Source: Methylocystaceae bacterium
GTDB taxonomy: Bacteria > Pseudomonadota > Alphaproteobacteria > Rhizobiales > Beijerinckiaceae
NCBI GenBank assembly: GCA_009773555.1
Contig: WSXZ01000026.1
Span: 1 to 47,059 of the forward strand
Length of the DNA stretch: 47,059 nt
Reading direction: 5' to 3'
Below the pieces are notes generated by a model. It had not been told where the DNA came from, did not search any database, and worked only from the letters and a program-made list of their open reading frames with translations. This document shows, piece after piece, positions 1 to 47,059 of the stretch; within the stretch, counting starts at the first letter, position 1; each line of letters begins with the position of its first letter. Made by a program: the position numbers and the translations under genes.

Positions 1-23
1 ACGCGCGCCTTTTGGGCGCCCGC

Positions 24-99
24 AGGAGTGTAGCTCAACTGGTAGAGCACCGGTCTCCAAAACCGGGGGTTGTCGGTTCGATCCCGGCCACTCCTGCCA
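24..99 (+). tRNA. tRNA-Trp (CCA anticodon)
   Basis: A 76-base cloverleaf with a perfect 7-bp acceptor stem (AGGAGTG with CACTCCT), a D-loop with the usual AACTGG, an anticodon loop reading CTCCAAA, a T-arm with GGTTCGATCC, discriminator G and an encoded CCA end. The CCA anticodon reads UGG (Trp). In many alphaproteobacteria this tRNA is followed by secE-nusG; here degraded sequence follows instead. Confidence 0.97.
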
Positions 100-200
100 T
101 TAAAATAAAATAGTTATAGCGAAAGCGACGATGGAAGTTCGGGCGCTTTATTGGAACAAAGGTAAGCGTCGAGGTAAGCGGCCTCTCCCCCGGAGAGCAC

Positions 201-637
201 TGTGACCCCACGCGAAATCTCGACACCATCTGCCGTCCAAGCTTCGAAGAATTTAGGGCCGAACCTGCGTCGATTAGGAGGGCGTGGATTTCAGCGGCGG
301 CACTCTACCATTTTGCCGACTGCCTTGAGAAGAGTCCGTAATGAGGGCATGCCCATCATCCGGGAGCGGCTATTGGCCTTTCCGAGATTTCAAGCGCTCG
401 CGGACATAGCGAATGCCGGCAAGCACTTGGAATTGGATCGCGGGCCGCGGACAGGCTTAGCAGCCCAGCATTTCAAAATCGGTCAAGGCGCCGCATTTTC
501 CGACGGCACATATTTTAGCGACGAAACAACCTTTTCCGATGCGCCGGAGGTGGTTCGTGTTCCAGTTCAAGGGCGCCACTATTGACGTGCTTGGGATGTG
601 TGAAGCCGCGCTCGCCGCTTTGGAGGGTTTAACGTAG
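201..637 (+). pseudogene. Frameshifted remnant of a small conserved hypothetical protein
   Basis: Protein-like sequence continues through three frames. Bases 201-341 encode a segment containing SFEEFRAEP and ALYHFADCLEKS. The next frame, to 585, carries FQALADIANAGKHLELDRG and then AQHFKIGQGAAFSDGTYFSD. A third frame, about 560-637, carries FKGATIDVLGMCEAALAALEG before a TAG. Together they read as one small hypothetical protein of a type I recall from alphaproteobacteria, with at least two indels. No convincing start codon remains at the 5' end, so the gene also seems truncated. It lies just behind tRNA-Trp in a region without intact large genes. The function is unknown. Confidence is for the pseudogene call, not the family. 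Confidence 0.6.
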
Positions 638-733
638 AAGTCTCGCGCCCGCAGCCGGAAGAAGAGTGACGGGGGAAGGTCGTCTAACAATATTTGGACG
701 GCTTCACCCTCATCAAGCCCCGATTTCCTGCGA

Positions 734-892
734 TCAAGCCCGCTGCTCAATTCGTTGCAAAAGTTTGTCCATTGCAGCAGGCAGAGGCTCAGCGGCTACG
801 CCTGATAACATGGCGCGCAGATAGTCAGCGATCGTCGTGACCATCGCATTATCGAGCATAGATTGCTTTTGGTTCTTATTGGTCGGCGACAC
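734..892 (-). CDS. Short NepR-like protein (52 aa)
   Basis: The GTG start is preceded by a strong ribosome binding site, AGGAGG, about 8 bases upstream. The 52-residue product has a polar N-terminus and then a helical stretch with IADYLRAMLSGVAAEPLP followed by MDKLLQRIEQ. The pattern of a 'LR...' helix, an EP-[LIV]-P turn and a second leucine helix is that of NepR, the anti-sigma factor that holds EcfG-type sigma factors in the alphaproteobacterial general stress response. A 7-bp inverted repeat (910-931) lies between this gene and anything upstream. The gene diverges from a second NepR-like gene at 1203. No ecfG or phyR is present in the window. The family call rests on a short motif and is moderate. 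Confidence 0.5.
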   Translation of the reverse strand: MSPTNKNQKQSMLDNAMVTTIADYLRAMLSGVAAEPLPAAMDKLLQRIEQRA

Positions 893-1153
893 GATTCAGG
901 TCCTCCTCTTTCAGGACCTATAATTCCTGAAGCGCGCTCACGGTTCCGCCTTAAAGACGGAAAGGCCCGCGCCTTTTCGACGCGGCCCGCCCCCTCGCGG
1001 TAATCGAACCCCGCCGTGCGGTTCAGTTAGCGCCGAGCCTCTGATATCGAGCTAAACTCGCGCGGCAGGCTGCGCCGCTTAACAGGCCGCGCCGACGCAT
1101 CCGATCCACTGCTTTGGCTGTGCTAAGGCTTTATTTTTAAAACACTTTGCAGG
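893..1153. other. Intergenic region, no gene seen
   Basis: Between the two divergent NepR-like genes. It holds an inverted repeat at 910-931 (TTCAGGA, 8-base loop, TCCTGAA), a second imperfect one near 1008-1027 (GAACC/GGTTC) and an AT-rich patch near 1130-1145. On the minus strand a GGAAC occurs about 50 bases upstream of the GTG start at 892, but the matching downstream element is AATT rather than CGTT, so no sigma promoter is called there. Confidence 0.5.
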
Positions 1154-1178
1154 GGAACAATGCAAATGTGACGCAGTT
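1154..1178 (+). promoter_or_regulatory. EcfG-type general stress promoter (GGAAC-N16-AGTT)
   Basis: GGAAC at 1154-1158, a 16-base spacer, then AGTT at 1175-1178. The known EcfG consensus is GGAAC-N16/17-cGTT, so one base of the -10 element deviates. It lies 24 bases upstream of the ATG at 1203, and promoters upstream of nepR are typically EcfG-dependent in alphaproteobacteria. Confidence 0.6.
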
Positions 1179-1202
1179 CTCTCCCTTCAAGGAGAATGCG
1201 TC

Positions 1203-1404
1203 ATGCCGGACAGAGCGCCGGGCGATATGCGGAACGCGGCCGCCGGCAAGGCAGCTGAGATCCAACTTCGCCAACGTCCTCACAGAGCCGCTGCCCAAGC
1301 GGATCATGGATGTGATGGCGGAGTTGGGTTGGGGGCGCGGCGGCGGGAGCCCGACGCGCACGAACCGTCGAAATCCCGCCAGCGCCAAATCTCGGCGGCC
1401 CTAG
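1203..1404 (+). pseudogene. nepR: Anti-sigma factor NepR-like gene with probable frameshift
   Basis: The ATG at 1203 has an AAGGAG ribosome binding site and sits correctly behind the EcfG-type promoter at 1154-1178. Its frame starts MPDRAPGDMRNAAAGKA. The conserved NepR helix pair lies in the next frame: LRSNFANVLTEPLPKRIMD, followed by VMAELG and a basic tail to the TAG at 1402-1404. That second frame has only TTG or GTG starts upstream of 1203, inside or before the promoter, without a good ribosome binding site. The simplest reading is a one-base indel near 1235-1262. NepR sequesters EcfG sigma until phosphorylated PhyR releases it. If the break is real, this copy is inactive and the NepR-like gene at 734-892 might serve instead. 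Confidence 0.55.
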
Positions 1405-1569
1405 CGAGTTCGCTCATTGCGGCCCTCTCATTAGCAAACCGCTGAGCCCGCCTCTGGCGCTCGCGCTGGGCCACGCCCGCAGCTAGGATCATCCCCAAAG
1501 AAGCGGCGCCCCTCTGCGCCCGCCTTTGATAAGACCGGGCGAACGCGCCGTTCCTAGCGGAGCAACATC

Positions 1570-2154
1570 ATGGCCAGCGACGCGATGCGGCTGACGCCTG
1601 GCGACGCGCTCATCGTCCTGGACGTGCAGCGCGATTTCTGCGCCGGCGGCGCCTTAGAGGTTTCCGGAGCCGACAAGATCGTCTCTGTGGTCAATGAACT
1701 CATCAAGGAAGCCGTGGCCGCCGGCGTTCCCATCGTCGCGTCGCGAGACTGGCATCCGCCCGGCCATGCCAGCTTTCGCGATTGCGGCGGACCATGGCCG
1801 GCGCATTGCGTTCAGGGCAGCGTCGGCGCTCAGTTCCATCCCGATCTGCGCCTCCCCGAGCGCGCCATCATCGTCAGCAAAGGAGAATCGCTCGAGCGCG
1901 ATCAGCTTTCCGCGCTCAACGGCACGGGGCTCGCCGAGCGGCTGCGCCAGCTCCGCGTGCGTCGCCTTTTGATCGTCGGACTGGCGCTCGACGTCTGCGT
2001 GCTCGAGACGGCGCTGGACGCCGTCGCGGAAGGATTTGATACGCATGTGCGGCTGTCCGGAACGCGCGCCATTGCGCCGGAGGGCGCAAGAGACGCCGTC
2101 GAAAACATGCGGAAGGCGTGCGTCTTCGTCGAAGACAGCCAAGACGAAATTTAA
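1570..2154 (+). CDS. pncA: Nicotinamidase (isochorismatase-family amidohydrolase)
   Basis: 194 residues. PncA hydrolyses nicotinamide to nicotinate and ammonia, the first step of the four-step NAD salvage route. Family marks are visible in order: the nucleophile-activating Asp in IVLDVQRDF (about residue 19), the metal site Asp/His in SRDWHPPGHASF (about 59-69), the catalytic Lys in IIVSKGE (about 105), and the catalytic Cys in LDVCVLETA (about 142). The start has GGAG at suitable spacing; a second in-frame ATG five codons on is possible. The next gene is pncB on the same strand 119 bases later, which supports nicotinamidase over other isochorismatase-fold enzymes. Confidence 0.92.
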   Translation: MASDAMRLTPGDALIVLDVQRDFCAGGALEVSGADKIVSVVNELIKEAVAAGVPIVASRDWHPPGHASFRDCGGPWPAHCVQGSVGAQFHPDLRLPERAIIVSKGESLERDQLSALNGTGLAERLRQLRVRRLLIVGLALDVCVLETALDAVAEGFDTHVRLSGTRAIAPEGARDAVENMRKACVFVEDSQDEI

Positions 2155-2273
2155 ACGGCATGCGCACATTACAGCGATGAGGATTTGCCCGGGCCTAGCG
2201 GCATAGCTATGGTCCCGGCCGGCGCGCGAGCGCTTGCAGCTCTATCCAGTCGACGCGTAAAAAAGGAGCGGTC

Positions 2274-3602
2274 GTGTCCAGCAGCGCGCTCTTCGCGGAT
2301 CTCTATGAATTCGCGATGCTGCGCGCCTATTTCGAATTGGGCATGAACGCGCAGGCGACGTTCAGCCTCTTCGTGCGCAAGCTGCCGCCGCAACGCAATT
2401 TTCTGATCGCCGCCGGCTTGGACGATCTTCTTCATGAGATCGAGCATTGGCGTTTTGAGCCGCATCACATCGACTATCTGGGCTCGCTCAAAATTTCTTC
2501 GCAGCCGTTCCTCGACTGGCTCGCAGATTTCCGCTTCTCCGGCGACATCTATGCGATGCACGAAGGCACGCCGTTCTTTGAAAACGAACCGATCCTGGAA
2601 GTGATCGCGCCCATCGCCGAAGCGCAGCTGATCGAAACGCTCGTTCTCAATCAGATCGGACTGCAAACGATGCTGGCGTCAAAAGCGGCGCGCGTCGTCG
2701 CCGCGGCGCGCGGCGCCAGCGTCGTCGATTTCGGCGCGCGACGGGCGCAAGGCATGGATGCGGCGATAAAGGGCGCCCGCGCATTCTATATCGCCGGAGT
2801 CGAGTCGACCTCCAATGTCGCGGCCGGGCAAGCCTATGGATTGCCCCTCGCCGGAACGATGGCGCATAGTTTTGTCGAAGCCTGCGCCTCCGAGGCGTAC
2901 GCCTTTCAGTCGTTCAGCGATGTTTTTCCGGGCACGACGCTTCTCGTCGATACCTATGACACGCTCGAAGGCGTCAAGAAGGTCGTCGCGCTCGCGAAGA
3001 CGCGCGGGCCGAACTTCAAAGTCCGCGCGGTGCGTCTCGACTCCGGCGATCTCGACCTGCTGTCGCGCCAGACGCGCCGCATCCTCGATGACGCCGGCTT
3101 GACCGACGTGCGGATCGTCGCCAGCGGCGGCCTCGAGGAAACCAGGATCGACGCTCTGACGTCGCGCGGCGCGCCCATCGATGTCTTTGGCGTCGGGACG
3201 GATATGGCGGCGTCGAGCGACGCGCCAAACCTCGATATCGCCTATAAGCTGACCGAATACGCCGGCAAGGGACGGATGAAATTGTCGGCGGGCAAGCGCT
3301 CGCTGCCGGGCCGCAAACAGGTTTTTCGCGAGGTTAGAGACGGCGTCGCGACAAGGGACGTCATCGCCCGAGAGGGCGAAACTCTGCCAGGCGTCCCGTT
3401 GCTGCAGCCGTTCATGCTGTCAGGTCGCCGGGTCGTGGAGCAGTCATGCGACCTTCCGCAAATTCGCAATTACGCGAAAGAGCAGATCGCCGCGCTGCCC
3501 GCGCATCTGAAAGCTCTCGGATCGCCTGCGCGCTATGACGTCGCGATCAGCGACGAACTCGCCAGCTATGAGCGCGAGACTCGCGCGCATTTGATCGAGT
3601 GA
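2274..3602 (+). CDS. pncB: Nicotinate phosphoribosyltransferase
   Basis: 442 residues. The enzyme joins nicotinate and PRPP to give nicotinate mononucleotide, with ATP hydrolysis. The N-terminus, LFADLYEFAMLRAYFE, is the usual opening of the family. The central barrel has VVDFGARRAQGMDAA and VESTSNVAAG, then TMAHSFV with the conserved His that becomes phosphorylated. The phosphate-binding part includes VRLDSGDL and VASGGLEE further on. The GTG start follows AAGGAG by six bases; no better start lies nearby. With pncA upstream and nadE at 30778-32811, the window encodes three steps of NAD formation from nicotinamide; only the NadD adenylyl transfer is not seen. Confidence 0.95.
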   Translation: MSSSALFADLYEFAMLRAYFELGMNAQATFSLFVRKLPPQRNFLIAAGLDDLLHEIEHWRFEPHHIDYLGSLKISSQPFLDWLADFRFSGDIYAMHEGTPFFENEPILEVIAPIAEAQLIETLVLNQIGLQTMLASKAARVVAAARGASVVDFGARRAQGMDAAIKGARAFYIAGVESTSNVAAGQAYGLPLAGTMAHSFVEACASEAYAFQSFSDVFPGTTLLVDTYDTLEGVKKVVALAKTRGPNFKVRAVRLDSGDLDLLSRQTRRILDDAGLTDVRIVASGGLEETRIDALTSRGAPIDVFGVGTDMAASSDAPNLDIAYKLTEYAGKGRMKLSAGKRSLPGRKQVFREVRDGVATRDVIAREGETLPGVPLLQPFMLSGRRVVEQSCDLPQIRNYAKEQIAALPAHLKALGSPARYDVAISDELASYERETRAHLIE

Positions 3603-3691
3603 TGTTTCGCCAAATTGGCTCGGCCGAACGCTAAGCCGCGAAACCGGTCGAATTCCTCTCTGCGCAGACAGAAAATGAGCGCAAGCGGAGC

Positions 3692-3940
3692 CTAGCGTCG
3701 ATCCTTCCGGTCGATGAATTCGGACGTGAACCGCCTAAGCGCAGTGCGCAGATCGTCGGCATATCCTGTCGCGCCCAGCGACTGGAATCTTTCGATGTCG
3801 GCGAGCATCAGTTCTCTCACCGGCGCCGCGCCGCGATGCAGATTGACCAAATAGCCGGATAAAAGCCGGCCGTCCCGGCCCCTGGCCGCCGCCTTGATCT
3901 CGCTCTCAGACGAGCCGATTTTCTTGGCAATTCCTAACAT
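3692..3940 (-). CDS. Small hypothetical protein downstream of BLUF gene
   Basis: 82 residues, basic and mostly helical by composition, without signal peptide or membrane segment. The ATG at 3940 has GGAG upstream; a longer TTG start at 3994 would add 18 residues but has no clear ribosome binding site. I do not recognise the family. It starts 63 bases after the end of the BLUF photoreceptor gene on the same strand, so the two are probably co-transcribed. Short BLUF proteins usually act through a separate partner, and this gene is a candidate for that role by position only. Confidence 0.6.
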   Translation of the reverse strand: MLGIAKKIGSSESEIKAAARGRDGRLLSGYLVNLHRGAAPVRELMLADIERFQSLGATGYADDLRTALRRFTSEFIDRKDRR

Positions 3941-4003
3941 TCGTCGCTCCGAAGGGCGGACAGCGCGCCCGATGTCCGCGAACTGCCTAAGCAAGAATTG
4001 CGC

Positions 4004-4408
4004 TCACCTGAGCTCGGCGCACGCCGCCGCTTGGCCAAATCTAAAAAAACCGTCAACCATCGCGTAAAGACCGCCGTTGCGCGGCGCCGATTCCCGCGTC
4101 GCGGCCGTGTATTCCGGCGCACCGCACACGAGCTTCATGCCCCACTCCGGGTAACTGCGCATCGAAATGCGTTCGTGAACGAGCTTGACGACGCCGGAGT
4201 GCCGGGAATCTGTCCGGATTTGCAAATAGAGCGGCGTCAGCGCTTGTCTGGGACCCTCCAGAATTTGCAAAAAATTCAGGCCGTTGTAGAGCAGCGTCCC
4301 GCTGATGTGCAGCGAACGATTTCGCTCCGCGGACATCTCGACCATTCCCTCGATCGACGAGAGATTCAGATCAAGATTGGCGTTACTGAAATAGACAAGC
4401 CGATGCAT
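4004..4408 (-). CDS. BLUF-domain blue-light sensor
   Basis: 134 residues, essentially one BLUF domain that binds FAD and senses blue light. The start MHRLVYFSNA carries the conserved Tyr close to the N-terminus. The NRSLHISGTLLYNG stretch matches the flavin-binding strand and its Asn. FLQILEGP contains the Gln that switches hydrogen bonds on illumination, and SYPEWGMKLV contains the Trp and Met seen near the flavin. The ATG at 4408 follows AGGAGG by 6 bases, which decides the start over an upstream candidate. There is no attached output domain, so it is a short BLUF protein. The tail after about residue 95 is probably the capping helices. Confidence 0.9.
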   Translation of the reverse strand: MHRLVYFSNANLDLNLSSIEGMVEMSAERNRSLHISGTLLYNGLNFLQILEGPRQALTPLYLQIRTDSRHSGVVKLVHERISMRSYPEWGMKLVCGAPEYTAATRESAPRNGGLYAMVDGFFRFGQAAACAELR

Positions 4409-4523
4409 CAGTGGCCTCCTGCCGCCATCCGCCCGAGAATTCCGCCTCACGAGGCGCCCGTCAACCGCCACAGGCTGAAATAGCGATAGAGCCAAATCGA
4501 AATTTATGCAATAGTTTCATATG

Positions 4524-4541
4524 CTTGACCAAACTCAAGCC
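4524..4541. promoter_or_regulatory. Inverted repeat, possible operator
   Basis: GCTTGA, six bases, TCAAGC: a perfect 6-bp inverted repeat in the gap between the divergent BLUF (minus) and phasin-like (plus) genes. It could bind a regulator; nothing in the sequence says which. Confidence 0.3.
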
Positions 4542-4625
4542 ATCGCGCAAAACTCATCTTCCAGTCATAGGTTCGTATCAAGCGGACGCTATCTAGAGGG
4601 TATATTGCAGCCCTTTTCAGTCGTT

Positions 4626-4660
4626 GGGGAGACGCTGGCGCTGCCGCGTCTCCCCCTTTT
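4626..4660 (+). terminator. Strong hairpin with T-run in the leader of the phasin-like gene
   Basis: A perfect 10-bp GC-rich stem (GGGGAGACGC/GCGTCTCCCC), a 10-base loop and CTTTT directly after it. This is the form of an intrinsic terminator on the plus strand. It lies 42 bases before the phasin-like ATG and no plus-strand gene is seen upstream, so it may be a leader attenuator. A TATATT-like -10 near 4601-4606 would place the hairpin just after the transcription start. Confidence 0.55.
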
Positions 4661-4701
4661 GCAATTGGCGCGCACACAGCGACAGCTCCAGGGGAAATAG
4701 C

Positions 4702-4977
4702 ATGATCTCGCCAGGGCCTTCCCTCCTCCTCACTTCGCTCAAGACCTGTCAGGACTGCGCATCGCGATTCATGGACTTCGGCCTGATCAACACGCGGTCG
4801 GCGCTGCAATTCGGGCAAGATGTATGGGCCGCGAGATCGTCGCACGACGTCGCCGAAGCCATGGTCAACTATGGACGCAGACAATTTGAATGCTGGACGG
4901 AGGAACTGGAGGAGTTCTCGACTGCGGCCGGCGACAAGAAGACCCCGGACGCCGAGGTCGTCGGACTGGGGGACTAG
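4702..4977 (+). CDS. Short phasin-family protein
   Basis: 91 residues. The stretch CASRFMDFGLINTRSALQFG followed by VAEAMVNYGRRQFECW and a Glu-rich helix resembles the phasin family, amphipathic helical proteins that coat polyhydroxybutyrate granules in alphaproteobacteria. Length is near the short end of that family. The ATG at 4702 has AGGGGA upstream; an earlier TTG/GTG frame extension carries no conserved sequence. No PHB synthase or depolymerase gene is adjacent. The C-terminus is acidic (DKKTPDAEVV). The leader contains a terminator-like hairpin, so expression may be attenuated. Confidence 0.65.
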   Translation: MISPGPSLLLTSLKTCQDCASRFMDFGLINTRSALQFGQDVWAARSSHDVAEAMVNYGRRQFECWTEELEEFSTAAGDKKTPDAEVVGLGD

Positions 4978-5010
4978 TTTTCCATCGTCGGATCTTCCAG
5001 TTGAGAAGAT

Positions 5011-5586
5011 ATGATGATGAATGCAACGACGGGGCGTGACGTCGCGGCGGCGACGATCGCCGTGCTCATCGTTCAGGCTGGCGCGCTTTGGGCGCTCGGC
5101 CGCCCATTCCTTTGCGCCTGCGGCGAATTCAAGCTCTGGGAGGGCGACGCCGCCTCTCCTTGCCTCTCTCAGCAGCTCACCGACTGGTACAGCTTCACGC
5201 ATGTCATCCACGGCGTGCTGTTCTATTTCCTGCTCTGGCTTGCTGCGCCGGGACTGTCGTTCGGGCAACGCTTCATGATCGCGTTGGCGCTCGAAGTCGG
5301 ATGGGAGATCCTAGAGAATACGCCCTTCGCCATCCGCCACTATCGCAAGCAGCCGCCGGCGCAGGACTATGCAGGAGACAGCATCGTCAATTCGCTTGCC
5401 GATACGCTGGCGATGGCGCTGGGCTTTCTTCTGGCGTGGCGGCTCCCGGTTTTAGCCGTCATCGCAATATCCGTGCTTCTCGAAGTCGGGGTCGCGCTGA
5501 ACATTAGAGACAATTTCACGCTCAATGTGCTGAGTTTCATCTATCCTTTCGAGTTCATCCGCCGCTGGCAGAACGGCGCGCCCTAG
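5011..5586 (+). CDS. UPF0314 / DUF2585 membrane protein
   Basis: 191 residues, about five hydrophobic segments. It matches the UPF0314 pattern known from alphaproteobacteria: CACGEFKLWEGD near residue 35, then SQQLTDWYSFTHVIHGVLFY, EVGWEILENTPF, the YAGDSIVNSLAD motif and a C-terminal IRDNFTLNVLSFIYP. The conserved polar residues (DWYS, HxxHG, WEIxEN, GDSxxNS) sit between or inside membrane segments, which hints at an enzymatic or metal role, but no function is established. Three ATG codons follow one another at the start; GAGAAG lies just upstream. Confidence 0.85.
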   Translation: MMMNATTGRDVAAATIAVLIVQAGALWALGRPFLCACGEFKLWEGDAASPCLSQQLTDWYSFTHVIHGVLFYFLLWLAAPGLSFGQRFMIALALEVGWEILENTPFAIRHYRKQPPAQDYAGDSIVNSLADTLAMALGFLLAWRLPVLAVIAISVLLEVGVALNIRDNFTLNVLSFIYPFEFIRRWQNGAP

Positions 5587-5683
5587 GCGCCGATTTGCGG
5601 TCGTTGGCGGGCTGGGCTAACTCAAGCGTTCCCTAAGCCGCGCTCGCAAACGCCCTATCCCTCGGACATTTCGCCCCGCCCGC

Positions 5684-6814
5684 ATGACCAAGCGCGCTCC
5701 CGTCCTCGCCGACTTCAAACGCATCGTCGTGAAGGTCGGCTCCTCGCTCATCGTCGACCCCAACAAGGCGTCGGCGAAACGCGCCTGGCTGAAGCGCCTC
5801 GCCGACGACGTCGCCGATCTGCATCGCGCCGGCGCCGACGTGCTGGTGGTCTCCTCCGGCGCCGTAGCGCTCGGGCGCAGCGTGCTCGGCTTTCCGCGCG
5901 GCGCGCTAAAGCTCGAAGACAGCCAGGCGGCCGCCGCCGTCGGCCAGATCGCCCTGGCGCGGCTCTGGGCCGAGATCCTGCACGATCGCGGACTCGTCGC
6001 CGGGCAGGTGCTGGTGACGCTCGGCGATACGGAGGAGCGCCGCCGCTACCTTTATGCGCGCGAATGTCTGACGCGGCTGTTGTCGCTGCGCGCCGTGCCG
6101 GTGATTAATGAGAACGACACGGTGGCGACGGCGGAAATCCGCTATGGCGACAATGACCGTCTCGCCGCGCGGGTCGCCACCATGGCGAGCGCCGATCTGT
6201 TGATCCTGCTCTCCGACGTCGACGGGCTCTACAGCGCCCCGCCCGACTCCAATCCGGACGCCAAGCACATCGCGATCGTTCCGCGCGTTACGGCGGAGAT
6301 CGAAGCCATGGCCGGCGGCGCCGCCTCGCAATATTCGCGCGGCGGCATGCGCACCAAGATCGAGGCGGCCAAGATCGCCACGACCGGCGGCGCGCATATG
6401 GTGATCGCCGACGGCCGCGAAGAAGCGCCGATCGCGCGCATCGCCGCCGGGGGACGCTGCACCTGGTTTCTGACGCCGTCCAATCCGGTGACGGCGCGCA
6501 AGAAATGGATCGCCGGCTCGCTGGAGCCGAAAGGCGCGGTGCATATTGACGACGGCGCGGCCAAGGCGCTGCGCTCGGGCAGGAGCCTGCTGCCGGCGGG
6601 CGTGACGCGGATCGAAGGCGCCTTCGCGCGCGGCGACTGCATTTTGATCCGCAACGCCAAGGGCGGCGAGATCGGCCGTGGACTCGTGACCTATGACGCG
6701 GTCGATGCGGCGAAAATCGTCGGGCGTTCGACGAAAGACATCGAGGCGCTCCTGGGTTTTAAAGGCCCCGATGAGATCATCCACCGCGACGACATGGCGC
6801 TCGGCGGAGAGTGA
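5684..6814 (+). CDS. proB: Glutamate 5-kinase
   Basis: 376 residues. ProB phosphorylates glutamate to gamma-glutamyl phosphate, the committed step of proline synthesis. The amino-acid kinase domain opens with [13 protein letters not shown] (residue 12 on), followed by [21 protein letters not shown] and the nucleotide-binding region [14 protein letters not shown], with [12 protein letters not shown] after it. Residues from about 280 form the C-terminal PUA domain typical of full-length ProB ([19 protein letters not shown]). The ATG lacks a strong ribosome binding site. The usual Rhizobiales neighbours obgE and proA are not seen. Confidence 0.96.
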
Positions 6815-6836
6815 GCGTCGACGCAACGCTTCGCCG

Positions 6837-6983
6837 TCCTCGTCCTTCGAGACGCGCCTTACAGTCGCTCCTCAGGATGAGGACTGACTGTAGCCGCTGC
6901 AGCGTTTAGGCGCTCTGAAAATGGCGCAACCCAAGGCCCCTCATCCTGAGGAGCGCGCGCAGCGCGCGTCTCGAAGGACGAGG
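6837..6983. repeat. Dispersed palindromic repeat pair, family A
   Basis: Two inverted copies (6837-6885 and 6939-6983) of a repeat whose ends read CCTCATCCTGAGGAGC and TCTCGAAGGACGAGG. The same element recurs at 36239-36353 and 45821-45943. Each copy can form a hairpin through its GCGCGC-type centre. It resembles the REP/BIME-like repeats common between genes in Rhizobiales. Confidence 0.85.
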
Positions 6984-6996
6984 GGCCGGGGCGGCT

Positions 6997-7090
6997 GACC
7001 CGGGCATCCACGCCGCGACGTTTCGCATATGCTGCAAGGCGCATGCAGCGGCGCCGCGTGGATGCCCGCGACAAGCGCGGGCATGACGGC
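6997..7090. repeat. Dispersed palindromic repeat, family B
   Basis: An inverted pair of arms built on GGGCATCCACGCCG and GCGTGGATGCCCGCG, followed by ACAAGCGCGGGCATGAC. The same design recurs at 10427-10533. It ends just before the nsrR promoter region. Together with the family A pair it fills the 317-base gap after proB. Confidence 0.8.
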
Positions 7091-7110
7091 TGAAGTATTT
7101 CCGAACTTCG

Positions 7111-7127
7111 AATACCGTGTTAGTATT
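7111..7127. promoter_or_regulatory. Candidate NsrR operator overlapping the nsrR -10 element
   Basis: A perfect inverted repeat, AATAC, 7 bases, GTATT, four bases before the nsrR ATG. It overlaps TAGTAT at 7121-7126, a good -10 element. This suggests negative autoregulation. The -10 lies only about six bases from the start codon and no ribosome binding site is visible, so the mRNA may be leaderless. Confidence 0.45.
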
Positions 7128-7131
7128 TTGC

Positions 7132-7563
7132 ATGCGGCTTACGACCTTCACCGACTTTGGCCTGCGCGCCCTCATCCTTCTCGCCGACCGCAATCCGCAA
7201 GTGATGAGCGCGGCGGCGATCGCCGATCATTTCGACGTTTCCCGCCACCATATGGCGAAAGTGCTGCAGGAGCTCGCCGCGGCCGGATATGTCGAAGGCA
7301 TCCGCGGCGCGCAGGGCGGCGTTCGATTGGCGCGCGATCCGCGCGATATCCGAATCGGCGAGGTGGTCCGCAGGCTTGACGACCAACCGCTGGTCGAATG
7401 TTTCAGCCCGCAGGGCAGCAACTGCGCGCTTTTGCCGCGCTGCCGACTGAAGGGCATGCTGGCGCGCGCCGAACAGGGATTTATGCGCGAACTCGATCGC
7501 TACACCCTGCACGACTGCCTCGAAAAAACCGCCGCCTTTCCGCTCGCCGATCTCTCCGCCTGA
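7132..7563 (+). CDS. nsrR: Rrf2-family nitric-oxide-sensing repressor NsrR
   Basis: 143 residues. NsrR carries an Fe-S cluster that NO destroys, releasing repression of NO-detoxifying genes. MRLTTFTDFGLRALILLADR is the typical Rrf2 N-terminus. The winged helix follows (MSAAAIADHFDVSRHHMAKV, then AAGYVEGIRGAQGGVRLARD). Three cysteines sit in the cluster-binding pattern ECFSPQGSNCALLPRCRLKG (about residues 87-105). The start chosen fits the family; a longer frame has no support. hcp and a reductase follow on the same strand, which is the classical NsrR target context. The gene may be translated from a leaderless mRNA. Confidence 0.88.
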   Translation: MRLTTFTDFGLRALILLADRNPQVMSAAAIADHFDVSRHHMAKVLQELAAAGYVEGIRGAQGGVRLARDPRDIRIGEVVRRLDDQPLVECFSPQGSNCALLPRCRLKGMLARAEQGFMRELDRYTLHDCLEKTAAFPLADLSA

Positions 7564-7593
7564 ACATGCGCCGCGAGCATTGCTCGTCACGGC

Positions 7594-7629
7594 TTGACTT
7601 CCGACCTTTTTAATACGCATTCTAAATAC
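7594..7629 (+). promoter_or_regulatory. hcp promoter with AATAC half-sites
   Basis: TTGACT at 7594-7599 is a good -35; CATTCT at 7618-7623 (18-base spacing) is the best -10. Two AATAC motifs, at 7612-7616 and 7625-7629, flank the -10 and match the half-site of the inverted repeat in front of nsrR. A shared NsrR site is plausible but not proven. Confidence 0.4.
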
Positions 7630-7651
7630 CTATTAAGCAGGAGGGAGCGAC

Positions 7652-9316
7652 ATGTTCTGTTACCAATGCGAGCAGACTTACCGGTCGGACGCGGGCGCCG
7701 GCTGCGCGGGCGCGAAGGGCATGTGCGGCAAGGACGCGACGACCGCCGATCTGCAGGACATTCTGCTCTATGTCTGCGAGGGCGTCGGCCAATATCTGCA
7801 TCGCGCGCGCCAGCTTGGCGCGACCGACATCGACGCCGACCGCTTCATTCTCTTCGCCTTCTTCACCACCCTTACCAACGTCAATTTCAACGCGGTGAAA
7901 TTCGTCGAACTGATCCAGCGGGCCTCGCAGATCCGCAATCGCGCCAAGGCGCTTTACGAAGACGCCGCGCGCGCCGCCGGCAAGACGCCCGAACGTCTCT
8001 CCGGCCCCGCCGCTTTCGCGCCAGCCGACAATATGGCCGGACTTCTCGCGCAAGCATCCGAGGCGGCGGTGCGCAAAGACGCAGCGATCCTCGGCGAAGA
8101 CGCGGTCGGCGCGCGTGCGCTCATTCTCTACGGCCTCAAGGGTGTTTGCGCCTATGCGCATCACGCGCGCGTGCTCGGAGAAGAGCGCGACGCGATCTAT
8201 GCAACCGTCGAACATGCGCTCGATATGCTGGCGCGCGAAGAGCGTGACGTCGCGACGCTCCTCGACGAGGCGCTGGCGCTTGGCCGCGCCAACTTCCTCG
8301 CCATGGAGGCGCTCGACGCCGCCAACACCGGCACGTTTGGCGCGCCGACGCCGACGAGCGTGCGCGTGACGCCGATCAAGGGAAAGGCGATCCTCGTCTC
8401 CGGCCATGATCTGAAGGATCTGCACGCGATCCTCGAAGCGACGAAGGACAAGGGGATCAACATCTATACGCATGGCGAAATGCTGCCGGCGCATTCCTAT
8501 CCCAAGCTCAAGGCCTATCCGCATCTCGCCGGCAATTACGGCGGCGCCTGGCAGGAGCAGCAGAAGGAATTCGCGGACTTCCCCGGCCCGATCGTCATGA
8601 CCTCCAACTGCCTGATCGAGCCGCAGCCGCGCTATCGCGGACGCATCTTCACGGCGGGACCTGTCGGCTGGGCGGGCGTGCGCCACATCGCCGATGAGAA
8701 TTTCGCGGTCGTCGCGCAGGCGGCGCAGGCCCTGCCCGGCTTTACTGAAGACGCGCCGGAACAGACCATCACCATCGGCTTTGGGCGCGAGGCCGTGCTT
8801 GGAGTCGCCGACAAGGTGATCGACGCCGTGAAGAGCGGCGCCATCCGCCACTTCTTCCTCGTCGGCGGCTGCGACGGCGCGGCGCCGGGCCGCAACTACT
8901 ACACGGACTTTGCCGACGAAGCGCCGAAGGATACGGTGATCCTCACGCTCGGTTGCGGCAAATATCGCTTCAACAAGCATGACTTCGGGACGATCGACGG
9001 TCTGCCGCGGCTTCTCGACATGGGCCAGTGCAACGACGCCTATTCGGCGCTCGTTGTCGCGACGAAACTCGCTGAAGCCTTCGGCGTCGGCGTCAATGAA
9101 CTGCCGCTGTCGCTCATCGTTTCCTGGTTCGAGCAGAAGGCCGCCGCCGTTCTTCTCACGCTGCTCGCGCTCGGCGTGCGCAATGTGCGCATCGGCCCGA
9201 CGCTGCCGGCCTTCCTTACGCCGGCGCTCGTGGCTGTGTTGGTCGAAAAGTTTGGCGTCCAACCGGTCGGCGACGCCAAGGCCGACATCGCAGCCTCGCT
9301 CGCCCGCGCCGCCTAG
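7652..9316 (+). CDS. hcp: Hybrid cluster protein (hydroxylamine / NO reductase)
   Basis: 554 residues. Hcp reduces NO to N2O or hydroxylamine to ammonia in the cytoplasm and limits nitrosative stress. The N-terminal cysteines are C3-X2-C6-X11-C18-X6-C25, the spacing of the E. coli type with a [2Fe-2S] proximal cluster. Hybrid-cluster ligands are seen downstream: [43 protein letters not shown] and [11 protein letters not shown]. The ATG follows AGGAGGG, an excellent ribosome binding site. It lies 88 bases after nsrR and 55 bases before the reductase gene. In a methanotroph this fits detoxification of hydroxylamine and NO made when ammonia is co-oxidised by methane monooxygenase. Confidence 0.96.
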
Positions 9317-9371
9317 CCCTTATACGGCGGACGCCCGACTTCAGGCGTCCGCCCCTTCGCCGGAATCCGCC

Positions 9372-10400
9372 ATGTACAAGGTCAGCCTGCTCACGCGCGA
9401 CGGCGCGACGATCGCCTTCGACGCTGAACCCTCCGACACGCTACTGGACGCCGCCGAACGCGCGAGCATTTATCTTCCCTCCTCCTGCCGGGAGGGCGGC
9501 TGCGGCGCCTGCCGCGTTTCTCGCGAAAGCGGAGACGTCGAACTCATGGCCTACAGCAGCGTAGCGCTAAGCGAGGACGAGCGCATGGCGGGCGATATAT
9601 TGCTGTGCCGCGCGCAGCCGCGCAGCGATCTCGCTTTGCGGGCGCCGTTCGACGAAGCGGCGGTCGGCTTTGCGCCGGTTCCCGAGCGGCGGGCAACGAT
9701 TGTGGCGATCGAGCCCGTCGGCTCTGGAACGCTGCGCCTGCAGCTTCAATATGAAGACGATCCGACATTCGGGCGCGCGGCGCAGTTCACGGCCGGCCAA
9801 TTCATCGAACTCACGCTTCCCGACGGCTCCGCGAAGCGTTCCTATTCGCTCGCCAATGCGCCGAACTGGGACGGAACGCTCGAATTGTTCATTCGCCTTC
9901 AGCCGCACGGCGCCTTTTCGGATTATCTTCGTGATGGCGGCGCCATCGGCGACACGCTGCTTGTGCGCGGTCCGCAGGGTCAGTTCACACTCGATGAGTC
10001 GAGCGCGGCGCCGCGCTGGTTTGTCGTTGGCGGCACCGGCCTCGCGCCGGCGCTCTCGATGCTGCGGCAAATGGCCGAATTCGCCGATCAGCGCCCCTGC
10101 CGGCTGTTTTTCGGCGTTAACAAAGTCCATGAGCTTTTCGCGCTCGACGCGCTCGACGCACTGAAAGCGGCGTTGCCGCAGCTCGTCGTGACGCTCTGCG
10201 TGTGGAAGCCGGAACAGGAATGGCGCGAGTTTACCGGCACGCCGGTAGAAGCGCTCGCGCAGGCGCTGTCGAGCGCGCCCGAGACGCCGGACATTTACGC
10301 CTGCGGCCCCCCGGCGCTGATCGCCGCGACCGAGGAAGCTGGCCGTTCCGCCGGCGTCTCGCATGATCGCATCTTCAGCGAGAAGTTTACGGCGGCGTGA
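9372..10400 (+). CDS. Ferredoxin-FAD-NAD(P)H reductase, MmoC/BenC type; likely Hcp reductase
   Basis: 342 residues. Domain order is plant-type ferredoxin (1-90), FAD-binding barrel (about 105-200), NAD(P) domain (about 210-342). Cysteines C39-X4-C44-X2-C47-X31-C79 in SSCREGGCGACR and ILLCRAQP bind [2Fe-2S]. KRSYSLAN binds FAD, VGGTGLAP and YACGPP belong to the NAD domain. From memory, the cysteine spacing, FSDYLRD, FFGVN and the FSEKF end resemble the soluble methane monooxygenase reductase MmoC (about 348 residues). No MMO hydroxylase genes are near. E. coli Hcr has its ferredoxin domain at the C-terminus, so this is a different architecture. Position behind hcp suggests it feeds electrons to Hcp; an orphan monooxygenase reductase is the alternative. 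Confidence 0.85.
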   Translation: MYKVSLLTRDGATIAFDAEPSDTLLDAAERASIYLPSSCREGGCGACRVSRESGDVELMAYSSVALSEDERMAGDILLCRAQPRSDLALRAPFDEAAVGFAPVPERRATIVAIEPVGSGTLRLQLQYEDDPTFGRAAQFTAGQFIELTLPDGSAKRSYSLANAPNWDGTLELFIRLQPHGAFSDYLRDGGAIGDTLLVRGPQGQFTLDESSAAPRWFVVGGTGLAPALSMLRQMAEFADQRPCRLFFGVNKVHELFALDALDALKAALPQLVVTLCVWKPEQEWREFTGTPVEALAQALSSAPETPDIYACGPPALIAATEEAGRSAGVSHDRIFSEKFTAA

Positions 10401-10426
10401 GGGGAGCTCTGACCGCTAATCCTCCG

Positions 10427-10533
10427 CGTCATGGCCGGGCTTGTCCCGGCCATCCACGCCGGGACATTGCGCCAATGCTGAAAGTCCAGCGCAGCGACGC
10501 CGCGTGGATACCCGCGACAAGCGCGGGCATGAC
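10427..10533. repeat. Dispersed palindromic repeat, family B
   Basis: An inverted pair: CGTCATGGCCGGGCTTGTCC at one end and GACAAGCGCGGGCATGAC at the other, with a middle containing CCAATGCTGAAAGTCCAGCG. It matches the element at 6997-7090. The rest of the 475-base gap to 10875 shows no gene; CAATGGGCC occurs there twice, five bases apart, near 10738-10761, without known meaning. Confidence 0.8.
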
Positions 10534-10875
10534 GCTGAAAGGTGGCGTCCTGACGATAGCCGCCGCCGTGCAAGGTTGAGGCGCGCCGCCGACGTAAAGC
10601 CATGCCAAAGAGGCCCGGCGCCCCCATCGCCCCCCGCAACGGAGCCGTTGCTCCCTGCGCGGAAGCTCGACCGGACGAGCGCTACACCTGGAAAGTGGCG
10701 CGCGGATGATGTCGCCATTTTGACCCATTTCTTCCAAACAATGGGCCGTAAGCAATGGGCCGCTGAACGAAAGTCGCGCCGCAAGTCCCCAGCCGGATTG
10801 CCGCCAACTCCGTGCCCTGCGATCCGGCTTCTGACGAAGAAAACCATTCGAGGGCGGTCCAAGAGAGGGTCACAA

Positions 10876-12876
10876 ATGTTTTCAGCGCGCCGATTCGCTG
10901 CATCCTTGCCTGTTGCAGGCGCTTTATTCGCCTTTCTCTTTCCCTTCTCAAACGCCCAGGCTCAAGATTCGCTCTGCGAGGAATCGGCTGAGGTCGCGGT
11001 TTTAACGTCGCCGGCGTCGCCTTGGGCAGGCGCGCCCTTGCGTATCCTCGTCGCCGCGGAAAAGCCGCTCGACGGCGAGCTTTCGCTGGTTGGGCCTGAT
11101 GGAAGGGTCGCGGCCAGATCGCACGGACAGCGGGGCGGACCGCCGTATGTCTGGTTCGCCGAAGTTGCGTCGCCGGCCGCCGGCGCGTGGCATGCGACGC
11201 TCAACACCACTTCGTCCACTTGCGGCACGATTACGAAGGACATCGCTGTGAGCGCGCGCAAATCGTCCGCGTCGCAAGCGGCGGAAGGCAGCGTCTGGCA
11301 GGTGCACAACACATGGAACCGCGCGACGGAGAATTTGTATTCGGCATGGGTCGCCAAGCTTTTTGACGCGCCGCTCGAAGCGGAGCAGTCATGGAAGACG
11401 TGGCATGAGGTGCTGCGCAATCCGTCGCGCAATGTCCTGTTCAATCATCTCGGCGCGGGCGAAGACAGCCTCACCCTATCGCTGAAGCCCGACTGCGCCG
11501 ATTTCGTCTACTTCTTGCGCGCCTATTTCGCCTTCAAGATGGGCTTGCCTTTCGCCTATTCGAATTGCTCGCGCGGAGGCGGCGGCGCGCCGCCGCGCTG
11601 CAATGAACGATTCGATATACTGCATCCCCAACTGACCCGACCCGCGCCGCCGCCGGAGCAAGCCGTGGCGTCGGCCGCCGCTCCGCCAGCCCCTACCCGC
11701 ATAGCGGCTCCTCCCACGAACTTTTTACAGCAGCTATTTGCACAGCCTCAGCAGGCCCAGCCGGCCGCGGCGCCGACGACTGCGCCGGTCGCTCCCGCGA
11801 AACCGCCTGCCCCCAAGCGGCCGGCCGGCGTCGCCGGATATTTTCGAGCTGTGGGCGACGTCGTGCATTCGGGTTCGGTGCGCGCGCCGGCAAACAGCGA
11901 TAAATCCGATTTTTACACCATTCCGCTGACGCAGGAGACGCTGCGTCCCGGAACCGCCTACGCCGATCCGTATGGGCACGTCATGATGCTGGTGCAACGC
12001 GTCCCGCAGACGGCGGACGCCGCCGGCGTCTTTCTCGCCGTCGACGCCGAGCCGGATGGCACGGTCACGCGCAAGCGGTTCTGGCGCGGCAACTTCCTGT
12101 TCGCGAACGAAGCTTCCCTCGGCAGCCCCGGCTTCAAGCGCTTCCGACCGATCGTGCGGGAAAACGGCGGGTTGCGGGCGCTCACCAATGCCGAGATCGC
12201 CAAGAACTCGGATTACGGCGATTTCTCCCTGGAGCAGTCGCAGTTCGGCGCCGAGGAATTCTACGATCGCATGGATGAGGTGATGTCGCCTGAGCCGCTC
12301 GATCCGACGCGCGCGATGATGGCGGCCATCACGGCGCTTGAAGAGCAGGTGAAGACGCGCGCGACGGCGGTTGAAAACGGTCGAAAGTTCCAGAACGGCG
12401 GGCGTGGCGAGGCATCGATGCCCAACGGCCCGGCGATCTTCGCGACCAGTGGCGCTTGGGAGGACTTCTCGACGCCGGCGCGCGATCTCCGCCTGCTGAT
12501 TGCGATCGATGTTGTGCGCGGATTTCCAGATCGTGTCGCTCGACGCAGCGATCGCTACGCCATGCCGTTTGGCAGAGGTCCAGCGGGCGTTCAGGCCCAA
12601 CTGCAAAGCGCGCTGGCGAGCGAACTCGCGGGCCGCACCTTTTCCTATACTCGCAGCGACGGCTCCGCCTGGACGCTCTCGCTCAAAGACGTGATGGACC
12701 GCGCGGCGGACCTTGAGATGGGCTACAATCCCAATGACTGCGTCGAGCTGCGGTGGGGCGCTTCTGACGGGAGCGCCGAGGCGGCGACATGCAGCCGGCG
12801 CGCGCCGGCCGCGCAGCGCGCGAAGATGACGGACTATCGCAACTGGTTCCGCGAACGCCGCTGGCCGCACGCATAG
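10876..12876 (+). CDS. Exported hypothetical protein with possible cysteine-peptidase-like core
   Basis: 666 residues. A signal peptide runs to about residue 29 (hydrophobic VAGALFAFLFPF, then NAQAQ). The next region resembles an Ig-like or beta domain (SLVGPDGRVAARS). Around residue 205 is KPDCADFVYFLRAYFAF, followed by a Pro/Ala-rich linker at about 255-310 and a second globular part with YADPYGHVMMLVQRVP. The pairing of a Cys in DCADFV with a His in GHVMM is reminiscent of NlpC/P60 or papain-like folds, but I cannot assign a family. C-terminal CVELRWG and CSRRAPA add two cysteines. The ATG at 10876 is preceded by GAGGG. It may act in the periplasm on peptidoglycan or protein; this is inference. 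Confidence 0.7.
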   Translation: MFSARRFAASLPVAGALFAFLFPFSNAQAQDSLCEESAEVAVLTSPASPWAGAPLRILVAAEKPLDGELSLVGPDGRVAARSHGQRGGPPYVWFAEVASPAAGAWHATLNTTSSTCGTITKDIAVSARKSSASQAAEGSVWQVHNTWNRATENLYSAWVAKLFDAPLEAEQSWKTWHEVLRNPSRNVLFNHLGAGEDSLTLSLKPDCADFVYFLRAYFAFKMGLPFAYSNCSRGGGGAPPRCNERFDILHPQLTRPAPPPEQAVASAAAPPAPTRIAAPPTNFLQQLFAQPQQAQPAAAPTTAPVAPAKPPAPKRPAGVAGYFRAVGDVVHSGSVRAPANSDKSDFYTIPLTQETLRPGTAYADPYGHVMMLVQRVPQTADAAGVFLAVDAEPDGTVTRKRFWRGNFLFANEASLGSPGFKRFRPIVRENGGLRALTNAEIAKNSDYGDFSLEQSQFGAEEFYDRMDEVMSPEPLDPTRAMMAAITALEEQVKTRATAVENGRKFQNGGRGEASMPNGPAIFATSGAWEDFSTPARDLRLLIAIDVVRGFPDRVARRSDRYAMPFGRGPAGVQAQLQSALASELAGRTFSYTRSDGSAWTLSLKDVMDRAADLEMGYNPNDCVELRWGASDGSAEAATCSRRAPAAQRAKMTDYRNWFRERRWPHA

Positions 12877-12884
12877 CGCGGAAG

Positions 12885-12904
12885 AAGTGGGACGCGTCCC
12901 ACTT
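12885..12904. repeat. 20-bp perfect palindrome
   Basis: AAGTGGGACG joined directly to its reverse complement, eight bases after the preceding stop codon. It has no loop and only a short T-tract after it, so a regulator site or a dispersed repeat is as likely as a terminator. Confidence 0.5.
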
Positions 12905-13023
12905 TACCGCCAGATTTCGAAAGTTTAATCGGCCGCGTTCGCGCTTGGGGCTTGGCGGCGTTTTGCGCCGGGGCCATATCTTCCTGCGCCGCGCCTTCGA
13001 GGGCGGCAACGATGGAGAACCCT

Positions 13024-13761
13024 ATGTCACCGGAAGAACGCCAACTCATCGCTGGACTGTTCGAGCGCACCAAGAGCGCCGCCTCGACGCCGCGCGACCA
13101 GGCGGCGGAAGCTTTCATCAGCGAACAGATCAAGGCTCAGCCGGCGGCGCCCTATCTCCTGGCGCAGACCGTGATCGTGCAGGATCAGGCGCTGCAAGGC
13201 GCCAATGCGCGCATCGAGGAGCTTGAAGCCCGCGTGCAGGAGCTTGAGTCGAAGCCCGCCGGCGGTTTCCTTGGCGGCCTGTTCGGGGGTGGTTCCCGTC
13301 CGGAGCCGCCGCGTCCTCCCCAGCAGGCTCGTCCGGGCGGACCTTGGGGCGGCGCCCAGCAGGGCGGCATGAATCCCGTGGCCGGCGGCTACGCGCCGCA
13401 GGGCTGGGGCCAACAGCAGCCGCCTGCGCCTGAAACCGGCGGATTTCTCAAGGGCGCGCTCGGCACCGCCGCGGGCGTCGCGGGCGGCGTGCTGCTCGCC
13501 GACGGCATCCGCAACCTGTTTTCACATGGCGCCGGCTATGGCGGGATGGGAAATCTCGGCATCGGCTCCGGCTTTACGCCGGCCGGCGGCGATACGGTGA
13601 TCAACAACTATTACGGCGACCAGCAGTCGGGCGCCGCGGACGCCGGTTATGACTCCGGCGACCACGCAGGAGGGGTGGAGGACGCAGATTATGGCGCGGA
13701 CCCCGGCTTCGATGACGGCGGCGGCTTCGACAGCGGCGGCGACGGCGGCTTCGACGTCTGA
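13024..13761 (+). CDS. DUF2076 family protein
   Basis: 245 residues. The N-terminal third is the DUF2076 signature: MSPEERQLIAGLFERTKSA, APYLLAQTVIVQDQAL and a coiled-coil-like ARIEELEARVQELES (to about residue 78). It is followed by a Gly/Pro/Gln-rich section, a hydrophobic glycine segment GALGTAAGVAGGVLLADGI that could insert in or lie on a membrane, and an acidic Gly/Asp-rich tail. DUF2076 proteins are often described as putative periplasmic ligand-binding sensors, yet no export signal is evident here. GGAG upstream of ATG 13024 favours it over ATG 13012. Confidence 0.85.
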   Translation: MSPEERQLIAGLFERTKSAASTPRDQAAEAFISEQIKAQPAAPYLLAQTVIVQDQALQGANARIEELEARVQELESKPAGGFLGGLFGGGSRPEPPRPPQQARPGGPWGGAQQGGMNPVAGGYAPQGWGQQQPPAPETGGFLKGALGTAAGVAGGVLLADGIRNLFSHGAGYGGMGNLGIGSGFTPAGGDTVINNYYGDQQSGAADAGYDSGDHAGGVEDADYGADPGFDDGGGFDSGGDGGFDV

Positions 13762-13771
13762 TGCAGTTTGG

Positions 13772-13796
13772 CTCCCGGCCCCACAAGGGCCGGGAG
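13772..13796 (+). terminator. Hairpin terminator after DUF2076 gene
   Basis: A 10-bp stem CTCCCGGCCC/GGGCCGGGAG with a 5-base loop, 10 bases after the stop codon and followed by TTCT. The T-tract is short, so termination may be incomplete. Confidence 0.6.
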
Positions 13797-13901
13797 TTCT
13801 CGCATCTGGCGCCCTGTGCGCCAGCGCACCGCGACTCCCCATGCGGCGTTCTAGGGTCCGATCATCCGCTGATCGAGCGGACGGACCACGGGGAACTCGC
13901 C

Positions 13902-14252
13902 ATGAACCGTTCAATGAACGACACGACGAACCGCACGACCAAGACCAGCTTCGCTTCGCGACCGGTTCGCGTCGCGCTGGCCATGAAGATCGCCTTCGCG
14001 ATCCTCGCCGCCAATGTCAGCTTCGCCGCCGCCAAGGCGCTCCTCGTCAAGGCGCCGGACATGCAGCCTGCGCGCGTCGCCGCCGACGCCTCGTCGGTGA
14101 AGCCCTTCATCCTCCCCATCGACTGGCAGGAATCGACCGCCGTCGCGCAGTCAGATCCTACGCAGAATTGCCATGGCGTCACCGTCGAGACCGACGAGGG
14201 CTATGGCGTGCGCGGACAAACGATCCGTTTCGTTTGCCGCAAGGCCCTGTAA
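13902..14252 (+). CDS. Small exported hypothetical protein
   Basis: 116 residues. A basic N-terminus is followed by a hydrophobic stretch VALAMKIAFAILAANVSFAAA (residues 27-47), so export or an N-terminal anchor is likely. The mature part contains two cysteines (QNCHGV and RFVCRK) that could pair in the periplasm. I do not recognise the family. GGGGAA lies upstream of the ATG. The last 13 bases including the TAA are duplicated in tandem directly after the stop (14240-14265). The L,D-transpeptidase gene begins 35 bases on, so the two may form one unit. Confidence 0.7.
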   Translation: MNRSMNDTTNRTTKTSFASRPVRVALAMKIAFAILAANVSFAAAKALLVKAPDMQPARVAADASSVKPFILPIDWQESTAVAQSDPTQNCHGVTVETDEGYGVRGQTIRFVCRKAL

Positions 14253-14265
14253 CAAGGCCCTGTAA
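14240..14265 (+). repeat. 13-bp tandem duplication across a stop codon
   Basis: CAAGGCCCTGTAA occurs twice in direct succession; the first copy holds the stop of the gene ending at 14252. The second copy is untranslated. Confidence 0.9.
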
Positions 14266-14287
14266 GAGGGTCCCAGGAGTACGAGTC

Positions 14288-15883
14288 ATGTTGCGCGTTT
14301 CGTTCCTCCCTCGGGCTGCTCCTTTCGTCATCGCAGGCGCCCTGCTCGCCGCCCCGGCCATCGCGCAAATGTCGAGCCCGCAAAACGATGCGCCCGACTT
14401 GCCGGCGGCCGCCGAGCGCAGGGCGAGGCCGTCGTCAGAACGCGAGAACGTCAACCGGCCGCCGGCCGACGCGCCGCGGGAAGCAGATGAGCACCAGCAG
14501 AGCGATGAGCGCCAAGAGCTCGACCAAGGGCTCGAAAAGCAGAAGGAAGCCGACGCGCCGCAAGGCGTCGATGAACAGCAGCGGGCCGATGAGCGGCAAG
14601 CAACCGATGCACACGAAAGCATGGCGCGGGCGCTGCGCGACTGGTCGAATGAGGAGCCCGACGACAGCCGAAGCGTCCAGCGTTCGGAAATCGCCGCTTA
14701 TTACAAGAACCGCGATTATGCGCCGATCTGGCGCGATGCGGACGGCTTCACCAAAACGGCGAAAAGCGCGCTGGACACTCTGCGCGACGCCGGCCGCGAC
14801 GGCCTGCGCGTAAAGGCGCCTGCCGAAGAGTCGTCCTGGAGCGCCAAGGGCGAATTGGCGCTATCGGAGGCCGTGGCCGATTATGCCGCGCAAGCGAGCG
14901 GCGCCCGGGTCAATCCCGCAACGATTTCGCCTGACATCGAGGAGCGGCCATCGGTGGTGAAGCCGGCGCAAGCGCTCGACGCGATCGCCGAGGCTGGAGA
15001 CGGGGCCGGCGCGCGGCTTGCCGCCTTCAATCCGCCGCACCCGGCCTATGCCGCCTTACGCGAGAAGCTCGCAGAACTGCGCGCCGCGCGCGGCCATCCG
15101 CGCCGCGAGGCCACTGCGGCTCACGGGTCGGATGCGCGGCCCATCACGAATTTTGCGTCGCTGCCCGAAGCCAAGGCGAAGCGCGTCGAGGCGGAAATCA
15201 TCGCCAATATGGAGCGGTGGCGCTGGGAGCCGCGCGACATGGGCGCGACGCGCCTTGAAGTCAATATTCCGCAGTTCGAGACGACATTCACGCGAGATAA
15301 TCAAATTGTGTTTCGCGGGCGCGTTGTCGTGGGCAAGAAGACGTCGCCGACGCCGGTGTTTTCCGACGTGATGCCATATATCGTCGTCAATCCGACCTGG
15401 ACCGTTCCGGAGTCGATCATCGAGAAGGAGCTGGAGCCCAAAACCGGCGGCAAGCTCTCCAAGCTTCGCACGCGCGGATACAAAGTGACCTACCGCAATG
15501 GAAAGCCATTCGTTCAGCAGGAGCCCGGCGAGAAGAACGCGCTTGGGCGGCTCAAATTCGTCTTTCCGAACGATCTCTTGATTTACATGCACGACACGCC
15601 GCAGAAGAAACTCTTCGCCCGCGCCAAGCGCGCCTACAGTCACGGATGCGTACGTGTCCAGAATCCGTTCAAGCTCGCGGAAGAAGTCATCGGGCGTCCT
15701 GACTATGACGAAAAGCGCCTAAAGGCGCTGATCGGCAAGAAGGAGCGCCGCATCAATCTGGCGAAGCCGATTCCGGTGCACATCGAATATTTCACGGCCG
15801 TGGTCAACGACGACGGCGCGCTGAAGCTTTACGACGACATCTACGGTTATTCGGCGAAGGTGCGCTCGGCGCTCGCATTGTAA
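14288..15883 (+). CDS. L,D-transpeptidase (YkuD/YcbB type)
   Basis: 531 residues. It forms 3-3 peptidoglycan cross-links or attaches proteins to peptidoglycan. A signal peptide ends near AQMSS (about residue 27). A Gln/Asp/Glu/Arg-rich low-complexity stretch follows to about residue 125. The scaffold domain has AAYYKNRDYAPIW, typical of YcbB/LdtD-type enzymes. The YkuD domain holds LEVNIPQFETT, VVVGKKTSPTPVFSD, MHDTP and the catalytic motif SHGCVRV (Cys about residue 456). AGGAG precedes the ATG. Its C-terminus ends at a long inverted repeat that probably terminates transcription. Confidence 0.93.
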   Translation: MLRVSFLPRAAPFVIAGALLAAPAIAQMSSPQNDAPDLPAAAERRARPSSERENVNRPPADAPREADEHQQSDERQELDQGLEKQKEADAPQGVDEQQRADERQATDAHESMARALRDWSNEEPDDSRSVQRSEIAAYYKNRDYAPIWRDADGFTKTAKSALDTLRDAGRDGLRVKAPAEESSWSAKGELALSEAVADYAAQASGARVNPATISPDIEERPSVVKPAQALDAIAEAGDGAGARLAAFNPPHPAYAALREKLAELRAARGHPRREATAAHGSDARPITNFASLPEAKAKRVEAEIIANMERWRWEPRDMGATRLEVNIPQFETTFTRDNQIVFRGRVVVGKKTSPTPVFSDVMPYIVVNPTWTVPESIIEKELEPKTGGKLSKLRTRGYKVTYRNGKPFVQQEPGEKNALGRLKFVFPNDLLIYMHDTPQKKLFARAKRAYSHGCVRVQNPFKLAEEVIGRPDYDEKRLKALIGKKERRINLAKPIPVHIEYFTAVVNDDGALKLYDDIYGYSAKVRSALAL

Positions 15884-15999
15884 TTGGAGCAGGCTCCGAA
15901 AAAGTTGACAGACTTTTTCGATGAGAACCTGCTCCAATGTTTTGATTTTGAGCGATTCCTAATCGATCACATGATTCCATGTGATCGGGAAGCGCTCTA
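15884..15999. repeat. Double hairpin repeat between convergent genes
   Basis: First element 15884-15937: outer arms TTGGAGCAGG/CCTGCTCCAA with an inner stem CGAAAAAGT/ACTTTTTCG. Second element 15950-15997: outer arms GAGCG/CGCTC and an inner 10-bp stem CGATCACATG/CATGTGATCG with a 4-base loop. It looks like a dispersed MITE-like repeat. It sits directly at the transpeptidase stop and overlaps the minus-strand stop codon of the HD reading frame, so it could terminate both transcripts. Confidence 0.7.
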
Positions 16000-16713
16000 G
16001 GCCGACGAGGCGAGCCGCGCCACCTGCCGGCGCAATTGCTCCTGAGCGCGCGCGAGATTTTGATGCGCCCGCGCGGACCAGAGTTTGCGCGTCTCGTCGA
16101 GGCGGTAAAGCGCGTCTCCGTGCGCGGCGAATGTGTCGATCATCTGGAGCCGCCCAAGGCAAAAGAGCGGCTCGGGGATCCAGGCGTATTCGAAACGAAG
16201 CCGCGCCAGATTTTGCTCGAACTCGGACCAGGACGCGCCGAGCGAGGAAAGATCGAGGTCGAGGAAGAGGTCCAGATCGCGCGAAAAACCGGGATAATGC
16301 TCAACCTTCGCGCGCGCGTTGAGGTGGTTCGCTGTCGCCATGATCAGGTCATGGATGGCCTGAGCATCCGTTTCGTCGAATTTCGAGTGACGTTCGAAGA
16401 GCGTTGCGCTCGCGCGAACATTTTCGGCGTCGGGACGAAGCAGACCGTCGTCGTCGCGCGTCACATAGACAGCGTCATGCCAGAAGATCGCTGCGCCGAT
16501 CAGATCGGGCCGTACGGCGAGCGCCTTCAAGCAGTCGAGCTTCGTCAGCAAATCGACGATATGGCCCCAATCATGGTACCTGCGTTGCGGTTCGCGATAG
16601 GCGGCGTCGATAACCGAAAAAGCATCCGCGTCGTGACGCCCGGCGATCAGGGCCCAATAATTCTGCACCGGATGTGAGATCATGCGCGAGTAGCGATCAT
16701 AAGCGAAACCCAT
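15997..16713 (-). CDS. HD-superfamily metal-dependent phosphohydrolase domain (probably a separate gene)
   Basis: This part of the long frame resembles the stand-alone predicted HD phosphohydrolases of COG4339: YREPQRRYHDWGHIVDLL, AAIFWHDAVY and a later DAENVRASATLFERH. HxxH and HD histidines are in place for a metal site. If the upstream cyclase frame ends at 16763, translation here would begin at the ATG at 16713 (MGFAYDRYSR) or 16683 (MISHPVQNYW). Neither has a strong ribosome binding site, so coupling or leaderless re-initiation would be needed. The substrate is unknown. The stop codon lies inside a dispersed hairpin repeat. Confidence 0.55.
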   Translation of the reverse strand: MGFAYDRYSRMISHPVQNYWALIAGRHDADAFSVIDAAYREPQRRYHDWGHIVDLLTKLDCLKALAVRPDLIGAAIFWHDAVYVTRDDDGLLRPDAENVRASATLFERHSKFDETDAQAIHDLIMATANHLNARAKVEHYPGFSRDLDLFLDLDLSSLGASWSEFEQNLARLRFEYAWIPEPLFCLGRLQMIDTFAAHGDALYRLDETRKLWSARAHQNLARAQEQLRRQVARLASSA

Positions 16714-18942
16714 AATACGTGCGGCTATGCGGCTGGACAGCAGTCGCGCTCGGACGAAGACGTCACTTGCTCGAAAGATTCCATACCGAAGACCAGTTAT
16801 CCTGCGACCCCTCCCTGGCGAGACCTCGATACCGCTGCTCCAAGACGACATAGAGCGCGGGCCAGGGCTCGGGAACCGATCGCGCCAACGCCGAGGCTCC
16901 TGGCGCATGAGGTCATGCGACTTGCGCCAGCGCACATACGAGTCCGAGACAACCACCTCGCTGTCGCCGACGAGCGCGAAAACCCTCGTCGGTTCGCTCT
17001 TTCCGACGACGCGGACACGCCCAAGGTCAAGCCAGGCGAAGTCTGGCGCGGCGTCGTGGACCGCGCCAGACGCCACAATGTCCGTCTGAAACGCCTTGCT
17101 CGCCCCTTCGAGCCGCGACGCGAGATTCACCGTGTCGCCAAGAATCGAATAATCGAAGCGGCGGATGGACCCCATGTTGCCGACGCTGCAAGGCCCGAGA
17201 TGGAGGCCAAGCCCCATCGCCGCCGGCTGCCCATCATTGCCCGACGACGCAGCGGCCTCGGCGCGCCTTTTATTGAGGCTGACGAGAGCCTCGCGCATCG
17301 TCAGGGCGGCCTGAACGGCCTTGCGCGGATGGTCGTCGATATCGAGCGGCGCGTTCCAGAAGGCGAGCACCGCATCGCCCATATATTTGTCGATCGTGCC
17401 TTCCTGTTCGAGGATGGCGTCGGTCATCGGGGTCAAATATTCATTCATGAACTGCGTGAGTTCGCGCGCGCTCATGCCTTCCGAAATCCCCGAGAAATTG
17501 CGCAGATCGGAAAACAGCACGGTCAATTCGCGCGTCTCGCCGCCGAGCACCAGCCGCTCCGGATGTTCGGCGAGGCGATCGACGACGGCGGGCGAGACGA
17601 ACTTACCGAAGGCCTGACGGACATGGCGACGCGCGGAGGTTTCGGACCGCCAGAGCGTCACTGCGCCGAAGAGATACCCGCCAATAATCGCAAGACTCGG
17701 ATAAGAGGGATCGAGTAGCACGCCGCGGCGATCGAACAGATAAAAGGCGCCGGCGAATAGCCCCGCGACGGCGAGCGGCGCCGCCGCCGCCGAGACGAGC
17801 GGCGGCGCGATGAAGAGCAGGCTCATGATCAGCAAAAACGAGAATGCGGCGACGACGAACTCCAATCCGGGCGCCCAGTCCGGGCGCGCGAGCAGCGAGC
17901 CCGATGCGATCGATTCGACGATCTGAGCATGCACGTCGACGCCGGGAACGACCGGCTCCAGGGGCGTCGCGCGGACGTCGCCGAGACCCGTCGCCAACGC
18001 GCCGACGAAGATGATGCGCCCCTCGATCTCGTCGCGCGCAACGCGCCCCTCGAGCACGTCCTTAGCTGAAATATCTCGCGCAGCGGCGGTATGCGAATAG
18101 CGTGGCCGGACCTCCGCACTGGGGCCGGTCGCAATTTCGAAGGCGCCGACCTTGATCGCGTTGACGCCCGTCTGCTTGCCGAAAGCCGTTTGTCCGCTGG
18201 CGTTTGAAGAGCGAATGATGATGGCCGGCTCACCCTGGGCGATACGCAGGGCTTCGAGCGCCAGGGAAGGCATGAGAACGTCGCCGGCGCGCGTCACCAG
18301 CGGCACCCGACGAACGATCTGGTCGTGGTCCGGCAGCCAGTTTGTCGCGCCAAGCCCTCGCGCCGCTTCCGCAAGCCTTCGCTCCGGGCCGACCGCCCCA
18401 GCGAACGCGGCGAGGAAGGGGGCGGGGTCGTCGCCGGCGGTGACGACTCCCGACTTCGCCGGCGGCGGCGCGGTAACGGCGTTCGTCAGCGTCACTCCAA
18501 GCGTGACGGGCGCCTTCGAGACCGCCTGAGCCAAGATTTGATCGCCGCTCGGCGCTTTTGCGACGAGCTTCGCCACCTGGGCGCGGGCGCGGGGGTCAGC
18601 GATCGCCTCGATGAGCTGAGACGCTCCGGCGCGATCGGCCTCCGCGAAGATGAAGTCGAAGGCGATGGACGCCGCGCCGAGTTCGCGCAGGCGGTCAAGA
18701 AGTTCGGCGAGCCGGGCGCGCGGCCAAGGCCATTGCCCATAGGCGCTGAGGCTTTTTTCGTCGACGCCGACGACCCGCGTCGGCGCCTCGGGATCATAAG
18801 CGCGAGGAGCCAGACGCTGAAACGTGTCGAAGACAAAGTTGCGAAGATCGTCCAGCGCCCGGGGCTGAATGACGCCCCAGGGAAAAATGAGAACCGCAGC
18901 GGCGACGATCGCGAGAAGGTAGGCGCGACGCCGCTTCAACAT
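15997..18942 (-). CDS. CHASE2-class III adenylate cyclase reading into an HD hydrolase (possible frameshift fusion)
   Basis: 981 residues in one frame. Order: N-terminal membrane segment (8-25), extracytoplasmic CHASE2 sensor (about 30-340), membrane segments (about 355-435), class III cyclase (about 465-640), linker, HD-type domain (about 745-981). Cyclase metal ligands are in LFSDLRNF and MGDAVLAFW; the Lys in IDKYMGDA and the Asp in SILGDTVNLASRLEG favour ATP over GTP. After HDLM the linker is Arg/Ser/Pro-rich and unlike a cyclase end. A second frame (16912 down to a TGA at 16763) reads WPALYVVLEQRYRGLAREG and then VWNLSSK, a natural-looking cyclase terminus. Two separate genes merged by a one-base lesion are therefore likely. 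ATG 18942 is preferred; GTG 18948 is possible. Confidence 0.8.
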   Translation of the reverse strand: MLKRRRAYLLAIVAAAVLIFPWGVIQPRALDDLRNFVFDTFQRLAPRAYDPEAPTRVVGVDEKSLSAYGQWPWPRARLAELLDRLRELGAASIAFDFIFAEADRAGASQLIEAIADPRARAQVAKLVAKAPSGDQILAQAVSKAPVTLGVTLTNAVTAPPPAKSGVVTAGDDPAPFLAAFAGAVGPERRLAEAARGLGATNWLPDHDQIVRRVPLVTRAGDVLMPSLALEALRIAQGEPAIIIRSSNASGQTAFGKQTGVNAIKVGAFEIATGPSAEVRPRYSHTAAARDISAKDVLEGRVARDEIEGRIIFVGALATGLGDVRATPLEPVVPGVDVHAQIVESIASGSLLARPDWAPGLEFVVAAFSFLLIMSLLFIAPPLVSAAAAPLAVAGLFAGAFYLFDRRGVLLDPSYPSLAIIGGYLFGAVTLWRSETSARRHVRQAFGKFVSPAVVDRLAEHPERLVLGGETRELTVLFSDLRNFSGISEGMSARELTQFMNEYLTPMTDAILEQEGTIDKYMGDAVLAFWNAPLDIDDHPRKAVQAALTMREALVSLNKRRAEAAASSGNDGQPAAMGLGLHLGPCSVGNMGSIRRFDYSILGDTVNLASRLEGASKAFQTDIVASGAVHDAAPDFAWLDLGRVRVVGKSEPTRVFALVGDSEVVVSDSYVRWRKSHDLMRQEPRRWRDRFPSPGPRSMSSWSSGIEVSPGRGRRITGLRYGIFRASDVFVRARLLSSRIAARIMGFAYDRYSRMISHPVQNYWALIAGRHDADAFSVIDAAYREPQRRYHDWGHIVDLLTKLDCLKALAVRPDLIGAAIFWHDAVYVTRDDDGLLRPDAENVRASATLFERHSKFDETDAQAIHDLIMATANHLNARAKVEHYPGFSRDLDLFLDLDLSSLGASWSEFEQNLARLRFEYAWIPEPLFCLGRLQMIDTFAAHGDALYRLDETRKLWSARAHQNLARAQEQLRRQVARLASSA

Positions 18943-19006
18943 CTCCACCTCGCGTGACGGTCACGCCGCCGCCGGGGCGATCGGCGAGGCTGGCGACGCC
19001 GCAGAA

Positions 19007-20215
19007 CTAGTCGCCCGGACCGTCAATCGCAACAGGCCCGCCTCCGTGACCGCCGCTCCCATGACCGCCGCTCCCATGACCGCTGTTTCCGTGACTCCCT
19101 TGGCCGCCGCCGCTGTACTGACCGCCCTCACCGCCTTCATAGCCGCCGCCATGACCGCCGCCATGACCGCCTTCGCCATGGCCGCCGCCATAACCGCCGC
19201 CGTAGCCGCCTTCGCCGCCGTGACCACCTTCGCCATGTCCGCCGTGGCCGCCCTCGCCATGTCCGCCGTGGCCGCCCTCGCCATGTCCGCCGTGGCCGCC
19301 CTCGCCATGTCCGCCGTGACCGCCCTCGCCGTGGCCGCCTTCATGACCACCGTGATCATGGCCGCCATGTCCGCCATGGCCGCCGTGATCATGATCGTCG
19401 TGGTGGCCGTCATCTCCGCCCTGGCGCGCTGGCGTCGGCAGCGGCGCAGGCTGATTGTCGACATTGGCGCGACTCTGCACGATCGCATTGCCGAACCAAA
19501 CCGGACCCAGCGCGTCGAGGCCCGGCGGACTGACGACGTCCGGCGGACGATCATTGCCGAGGGCAAGATTCGCCTCTTCGTTCGTCGGCTCGCGCTTGGC
19601 GCCGCCACGCTGTCCTTTACCGCTCTCCAATGCCGCGACGATTTGCGCGATCGTCTCAGGCGGCACGAGGAAAGGCTCCGACACCGGCCCGCCGCTCGGC
19701 GCGCAGACGCCATAGCCGGGGCGCGTGAGCGCCTGGCCGCCGACGTCGATGAAACCATATTGATGCACGACGAGCGTGCCGCATGAGCCGCCGACACGAA
19801 CCAGCGCCGTCCCGCCGCGCACGCCGATGGACGCCGTCGGCGTGCGCAGCTTTGTGCCGCCTTCGTGGCTGACGCCGCCGCCGACGAAGCGCATGACGCC
19901 CTTCGCCATCGACACGCCCTGTTGACCGCCGCCGCCTTGTGAATAGACAAAATCGTCAACGGTGACGGCGCTGTTGCGACCGACGGTCATCGTCGATGTG
20001 TCGTTAAAGACGATCTGGGCGCTGCCGTACGGACTCGTCTCGATGCGTTCGCGCCGTTGCACGCCAAGGCCGACCGATAGCGAGCGCTTCGCGGCGCCCG
20101 GCGGCGTGCCGTGCGCGCTCTGATTGACCGCGCCGACGTTCCCGACGTTATCTGCGAGCGCGGGGCCTGCGACGAGCGCGAGAGCGGTTGTGGCGGCCGC
20201 GGAGAACTTTTTCAT
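19007..20215 (-). CDS. Exported FecR-domain protein with Gly/His-rich repeat tail
   Basis: 402 residues. A signal peptide ends at ALADNV (about residue 22). A FecR-like beta domain follows (about 35-175): GLGVQRRERIETSPYGSAQI, FNDTSTMTVGRNS and LRTPTASIGVRGG. Residues about 265-395 are an extreme Gly/His/Glu/Asp tail starting DDGHHDDHDHGGHGGH, with an 8-residue unit GHGGHGEG repeated about four times. Such a tail could bind Cu, Ni or Zn; this is inference. The start lies 12 bases after the end of the beta-barrel gene with GGAG between, so the two are co-transcribed. The cyclase follows 64 bases downstream. Confidence 0.85.
   Translation of the reverse strand: MKKFSAAATTALALVAGPALADNVGNVGAVNQSAHGTPPGAAKRSLSVGLGVQRRERIETSPYGSAQIVFNDTSTMTVGRNSAVTVDDFVYSQGGGGQQGVSMAKGVMRFVGGGVSHEGGTKLRTPTASIGVRGGTALVRVGGSCGTLVVHQYGFIDVGGQALTRPGYGVCAPSGGPVSEPFLVPPETIAQIVAALESGKGQRGGAKREPTNEEANLALGNDRPPDVVSPPGLDALGPVWFGNAIVQSRANVDNQPAPLPTPARQGGDDGHHDDHDHGGHGGHGGHDHGGHEGGHGEGGHGGHGEGGHGGHGEGGHGGHGEGGHGGHGEGGHGGEGGYGGGYGGGHGEGGHGGGHGGGYEGGEGGQYSGGGQGSHGNSGHGSGGHGSGGHGGGPVAIDGPGD
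19229..19324 (-). repeat. 24-bp tandem repeat, four units
   Basis: Four consecutive 24-base units (19229, 19253, 19277, 19301); the two middle ones are identical and the outer ones differ by one base each. They encode the GHGGHGEG-type repeats of the FecR protein tail. Copy number may vary by slippage. Confidence 0.9.
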
Positions 20216-20227
20216 TTATCGTCTCCG

Positions 20228-21535
20228 TCAGAACTTTGCCGTTGGCCCGAAACTGACGGACACGTTGTCAGTCTTGAAATTCGGTAGATTCGAATCGTTA
20301 CGCGCATACTCGACGTTGCCGGCGAAACCGAAATACGGGGTAATCGGCAAGTCCACCATCAGGCCGCCGATCCAGACGGTGTCTCGACGCGCGACGAAGG
20401 GATTGATCACCGGATTGGCGGCGTCGAAGGCAAGATGCGTAAAGCGGCCATAAGGCGCGAGGGTCCATCGGCGCGGAATGATTGGAAATGGCGGGTCGAC
20501 CTCGAGCCGCAGCATCGCCTGAACGTCCACCTGATCGGAAGATTGCTGCGGATTGCCCGCCCATGCGCGCGTATAGGCGACGCGACCTTCAAGCCTCAGG
20601 TCGTTTGTCAGTCTGTAGGAGCTGCTCAAGTAGCCGGTGACGACGTCGCCAGTCGCCAACGTCGATACTGTCGAATAGGGCGAAAAACCGGTATAGCCGA
20701 GGAAGCCCGGCGAGGGATCAACCCAGATCGCAAACTCATGCCCGCGCCCCCGGCGTTCAAATAATTGCTGCCGCCGAGCAGCGCCACCGCGCCGGTCACA
20801 TATGGCTTGATGGAGAGGCCCGGATAAAGGTCGGGCGCGATATGGATGCGTGGTCCTACGGAGCCGGCGAACAGCGCGACGCTATATTGCGGCAGGCGAA
20901 ATTGCTCGGTGGCGTAGCCCGTCACGCGCGTCTCGAGCTGGTCGCCGCGCGCATTCTGAAAATCCAGATCATGCGCGGCCTGCACCAACTGAAAGCTGTT
21001 GATGTCGCCCTTGCGCGAGGCGGCCGACGCAACGCCGACGCCGCCGACCTGGAAGAGATTATTTGGTCGGGAAGAAATTGGCGTTCGATTGCGCCCGCAG
21101 GCCGACGTGCATCCGCAGATAAAGCCGGTTGGCTTGCGTGCGCTTCTCGATATCGGGCAGCTGCGCTTCGACTTGAGCCACCTGAACCGGATCGAGGCCG
21201 CCTTCGGCGAGCGCGTTGCGCAAATGCTGCGCCGAGAGTTCATAGGCGCCGAGCCGCGCATAAAGGAAACCAAGCTCCTTTCGGGCGCGCGACAAGTTCG
21301 GGTTGAACATCAGCATGCGTTCAAGCGCGCCGATTCCCGCTTCATAGTCGCGTAGCTCCGTCGACAGCAGGACGTAGCGATAGGTCGCGTCATAGTCGGT
21401 TGGATTATGCTGAATATAGGCTGCGAGGCGCTCCTGTTCGGCGCGCGGATCCTCCTGCGCCAGAGCCGGACTGAAAAGTGCGAATGCGGCAATCAGTGCG
21501 CCCAAAAGCCTCGGCGCCGCTTTATATGCGAACAT
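20228..21535 (-). pseudogene. TPR / outer-membrane beta-barrel protein gene, two frameshifts
   Basis: The gene starts at ATG 21535 with a signal peptide (GALIAAFALFSPALAQ). TPR-like helices follow, with YIQHNPTDYDATYRYVLLS and ALERMLMFNPNLSRARKELG, then beta-strand segments ending NVSVSFGPTAKF, a typical barrel terminus with a final Phe. The frame breaks twice. At 21062-21064, removing one A from AAA (minus strand) restores FFPTNNLFQVGG. At 20747-20751, adding one G to a run of five restores NAGGRGHEFAIWVD. Both lesions are single-base homopolymer changes, so sequencing error is as likely as mutation. About 434 residues would result. It is the first gene of the FecR-cyclase unit and may be a porin or export channel. 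Confidence 0.75.
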
Positions 21536-21800
21536 AAATGGCAAGCCCCCGTAAAAAATCGGAAAACGGCGATCGAAGCCCGGACCGTCAGCTGAACCGG
21601 AAGCTGACTCATGTCGCTTGGAGTAGCAAGCTAGCGCCGGACGATGCGCCGATGCGAACGACACGACGGCGCAATGTGTCTGCTACGAATTAATCCTATG
21701 CAGCAACGGTTTATGGCCTTTTGTGCCCATCCTCCTTGCACAAACGGCGGATACAACAAATTCTCGGGTGTTGCCTTGAAAGCACAGGCGCGACGCGCGG
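21536..21800. other. Intergenic leader of the barrel-FecR-cyclase unit
   Basis: 265 bases between the downstream end of the Crp-linked gene and the barrel gene start. Base composition is more AT-rich near 21680-21770 than the surroundings, as expected for a promoter, but no clear -35/-10 pair can be fixed by eye. Confidence 0.4.
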
Positions 21801-22202
21801 CTAACGCCGGAGCCCGCCATCGAAGAGAGAGACAACTTCGCCGCTTTCAATCGACGACCGCTCCGCGACCGACGAAAGAATGACGCCCCTACGCCAGCGC
21901 GCCGAGACCACGCGGCGGCGCGGACGCGCGATGGCGCGTGAATCCTCGCAAGACGCGCCCGGCGCGAGGAGCCAGCGCAGCACGATCAGCAAGTCGGCGG
22001 CGCGGCGCGACGCGCCGATCTCCACCGCGTTGCGGATGTCGGCGACGACTCGCCCCCGTGCGGCGTCGATCGAGACGGCCCGGCGGTATCGCGCCAGCAT
22101 GCGATGGTGCTTGTCGCTGGGGCTCACGCCCAGGATGAGTTCATGGCCGCGCAGGCCCGCCACTTCGGCGCAACGCTCGATCGGCGTCAATTCGGGAATC
22201 AT
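21801..22202 (-). CDS. Hypothetical protein downstream of Crp-type regulator
   Basis: 133 residues from ATG 22202, which follows GGAG by 8 bases; longer starts at 22259 and GTG 22307 are possible but lack good ribosome binding sites. The first 90 residues look conserved and helical (PIERCAEVAGLRGHELILG, then ADLLIVLRWLLAPG). The last 45 are Arg/Ser-rich and unlike the start, so a frame change near the C-terminus cannot be excluded. I do not recognise a family. It follows the Crp-type gene by about 110 bases on the same strand and may be co-transcribed. Confidence 0.6.
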   Translation of the reverse strand: MIPELTPIERCAEVAGLRGHELILGVSPSDKHHRMLARYRRAVSIDAARGRVVADIRNAVEIGASRRAADLLIVLRWLLAPGASCEDSRAIARPRRRVVSARWRRGVILSSVAERSSIESGEVVSLFDGGLRR

Positions 22203-22310
22203 TTCGGGTTCTCCAGTCGCTTGCTCTGCCACGGGTTCTTTGCCTCTTGTCGGCAGCATAGCGACGGTAGCGCCCTGTTCCTCATCTGTTTGTGCGAGAA
22301 CGCACACGGA

Positions 22311-23000
22311 TCATTCGGCTTCGTTGAGCGCCTCTTGAACTCGCTTCTCCAAGACCGACGGGCGCAACAACACGAGACCGCCGCGAATTTTTTCGGCGAG
22401 GCCTTCGTCGATCATGGCCGAGAGTTCGCGGCTGACCTGTTCGCGCCGACAACCGATACGGGCGGCGAGATCATGCTGAAACGGCGGCGGCGATACGATC
22501 GACTGTCCTGTTGACCCCTTGCGCGGCGCCGACATGCGCAACAATTCGGAATAGAGCCGATGCTTGAGGTCGAGCACCGAGCGCTCGAACAGGCGCGTAT
22601 TCAGTTCCCGCACCCGCGCCGTCAACAGACGCAACAGCCGCTCGCAAATCTCCGGCTCGCCGAACAGGATCTCCTTGAAGACCACTGGCGGCACCAGCAA
22701 AAGTTCTGCGTTGGTAAGCGCCGTCACATTGGCGGAGCGCTTGGCCCCGTCGACCGCCGCCATCTCGCCGAAGAATTTGCCTGGTCCGAAGTCCCCGAAG
22801 ATCATTTCTTTGCCGGCGGCGGTGCGTATCAGCACCCGAACGTCGCCGCTGACGATGAAATACACGTCAGTCGAAGGATCGTCGAAATCCAGGACCAGCT
22901 CATGCTCGGCGTAGCGCCTGCGCACGCAGTGGCGCGCCAGCTGCTCGCCGCGCGTCGGGTCAAGGCCAACAAAGAAAGGAATCCCGTCAAATAGGGACAC
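22311..23000 (-). CDS. Crp/Fnr-family transcription regulator, probably cAMP-binding
   Basis: 229 residues. An N-terminal cyclic-nucleotide fold (about 15-130) holds the phosphate-binding cassette KFFGEMAAVDGAKRSANVTA, with the Glu, Arg and Ser that contact cAMP in E. coli CRP. No N-terminal cysteine cluster of the FNR type is seen. The C-terminal winged helix (about 150-220) has FQHDLAARIGCRREQVSREL as recognition helix and a typical DEGLAEKIRGGLVLL wing. The GTG start follows AGGAG by six bases. A class III adenylate cyclase is encoded about 3.4 kb downstream on the same strand, so the two may form a circuit; target sites are unknown. Confidence 0.87.
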   Translation of the reverse strand: MSLFDGIPFFVGLDPTRGEQLARHCVRRRYAEHELVLDFDDPSTDVYFIVSGDVRVLIRTAAGKEMIFGDFGPGKFFGEMAAVDGAKRSANVTALTNAELLLVPPVVFKEILFGEPEICERLLRLLTARVRELNTRLFERSVLDLKHRLYSELLRMSAPRKGSTGQSIVSPPPFQHDLAARIGCRREQVSRELSAMIDEGLAEKIRGGLVLLRPSVLEKRVQEALNEAE

Positions 23001-23101
23001 ATCGCGCTCCTGAATTGGAAATAGCGCCGATATTGACGCTAAATGTCGACGTCGTCGAGGCGCAATCTGCTGGCGGACGCAGACTCTTCGGGCGATGATT
23101 G

Positions 23102-24070
23102 ATGATGCAAGCGTTCCGACTCGCGACCTTCAATCTGGAAAATCTCGATTGGTCGGGCACCAAACCGGAGGCGTTTGCGCGCCGAACCGACGCGCTACGC
23201 CCCCTGCTGGAGACGCTCGACGCCGATATATTGTGCCTGCAGGAAATACATGCGCAGAGGCGTCACAAGCATGACGCGCGGCAATATATCGCGCTCGACC
23301 GGTTGCTTGCGACGACCAGATACGCGAATTTTCATCGGGCGACGACCGTTAGGCCGGGCGGCGACGCCCCCGCCGACGTGCATAATCTGGCAATCCTTTC
23401 ACGATGGCCGATGCGCGCGCAACGGCAGATCCATCACGACATCGTGGCGCGATGGGTCTGGCCGCCGCCGCGGGACGCCGACGGCTCTCAGCCGGAGCCG
23501 GTGGAGATCGCTTGGGACAGGCCCCTGCTCTACGCTGCTGTCGAGCTTCCCAACGGAGGCGCGCTCCACGTCGTCAATCTGCATCTACGCGCGCCGCGCG
23601 CCATTCCTATCGCGACGGCGCGCGGTTTCGGGTCGAGCCGCGCACAAATCGAGGGCCAGTTCGTGGCGGCGCTCAAGCGCGAAGGCCAGGCGCTGGAGGC
23701 CCGGCTGTTCGCCGAGACTCTTTTTGACGCGGAGCCGCAGGCGCAGATCGCAATTGTCGGCGACTTCAACGCCGACGAGCATGACGCGCCGACCCGACTC
23801 TTGCGCGGCGGCGGAGATGAAGCGGCGGAAGGCGACCGGGCCCTCGTCGCCTTGGAAGAGCGCGTCGCGCCGTCGCGGCGCTTCACCGTGCTGCATGCGG
23901 GACGTCCAACGCTGATCGACCACCTCCTTGCCTCACGCGCATTGGCCGCCAATTGGCGCGAGACCACGATACTGAACGAAGGGCTGCAGGACGAAGTCTA
24001 CGCGACAGAGCCTGTCGAGGGATCGCTTCACGCGCCCGTGTGCGCTCGATTTGAGCTGGTCGCAAAATGA
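23102..24070 (+). CDS. Endonuclease/exonuclease/phosphatase-family protein
   Basis: 322 residues. The fold is that of DNase I-like Mg-dependent phosphoesterases. RLATFNLENLDW carries the first Asn, DADILCLQEIH the metal-binding Glu, IAIVGDFNADEHD the catalytic Asp and Asn, and LIDHLLASR the terminal Asp-His pair. The substrate cannot be deduced; members act on DNA, phosphoinositides or sphingomyelin. No signal peptide is seen, so it is likely cytoplasmic. Two ATG codons in a row open the frame without a clear ribosome binding site. It stands alone, divergent from the Crp-type gene. Confidence 0.85.
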   Translation: MMQAFRLATFNLENLDWSGTKPEAFARRTDALRPLLETLDADILCLQEIHAQRRHKHDARQYIALDRLLATTRYANFHRATTVRPGGDAPADVHNLAILSRWPMRAQRQIHHDIVARWVWPPPRDADGSQPEPVEIAWDRPLLYAAVELPNGGALHVVNLHLRAPRAIPIATARGFGSSRAQIEGQFVAALKREGQALEARLFAETLFDAEPQAQIAIVGDFNADEHDAPTRLLRGGGDEAAEGDRALVALEERVAPSRRFTVLHAGRPTLIDHLLASRALAANWRETTILNEGLQDEVYATEPVEGSLHAPVCARFELVAK

Positions 24071-24122
24071 CCGCGGCGCCGCTTGTGAAACCGAACGCGC
24101 CGCTCAAGCGTAAGGCGGCCTG

Positions 24123-24443
24123 TCACACGGAGGCGAACGATCTCAACTGTTCGGCCAAGGCGCGCGCTTCGCGCCAGTCCAGTTCAACGTCCGCTTGACC
24201 TTCGGAGGAGACGATGATGCCGCTCTGCTCGACCCTCGCGTCGAAGTCATGATCGCTGGCGATGGGGCTCATATAGATTTGCTGTTCGCCGCGGTCCCCC
24301 ATCGCGACGGAGTCGAGGGCGCGCGAAAGGATCGCCGCCTCTTCTTTGGTAAAGCGCCGCAGGGGGTGGCCGGGAAGGCGGAGCGTCGCCAATACGACAA
24401 ATGATCGATGCTGTGAGGCGACAAGCTCGAAGAGCTGAGACAT
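24123..24443 (-). CDS. Hypothetical protein (106 aa)
   Basis: A small soluble protein. The start MSQLFELVASQHRSF is followed by LPGHPLRRFTKEEAAILSRA and an acidic C-terminal half. No membrane segment, signal peptide or metal motif is seen and I do not recognise the family. ATG 24443 is chosen; a TTG two codons upstream is possible. It is convergent with the nuclease-fold gene and divergent from the methyltransferase gene. Confidence 0.6.
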   Translation of the reverse strand: MSQLFELVASQHRSFVVLATLRLPGHPLRRFTKEEAAILSRALDSVAMGDRGEQQIYMSPIASDHDFDARVEQSGIIVSSEGQADVELDWREARALAEQLRSFASV

Positions 24444-24522
24444 TTTCAAGACCCCATCGGCAGTTCAACACAGCAAGAGACGAGTTTTTTGGAGGCCGTC
24501 GCGCAGTCAGGAGCCCTCATAC

Positions 24523-24591
24523 ATGAAGCGCATCAAATTTCATGCCTACGATCCAGCCAAGGGTCTCGCCGTGAGCGAAACAGATGAATGA
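24523..24591 (+). CDS. Possible 22-aa leader peptide overlapping the methyltransferase start
   Basis: ATG 24523 is preceded by AGGAG. The frame encodes MKRIKFHAYDPAKGLAVSET and two more residues, ending at a TGA that overlaps the next gene's start by eight bases. Such overlap often means translational coupling. It may equally be a chance frame or a remnant; there is no family evidence. Confidence 0.3.
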   Translation: MKRIKFHAYDPAKGLAVSETDE

Positions 24592-25183
24592 CAAGCGCCT
24601 CTTCGCGCCATCGACCGCGCGCAATCGCGGCCCGATCCTCGACGTCCTGCGCAACGTCTTGCCGGCAAATGGGGTCGCGCTCGAGATTGCGAGCGGCGCG
24701 GGAGAACATGTCACATTTTTCGCGCAGCATCTGCCCGGACTGACATTCTGTCCGTCGGACCCGAACGCTGAAGCGCGCGAGAGCATTTCGGCCTGGATCG
24801 CCTCCACGCGACTCGCCAATGTGGATGCGCCGCTTGCGCTGAACGTCGAGGAATTTCCTTGGCCTATCAACACGGCGGACGCCATCATCTGCATCAACAT
24901 GACCCACATTTCGCCCTGGAGCGCGACCGAGGCGTTGTTCGAGGGCGGGAGCAGGGCTTTGCGCAAGGGCGCCCCGCTCTATTTATACGGTCCATACAGA
25001 TGCGGCGGCGCGCACACCGCGCTCAGCAACGCAGAGTTCGATAAGAGCCTTCGCGCGCGCGACGCGGCGTGGGGCGTCCGCGATCTCGACGATGTTGCGG
25101 CATGCGCGCGAGAGAAAGGGTTTGGGAAGCCTCAGGTCGTGGAAATGCCCGCCAACAATCTCAGCGTCATCTTTCGCAGGTAA
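24584..25183 (+). CDS. DUF938 SAM-dependent methyltransferase-like protein
   Basis: 199 residues. It matches the DUF938 pattern: FAPSTARNRGPILDVLRNVL at the start, then the SAM-binding loop ALEIASGAGEHVTFFAQHLP, CPSDPNAEARESI, and AIICINMTHISPWSATEALF. The later YLYGPYRCGGAHTALSNAEF and ANNLSVIFRR are also typical. The methylated substrate is unknown. It probably acts in the cytoplasm. The start overlaps a possible 22-residue upstream frame. Confidence 0.88.
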   Translation: MNDKRLFAPSTARNRGPILDVLRNVLPANGVALEIASGAGEHVTFFAQHLPGLTFCPSDPNAEARESISAWIASTRLANVDAPLALNVEEFPWPINTADAIICINMTHISPWSATEALFEGGSRALRKGAPLYLYGPYRCGGAHTALSNAEFDKSLRARDAAWGVRDLDDVAACAREKGFGKPQVVEMPANNLSVIFRR

Positions 25184-25327
25184 GGAAAACGTCGATGCGC
25201 ATGGGCCTTGAGCCCGAGTTGCTTGGCGACCGCTCCGCAGCGGGTCGCGAAAAGATGACATGAGCCAGCCATGCCGGCGGAAAAGTTCCTTCGGCATTTG
25301 GCGTCAGGAACTCACTGGAGAAAGATC

Positions 25328-25771
25328 ATGGAACGTCGCGAATTCATCGCAGTCGGAACCGCCGCCGCCGTCGTGTCCGCCACCCAAGCGTTTGCTCAGG
25401 CAACCGGCCAACAGGACAGCGCGGCCAAAATGGAGGATATGCATCCGCCGCTCTATAAAAACCTGGAAAACGCGAGCATCGAATGCGTCTCCACGGGCAA
25501 CGACTGCCTTCGCCACTGTTTCGGCATGTTCGCGATGAAAGACACCAGCATGGCTGAGTGTGCGGACGCCGCTTACCAGCTTGTCGCGGCCTGTAACGCG
25601 CTGGCGTCGCTTGCGGCGGTCAACTCCTCGCATGTCGGTGCGCTGGCGAAAACGGTGGCCATGATTTGCGATGACTGCAAAAAACAATGCGACAAATTCC
25701 CTAAGGTCAAGGAATGCGTGGAGTGCGGCAAATCGTGCCAGAAGTGCGCCGACGAATGCCGTAAGGTCTAG
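25328..25771 (+). CDS. csp1: Tat-exported copper storage protein (Csp1-like)
   Basis: 147 residues. A twin-arginine signal (MERREFIAVGTAAAVV, cleavage near AFAQ) precedes a four-helix-bundle cysteine protein. The mature part has 13 cysteines, the number reported for Csp1 of Methylosinus trichosporium, which binds many Cu(I) ions inside the bundle and supplies copper for particulate methane monooxygenase. Motifs seen: ECVSTGNDCLRHC, MAECADAAYQLVAAC, ICDDCKKQC, ECVECGKSCQKCADEC. GGAG precedes the ATG. A CusF-like copper protein follows 30 bases later, supporting the role. No copper-responsive operator could be identified. Confidence 0.92.
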   Translation: MERREFIAVGTAAAVVSATQAFAQATGQQDSAAKMEDMHPPLYKNLENASIECVSTGNDCLRHCFGMFAMKDTSMAECADAAYQLVAACNALASLAAVNSSHVGALAKTVAMICDDCKKQCDKFPKVKECVECGKSCQKCADECRKV

Positions 25772-25801
25772 CCGACTCCAAGCAGCAAGTCGGGAGCTTC
25801 G

Positions 25802-26179
25802 ATGAAGACCACGCGATACGCATTCGCGCGCGTCGCCGCTTGCGCCGCCATCTCCATCGGGATTGGCGGCGCCTCGGCCAGCGCGGCAGACCAGGGCGCG
25901 CCGCGCGGCCCTGTCGCCCAGGCGACGGAAAACGCGGAGAAGACGACGGGCCAAGGCGAGGGCGTCGTAAGAGCGGTCGACGCGGACGAGCGACGGATCA
26001 TGATCACGCATGGTCCGGTCTCGGGTCCGTTGGAAATGTCGCCCATGACAATGGCGTTTCACGTGGCGCCAAACGTGGATCTCTCCAGCCTGTCGAAGGG
26101 CATGAAGATCAAATTCACGATCAGTCGCGACGCGAAGGGCCTCTATGTCATTGAGGACGTGCGGCCGGAGAAGCCCTAA
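25802..26179 (+). CDS. CusF-like periplasmic copper-binding protein
   Basis: 125 residues with a signal peptide (AAISIGIGGASASAAD). The small beta-barrel region reads GEGVVRAVDADERRIMITHG, then EMSPMTMAFHV and FTISRDAKGLYVIEDVRP, matching CusF. The Cu(I) ligands His (ITHG) and the two Met of PMTM are kept. The Trp that stacks on copper in E. coli CusF is missing; EM stands at its place, so binding geometry may differ. It probably shuttles copper with the upstream Csp1-like protein. Its stop overlaps by three bases that of the convergent deacylase gene. Confidence 0.82.
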   Translation: MKTTRYAFARVAACAAISIGIGGASASAADQGAPRGPVAQATENAEKTTGQGEGVVRAVDADERRIMITHGPVSGPLEMSPMTMAFHVAPNVDLSSLSKGMKIKFTISRDAKGLYVIEDVRPEKP

Positions 26180-27243
26180 TGCGCGTTCGCGTCAGTGCGG
26201 CTATATCCCAGGCCGTCCATGCCGATGCGGTGCATCAGATAGCATAGACAATCCTGCTGCACGGCGCGTGGGTCAACTGTCAGCATCGCCGGAATGGCGG
26301 GGCGCGCGAGCCTGATTTGGCCACCCGCGTAATCGAAATAGTTGATCGGTTGCGTGTCGAACCCCTCGCCGGAGAGGACTTCGAGACGCGCGTCTTCGTG
26401 GCCCAACGCGCCGAAAGAGGCGCCAGCGCCCAATTCGCTGAAATTCAGATGGTCGATATCGGGGCGGAAGACAAAGTCCGCCGGCGTTCCGTCGAAGGAA
26501 AAGCTTGCGCCGGCGGGCGGCTTCACGATGGCGCATGTGCGCAGCAACTCGATGTCCTGCGGGGCCGGCGCGTGGTCGGGAAGCTCTGCGATCGAGAGGC
26601 AGGCGTCGAGCAATTCGACGGCATGCGCCACGCCCGCATCGGCGCCCGACTTACCGCATTCGACCGTGATCGCCGGACATAGTTCGGCGAAGGCCGCTGC
26701 GCTGGTGCCGCGCGGGCGCTGAAAATGCACGACAATGCGGGAGAAAAGCTGCGCGAGGGCGACATATTTCGGCTCAAGCCTGGTGATGCAGCTGTAGTGA
26801 GGATTGAAGCCGGTGTTGTTGTGGATGTCGACGGCGGCGAATGCTCGGCGCCTTTCGACGTATTCGTAAATCCAGCGCGCCATATGCGCGAGCGGATCAT
26901 CGGGAAAGGCCGTGCCGGGCCACACCCGGTTGAAGTCGCGCTGGTGCGGCAGCGTGCGCACATTCGCCGCCGCGGCGTCGACATTGCCGATGAACAGAAT
27001 GAGCGATCGATTGAGCCCGCGCGCCGCGTGACGACGCAAAGTCTCCTGCACGGCGGCGAGCCCGCTCGTCTCGTTTCCGTGCAGCAGCGTGGACACGAAC
27101 AGCGGTTGCGGGTCGCGGCCCGGAAGGTCGAACAGCGTCGGTCGGGGAAGGATGTCCTTCAGGCGATTGGCGGGGCAGTCGAGAAATCCGTCAGGCAGCC
27201 GGTCGAGCAAGGCGCAAGGCGCGTCGGTCACTGTTCTCCTCAT
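26176..27243 (-). CDS. Succinylglutamate desuccinylase/aspartoacylase-family protein
   Basis: 355 residues, M14-type zinc hydrolase fold. STLLHGNETSGLAAVQETL holds the zinc His and Glu, FNRVWPG and AAVDIHNNTGFNPHYSCI the substrate and second-His motifs, and PAITVECGKSGA the catalytic Glu. The C-terminal third (about 240-355) is a beta domain as in AstE. The start is ATG 27243, overlapping the TGA of the upstream GCS2 gene in ATGA, so the two are translationally coupled. This pairing suggests removal of an acyl or aminoacyl group from the ligase product. The true substrate is not known. Confidence 0.8.
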   Translation of the reverse strand: MRRTVTDAPCALLDRLPDGFLDCPANRLKDILPRPTLFDLPGRDPQPLFVSTLLHGNETSGLAAVQETLRRHAARGLNRSLILFIGNVDAAAANVRTLPHQRDFNRVWPGTAFPDDPLAHMARWIYEYVERRRAFAAVDIHNNTGFNPHYSCITRLEPKYVALAQLFSRIVVHFQRPRGTSAAAFAELCPAITVECGKSGADAGVAHAVELLDACLSIAELPDHAPAPQDIELLRTCAIVKPPAGASFSFDGTPADFVFRPDIDHLNFSELGAGASFGALGHEDARLEVLSGEGFDTQPINYFDYAGGQIRLARPAIPAMLTVDPRAVQQDCLCYLMHRIGMDGLGYSRTDANAH

Positions 27244-28640
27244 GTTTCCCACTGATGGACGGGGGCGCCGCTCCGCTGGCGCTCGCAATAGGCCGCCATC
27301 AGGGCATAAAGGTCCCCGCCGCGCGCCTCAAGCGCTTTTCGCTGCCAAGCCGCGCCGGTCTGCCGCGTCTGCACCCGAGCTTCGACGATATCGAGGAAAT
27401 CGGCTTCCGCGACGCCCAGGTCGCGAAGCCCCGCCCTGGCGTCGGGAATGAGCCGATCGAGCAGCAGGCGATCGGCGGCGATCTCGCCTTCGCCCGGCCA
27501 TTCGAGCTTGGCGTCGAGGCCAAAGCGCGCCGCGGCGTAAAAATTTCGCGTGGCGTCAGCGAAGGCGAGGCCGCCGGCGCCGCCGTCCCCGCTCATGGCG
27601 ATGGCGCGCGCGAGGCCCAGGTAAAGCGCGGCGTTGGCCATCATATCGATGAAGGTCGGTCCCGCGGGCAGAATGCGGTGTTCGACCCGCAGATGCGGCG
27701 CCCCGCTTTCGTCGAAGCCGATCAGCGGACGATTCCAGCGCCAGATGACGCCATTATGCAACCGCAGGTGGCGCATCGCCTCGGGCGGGTCGTCATAGGC
27801 CACGGGAAGCAGCGCCTCATAGTCGCGAAGATTTTCCTCGAAGATCTCGATGAGAGACCGCTCGGCGTAGCCGGAGCCCATGCAGACCCTGGCCGGGCCC
27901 GGCATCTTCACCGCTTGTTCAAACAGCGGAATGCGCGTTTCCTCCCACAACGCCTTGCCGAAAAGAAAAGGCGCGTTGCCGCTGGCGGCGAGGATTGGCG
28001 CCGACGCCGCCACCGAGGCGTTGTAATAGAGATGCGCCAGATCGGCCGGGGCCTTGAGATGGATTTGAAACGAGGTCGTCGCAGCCTCGAGCATCACATC
28101 CTTGTGCTCGGACGCAAGGCGATCGCGGCCCGCGATATTGACGTGCAACGGCTGCCCGCCGCGCAGACGAAGCACTTCCTGGTTGAGCGCATAGTAGCGG
28201 TTGAGCGGCGACATATTGGCAATCGTCAGATCGCTGTCGCGGATCGTGGGCAGCGTGCCGATCATCACCAGATTGGCGTCGAGCTGGTGGGCCACGTCGT
28301 TGCATTTCGTCCAAAGATCCGTCAGCGACCTGTGCGCTTGCGTCAGCGCATCGCCTTTGAGGTGGAACGGCGCGCAATTCAACTCGACGTTAAAGCGCGA
28401 CAGCTCCGGCACGACGAGCGGATCATTGAGGGTTTCGAGGACATCCTGGTTGATCGAGGACGGCGCATAATTGTGATCCACGATCCAGGTTTCGACTTCG
28501 AAGCCGACCATGTGGCCGTCGCGCGAAAATTTCTCCTGTTCAAACAGAGCGCGTGCGAGATCCGTTTCCTGCGCGAGCCGGTCGGCGAAGCGCGCCTTGT
28601 CGGCGGGCGTGAAGCCCGTGGTTTTGATATCCTCGCCCAA
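27240..28640 (-). CDS. GCS2-family carboxylate-amine ligase (glutamate-cysteine ligase-like)
   Basis: 466 residues. The ATP-dependent GCS2-type fold is indicated by MVGFEVETWIVDHNY (metal-binding Glu), SRFNVELNCAPFHLKG, ATTSFQIHLK and ASGNAPFLFGK. Members join an amino acid to a glutamate carboxyl; the true gshA need not be this copy. The ATG at 28640 has AAGGAT upstream. It is the first gene of a two-gene unit with the AstE-like deacylase (ATGA overlap). This gene pair seems conserved in other proteobacteria from memory, but its product is not established. Confidence 0.78.
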   Translation of the reverse strand: MGEDIKTTGFTPADKARFADRLAQETDLARALFEQEKFSRDGHMVGFEVETWIVDHNYAPSSINQDVLETLNDPLVVPELSRFNVELNCAPFHLKGDALTQAHRSLTDLWTKCNDVAHQLDANLVMIGTLPTIRDSDLTIANMSPLNRYYALNQEVLRLRGGQPLHVNIAGRDRLASEHKDVMLEAATTSFQIHLKAPADLAHLYYNASVAASAPILAASGNAPFLFGKALWEETRIPLFEQAVKMPGPARVCMGSGYAERSLIEIFEENLRDYEALLPVAYDDPPEAMRHLRLHNGVIWRWNRPLIGFDESGAPHLRVEHRILPAGPTFIDMMANAALYLGLARAIAMSGDGGAGGLAFADATRNFYAAARFGLDAKLEWPGEGEIAADRLLLDRLIPDARAGLRDLGVAEADFLDIVEARVQTRQTGAAWQRKALEARGGDLYALMAAYCERQRSGAPVHQWET

Positions 28641-28854
28641 GGATCCTCCTTCCGCTCGTAAGCGCAGTTATCCGCTTCTCAAAGCGCGCCAGCGCAACGG
28701 CGTCCGCGACCGAGGTCGCGAGGAGCCCTCAAGGGCGATCCGCCGCAGATTATCTATCTAGTTCTTCCCGGCCGTATCGATAGAGCCAGAAGCCTCGGCA
28801 GGACAAGCCGCGAGCGCTGCTGTAGATTGCGCTCCCTTCTCCCGGGAGCCGACC

Positions 28855-29721
28855 GTGTCTGATATCGCTTACGTGAACGGCGCTTACATCCCCCTCGACG
28901 AGGCGCGCGTGTCGATTCTCGACCGCGGCTTCCTGTTCGCCGACGGCGTTTATGAGGTTGCGGCCGTCATCGGCGGAAGGCTGATCGACAATGACTCGCA
29001 TCTTTCGCGTCTCGAGCGTTCGCTGCGCGAACTACGTATCGAAAATCCTGTTCCGATGGCGGGCATCGCGGAAATCGAGGCCGAACTTATCGCCAAGAAT
29101 GGCTTGAGCGAAGGCCTCGTCTATCTGCAGATCACCAGAGGCGCCGCCGCCGAGCGTGAGTTCGGATTTCCGACGCAAGCGGCGCCGACGTTCGTCGCCT
29201 TCGCTCAGAAGAAAAACATCATCGCCTCGCCCGCCGCCGAAACCGGCGTGAAGGTGCTCACCGTTCCTGATCTTCGATGGGCGCGACGCGACATCAAGAG
29301 CACGGCGTTGCTCGCGCAGGTGCTGGCGAAGCAGGCGGCGCTCGAGGGCGGCTGCCAGGAAGCTTGGATGATTGATCAGGACGGTTTCGTGACCGAAGGC
29401 TCATCCTCGACCGCCTTCATCCTCACCCGCGCCAATGTGCTGGTGACGCGTCTAAACTCCTCCGCGGTTCTGCCGGGCTGCACACGGAGAGCCGTGCAGG
29501 TGATCGCGGAGCGGGAAGGATTGACCGTCGAGGAGCGCAGTTTCTCAGTCGCCGAGGCCTATGAGGCGAAGGAAGCCTTCCTCACGAGCGCCTCCAATCT
29601 CGTGCTGCCGGTTGTCTCGCTCGATGGCCGCCCCATCGGATCTGGCGCGCCGGGCGACACGAGTCGCCTGCTGCGCAAGCGCTACATCGAATGGGCGACG
29701 AACGCGGCCAGCGCTCGCTAG
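28855..29721 (+). CDS. D-amino-acid aminotransferase-like class IV aminotransferase
   Basis: 288 residues. A PLP enzyme of fold type IV. AYVNGAYIPLDEARVSILDR and GFLFADGVYEVAAVIGG are typical of D-alanine aminotransferases. The PLP lysine lies in ARRDIKSTALL (about residue 146), and the phosphate-binding part in VTEGSSSTAFIL and LPGCTRRAV. Likely product is D-glutamate or D-alanine for cell-wall synthesis; branched-chain or 4-amino-4-deoxychorismate enzymes are less likely. GTG start at 28855. The stop overlaps that of the convergent DUF6629 gene. Confidence 0.85.
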   Translation: MSDIAYVNGAYIPLDEARVSILDRGFLFADGVYEVAAVIGGRLIDNDSHLSRLERSLRELRIENPVPMAGIAEIEAELIAKNGLSEGLVYLQITRGAAAEREFGFPTQAAPTFVAFAQKKNIIASPAAETGVKVLTVPDLRWARRDIKSTALLAQVLAKQAALEGGCQEAWMIDQDGFVTEGSSSTAFILTRANVLVTRLNSSAVLPGCTRRAVQVIAEREGLTVEERSFSVAEAYEAKEAFLTSASNLVLPVVSLDGRPIGSGAPGDTSRLLRKRYIEWATNAASAR

Positions 29722-30381
29722 CGCTGCATTTCCAGTCCGTCGAAGTCGGAGCTGCGCTCTTCTTCAATCGCGAGCGCGATGATCAGGCTGAACAGCGCAG
29801 CAGCGAGACACCAAACCGAATACCAAGCCGGCCGGTTAGCGGCGAGCGCCAAGAAAAACGTCGCCAACACCGCGACGCCGAATACATTGATCGCCCTTCG
29901 CTGGCTGAAAATGAGCGGCGACACGGTCAGTACGAGATAGAGAAAATCCGTCACGAGCGGCGGACGCTCGAACAGCGGATCGTAAGCGAGCGAATGCCGA
30001 TACACCGACAGGTCGATGCCGTCGGCGCCCGCGAGTTTGGCGACAAGATAGGCGGCCAGGACAATGCCTACGCCGCCCATGGTCCACCAAAGACGATTTC
30101 GCTCCGGATCCGATTCCGCATAGGCGGCTGCCGCAGGCGTCAGCACGGGCCACATCGTAAAAGCGTAAGGTGTAGACATAACGATAAGGCTGCCCGGCGA
30201 CGGGATCGGCTCGCGTGAGCCATACCGCAGCTTCGACGAACTGGTGCGCCGAGAACACCAGCGGGAATGCCGCGAAAAGCAACATGCGCCGGTCGTGGCG
30301 CAGCGCTTTTGCAACCATTCCGTAGCCCGCCAACCCCAGGCCGAGCCCAGCCGTAATGCTTGCCTCAAGCGAATAGCACAT
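29718..30381 (-). pseudogene. DUF6629-like membrane protein gene, one frameshift
   Basis: The start MCYSLEASITAGLGLGLAGY with FAAFPLVFSAHQFVEAAVWL is in one frame; the rest, YAFTMWPVLTPAAAAYAESD through several membrane segments to EEERSSDFDG, is in another. Removing one T from the minus-strand TACACCTTACGC near 30166-30167 joins them as VYTYAFTMWPV. The repaired protein would have about 220 residues and six or seven membrane segments. It resembles a widespread hypothetical membrane family whose members start MCFSATAS. The lesion may be a sequencing error. Confidence 0.7.
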
Positions 30382-30475
30382 AGATCACGGTCACTGTGCA
30401 GGTAACGCTTTGGCTATCTTAATGCAGATTTCGCGCGCGTCGAGACCTAAGCAATCGCGGGGATGCGTTCGCGTC

Positions 30476-30500
30476 GGAACATGTATGCAGCAGACGCGTT
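30476..30500 (+). promoter_or_regulatory. EcfG-type general stress promoter (GGAAC-N16-CGTT)
   Basis: GGAAC at 30476-30480, exactly 16 bases, then CGTT at 30497-30500. This is a full match to the EcfG consensus of alphaproteobacteria. It lies 32 bases before the UPF0391 ATG at 30533. Confidence 0.8.
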
Positions 30501-30532
30501 TTAGGACGAGAGTTCACAAGCGGAGGTCAAAA

Positions 30533-30706
30533 ATGGGCAACCTTCTGTATTGGGCCATCGTGTTTCTGGTCGTCGCTCTCATCGCCGGCTTTCTGGGCTT
30601 TGGCGGCGTCGCCGGCGTCGCGGTGGACGGCGCCCGGATATTGTTCTGGCTGGCGTTGGTTCTGCTGGTCGTATCGGTTGTGCTCGGACTCGTCCGGCGC
30701 GCCTAA
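30533..30706 (+). CDS. UPF0391 / DUF1328 small membrane protein
   Basis: 57 residues with two membrane helices: LLYWAIVFLVVALIAGFLGF and ILFWLALVLLVVSVVLGLV, separated by GGVAGVAVDGA. This is the UPF0391 (YtjA-like) pattern. Function is unknown; homologues are often stress-induced. GGAGG precedes the ATG and a full EcfG-type promoter lies upstream, so it probably belongs to the general stress regulon. Confidence 0.93.
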   Translation: MGNLLYWAIVFLVVALIAGFLGFGGVAGVAVDGARILFWLALVLLVVSVVLGLVRRA

Positions 30707-30777
30707 CGGTCGTTGCGCAATCTCGCAGTCGTAAATGAGCCGGACGCTCTTTTGAGTGGCCGGCTCAACTTTGCACG

Positions 30778-32811
30778 TCAGGGAATGTCGTCGAGCGAAC
30801 TAAGCCACGCGTCCGCAACCGAATCCGACGGCGCGCGCCAATCGCCGCGCGGCGACAGCGACCCTCCCGAACTGACTTTCGGACCGTTTGGCATCGCCGA
30901 GCGCTTGAACTGGCTTCCCTCAAAGAATCGCTTCACGAAAACGCCGAGCCAATGTTTGATCGTCGAGAGGTCATAGGCAATCTTGTCCTCGTGCGCGATC
31001 CCTGCAGGCCATGATCCCGCGGCCGCATGCCGCCAGGCGCGCCAAGCGAGAAAAGCGATCTTCGCGGGCGCAAATCCGTATCGCGTAGCGTAATAAAGAT
31101 TGAAGTCCTGCAGCGCATATGGCCCGACCGTATCCTCGGTCCGCTGTCTCGCTTCTCCGGGCACAAGCTCAGGGGAAATTTCCGTCGCGAGAACGTCCTC
31201 AAGCACCGCCGCCGTTTCCGCGCCAAATCGCGCGTCACGCGCGCACCAGCGGATGAGGTGCTGAATAAGCGTCTTGGGGACAGAGGCGTTGACGTTGTAA
31301 TGCGACATCTGATCGCCAACGCCATAGGTGGACCAACCGAGGGCGAGTTCGGACAGGTCGCCAGTGCCGATGACCAGCGCGCCGTGGCGGTTGGCAAGAC
31401 GAAACAGCAGCGATGTGCGCGCGCCCGCCTGCACATTCTCGTAAGTCGAGTCGTAAGCCGCCTCACCGCGCGCAGCCGGGTGATCGATGTCGGCGAGCAT
31501 TTGCTTGCACGCGGCGGTGACATCGATTTCCTGCGCGGTGACGCCGAGCGCGCGCATCAGCCGCCAGGCGTTGGCCTTGGTGCTTTCGCTCGTGGCGAAG
31601 GCCGGCAGCGTGAAGCCGAGCACATTTTCGCGCGGAAGACCGAGCGCATCCATCGCCGTCACCGCGACGAGCAGCGCCTGAGTGGAGTCGAGTCCGCCAG
31701 AGACGCCGATCACCGCCTTTTTGATTTTCGTGGCGCGCAGCCGTTGTTCGAGGCCGTGCGATTGTATGTTGAACGCCTCGAAACATAGCTCGGCGAGCCG
31801 CGTCTCGTCCGCCGGGACGAAGGGAAAGCGTCCGACCTCGCGCAGAAACCCAAGATCGCGGTCGCAGACGGGAGCGAGTTCGAAGGCGATGCGGCGATAG
31901 TGCGTCGCGCCCCGCTCCACGTCGGCGCAGGCCCCGAACGTGCCTTGCCGCATCCGCTCAGCGAGCAAGCGGCCGATATCGACATCCGCGAGCGCCAGCT
32001 GCGGTTCGTCGGAGAAGCGCGGCGCCTTGGCGAGGACCTCGCCCTTCTCGCAGATCAGCGCTTCTCCGTCCCAGGCGAGGTCCGTCGTCGACTCGCCCTG
32101 CCCCGCCGCCGAATAGAGATAGGCCGAAAGACAGCGCGCGGAATGCGCCGCGCAGAGCGTCTCGCGATAGTCGGATTTGCCGACGATCGCGTTCGACGCC
32201 GAAAGATTGAGCAGCACGGTCGCGCCCGCGAGCGCGGCGCGCGCCGAAGGGGGAATGGGAACCCATACGTCCTCGCAAATCTCCGTGTGGATCACGAGTC
32301 CGTGAAAATCCGTCGCTTCGAGAAGCGTATCGGAGCCGAAAGGCGCGCATTGTCCGGCGACGGCGATGTCCTCGCCCGAAATGAAAACGCCGGACGCGAA
32401 GTGGCGCTGTTCGTAAAACTCGCGATAGTTCGGCAGATAGACCTTGGGCGTCACGGCGAGCACGCGGCCGCGCAGTATCGCCACGGCGCAATTGTAGAGA
32501 CGGCCGCGATGACGCAGCGGCGCGCCGACGACGATCAGCGGATGAATGCCGCAAGAAGCCTCGACGAGGTCGACGAGCGCCACGTCGACGGCCTCGAGCA
32601 ACGCCTCCTGCTGCAAGAGATCGTCGATGGCATAAGAGGAGATCCCCAACTCGGGAAACAGCGCCAGCGAAGCGCCGTGGTGATTGGCCTCGCGCGCCAG
32701 TTCGATCGTCCGCGCAACGTTGAAAGCCGGATCGGCGACTCGCACGTTCGGCGTCGCGACGGCGACTCGGATGAAGCCATGCGTGTGCAGACAATAGAAA
32801 GGATGGGTCAT
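30778..32811 (-). CDS. nadE: Glutamine-dependent NAD+ synthetase
   Basis: 677 residues. The enzyme amidates nicotinate adenine dinucleotide to NAD+ using glutamine. The N-terminal nitrilase-like glutaminase (1-280) has the Glu in ALFPELGIS, the Lys in [13 protein letters not shown] and the nucleophile Cys in HTEICEDVW. The C-terminal synthetase (about 320-650) has the ATP loop [31 protein letters not shown] and the DKIAYD region. ATG 32811 is chosen because [19 protein letters not shown] fits the family; an upstream TTG adds 17 unlikely residues. It completes the NAD salvage begun by pncA/pncB elsewhere in the window. Confidence 0.95.
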
Positions 32812-32866
32812 GACGCGATCATACAGCGTTCGCCGCAAAATTCGCAGACCTTCACCAAACAAAGCA

Positions 32867-32891
32867 AAAGGGCGAGGTCTCCCCCGCCCTT
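32867..32891 (-). terminator. Intrinsic terminator of hppA
   Basis: On the minus strand AAGGGCG and CGCCCTT pair over a loop of about 11 bases, followed by TTTGC, about 25 bases after the hppA stop codon. Confidence 0.65.
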
Positions 32892-32915
32892 CGCAAAACT
32901 GCTTTAAGCGATCTC

Positions 32916-35096
<2,181 letters not shown>

Positions 35097-35282
35097 TTTG
35101 GCTTCGCCTTTTCGTTCCTCGACCGGGGAATGGCCGAATTGGTCGCGTCGCCGCGAACGGAGTCGCGCAACAAAAAAAGGAGCAGCGGCCCCGCCGAGCG
35201 AATCTGGCGGGGACAGCAGCTTTCCAGCGGGCTTTCTGCCAGAAACGTGGCCGCACGGCAATGCTGCCCGATCCCGTATTTT

Positions 35283-36230
35283 TCAGAAGTGTTGGAAGGA
35301 CAATTTTTTGAAAAAGACGGGCTTTTTGTGTCCGTCGAGAAAAATCGGCGGCGCGCTTCCCGCTACAAATTCGCCGATCCGACAGGCCGGCGCGGCAGGC
35401 GCCGCTTCGCTTCCTGCGGCGATGAGGATTTCGTAGTCGTCTCCACCGGTTATCGCCGTTTCGAAGAGCGCGGAATCGATGGCCATCGCCTCTCGCGCCG
35501 CCGCTGAAAGCGGCGCCGAAGCGAGATCGACAATCGCGCTCACGCCAGAGGCGCGGCAAAGCTTTGCAAGATCGCCGGCGAGTCCGTCCGAAATGTCCAT
35601 CGCGGCGCTGGCGTTGGCGCAAAGCCACGCCGAGAGATCGAGGCGCGGCTGTGGCAGCAGATAGCGCCTGATCAGATAGTCGCGCGCCTCATCCGACAGC
35701 CGTCGCGCCAGCGCCGGGTCGCGGCGCAGCGCGAGACCCAGCGCGGCGTCGCCGATCGGGCCCGAGACCAAGATGGCGTCTCCTGGCTTGGCGCCGGTGC
35801 GGGGCACGAAGCGCCGCGTGCGACCGAGCGCCGTGATCGAAATGGTCAGGGGACCCGGAGTCGCAGCCGTGTCGCCGCCGATGAGCGGCGCGCCATAAGC
35901 GCGCGCATCCTCGGCGAGCCCGGCGGCGAAAGCGTCCAGCCAGTCGTTGGTCCAGTTGGCGGGGAGCGCCAAGGCCAACAGAAAGCCGATCGGCTCCGCG
36001 CCTTTGGCGGCGAGGTCGGAGAGATTGACGCGCAGGGCTTTCTTGGCGATCAGCGAAGGGTCATCGTCCGCGAAGAAATGCACGCCCGCGACAACCATGT
36101 CGGTCGTGACGACGAGCGGCGCGCTTTCCGGCGCGAGAAGCGCGGCGTCGTCCTTGAGTCCAAGCGCCGCCGCGCCCGCGATCGGCGCGAAGACGCGGGC
36201 GATGATGTCATCTTCGCTGTAGCGCGGCAT
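35283..36230 (-). CDS. thiL: Thiamine-monophosphate kinase
   Basis: 315 residues. ThiL phosphorylates thiamine monophosphate to thiamine diphosphate. AIR-synthase-like fold: SEDDIIARVFAPI at the start, LGLKDDAALL (metal Asp), TTDMVVAGVHFF, KALRVNLSDLAAKGAEP, LIGGDTAATPGPL and AAMDISDGLAGDLAKL. The C-terminal TGGDDYEILI is typical. It lies downstream of nusB, the usual order in alphaproteobacteria; a family A repeat pair sits between them. Confidence 0.95.
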   Translation of the reverse strand: MPRYSEDDIIARVFAPIAGAAALGLKDDAALLAPESAPLVVTTDMVVAGVHFFADDDPSLIAKKALRVNLSDLAAKGAEPIGFLLALALPANWTNDWLDAFAAGLAEDARAYGAPLIGGDTAATPGPLTISITALGRTRRFVPRTGAKPGDAILVSGPIGDAALGLALRRDPALARRLSDEARDYLIRRYLLPQPRLDLSAWLCANASAAMDISDGLAGDLAKLCRASGVSAIVDLASAPLSAAAREAMAIDSALFETAITGGDDYEILIAAGSEAAPAAPACRIGEFVAGSAPPIFLDGHKKPVFFKKLSFQHF

Positions 36231-36238
36231 GGCTTCGC

Positions 36239-36353
36239 CCTCGTGCTTCGAGACGCGAGCTTCTCTCGCTCCTCAGCATGAGGGCGAGGTTTGGGCGCCG
36301 CCGGCTTCCTCATCCTGAGGAGCCCGCGCAGCGGGCGTCTCGAAGGAGGAGGA
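36239..36353. repeat. Dispersed palindromic repeat pair, family A
   Basis: Inverted copies at 36239-36291 and 36307-36353 with CGAGACGCGAGC and CATCCTGAGGAGCCCGC-type ends, matching 6837-6983. It fills the thiL-nusB gap. Confidence 0.85.
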
Positions 36354-36373
36354 AGCCGCAGGCTGCGTTCCTG

Positions 36374-36826
36374 TCAACTCAACTCTTCGGCGCGCTCCTC
36401 ATGCGCGATCCTGTCGAGCACGGCGTTCACCATCCCCGACTCGGTCGGCCCGAAAAAGGCGCCGGCGACATCGACATATTCCTTGATGACGACGCGCGCC
36501 GGGACGTCCTTGCGCGACCGCAGTTCATAGACGCCGGCGCGCAGGGCGGCGCGCATGACGGACTCCAATCGCGACAGCGGCCAGCCGCCGGAAAGCGCGC
36601 GATCAATCTGCCGGTCGATCGCGACCTGGTCGGTCAGGACTCCTTGCAGCACGTCGCGAAAAAAGGCGGCGTCCGCCGGCTTATATTGCGCGCCTTCGAT
36701 CTCGCGTCCAATCCAGTGAGACTCGAACTCGGCGAAAATTTCGTTGAGCCCTTTGCCGGCGACTTCCATTTGGTAAAGCGCCTGCACGATCGCCAGACGC
36801 GACGCCGAGCGTTGATCGACGCTCAT
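36374..36826 (-). CDS. nusB: Transcription antitermination factor NusB
   Basis: 150 residues, all-helical. NusB binds boxA RNA with NusE (S10) and supports rRNA transcription. SASRLAIVQALYQMEVAG is the usual N-terminus; SVMRAALRAGVYELRSRKDV, VVIKEYVDVAGAFFG and GMVNAVLDRIAHE are the conserved C-terminal helices. The ATG overlaps the ribH stop by four bases, so the two are coupled. Confidence 0.95.
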   Translation of the reverse strand: MSVDQRSASRLAIVQALYQMEVAGKGLNEIFAEFESHWIGREIEGAQYKPADAAFFRDVLQGVLTDQVAIDRQIDRALSGGWPLSRLESVMRAALRAGVYELRSRKDVPARVVIKEYVDVAGAFFGPTESGMVNAVLDRIAHEERAEELS

Positions 36827-37305
36827 ACGACGCCCCGTTTGAGGCGCACGAGCGCGAGCGCCGCGCGCGCCGCGTCGGCGCCCTTGTCGCCCTGCTTGGG
36901 ATCGGCGCGCACGATGGCCTGCGCCTCGTTCTCGACGGTGAGCACGCCGTTGCCGAGCGGCAGGCGGCGCGAGACGGAAAGATTCATCAGCGCGCGCGTG
37001 CTTTCATTGGCGACGAGTTCGAAATGATAGGTCTCGCCGCGGATGACGCATCCAAGCGCAACGACGCCGTCATAGGGCGCGCCGGCGAGCTCAGCGTCGT
37101 CGAGCGCGATCGCGGCCGCTGTGGCGATCTCCAGCGCGCCGGGGACTTCGATCACCGTCGCCTGCGCCTGCAGCGCGCGCAACGCGTCAAGCGCGCCTTC
37201 ACGCAGCAGCGCGACGATTTGGCCGTTGAACTTCGTCGTGACGACGAGAATATGCGCGCCGGGCACGGGCGCGACGTCAGCGTCGTCGGGTGCAAAACCA
37301 GCCAT
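36823..37305 (-). CDS. ribH: 6,7-dimethyl-8-ribityllumazine synthase
   Basis: 160 residues. It condenses the pyrimidine and butanone phosphate to lumazine, the next-to-last step of riboflavin synthesis. VVTTKFNGQIVALLREGAL, VIEVPGALEIATAA, ALGCVIRGETYHFELVANES and LPLGNGVLTVENEAQA are the conserved segments; the active-site His lies in YHFE. The stop overlaps nusB. A 326-base gap with repeats separates it from ribE. Confidence 0.96.
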   Translation of the reverse strand: MAGFAPDDADVAPVPGAHILVVTTKFNGQIVALLREGALDALRALQAQATVIEVPGALEIATAAAIALDDAELAGAPYDGVVALGCVIRGETYHFELVANESTRALMNLSVSRRLPLGNGVLTVENEAQAIVRADPKQGDKGADAARAALALVRLKRGVV

Positions 37306-37631
37306 TCAGGCGACTCCAGGAGTGCACGCAACCCTCTCCCGCGGGGAGAGGGTTGGGCTGCGAAGCAGCCAAGCGAGGGTTAGCGTTCTCAATTGCAAAG
37401 GTGCGGGACGCGCCGCCACAGCGAACGCATTAACGCCGAGGCGCAAACCCCTCACCCGACACTGCCAAAAGCCCGTCGTTGACGACGGGCGTCCTTACAG
37501 ACGCCCTTTGGCCGGATCCCTCTCCCTGTGGGAGGGGGACGCCGCGAACCGATTATGGGCGCGTTATGTCACAGGAGCGACGCTCTGTCAGCCGATATGG
37601 CCGTTATACACATCCTCGCGTCAAACTCAGA
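37306..37631. repeat. Gap with palindromic repeats, family C
   Basis: The 326 bases between ribE and ribH hold a hairpin AACCCTCTCCC/GGGAGAGGGTT (37330-37354), a second GGCTGC/GCAGCC (37356-37370) and a degenerate copy near 37517-37545 (CCCTCTCCC then GGGAGGGGG). No gene is seen; ribBA, often near here in relatives, is absent. Confidence 0.75.
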
Positions 37632-38270
37632 CTACCGCGCTTCGCTCAACCTTGCCGCATAGCGCGCCATCAGATCGACTTCGATATTGAGCGCATCCCC
37701 TGCTCTGCGCGCGCCGAGCGTCGTAACGCTAAGCGTATGCGGAATGAGCAGCACGGAAAACCGCTCGCCTTCGACGTCATTCACCGTGAGCGAAACGCCG
37801 TCGAGCGCCACGGAGCCCTTCTTGGCGATGAAGCGCGACAGCTCTCGCGGCGCCTCGACCCAGAATCTGGACATGCTTGCTTCTTCAAACGGGCGTCCTT
37901 CGGGCGCCCTATCGCAGAAATCGTCGCGCGAAATGATGCGCGCGACGCCATCGACATGGCCGGTGACGATATGGCCGCCGAGTTCGTCGCCGATCTTCAA
38001 CGCGCGTTCGAGATTGACGCGCGTTCCGCAGGCCCATGTTCCGACCGTCGTCACCGCGAGCGTCTCGGCGGCGGCGTCGATCTCGAAGATCGTGCGCGCG
38101 CCCTCGCGCGCGACAGCGACGACCGTCAGGCACACGCCCGAGCAGGCGATGGAGGCGCCCAGAGCGATGCCGTCGGCATCGTATGAACAGGCGATGCGCA
38201 GACGGCGCAGTTCGCCGCGCGGCGTCATCGCAATAACTTCGCCCACATCGGTGACGATGCCGGTGAACAT
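37632..38270 (-). CDS. ribE: Riboflavin synthase, alpha chain
   Basis: 212 residues. It dismutates two lumazine molecules into riboflavin and a pyrimidine. Two barrel repeats are seen: [15 protein letters not shown] with SIACSGVCLTVV and VNLERAL, then GGHIVTGHVDGVARI with VALDGVSLTVNDVEG and LIPHTLSVTTLG. The start overlaps the ribD stop (TGATG). Confidence 0.96.
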   Translation of the reverse strand: MFTGIVTDVGEVIAMTPRGELRRLRIACSYDADGIALGASIACSGVCLTVVAVAREGARTIFEIDAAAETLAVTTVGTWACGTRVNLERALKIGDELGGHIVTGHVDGVARIISRDDFCDRAPEGRPFEEASMSRFWVEAPRELSRFIAKKGSVALDGVSLTVNDVEGERFSVLLIPHTLSVTTLGARRAGDALNIEVDLMARYAARLSEAR

Positions 38271-39400
38271 CAGTCGACCCGCGCGTATCGGGTCATCGTG
38301 TCGGCGCCGAGCGCGCGCGTTTCGATCAGACGGTAGCGAGAGTCGTCCTCGAGAGCGGCGCGCGCCGCAGGGGTCAGCGCCGGACGGCCTGCCCTCCCGA
38401 GCGGCTTGACCGCAGTGTGCAGGATGACCTCATCGGCAAGATCCGCGGCGAGCAGACTTTCGGCGACGCGCGGCCCGCCTTCGCTGAAGACGCGGGTGAC
38501 GCCACGATCTGCCAAAAGTCTTAGGGCGCTGGTAAGATCAAGCAGGCCTTCCCGCGTCGCGATGCGGACAACCTCTGCGCCGGTGGCGTTTTCAAACGCT
38601 TTGGCCGCTTCATCGGCGACGGCCGCTCCAGCGATCACGAGCAGCGGCGTTTCACGCGCCGTCGACGCCAGGCGCGATCGCGGCGACAGCGACAGCTTCT
38701 CGTCGAGCACGACGCGGAGCGGCTTGAGCCGCTGCATGCCCGGCAGGCGCACGGTCATCAGCGGATCGTCGTCGCGCGCCGTGCCGCCGCCGATCATGAT
38801 CGCGTCGTGCAGCGATCGCTGCACATGGGTGAAGGCGTCAGCGATAGGTCCGGTGATGTGCAGGCGCGGATCATGCGCGGCGCCTGCGGCGTAGCCGTCC
38901 GCAGTCATGGCCAACTTAAGCGTCATCATCGGGCGGCGACGGGTGACGCGTAAAACGTGCCCGAGATGATCGGCGCGCGCCGCAGCGGCGCCGGGACCAA
39001 TAAGGACGTCGATTCCCGCTGCGCGCAGCCGGGCGAAGCCGTCGCCAGAGACGCGCGGGTCCGGGTCCTCGAGGGCGGTGACGACGCGCGCGACGCCGCC
39101 GGCGATGATCGAGTCGACGCAAGGCGGCGTCGCCCCATGATGCGCGCAGGGCTCCAAAGTGACGTAAAGCGTCGCGCCGCGCGCCGCCTCGCCCGCCGCG
39201 GCCATGGCGATCGCCTCCGCATGCGGGCGCCCGCCCGGCGCGGTCCAGCCGCGGGCGATCACGACGCCGTCGCGCACAAGCAGCGCGCCGACCGCGGGAT
39301 TGGGCGCGGTGCGGCCCAAATTGCGCCGGCCGAGCGCAAGCGCCGCCGCCATATAGGCGTCGTCGGTCGCGCTTTGCGGAAAGGCCTCGTGGATCGTCAT
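38270..39400 (-). CDS. ribD: Bifunctional deaminase/reductase of riboflavin synthesis
   Basis: 376 residues. The deaminase part (1-150) has [10 protein letters not shown], the zinc motif RPHAEAIAM and [14 protein letters not shown]. The reductase part (160-376) has [33 protein letters not shown] and [17 protein letters not shown]. It converts diaminopyrimidine to the ribitylamino form in two steps. The start overlaps nrdR by four bases and the stop overlaps ribE by one, so the three are coupled. Confidence 0.97.
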
Positions 39401-39897
39401 GCCTTCTCTGGGTCGTCGGCGTCCGGTGCAAAAGCCGCGCCGTCGCCGCCGCTCTCCAATTCGTCGATCACCGCGGAGAAGTCGCGAACTTCGCGGAAGT
39501 CGCGATACACCGAGGCGAAACGCACATAGGCGACGGGGTCCAGCGAACGCAGGCCTTCGATGACCAATTCGCCGATCCGCTGACTTTCCACCTCGACTTC
39601 GCCGAGGCTTTCGAGCTGACGAACGATTCCGGAAATCATCTGCTCGACGCGGTCCGCCTCGACCGGACGCTTGCGCAAGGCGATTTCAACCGAGCGCGTC
39701 AGCTTGTCGCGATTGAATGGCGCCCGCCGACCCGACTTCTTGACGACGATGATTTCGCGCAGCTGCACGCGCTCAAAGGTCGTGAAGCGGCCGCCGCAAG
39801 TCGGACAGACGCGGCGACGCCGAATGCAGGACGAGTCCTCGGCAGGACGGGAGTCCTTCACCTGCGTGTCGACGGAACCGCAATAGGGACAGCGCAT
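39397..39897 (-). CDS. nrdR: Ribonucleotide reductase repressor NrdR
   Basis: 166 residues. NrdR senses dATP/ATP and represses ribonucleotide reductase genes. [20 protein letters not shown] and [16 protein letters not shown] form the zinc ribbon; the ATP-cone follows with [16 protein letters not shown] and [15 protein letters not shown] 39897 is at the zinc ribbon, as in the family; a longer frame upstream runs through a dispersed repeat. The C-terminus is acidic and slightly extended. Confidence 0.96.
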
Positions 39898-39911
39898 GTC
39901 GGGCGCCTTTC

Positions 39912-40045
39912 CCCTCTCCCGCATGCGGGAGAGGGTGGCCCCGCGGAGCGGGGTCGGGTGAGGGCTATCACAGTCCATGCGACGGAGAGAACTCTCATCC
40001 GTCGCGCCTTCGACGTGGCGCCTTCTCCCGCAAGCGGGAAAAGGT
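39912..40045. repeat. Dispersed palindromic repeats, family C
   Basis: CCCTCTCCCGC/GCGGGAGAGGG at 39912-39935 followed by GGCCCCGC/GCGGGGTC, and a degenerate copy near 40018-40045 (CTTCTCCCGC/GCGGGAAAAGG). They lie between glyA and nrdR and resemble 37330-37370. Confidence 0.75.
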
Positions 40046-40057
40046 GGGACACCCCGC

Positions 40058-41313
40058 TCAATAGATCGGGAACTTCGCGGTCAGCGTGTGAACCTTTTCC
40101 TTCACCGCGGCTTCCGTCGCGGCGTTGCCTTCTTCGCCCTTCGAGGAGAGGCCGTCGACCCGACCTGTTTGAACTCGTTCTGGCCAAAGCCGCGCGACGT
40201 CGCCGCAGGCGAGCCGAGACGAATGCCGGAGGTGACGAAGGGCTTTTCCGGATCGAAGGGAATGCCGTTCTTGTTGCAGGTGATGTGGGCGCGGCCCAGC
40301 GCGGCTTCCGCCGCCTTGCCGGTGATCTTCTTGGGACGCAGATCGACGAGCATCAGATGATTGTCGGTGCCGCCCGAGACGATCGCAAGGCCCGCGTCGA
40401 CGAGCGTCTGCGCGAGCATTTGCGCATTGTCCTTGACCTGCTGCTGATAGGTCTTGAACTGCGGGGTCAGCGCCTCGCCGAACGCCACGGCCTTTCCGGC
40501 GATGACATGCATCAGCGGACCGCCCTGCAGGCCGGGGAAGACCGCCGAGTTGATCTTCTTGGCGATGGCCTCGTCGTTTGTCAGCACCATGCCGCCGCGC
40601 GGACCGCGCAGCGTCTTATGCGTCGTGGTGGTGACGACATGCGCATGCGGCAGCGGCGACGGATGAAGTCCCGCAGCGACCAGACCAGCGAAATGCGCCA
40701 TGTCCACCATGAAATAGGCGCCGACGCTGTCGGCGATCTTGCGGAAGCCTTCGAAGTCCCAGATACGGGAATAGCCGGAGCCGCCCGCGATGATGAGCTT
40801 CGGCTTATGCTCCTGGGCGAGCGCGGCGACCTGCTCCATATCGATGCGCTGATCGTCCTTGCGCACCGTGTAGCTCACCGGCTTGAACCAGCGGCCGGAG
40901 ACATTGACCGGCGACCCATGCGTCAGATGACCGCCGGCGGCGAGATCCAGCCCCATGAAGACGTCGCCCGGCTGAAGAAGCGCGAGGAACACCGCCTGAT
41001 TGGCCTGCGAGCCGGAGTTGGGCTGCACATTGGCGAAACCGCAGTCGAACAGCTTCTTGGCGCGGTCGATCGCGAGATTCTCGGCGATGTCGACAAATTG
41101 GCAGCCGCCGTAATAGCGCTTTCCGGGATAGCCCTCGGCATATTTGTTGGTAAGAACCGAGCCTTGGGCCTCCAGCACCGCCTTGGAGACAATGTTCTCC
41201 GACGCGATCAGTTCGATCTCGTGCCTCTGGCGGCCGAGTTCGAGTTCGATCGCCTTCGCGATTTCCGGATCGGAAGCGCTGAGGGAGGCGGTGAAGAAAC
41301 CGGATTGGCTCAT
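40058..41313 (-). pseudogene. glyA: Serine hydroxymethyltransferase gene with broken C-terminus
   Basis: Residues 1 to about 385 are a normal Gly[29 protein letters not shown], the PLP lysine in [15 protein letters not shown] and [16 protein letters not shown]. The frame then reads [18 protein letters not shown] and stops at 40102. The proper end, [12 protein letters not shown] with [15 protein letters not shown], lies in another frame to a TGA at 40058. About 19 bases (the segment between QVG and VDGL) seem lost near 40155-40162. GlyA makes glycine and methylene-THF from serine and starts the serine cycle of type II methanotrophs, so a broken copy implies an assembly fault or a second gene. 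AGAGG precedes the ATG. Confidence 0.85.
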
Positions 41314-41692
41314 TGGAATGGACCTCTATGCCGAACGGCGCTGAACGAAAACAAAAACCGGCTCCCGGTCTTAATCGGCGAAGCCGGTTCTTAGGACGCG
41401 CATCGTGAGACGCGTCGCTTATCACGGCGAAGCCGCGACGGGAAGAGCGGCCGTCGTCGCGGTCTAAGGCCACGGCAAGTCTCGCGCGGGCTTCGTCAGC
41501 CCAGTTTTGTTGTGGGGGCTTTGGGTGGGCCGCGCAAGCTTCGCGCGCCAGCGTCTCCGTTTCCTGAAGCGCCAAAATGACGCATGTTGCGCTCGCCCAC
41601 AAAAGCCAGAAATAACGCGTTGCCGCGTCGCCATATTTTCGCTTCAAACGAGCGTTTGAATTTCAATCAGTCGTTTTAAACGGAGGTTCGTC
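41314..41692 (-). other. Structured glyA leader with terminator-like hairpin
   Basis: 379 bases between glyA and the divergent gene at 41693. On the minus strand, AACCGGCT/AGCCGGTT (41356-41389) is followed by TTTTTGTTTT, an intrinsic terminator in the glyA leader 38 bases before its ATG. Upstream are two more hairpins: GACGCG/CGCGTC near 41395-41417 and CCGCGACG/CGTCGCGG near 41434-41464. No gene is visible, so attenuation of glyA by a riboswitch or leader RNA is possible. I cannot assign it to a known riboswitch class. Confidence 0.5.
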
Positions 41693-42229
41693 ATGATGAG
41701 CGATCATCTGGAAACAAAATTTGCAGCGCTTAGCGCCAAGTCGCGCAGGCTGCTCATCGATGCCGCGGTCTGCTTCGTCGCGACCTGGCTTATCGCTTTC
41801 CTGCCGCCACAATGGAAGAATGGCGAAGCGCTGAAGGAAATCGCTTTCACGACCGACCCGGTGAGCGGCAAAATCATCGACCGGATCGATTCCGCGGAGA
41901 CGGAGCGCCCATCCTTGAAGTTGAAAAACGCTTCGCCGGCTCCGGCGCTGTTCGCCGTCTATCCGCAGGAGCGCATCTCGGATTGGTCGATCGAAGCCGC
42001 CGCTGAAAAGACGGAGACGATCCCTGCGCCCCCGACCACAAACGCCGAGCCGCCCGCCTCTCCCCAGACCATGGACGAGAAAGCGGAGCACCAGGAACGG
42101 AACCTGTTGGCCAAGCTCGACCCGACAGGGCTCTCATCCAAATTGGCTCCGCTCGGCCGCAAGGCGTGGAATAGCGCAACATCGCTCGGCGGCGCAGTGT
42201 CTAGCCTCGTCAACATATATCCTTTTTGA
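41693..42229 (+). CDS. Membrane-anchored hypothetical protein
   Basis: 178 residues. One membrane helix at about 20-40 (LLIDAAVCFVATWLIAFLPP) with a short cytoplasmic N-terminus, then a polar region with Pro/Ala/Glu-rich sequence at about 105-135. GGAGG precedes a pair of ATG codons. I do not recognise the family. The broken TetR gene follows 10 bases later and may have been co-transcribed. Confidence 0.7.
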   Translation: MMSDHLETKFAALSAKSRRLLIDAAVCFVATWLIAFLPPQWKNGEALKEIAFTTDPVSGKIIDRIDSAETERPSLKLKNASPAPALFAVYPQERISDWSIEAAAEKTETIPAPPTTNAEPPASPQTMDEKAEHQERNLLAKLDPTGLSSKLAPLGRKAWNSATSLGGAVSSLVNIYPF

Positions 42230-42239
42230 GGATGACGCC

Positions 42240-42861
42240 TTGAGTAATCTGGATCAGACGCGCGTCGCGTCTCGCTCGACTGAGACGACTCGCGCTGCGC
42301 TCATCAAAGCGGCGACGTCGGTCTTCGCGGAATATGGGTATGACGGCGGCTCGGTGCGGCTCATCACCCAAAGGGCGATGGCCAACCAGGCGGCCCGGAC
42401 TTTATCGCGAGGTGCTGATCGCTGCGACGCGGGCCTTCGAAGAGAATGCGTTCTTGGACCCCGAAGAACTCGACGCGCTTTCGCCTGATGACGCGCTCCG
42501 GCGCTATCTGCATCAATTTCTGCTGCCGCTCGTCAAGCGCGATCGCGTCAGCCGCTTTCTGCGCATCTTCGCCTGGGAAAGCGTGCAGCCGAGCGAAGTC
42601 TTCAGCGCCTTCATCGCGCATTCGCCGCCCCGCATCTTTCGTTTGGCGGAACGGGTCGTACGGCGATTCCTGCCGCAAGACGCCTCTGCGGAGACCGTCA
42701 CATTCGCGATGCTGTGGCTCGCCCAGCAGCCGATGTTCTTCGTGCGAGACGCGGAGCGGCTGGCGCAGCCGCCCTTCTCGCTCAAATTCGACGAAGACGC
42801 GCTCGAGCGGCTCGTCGACACGCTGGCGGGCTTAAGTCTTCGTGGACTCGCCGGAGTCTAA
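42240..42861 (+). pseudogene. TetR-family regulator gene with deletion in the DNA-binding domain
   Basis: The first frame (TTG start, GAGGA upstream) reads TTRAALIKAATSVFAEYGYD and GGSVRLITQRAMANQAA, a TetR helix-turn-helix. It then changes; the remainder GLYREVLIAATRAFEENAFL to the end at 42861 is in another frame. TetR proteins have about nine residues between these parts (the NYHFGGK type segment). About 26 bases appear lost near 42391-42398, which removes the recognition-helix end and shifts the frame. The ligand domain is otherwise intact. A true product would not bind DNA. Confidence 0.8.
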
Positions 42862-42911
42862 ACCTGACCAATCGCTCCCGTCCGCTCGCGGCGCGTCTTA
42901 AGGGAACAAAC

Positions 42912-43055
42912 ATGACAGCTCTGCTGCACAGCAATTATTTCTCCGCGGTCCTGACCGAGACCCAAAAGGCTCTGGAGTTCTCCGCAAACGTCCTCATTCT
43001 CGCCGCGACCGTGGCGCTCGTCGGGGCGTTCTTGGCGCTGATCAAGGGCGCCTAG
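42912..43055 (+). CDS. Small membrane protein (47 aa)
   Basis: MTALLHSNYFSAVLTETQKA followed by one membrane helix (ANVLILAATVALVGAFLALI). AGGGA lies eight bases before the ATG. Not recognised. It follows the TetR gene by about 50 bases. Confidence 0.55.
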   Translation: MTALLHSNYFSAVLTETQKALEFSANVLILAATVALVGAFLALIKGA

Positions 43056-43140
43056 CCCTTTGCGCCGGCCGGGCGCCGCGTTCTTGTCGTCGTCGCGCAA
43101 ACAAGGCATGTTTCAACTCGCCCCAAGCAACACATGGGTG

Positions 43141-43491
43141 ATGAAAGTGAACATTGCAGCGACGTTGTTAGCGGTTGCGACCGCCTCGGTTTTTGCAAAC
43201 TTGGCGCAAGCGAAGCCTTTGACGCTGCTCTGCCGCCATAGCGACAATCTCTATGCAGCCCCTTATATGGTGGCCTATTCCCCGATCAGTTCGACGCTCG
43301 CGATAGTGGACGATGGACGAACCGACGCATACGCCGTCGAAGACGTGACAAGAGACAACGGGGGATACATCATTCAGGCCTATGGCAAGCTGCTGAACGC
43401 GCACATTACGCTGATCACTTCGCTTCCGAGGCAAATCCTTTATTCGGGCGCCTTCACCAACGACGTCTTCGCGATCGATTACTGCAGGTGA
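43141..43491 (+). CDS. Small exported hypothetical protein
   Basis: 116 residues with a signal peptide (AATLLAVATASVFANLAQA). The mature part has TLLCRHSDN near its start and a final IDYCR, so a single disulfide is likely. I do not recognise a family. The ribosome binding site is weak. Confidence 0.65.
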   Translation: MKVNIAATLLAVATASVFANLAQAKPLTLLCRHSDNLYAAPYMVAYSPISSTLAIVDDGRTDAYAVEDVTRDNGGYIIQAYGKLLNAHITLITSLPRQILYSGAFTNDVFAIDYCR

Positions 43492-43519
43492 GCGGTTTTT
43501 CTTCGCCGCTGTTGGCGGC

Positions 43520-45103
43520 CTACGCCGCTCGCTTCTGATAGTCCTTCACATCCGAGAATGTGATCGCCGGATTGCGTTCGGCGTCATAGTTGAGCTGGAA
43601 CGCCGACGAACTCATGAACACCGGCGACCCGTCGAGATCGTCGGCAATGCTGGAGCCGTTCGAATCGATGAAGCTTTTCAGCTTCGCCGGGTCGTCAGAT
43701 GCGATCCAGCGGCAGATGGCGAAGCGCGACTGCTCATAGCGCGTCTGCAATCCATATTCCCCCTCGAGCCGCGTCGCGAGCACATCGAGCTGCAGCGCGC
43801 CGACGACGCCGACGATCGAACCCGAGCCGTCATGTGGCGTGAAGACCTGCACGACGCCCTCTTCCGCAAGCTGCTGCAAGGCTTCACGCAGCTTCTTGGC
43901 CTTCATGGCGTCGCCGATGAGAATGCGGCGCAGAATTTCCGGCGCGAAGCTCGGCACGCCGCGAAAGACGATCTCCTCGCCCTCGGTCAGCGTGTCGCCG
44001 ATGCGCAGTTGTCCGTGATTGGGCAGGCCCACAACGTCGCCGGCGTATGCTTCGTCGGCGATCGAGCGATCGCGCGCGAAAAAGAATTGCGGCGCGTTGA
44101 TTGGAATGTTCTTGCCGGTGCGAATGAGCTTCGCCTTCATGCCGCGCGTGAGCCTGCCCGAGCAGACGCGCATGAAGGCGATGCGATCGCGATGGTTGGG
44201 GTCCATGTTCGCCTGGATCTTGAAGACGAAGCCGGTCATCTTCGGCTCCTTCGCCTCCACCAGACGCTTGTCCGCCTCCTGCGCGCGCGGGCTCGGCGCA
44301 TATTCAGCCATGGCGTCGATCAGATCGCGGACGCCAAAGTTGCGCAGCGCGCTGCCGAAAAAGACCGGCGTCAGATGTCCCTCGCGGAACGCCGAAAGAT
44401 CGAAGGGCTTGTTGCCTTCTTCGGCGAGCATCGCCTCCTCTCGCCATGCATCCGCGCCGCCTGGCAGGAGCGTGTCGAAGAGCGGATCATCGAGCCCGCT
44501 GGTTTGCAGCAGCTCGGCGTCCTCATCGATCCGGCGCACGGTTTTCGTGGCGAAACGATAGGTGCCGGCGAAGCTTCTGCCCGAACCGATCGGCCAGGTG
44601 ATCGGCGTCGCGTCAAGCGCGAGAGTCTTCTCGATTTCGTCGATGAGATCGAAAGGATCGCGCGCCTCGCGGTCGAGCTTGTTGATGAAGGTGACGATCG
44701 GAATGTCGCGCAGGCGGCAGACTTCAAAGAGCTTGCGCGTGCGCGCCTCGATGCCCTTGGCGGCGTCGATCACCATCACCGCGGCGTCGACGGCGGACAG
44801 CGTGCGATAGGTGTCTTCCGAAAAGTCCTCGTGGCCCGGCGTATCCAAGAGATTGAAGACGCAACCGCCGTATTCGAAGGTCATCACCGAGGTGACGACC
44901 GAGATTCCGCGCTCGCGCTCGATGCTCATCCAGTCCGAGCGCGTCTGCTGAGCGTTGCGCTTGGCCTTGACGGCGCCGGCAAGCTGGATCGCGCCGCCGA
45001 AGAGCAGAAGCTTTTCGGTGAGCGTCGTCTTGCCGGCGTCGGGATGCGAGATGATCGCGAAGGTGCGTCGGCGTGAAACGGGATCGTTGGCGGGGGTTGT
45101 CAA
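43520..45103 (-). CDS. prfC: Peptide chain release factor 3
   Basis: 527 residues. RF3 is a GTPase that removes RF1/RF2 from the ribosome. SRRRTFAIISHPDAGKTTLT is the P-loop region, RGISVVTSVMTFEY switch I, DTPGHEDFSEDTYR switch II and FINKLDREARDP the NKxD motif. The C-terminal domain ends SFIDSNGSSIADDLDGSPVF, typical of the family. The start is a TTG; no ATG or good ribosome binding site lies in frame near it, so the exact N-terminus is uncertain by several residues. Confidence 0.96.
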   Translation of the reverse strand: MTTPANDPVSRRRTFAIISHPDAGKTTLTEKLLLFGGAIQLAGAVKAKRNAQQTRSDWMSIERERGISVVTSVMTFEYGGCVFNLLDTPGHEDFSEDTYRTLSAVDAAVMVIDAAKGIEARTRKLFEVCRLRDIPIVTFINKLDREARDPFDLIDEIEKTLALDATPITWPIGSGRSFAGTYRFATKTVRRIDEDAELLQTSGLDDPLFDTLLPGGADAWREEAMLAEEGNKPFDLSAFREGHLTPVFFGSALRNFGVRDLIDAMAEYAPSPRAQEADKRLVEAKEPKMTGFVFKIQANMDPNHRDRIAFMRVCSGRLTRGMKAKLIRTGKNIPINAPQFFFARDRSIADEAYAGDVVGLPNHGQLRIGDTLTEGEEIVFRGVPSFAPEILRRILIGDAMKAKKLREALQQLAEEGVVQVFTPHDGSGSIVGVVGALQLDVLATRLEGEYGLQTRYEQSRFAICRWIASDDPAKLKSFIDSNGSSIADDLDGSPVFMSSSAFQLNYDAERNPAITFSDVKDYQKRAA

Positions 45104-45216
45104 TGCACTGTCGGTTGTGAGGGAAACGCTTGAAGACGACTTAATGGCAAGCGAGGCTCACTGCAATCTTGCTTCATTAGAGGCCGAGGCATCATCGATC
45201 GCTGCCAAGCGCGCCT

Positions 45217-45807
45217 TCAGGCAAAATCCGCCGCCAGCGATGCGCGCGTCGCTTCCGACAAAACAGCCATATGGCTGTAGTTGGGATGCGACAGGCCCAA
45301 AATCACCCGCGTGTTCGGCTCCCTGAACGCCGCAATCTGCGCCTCCGTAAAGGGAAAGTGCACGAATTGCACGCTGCTGGCCTTGCCTTCAGCCGTGGTG
45401 CGATCCTGATCCTGCTCGGCCTTGCCGACGACGCGCTCGCCGCCGACTTCGATGGAGGCCGTCTCCTCGACGCCGCCGAGTTGCGACAATACGCGCGCCC
45501 GCCGCAATGCGTCGTCGATCTCAATCATGAACGTCGCGACGAGTTCCTTGCCTTTCGGCACCAGCGGATTATAGGCCGCAAGCTCATCGGCGATCTGCGT
45601 CTCGCCGCCTTTTTCAATGTGCAGCATCTCCTGCACCTGTATCCACATCGTGTCGAAATTCTCGAAGTAGAAGGTGACGTAAGGTCCGACCTCGACCCGG
45701 CGGTTGCGCTTGATCGCGGTGAGGCGCTTGCGATGCTCGGCGCGGTCCTTGGCATATTCCGCCCAGGGGAGGATATCGGCGCGGGTCAGTTCGTGACGGC
45801 TCGTCAT
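45217..45807 (-). CDS. DUF3501 family protein
   Basis: 196 residues. LTRADILPWAEYAKDRAEHR, VGPYVTFYFENFDTMWIQVQ and EYNPLVPKGKELVATFM-type segments (here AAYNPLVPKGKELVATFMIE) match DUF3501. From memory these genes often follow a (Fe-S)-binding oxidoreductase and sometimes a rubrerythrin; the same pair is seen here, with the oxidoreductase upstream on the same strand. Function is not established. Cytoplasmic by sequence. Confidence 0.82.
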   Translation of the reverse strand: MTSRHELTRADILPWAEYAKDRAEHRKRLTAIKRNRRVEVGPYVTFYFENFDTMWIQVQEMLHIEKGGETQIADELAAYNPLVPKGKELVATFMIEIDDALRRARVLSQLGGVEETASIEVGGERVVGKAEQDQDRTTAEGKASSVQFVHFPFTEAQIAAFREPNTRVILGLSHPNYSHMAVLSEATRASLAADFA

Positions 45808-45820
45808 CTTCTTGGTGCTC

Positions 45821-45943
45821 CATCAGCCTGAGCCTCGTGCTGAGGAACATCCAGGGGATGCGTCTCGAAGCACGAGGGCGAGGCATCCTACGCAAATTCC
45901 TCGTCCTTCGAGACGCGAGCTTCGCTCGCGCCTCAGGATGAGG
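45821..45943. repeat. Dispersed palindromic repeat pair, family A
   Basis: A degenerate copy (45821-45882) and a good copy (45899-45943, TCGTCCTTCGAGACGCGAGC to CTCAGGATGAGGA) in the gap between the DUF3501 and oxidoreductase genes. Confidence 0.8.
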
Positions 45944-45957
45944 AAAAAACCAAACGT

Positions 45958-47059
45958 TTACGCGCCTGTAAGTCCATAGGCTCTCGCCATCAGCACGATC
46001 GGATGACCGACGCGTTCCGGTCTCGGCGTCTCGCCGCCCAGCGTCTCGATCTCCTGTTCGATATGCAGTCCGGCAAGCGGGCATTCGGAAACGACGTGCT
46101 TCTTGTCGGCGTTCTGCAACTGCCGCGCGGCGGGCTTGCCCACCTTCATCGCCGTTTCGAAATTGCCCTTCTTGTAGCCCCAGGCGCCGCCATGACCCGA
46201 GCAGCGCTCGACCACGGCGACATCGGCTTCAGGGATCAGCGCAAGCAGCTCCGCGCCTTTCTGGCCGATATTCTGGGCGCGCGAATGACAGGAGACATGG
46301 AAGGCGACGCCGCCATCGAGTGGCGCCATGCCTTCGGCCAGCCCCTCTTTGCGCGCGATGTCGACGACATATTCGGAGAGGTCGAATGTCGCCTCAGCCA
46401 AACGCTTGACGCTCTCGTCCTCCGGCAGAATCAGCGGCCATTCGAATTTCAGCATCAGCGCGCAGGACGGCACCGGCGCGACAATGTCGTAGCCCTGGTC
46501 GATATAGGGCGCGAAGGCCGCGGCGACCTTGCGCGCCGCCTCCGCCACTTCATCGAGCATCCCCTGTTCGAGCTTCGGCATGCCGCAGCAGGCCGGGTGC
46601 ACGACTTTGGTCTCGACGCCGTTTCTCGCGAGCACGGCCAGCGCCGACATGCCGATCGACGTATCGTTGTAGTCGCCGTAGCAGGTGGCGTAGAGCACGG
46701 CCTTGCGCGCCTTGGCCGGCGCCGACTCGTCGCGCATCGGCGGATGCGACGCGGCCTGCGCTTCAAGCGTCTTGCTGGCGTATTTTGGCAGCTCGGCGTT
46801 GCGATCGACGCCCGCGACTTTCTCTTCGAGGCCGCGCATCATCGTGTTGTCGCGGCGCGTCGCCCAATTGGCCGCGCCTGAGATCAGCGTCGCCCATTTG
46901 CCGTAGCGGTCAGTGTCGGCGAGCGCGCGATCGACGGCGGGCACGCCGTTCTTCTTCGCTTCGACCGCGCGGTAGCGCAGGATCAGATGCGGAAAGTCGA
47001 TGTTGAACTCATGTGGCGGCACATAGGGGCACTTCGACATGAAGCACATGTCGCAAAGG
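45958..47059 (-). CDS. Fe-S oxidoreductase (GlpC/CCG-domain type), 5' end outside the window
   Basis: About 367 residues are visible; the N-terminus is cut by the window end. The first visible part, CDMCFMSKCPYVPP, is the end of a ferredoxin-type cysteine cluster. Two CCG-like cysteine regions follow: VVHPACCGMPKLEQG and VERCSGHGGAWGYK, each with upstream Cys (ATCYGD, SCHSRAQN). These domains bind Fe-S clusters as in heterodisulfide reductase and GlpC. It is probably an electron-transfer subunit. It precedes a DUF3501 gene on the same strand, a repeat lying between. Confidence 0.88.
   Translation of the reverse strand, partial: LCDMCFMSKCPYVPPHEFNIDFPHLILRYRAVEAKKNGVPAVDRALADTDRYGKWATLISGAANWATRRDNTMMRGLEEKVAGVDRNAELPKYASKTLEAQAASHPPMRDESAPAKARKAVLYATCYGDYNDTSIGMSALAVLARNGVETKVVHPACCGMPKLEQGMLDEVAEAARKVAAAFAPYIDQGYDIVAPVPSCALMLKFEWPLILPEDESVKRLAEATFDLSEYVVDIARKEGLAEGMAPLDGGVAFHVSCHSRAQNIGQKGAELLALIPEADVAVVERCSGHGGAWGYKKGNFETAMKVGKPAARQLQNADKKHVVSECPLAGLHIEQEIETLGGETPRPERVGHPIVLMARAYGLTGA

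What the first reader, a model, noticed from the sequence alone, without database searches (positions are those of the whole stretch)
7132..10400. NsrR-Hcp unit with an MmoC-like reductase in place of Hcr
The gene after hcp encodes a reductase with N-terminal ferredoxin and the same cysteine spacing as I recall for MmoC, not the E. coli Hcr order. It may show that a monooxygenase-type reductase was recruited to hydroxylamine/NO defence, or the reverse. In methanotrophs this matters because ammonia co-oxidation yields hydroxylamine.
Basis: partly seen in the sequence, partly recalled or inferred. Interest (0 to 1): 0.7.

Follow-up and report, generated by a model that had tools for sequence, protein, structure and literature searches.

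The report
Hcp operon with MmoC-type partner reductase
A nitric-oxide defence enzyme (Hcp) in methane-eating and many other bacteria is encoded together with what looks like its own electron-feeding partner, which is not the partner known from E. coli but a cousin of the one that powers soluble methane monooxygenase.

Summary
In detail: an NsrR-like regulator, a class II-type hcp and a reductase with ferredoxin first (2Fe-2S, FAD, NAD). The reductase scores far better as MmoC (411 bits, cut-off 500) than as Hcr (95, cut-off 383). The held genome shows no sMMO hydroxylase; the same search finds it in 9 of 13 selected relatives.

It is not an MmoC captured by one strain. Of 149 same-family genomes, exactly the 4 with hcp carry a close homologue, adjacent. 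Of 398 phylum genomes, 29 hcp genes (8 short forms aside) stand beside this reductase (6), an Hcr-family reductase (22) or neither (1). In a scan biased towards this type, 76 of 80 loci have hcp directly upstream, many in non-methanotrophs. Hcps split by partner in a tree, and Hcp and reductase distances correlate (r 0.89).

Bootstrap trees place these reductases beside sMMO MmoC, but AU tests leave that deep order open; only a recent swap in alphaproteobacterial methanotrophs is rejected. One relative matches the published Methylobacter norR-hcp-"hcr" cluster, whose Hcp and Hcr mutants are NO-sensitive, so that "Hcr" is probably this type. Best reading: a second, non-orthologous Hcp reductase; electron transfer is inferred.

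The parts
7096..7122 (+). conserved element upstream of nsrR (TATTTCnGAA....AATACCGTGTTA type), candidate autoregulatory site
   Evidence: partly conserved in the alignment of 19 upstream regions; function inferred
7132..7563 (+). NsrR-like Rrf2-family regulator, 143 aa
   Evidence: Rrf2 Pfam 116 bits; NsrR equivalog 131 bits, below its cut-off 182; a homologue lies upstream of hcp in 15 of 15 loci L046-L060
7594..7634 (+). hcp promoter region: TTGAC element and 23-nt imperfect inverted repeat AATACGCATTCTAAATACCTATT (7612-7634), candidate operator of the regulator
   Evidence: TTGAC in 19 of 19 aligned regions, the repeat less strictly, half degenerate in L133; NsrR motif for comparison from PMC1274295 passages
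7652..9316 (+). hcp, hybrid cluster protein, class II-type N-terminal motif C-x2-C-x11-C-x6-C, 554 aa
   Evidence: 759 bits to PRK05290 (cut-off 367), Prismane Pfam 535 bits; motif; clade with other MmoC-type-paired Hcps, 99/98
9326..9353 (+). hairpin between hcp and the reductase gene
   Evidence: -23.7 kcal/mol for the 55-nt gap, z -3.25; z below -2 in 58 of 80 gaps of at least 25 nt (100 gaps in all)
9372..10400 (+). Hcp-linked, MmoC-type NAD(P)H reductase, 342 aa
   Evidence: adjacency; trees
9393..9620 (+). N-terminal 2Fe-2S ferredoxin domain (aa 8-83; Cys 39, 44, 47, 79)
   Evidence: Pfam Fer2 57 bits; cysteine spacing
9771..10334 (+). FAD-binding (aa 134-205) and NAD-binding (aa 217-321) domains
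   Evidence: Pfam FAD_binding_6 48 bits, NAD_binding_1 74 bits

Best explanation
The three genes are an NO-responsive operon. The NsrR-like repressor (Fe-S, NO-sensing: inferred) releases an operator over the hcp promoter. Hcp, a class II-type hybrid cluster protein, then reduces NO to N2O in the cytoplasm (activity known for E. coli Hcp; inferred here). The downstream reductase takes hydride from NADH onto FAD and passes single electrons through its N-terminal 2Fe-2S domain to Hcp's N-terminal Fe-S cluster, doing the job that the non-orthologous Hcr does in enterobacteria. The Hcp-reductase pair is inherited as a unit, while its regulator is exchanged (NsrR-, Crp/Fnr- or NorR-like by lineage). 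Shown by sequence: gene identity, adjacency, one reductase type per hcp, an Hcp tree that splits by partner, a partly conserved candidate operator. Inferred: electron transfer, substrate, regulation.
For: In 149 same-family genomes hcp occurs in 4, and exactly those 4 have a reductase at least 63% identical, next to it. In 398 genomes of the phylum, 29 hcp (28 full-length, one partial; 8 short class III-like ones aside): 6 with this reductase beside them, 22 with an Hcr-family reductase (11 over the Hcr cut-off, 11 at 209-263 bits), 1 with neither. In the named scan, hcp directly upstream, same strand, in 76 of 80, matches 17-288 bp apart; that scan was queried with nine Hcp-linked reductases, so it favours them. 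Order of G161 (taken as Methylococcales): 26 of 30 hcp loci examined have this reductase downstream, none a separate Hcr. Hcp tree: MmoC-type-paired 99/98, Hcr-paired 100/100; distances correlate, r 0.89 over 47 pairs, 0 of 1000 permutations as high. Regulators: NsrR-like in 15 of 15 loci L046-L060; of 30 loci of the order of G161, NorR-like in 18 and Crp/Fnr-like in 10; NnrS-annotated gene after the pair in A. ferrooxidans.
Against: I saw no biochemistry for this reductase with Hcp in the listings and passages I looked at. G671, source of L272, is unnamed, so its identity with the Methylobacter strain is inferred. Some Hcps of the clade show no partner within the 1.5 kb held (L257, L264), and some reductases of the clade stand alone (L176, L121), so pairing is not absolute. 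One of the 26 order-level pairs is 782 bp apart (L239/L269). The regulator falls below the NsrR equivalog cut-off. Of 77 loci with over 700 bp upstream (83 tallied), 45, many of them Burkholderia, matched none of the NsrR, Crp/Fnr and NnrS queries; NorR was not queried there.
Confidence: 0.85

Rival explanations
1. An MmoC from an sMMO operon was moved next to hcp within methanotrophs.
For: Best NCBIfam and PDB matches are MmoC; Hcp-linked and sMMO reductases group together at 100/99 and 98/96; an ancient event is not excluded, since sMMO paraphyly is not rejected (p-AU 0.473).
Against: Hcp-linked reductases form one clade, 99/99 and 97/99, spread over many non-methanotrophs; sMMO plus the alphaproteobacterial methanotroph members as one clade is rejected, p-AU 0.003, and plus the Methylocaldum members is borderline, 0.060. 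Methylocystis silviterrae and Methylosinus sp. Sm6 carry both kinds, separately.
Confidence: 0.07
2. The pair acts mainly as a hydroxylamine reductase (hydroxylamine to ammonia), dealing with hydroxylamine from ammonia co-oxidation by pMMO.
For: Hcp is annotated hydroxylamine reductase; Methylocystis SC2 Hcp rises with ammonium (PMC9600857 passages); PMC3794950 (passages) assigns SC2 Hcp to hydroxylamine detoxification.
Against: Most of the 80 named loci come from organisms not titled as methanotrophs; NO-type regulators lie beside many of the operons; PMC9600857 itself calls hydroxylamine reduction of little or no physiological relevance and NO reduction more likely; NO sensitivity of Methylobacter mutants.
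Confidence: 0.12
3. The reductase is a general ferredoxin-type reductase that only happens to sit by hcp and serves another oxygenase or several acceptors.
For: Stand-alone members exist (L176, L121); BenC- and MmoC-like reductases serve oxygenases.
Against: Exact co-occurrence with hcp in 4 of 149 genomes, 76 of 80 adjacency in a biased scan, distance correlation 0.89, no PF02332 hydroxylase in the own genome and no mmoX match in any of the 80 named loci as held, at most 6 kb of flank.
Confidence: 0.06

Closest known systems
MmoC, reductase of soluble methane monooxygenase
   Same: domain order Fer2-FAD-NAD, about 40% identity, nearest in the bootstrap trees
   Different: not beside sMMO genes, separate clade, Hcp-linked positions P36, G45, W166 (61, 64 and 64 of 65 rows), 411 bits against a cut-off of 500
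Hcr, NADH oxidoreductase of E. coli Hcp (PRK10684)
   Same: sits directly after a class II-type hcp; FAD/NAD module and a 2Fe-2S domain; presumed same job
   Different: Hcr has its ferredoxin domain last (recalled; positions 37-239 of its 333-position model align with residues 139-341 here); 95 bits against 383; Hcr-family reductases occur beside another Hcp clade
Published hcp-hcr of Methylobacter tundripaludum 31/32 and Crenothrix D3 (PMC6977074, PMC5563964)
   Same: NorR next to hcp and a reductase; L272 has the full gene content published for Methylobacter
   Different: named Hcr there; the word MmoC does not occur in PMC6977074, and I did not see the sequences
pTF5 of Acidithiobacillus: prismane- and NADH-oxidoreductase-like genes (Dominy 1997)
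   Same: L043 is pTF5 and carries hcp plus this reductase type
   Different: known to me from its title in a reference list and recall only; the paper was not read
BenC, benzoate dioxygenase reductase
   Same: same domain order; cysteine spacing in 7 of 9 rows
   Different: separate 100/99 and 100/100 clade of 9 rows, all 9 over the BenC cut-off; this protein has 217 bits against 430

Membership tests
MmoC (sMMO component C) | NCBIfam NF045803 score over curated cut-off 500 | tested here: not met
   411 bits. Not a clean criterion: Hcp-linked L062 (509) and L272 (522) exceed it
MmoC (sMMO component C) | encoded with the sMMO hydroxylase | tested here: not met
   no PF02332 in own genome; same search rings in 9 of the 13 selected relatives
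MmoC (sMMO component C) | falls among sMMO reductases in a tree | tested here: not met
   inside the Hcp-linked clade, 99/99 and 97/99; sMMO rows outside
MmoC (sMMO component C) | domain order 2Fe-2S, FAD, NAD | tested here: met
Hcr (PRK10684) | NCBIfam NF007964 over cut-off 383, with C-terminal ferredoxin | tested here: not met
   95 bits, ferredoxin N-terminal
Hcr (PRK10684) | gene directly after hcp | tested here: met
   55-bp gap
Hcr (PRK10684) | NADH-dependent reduction of Hcp | not testable with these tools
   needs purified proteins
Hybrid cluster protein, class II | Hcp equivalog over cut-off | tested here: met
   759 bits against 367
Hybrid cluster protein, class II | class II N-terminal cysteine motif C-x2-C-x11-C-x6-C | tested here: met
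   met in the window, in 41 of 47 other MmoC-type-paired Hcps and 13 of 13 Hcr-paired ones (one of the six misses, L006, lacks its N-terminus); exact spacing recalled, PMC10210160 passages give a 4-residue insertion as the class II mark
NsrR | NsrR equivalog over cut-off 182 | tested here: not met
   131 bits, still its best equivalog (RirA 89)
NsrR | palindromic operator at the target promoter | tested here: inconclusive
   partly conserved imperfect palindrome in 19 loci; binding not tested

The most novel reading that the evidence does not exclude
The reductases of soluble methane monooxygenase and of this Hcp branch share one ancestor not shared with the other di-iron monooxygenase reductases: methane oxidation and NO defence drew on the same electron-delivery protein, possibly with sMMO taking its reductase from an Hcp operon. 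Class II Hcp would then be two partner-defined enzymes, and part of the published hcp-hcr work, Methylobacter at least, would be on the unrecognised one.
Probability: 0.3. Interest if true: 0.75.

Novelty: new variant of a known kind. Interest (0 to 1): 0.55.

Why it matters
In the papers I saw, the HCP reductase of class II is the E. coli-type enzyme, partners of classes I and III are unknown (PMC10210160 passages), and class II is said to occur only in facultative anaerobes (PMC10502027 passages). Here class II-type Hcps divide by partner, and a large branch (methanotrophs, Burkholderia and relatives, Acidithiobacillus and others) has a different reductase. This gives a defined pair to purify, would explain NO-to-N2O capacity in organisms without Hcr beside hcp, and warns annotators: the MmoC equivalog model scores some Hcp-linked reductases of Methylococcales above its cut-off, so a gene called mmoC is not by itself evidence of soluble methane monooxygenase.

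Tried and rejected
Considered and dropped: (1) recent MmoC capture within alphaproteobacterial methanotrophs (AU test). (2) Cysteine spacing as proof of MmoC kinship: BenC and other reductases have it too. (3) Adjacency unique to this strain. (4) Chance or annotation artefact.

Led nowhere or weak: PF02964 in the own genome rang nowhere, controls included, so says nothing. PMC searches for MmoC together with Hcp gave one unrelated paper; for prismane with methane monooxygenase and ferrooxidans none. Deep order of sMMO, Hcp-linked, BenC and other reductases: bootstrap 98-100 for sMMO with Hcp-linked, but AU tests do not reject sMMO with BenC (p 0.221), sMMO with other di-iron reductases (0.225) or sMMO paraphyly (0.473); sMMO with the Methylocaldum members 0.060. 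Two divergent sMMO rows (L016, L137) are long branches, and three joins of long branches are flagged in tree 2.

Rows dropped: of 178 reductase rows extracted, 50 were left out of tree 1, nearly all duplicates of loci already in, plus L039, L043, L121 and L179; an 82% identity cut then took 128 to 74. L121 rejoined in tree 2, which left out L028, L030-L033 and L183. The BenC label was given by default and checked afterwards: 9 of 9 are over the BenC cut-off. Hcp tree: 70 chosen rows. Of 58 hcp places in the order of G161, 50 were examined (30 loci, plus 20 of the other 28). In some searches many genomes had only 5 first-look candidates scored. The named scan kept the best 80 of 110 confirmed loci. 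One search used mononucleotide shuffles, and its loci are not independent.
Full report
What is there. The window is contig C19 of a 4.0-Mb, 144-contig assembly. Its closest named relatives at this locus are eight genomes titled Methylocystis and one MAG titled Alphaproteobacteria (L046-L053 and L060: reductase 88-94%, Hcp 93-97% identity). Three genes run on the + strand: an NsrR-like Rrf2 regulator (7132-7563), hcp (7652-9316) and a 342-residue reductase (9372-10400). Profile searches give Hcp far over its cut-off; the regulator best but under cut-off as NsrR; the reductase best as MmoC (411 bits, cut-off 500), then BenC (217), with Hcr at 95. Domain order is 2Fe-2S, FAD, NAD; the best solved structures are MmoC and BenC.

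No soluble MMO seen. The sMMO hydroxylase family PF02332 is not found in the held genome. The same search finds it in 9 of 13 selected relatives, so it works; G135, G114, G017 and G057 lack it like G000. The 11 places at 39-42% identity lie next to those hydroxylase genes by coordinates, so they are MmoC; one genome, G146, has both kinds at separate places. A caution: the pMMO family PF02461 was also not found in the held assembly, though found in 5 of the 7 genomes searched, among them three other hcp carriers. Methanotrophy of the window's organism is therefore taken from its relatives.

How general it is. In 149 genomes of the same family, hcp occurs in 4; exactly those 4 have a reductase at least 63% identical to this one, directly downstream. 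A scan of named genomes kept 80 loci: 76 have hcp directly upstream on the same strand. The scan was queried with an alignment of nine Hcp-linked reductases, so it favours that kind; its value is the spread of organisms, not the percentage. Of the other four loci, three begin 119-308 bp after a contig end, and one (L121) is a stand-alone gene with 1.3 kb of upstream sequence. Carriers include Methylocystis, Methylosinus, Methylocapsa, Methylocaldum and other Methylococcales, Burkholderia, Paraburkholderia and Caballeronia, Acidithiobacillus, Thiothrix, Acidocella, Rhodospirillales MAGs, a MAG titled Deltaproteobacteria (Myxococcota), Nocardia and a Mycobacteriaceae MAG. Plasmid records carry the pair too (Methylocystis MJC1, Acidithiobacillus).

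Partner exclusivity. In 398 genomes of the window's phylum, 37 have hcp. Eight matches are short (class III-like). Of the 29 others (28 full-length, one partial), 22 have an Hcr-family reductase beside them (11 over the Hcr cut-off, 11 at 209-263 bits), 6 this reductase, 1 neither, none both (counted). MmoC-family matches at E below 1e-80 occur in 7 genomes: these 6 and one without hcp (G444). Several of the 6 are close kin (four share genus code g130), so they are not six independent cases. In 201 genomes of the order of G161 (a genome titled uncultured Methylomonas; taken as Methylococcales), 49 have hcp. Of 30 loci examined, 26 have this reductase downstream, one of them 782 bp away, and none a separate Hcr; the four without are L244 (another Hcp type), L257 and L264, and L261 at a contig end. 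A second, more distant Hcp there (33-40% identical; class I-like start in the rows looked at) has no reductase of either type beside it in 19 of 20 further loci; the twentieth (L304) is again an Hcp of the first kind with its reductase.

Evolution. Reductase tree 1 (74 rows): Hcp-linked clade 99/99 (45 rows), sMMO clade 95/83 (8 rows), their union 100/99, BenC and other di-iron monooxygenase reductases outside. Tree 2 (95 rows): Hcp-linked 97/99 (65 rows), union 98/96, sMMO monophyly only 56/78. AU tests temper this: sMMO with BenC (p 0.221), sMMO with the other di-iron reductases (0.225) and sMMO paraphyly (0.473) are not rejected; sMMO with the alphaproteobacterial methanotroph Hcp-linked rows is (0.003), with Methylocaldum borderline (0.060). 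So kinship to MmoC is well supported by score and bootstrap, its exact depth and direction not. The Hcp tree splits by partner: MmoC-type-paired Hcps 99/98 (50 rows, two of them with no partner seen), Hcr-paired 100/100 (13 rows). Hcp and reductase distances correlate at r 0.89 over 47 pairs, with 0 of 1000 permutations as high; part of that is shared organism history.

Regulation. An NsrR-like gene precedes hcp in 15 of 15 loci L046-L060 and in L038. Over the hcp promoter a TTGAC box is invariant in 19 aligned loci, and an imperfect palindrome (window 7612-7634) is conserved less strictly, nearly perfect in L058 (AATAGGTATTTGAAATACCTGTT) and half degenerate in L133. Its layout resembles the NsrR motif gATGyAT-N5-ATrCATc of PMC1274295 (passages). 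Elsewhere the regulator differs: of 30 loci of the order of G161, a NorR-like gene diverges from hcp in 18 and a Crp/Fnr-like gene in 10; Crp/Fnr genes lie on the Acidithiobacillus plasmids, one of which has an NnrS-annotated gene after the pair. In 45 of 77 loci with over 700 bp upstream, many of them Burkholderia, none of the three queries matched. Different NO-type regulators around a constant pair support an NO function.

Link to experiments in print. I infer that the published Hcr is this reductase; the strain's own sequence was not seen. PMC9600857 (passages) reports a chromosomal Hcp among the most expressed proteins of Methylocystis SC2, induced by ammonium, with NO reduction preferred over hydroxylamine reduction; whether SC2 has this reductase was not tested. 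PMC1274295 already treats hcp of A. [quoted passage not shown] That neighbours exist is thus not new. That they are a distinct, MmoC-related reductase type marking its own Hcp branch I did not find stated; I saw the listings and passages of eight papers, and subscription journals are mostly not held.

Annotation hazard. The MmoC equivalog model (cut-off 500) scores Hcp-linked L062 at 509 and L272 at 522, while the other Hcp-linked proteins listed score 345-459. A gene named mmoC by that model need not mean sMMO.

Mechanism and limits. NADH to FAD to 2Fe-2S to the Hcp clusters, with NO reduced to N2O, follows established knowledge of the MmoC/BenC and Hcp families; nothing here measures it. A hairpin recurs in the hcp-reductase gap (58 of 80 gaps of at least 25 nt with z below -2, 20 shorter gaps untested; window z -3.25). 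It may set more Hcp than reductase, which is inference.

Noticed in passing
window 6996-7088 and 10442-10534: A 93-nt direct repeat (84% identical) flanks the nsrR-hcp-reductase unit; its 31-nt core matches only at these two places in the window with up to 3 mismatches, 0 in shuffles, and related copies lie upstream of nsrR in several Methylocystis loci.
   Followed up: partly
window 9326-9353: Strong hairpin between hcp and the reductase gene; hairpins of other sequence sit in the same gap in many related loci, in L272 followed by a T run like a leaky terminator.
   Followed up: partly
L062, L272: Hcp-linked reductases score above the NCBIfam MmoC cut-off and could be named MmoC.
   Followed up: yes
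L176 6331-7353; L121 1324-2346: Stand-alone paralogues of the Hcp-linked reductase, grouping with Methylococcales rows; L176 lies beside a metallo-beta-lactamase-fold gene that looks like pqqB (recalled); function unknown.
   Followed up: partly
L016; L137: Two divergent sMMO-like operons: L016 with MmoB- and hydroxylase-gamma-like genes and a 32%-identity reductase, L137 with MmoX at 68% identity.
   Followed up: no
L285-L303: A second, more distant Hcp (33-40% identical) in the order of G161 with no reductase of either type beside it.
   Followed up: no
G000 (window's assembly): No pmoA-type gene (PF02461) found in the held assembly although three other hcp carriers have it; perhaps an assembly gap in a multi-copy operon.
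   Followed up: no
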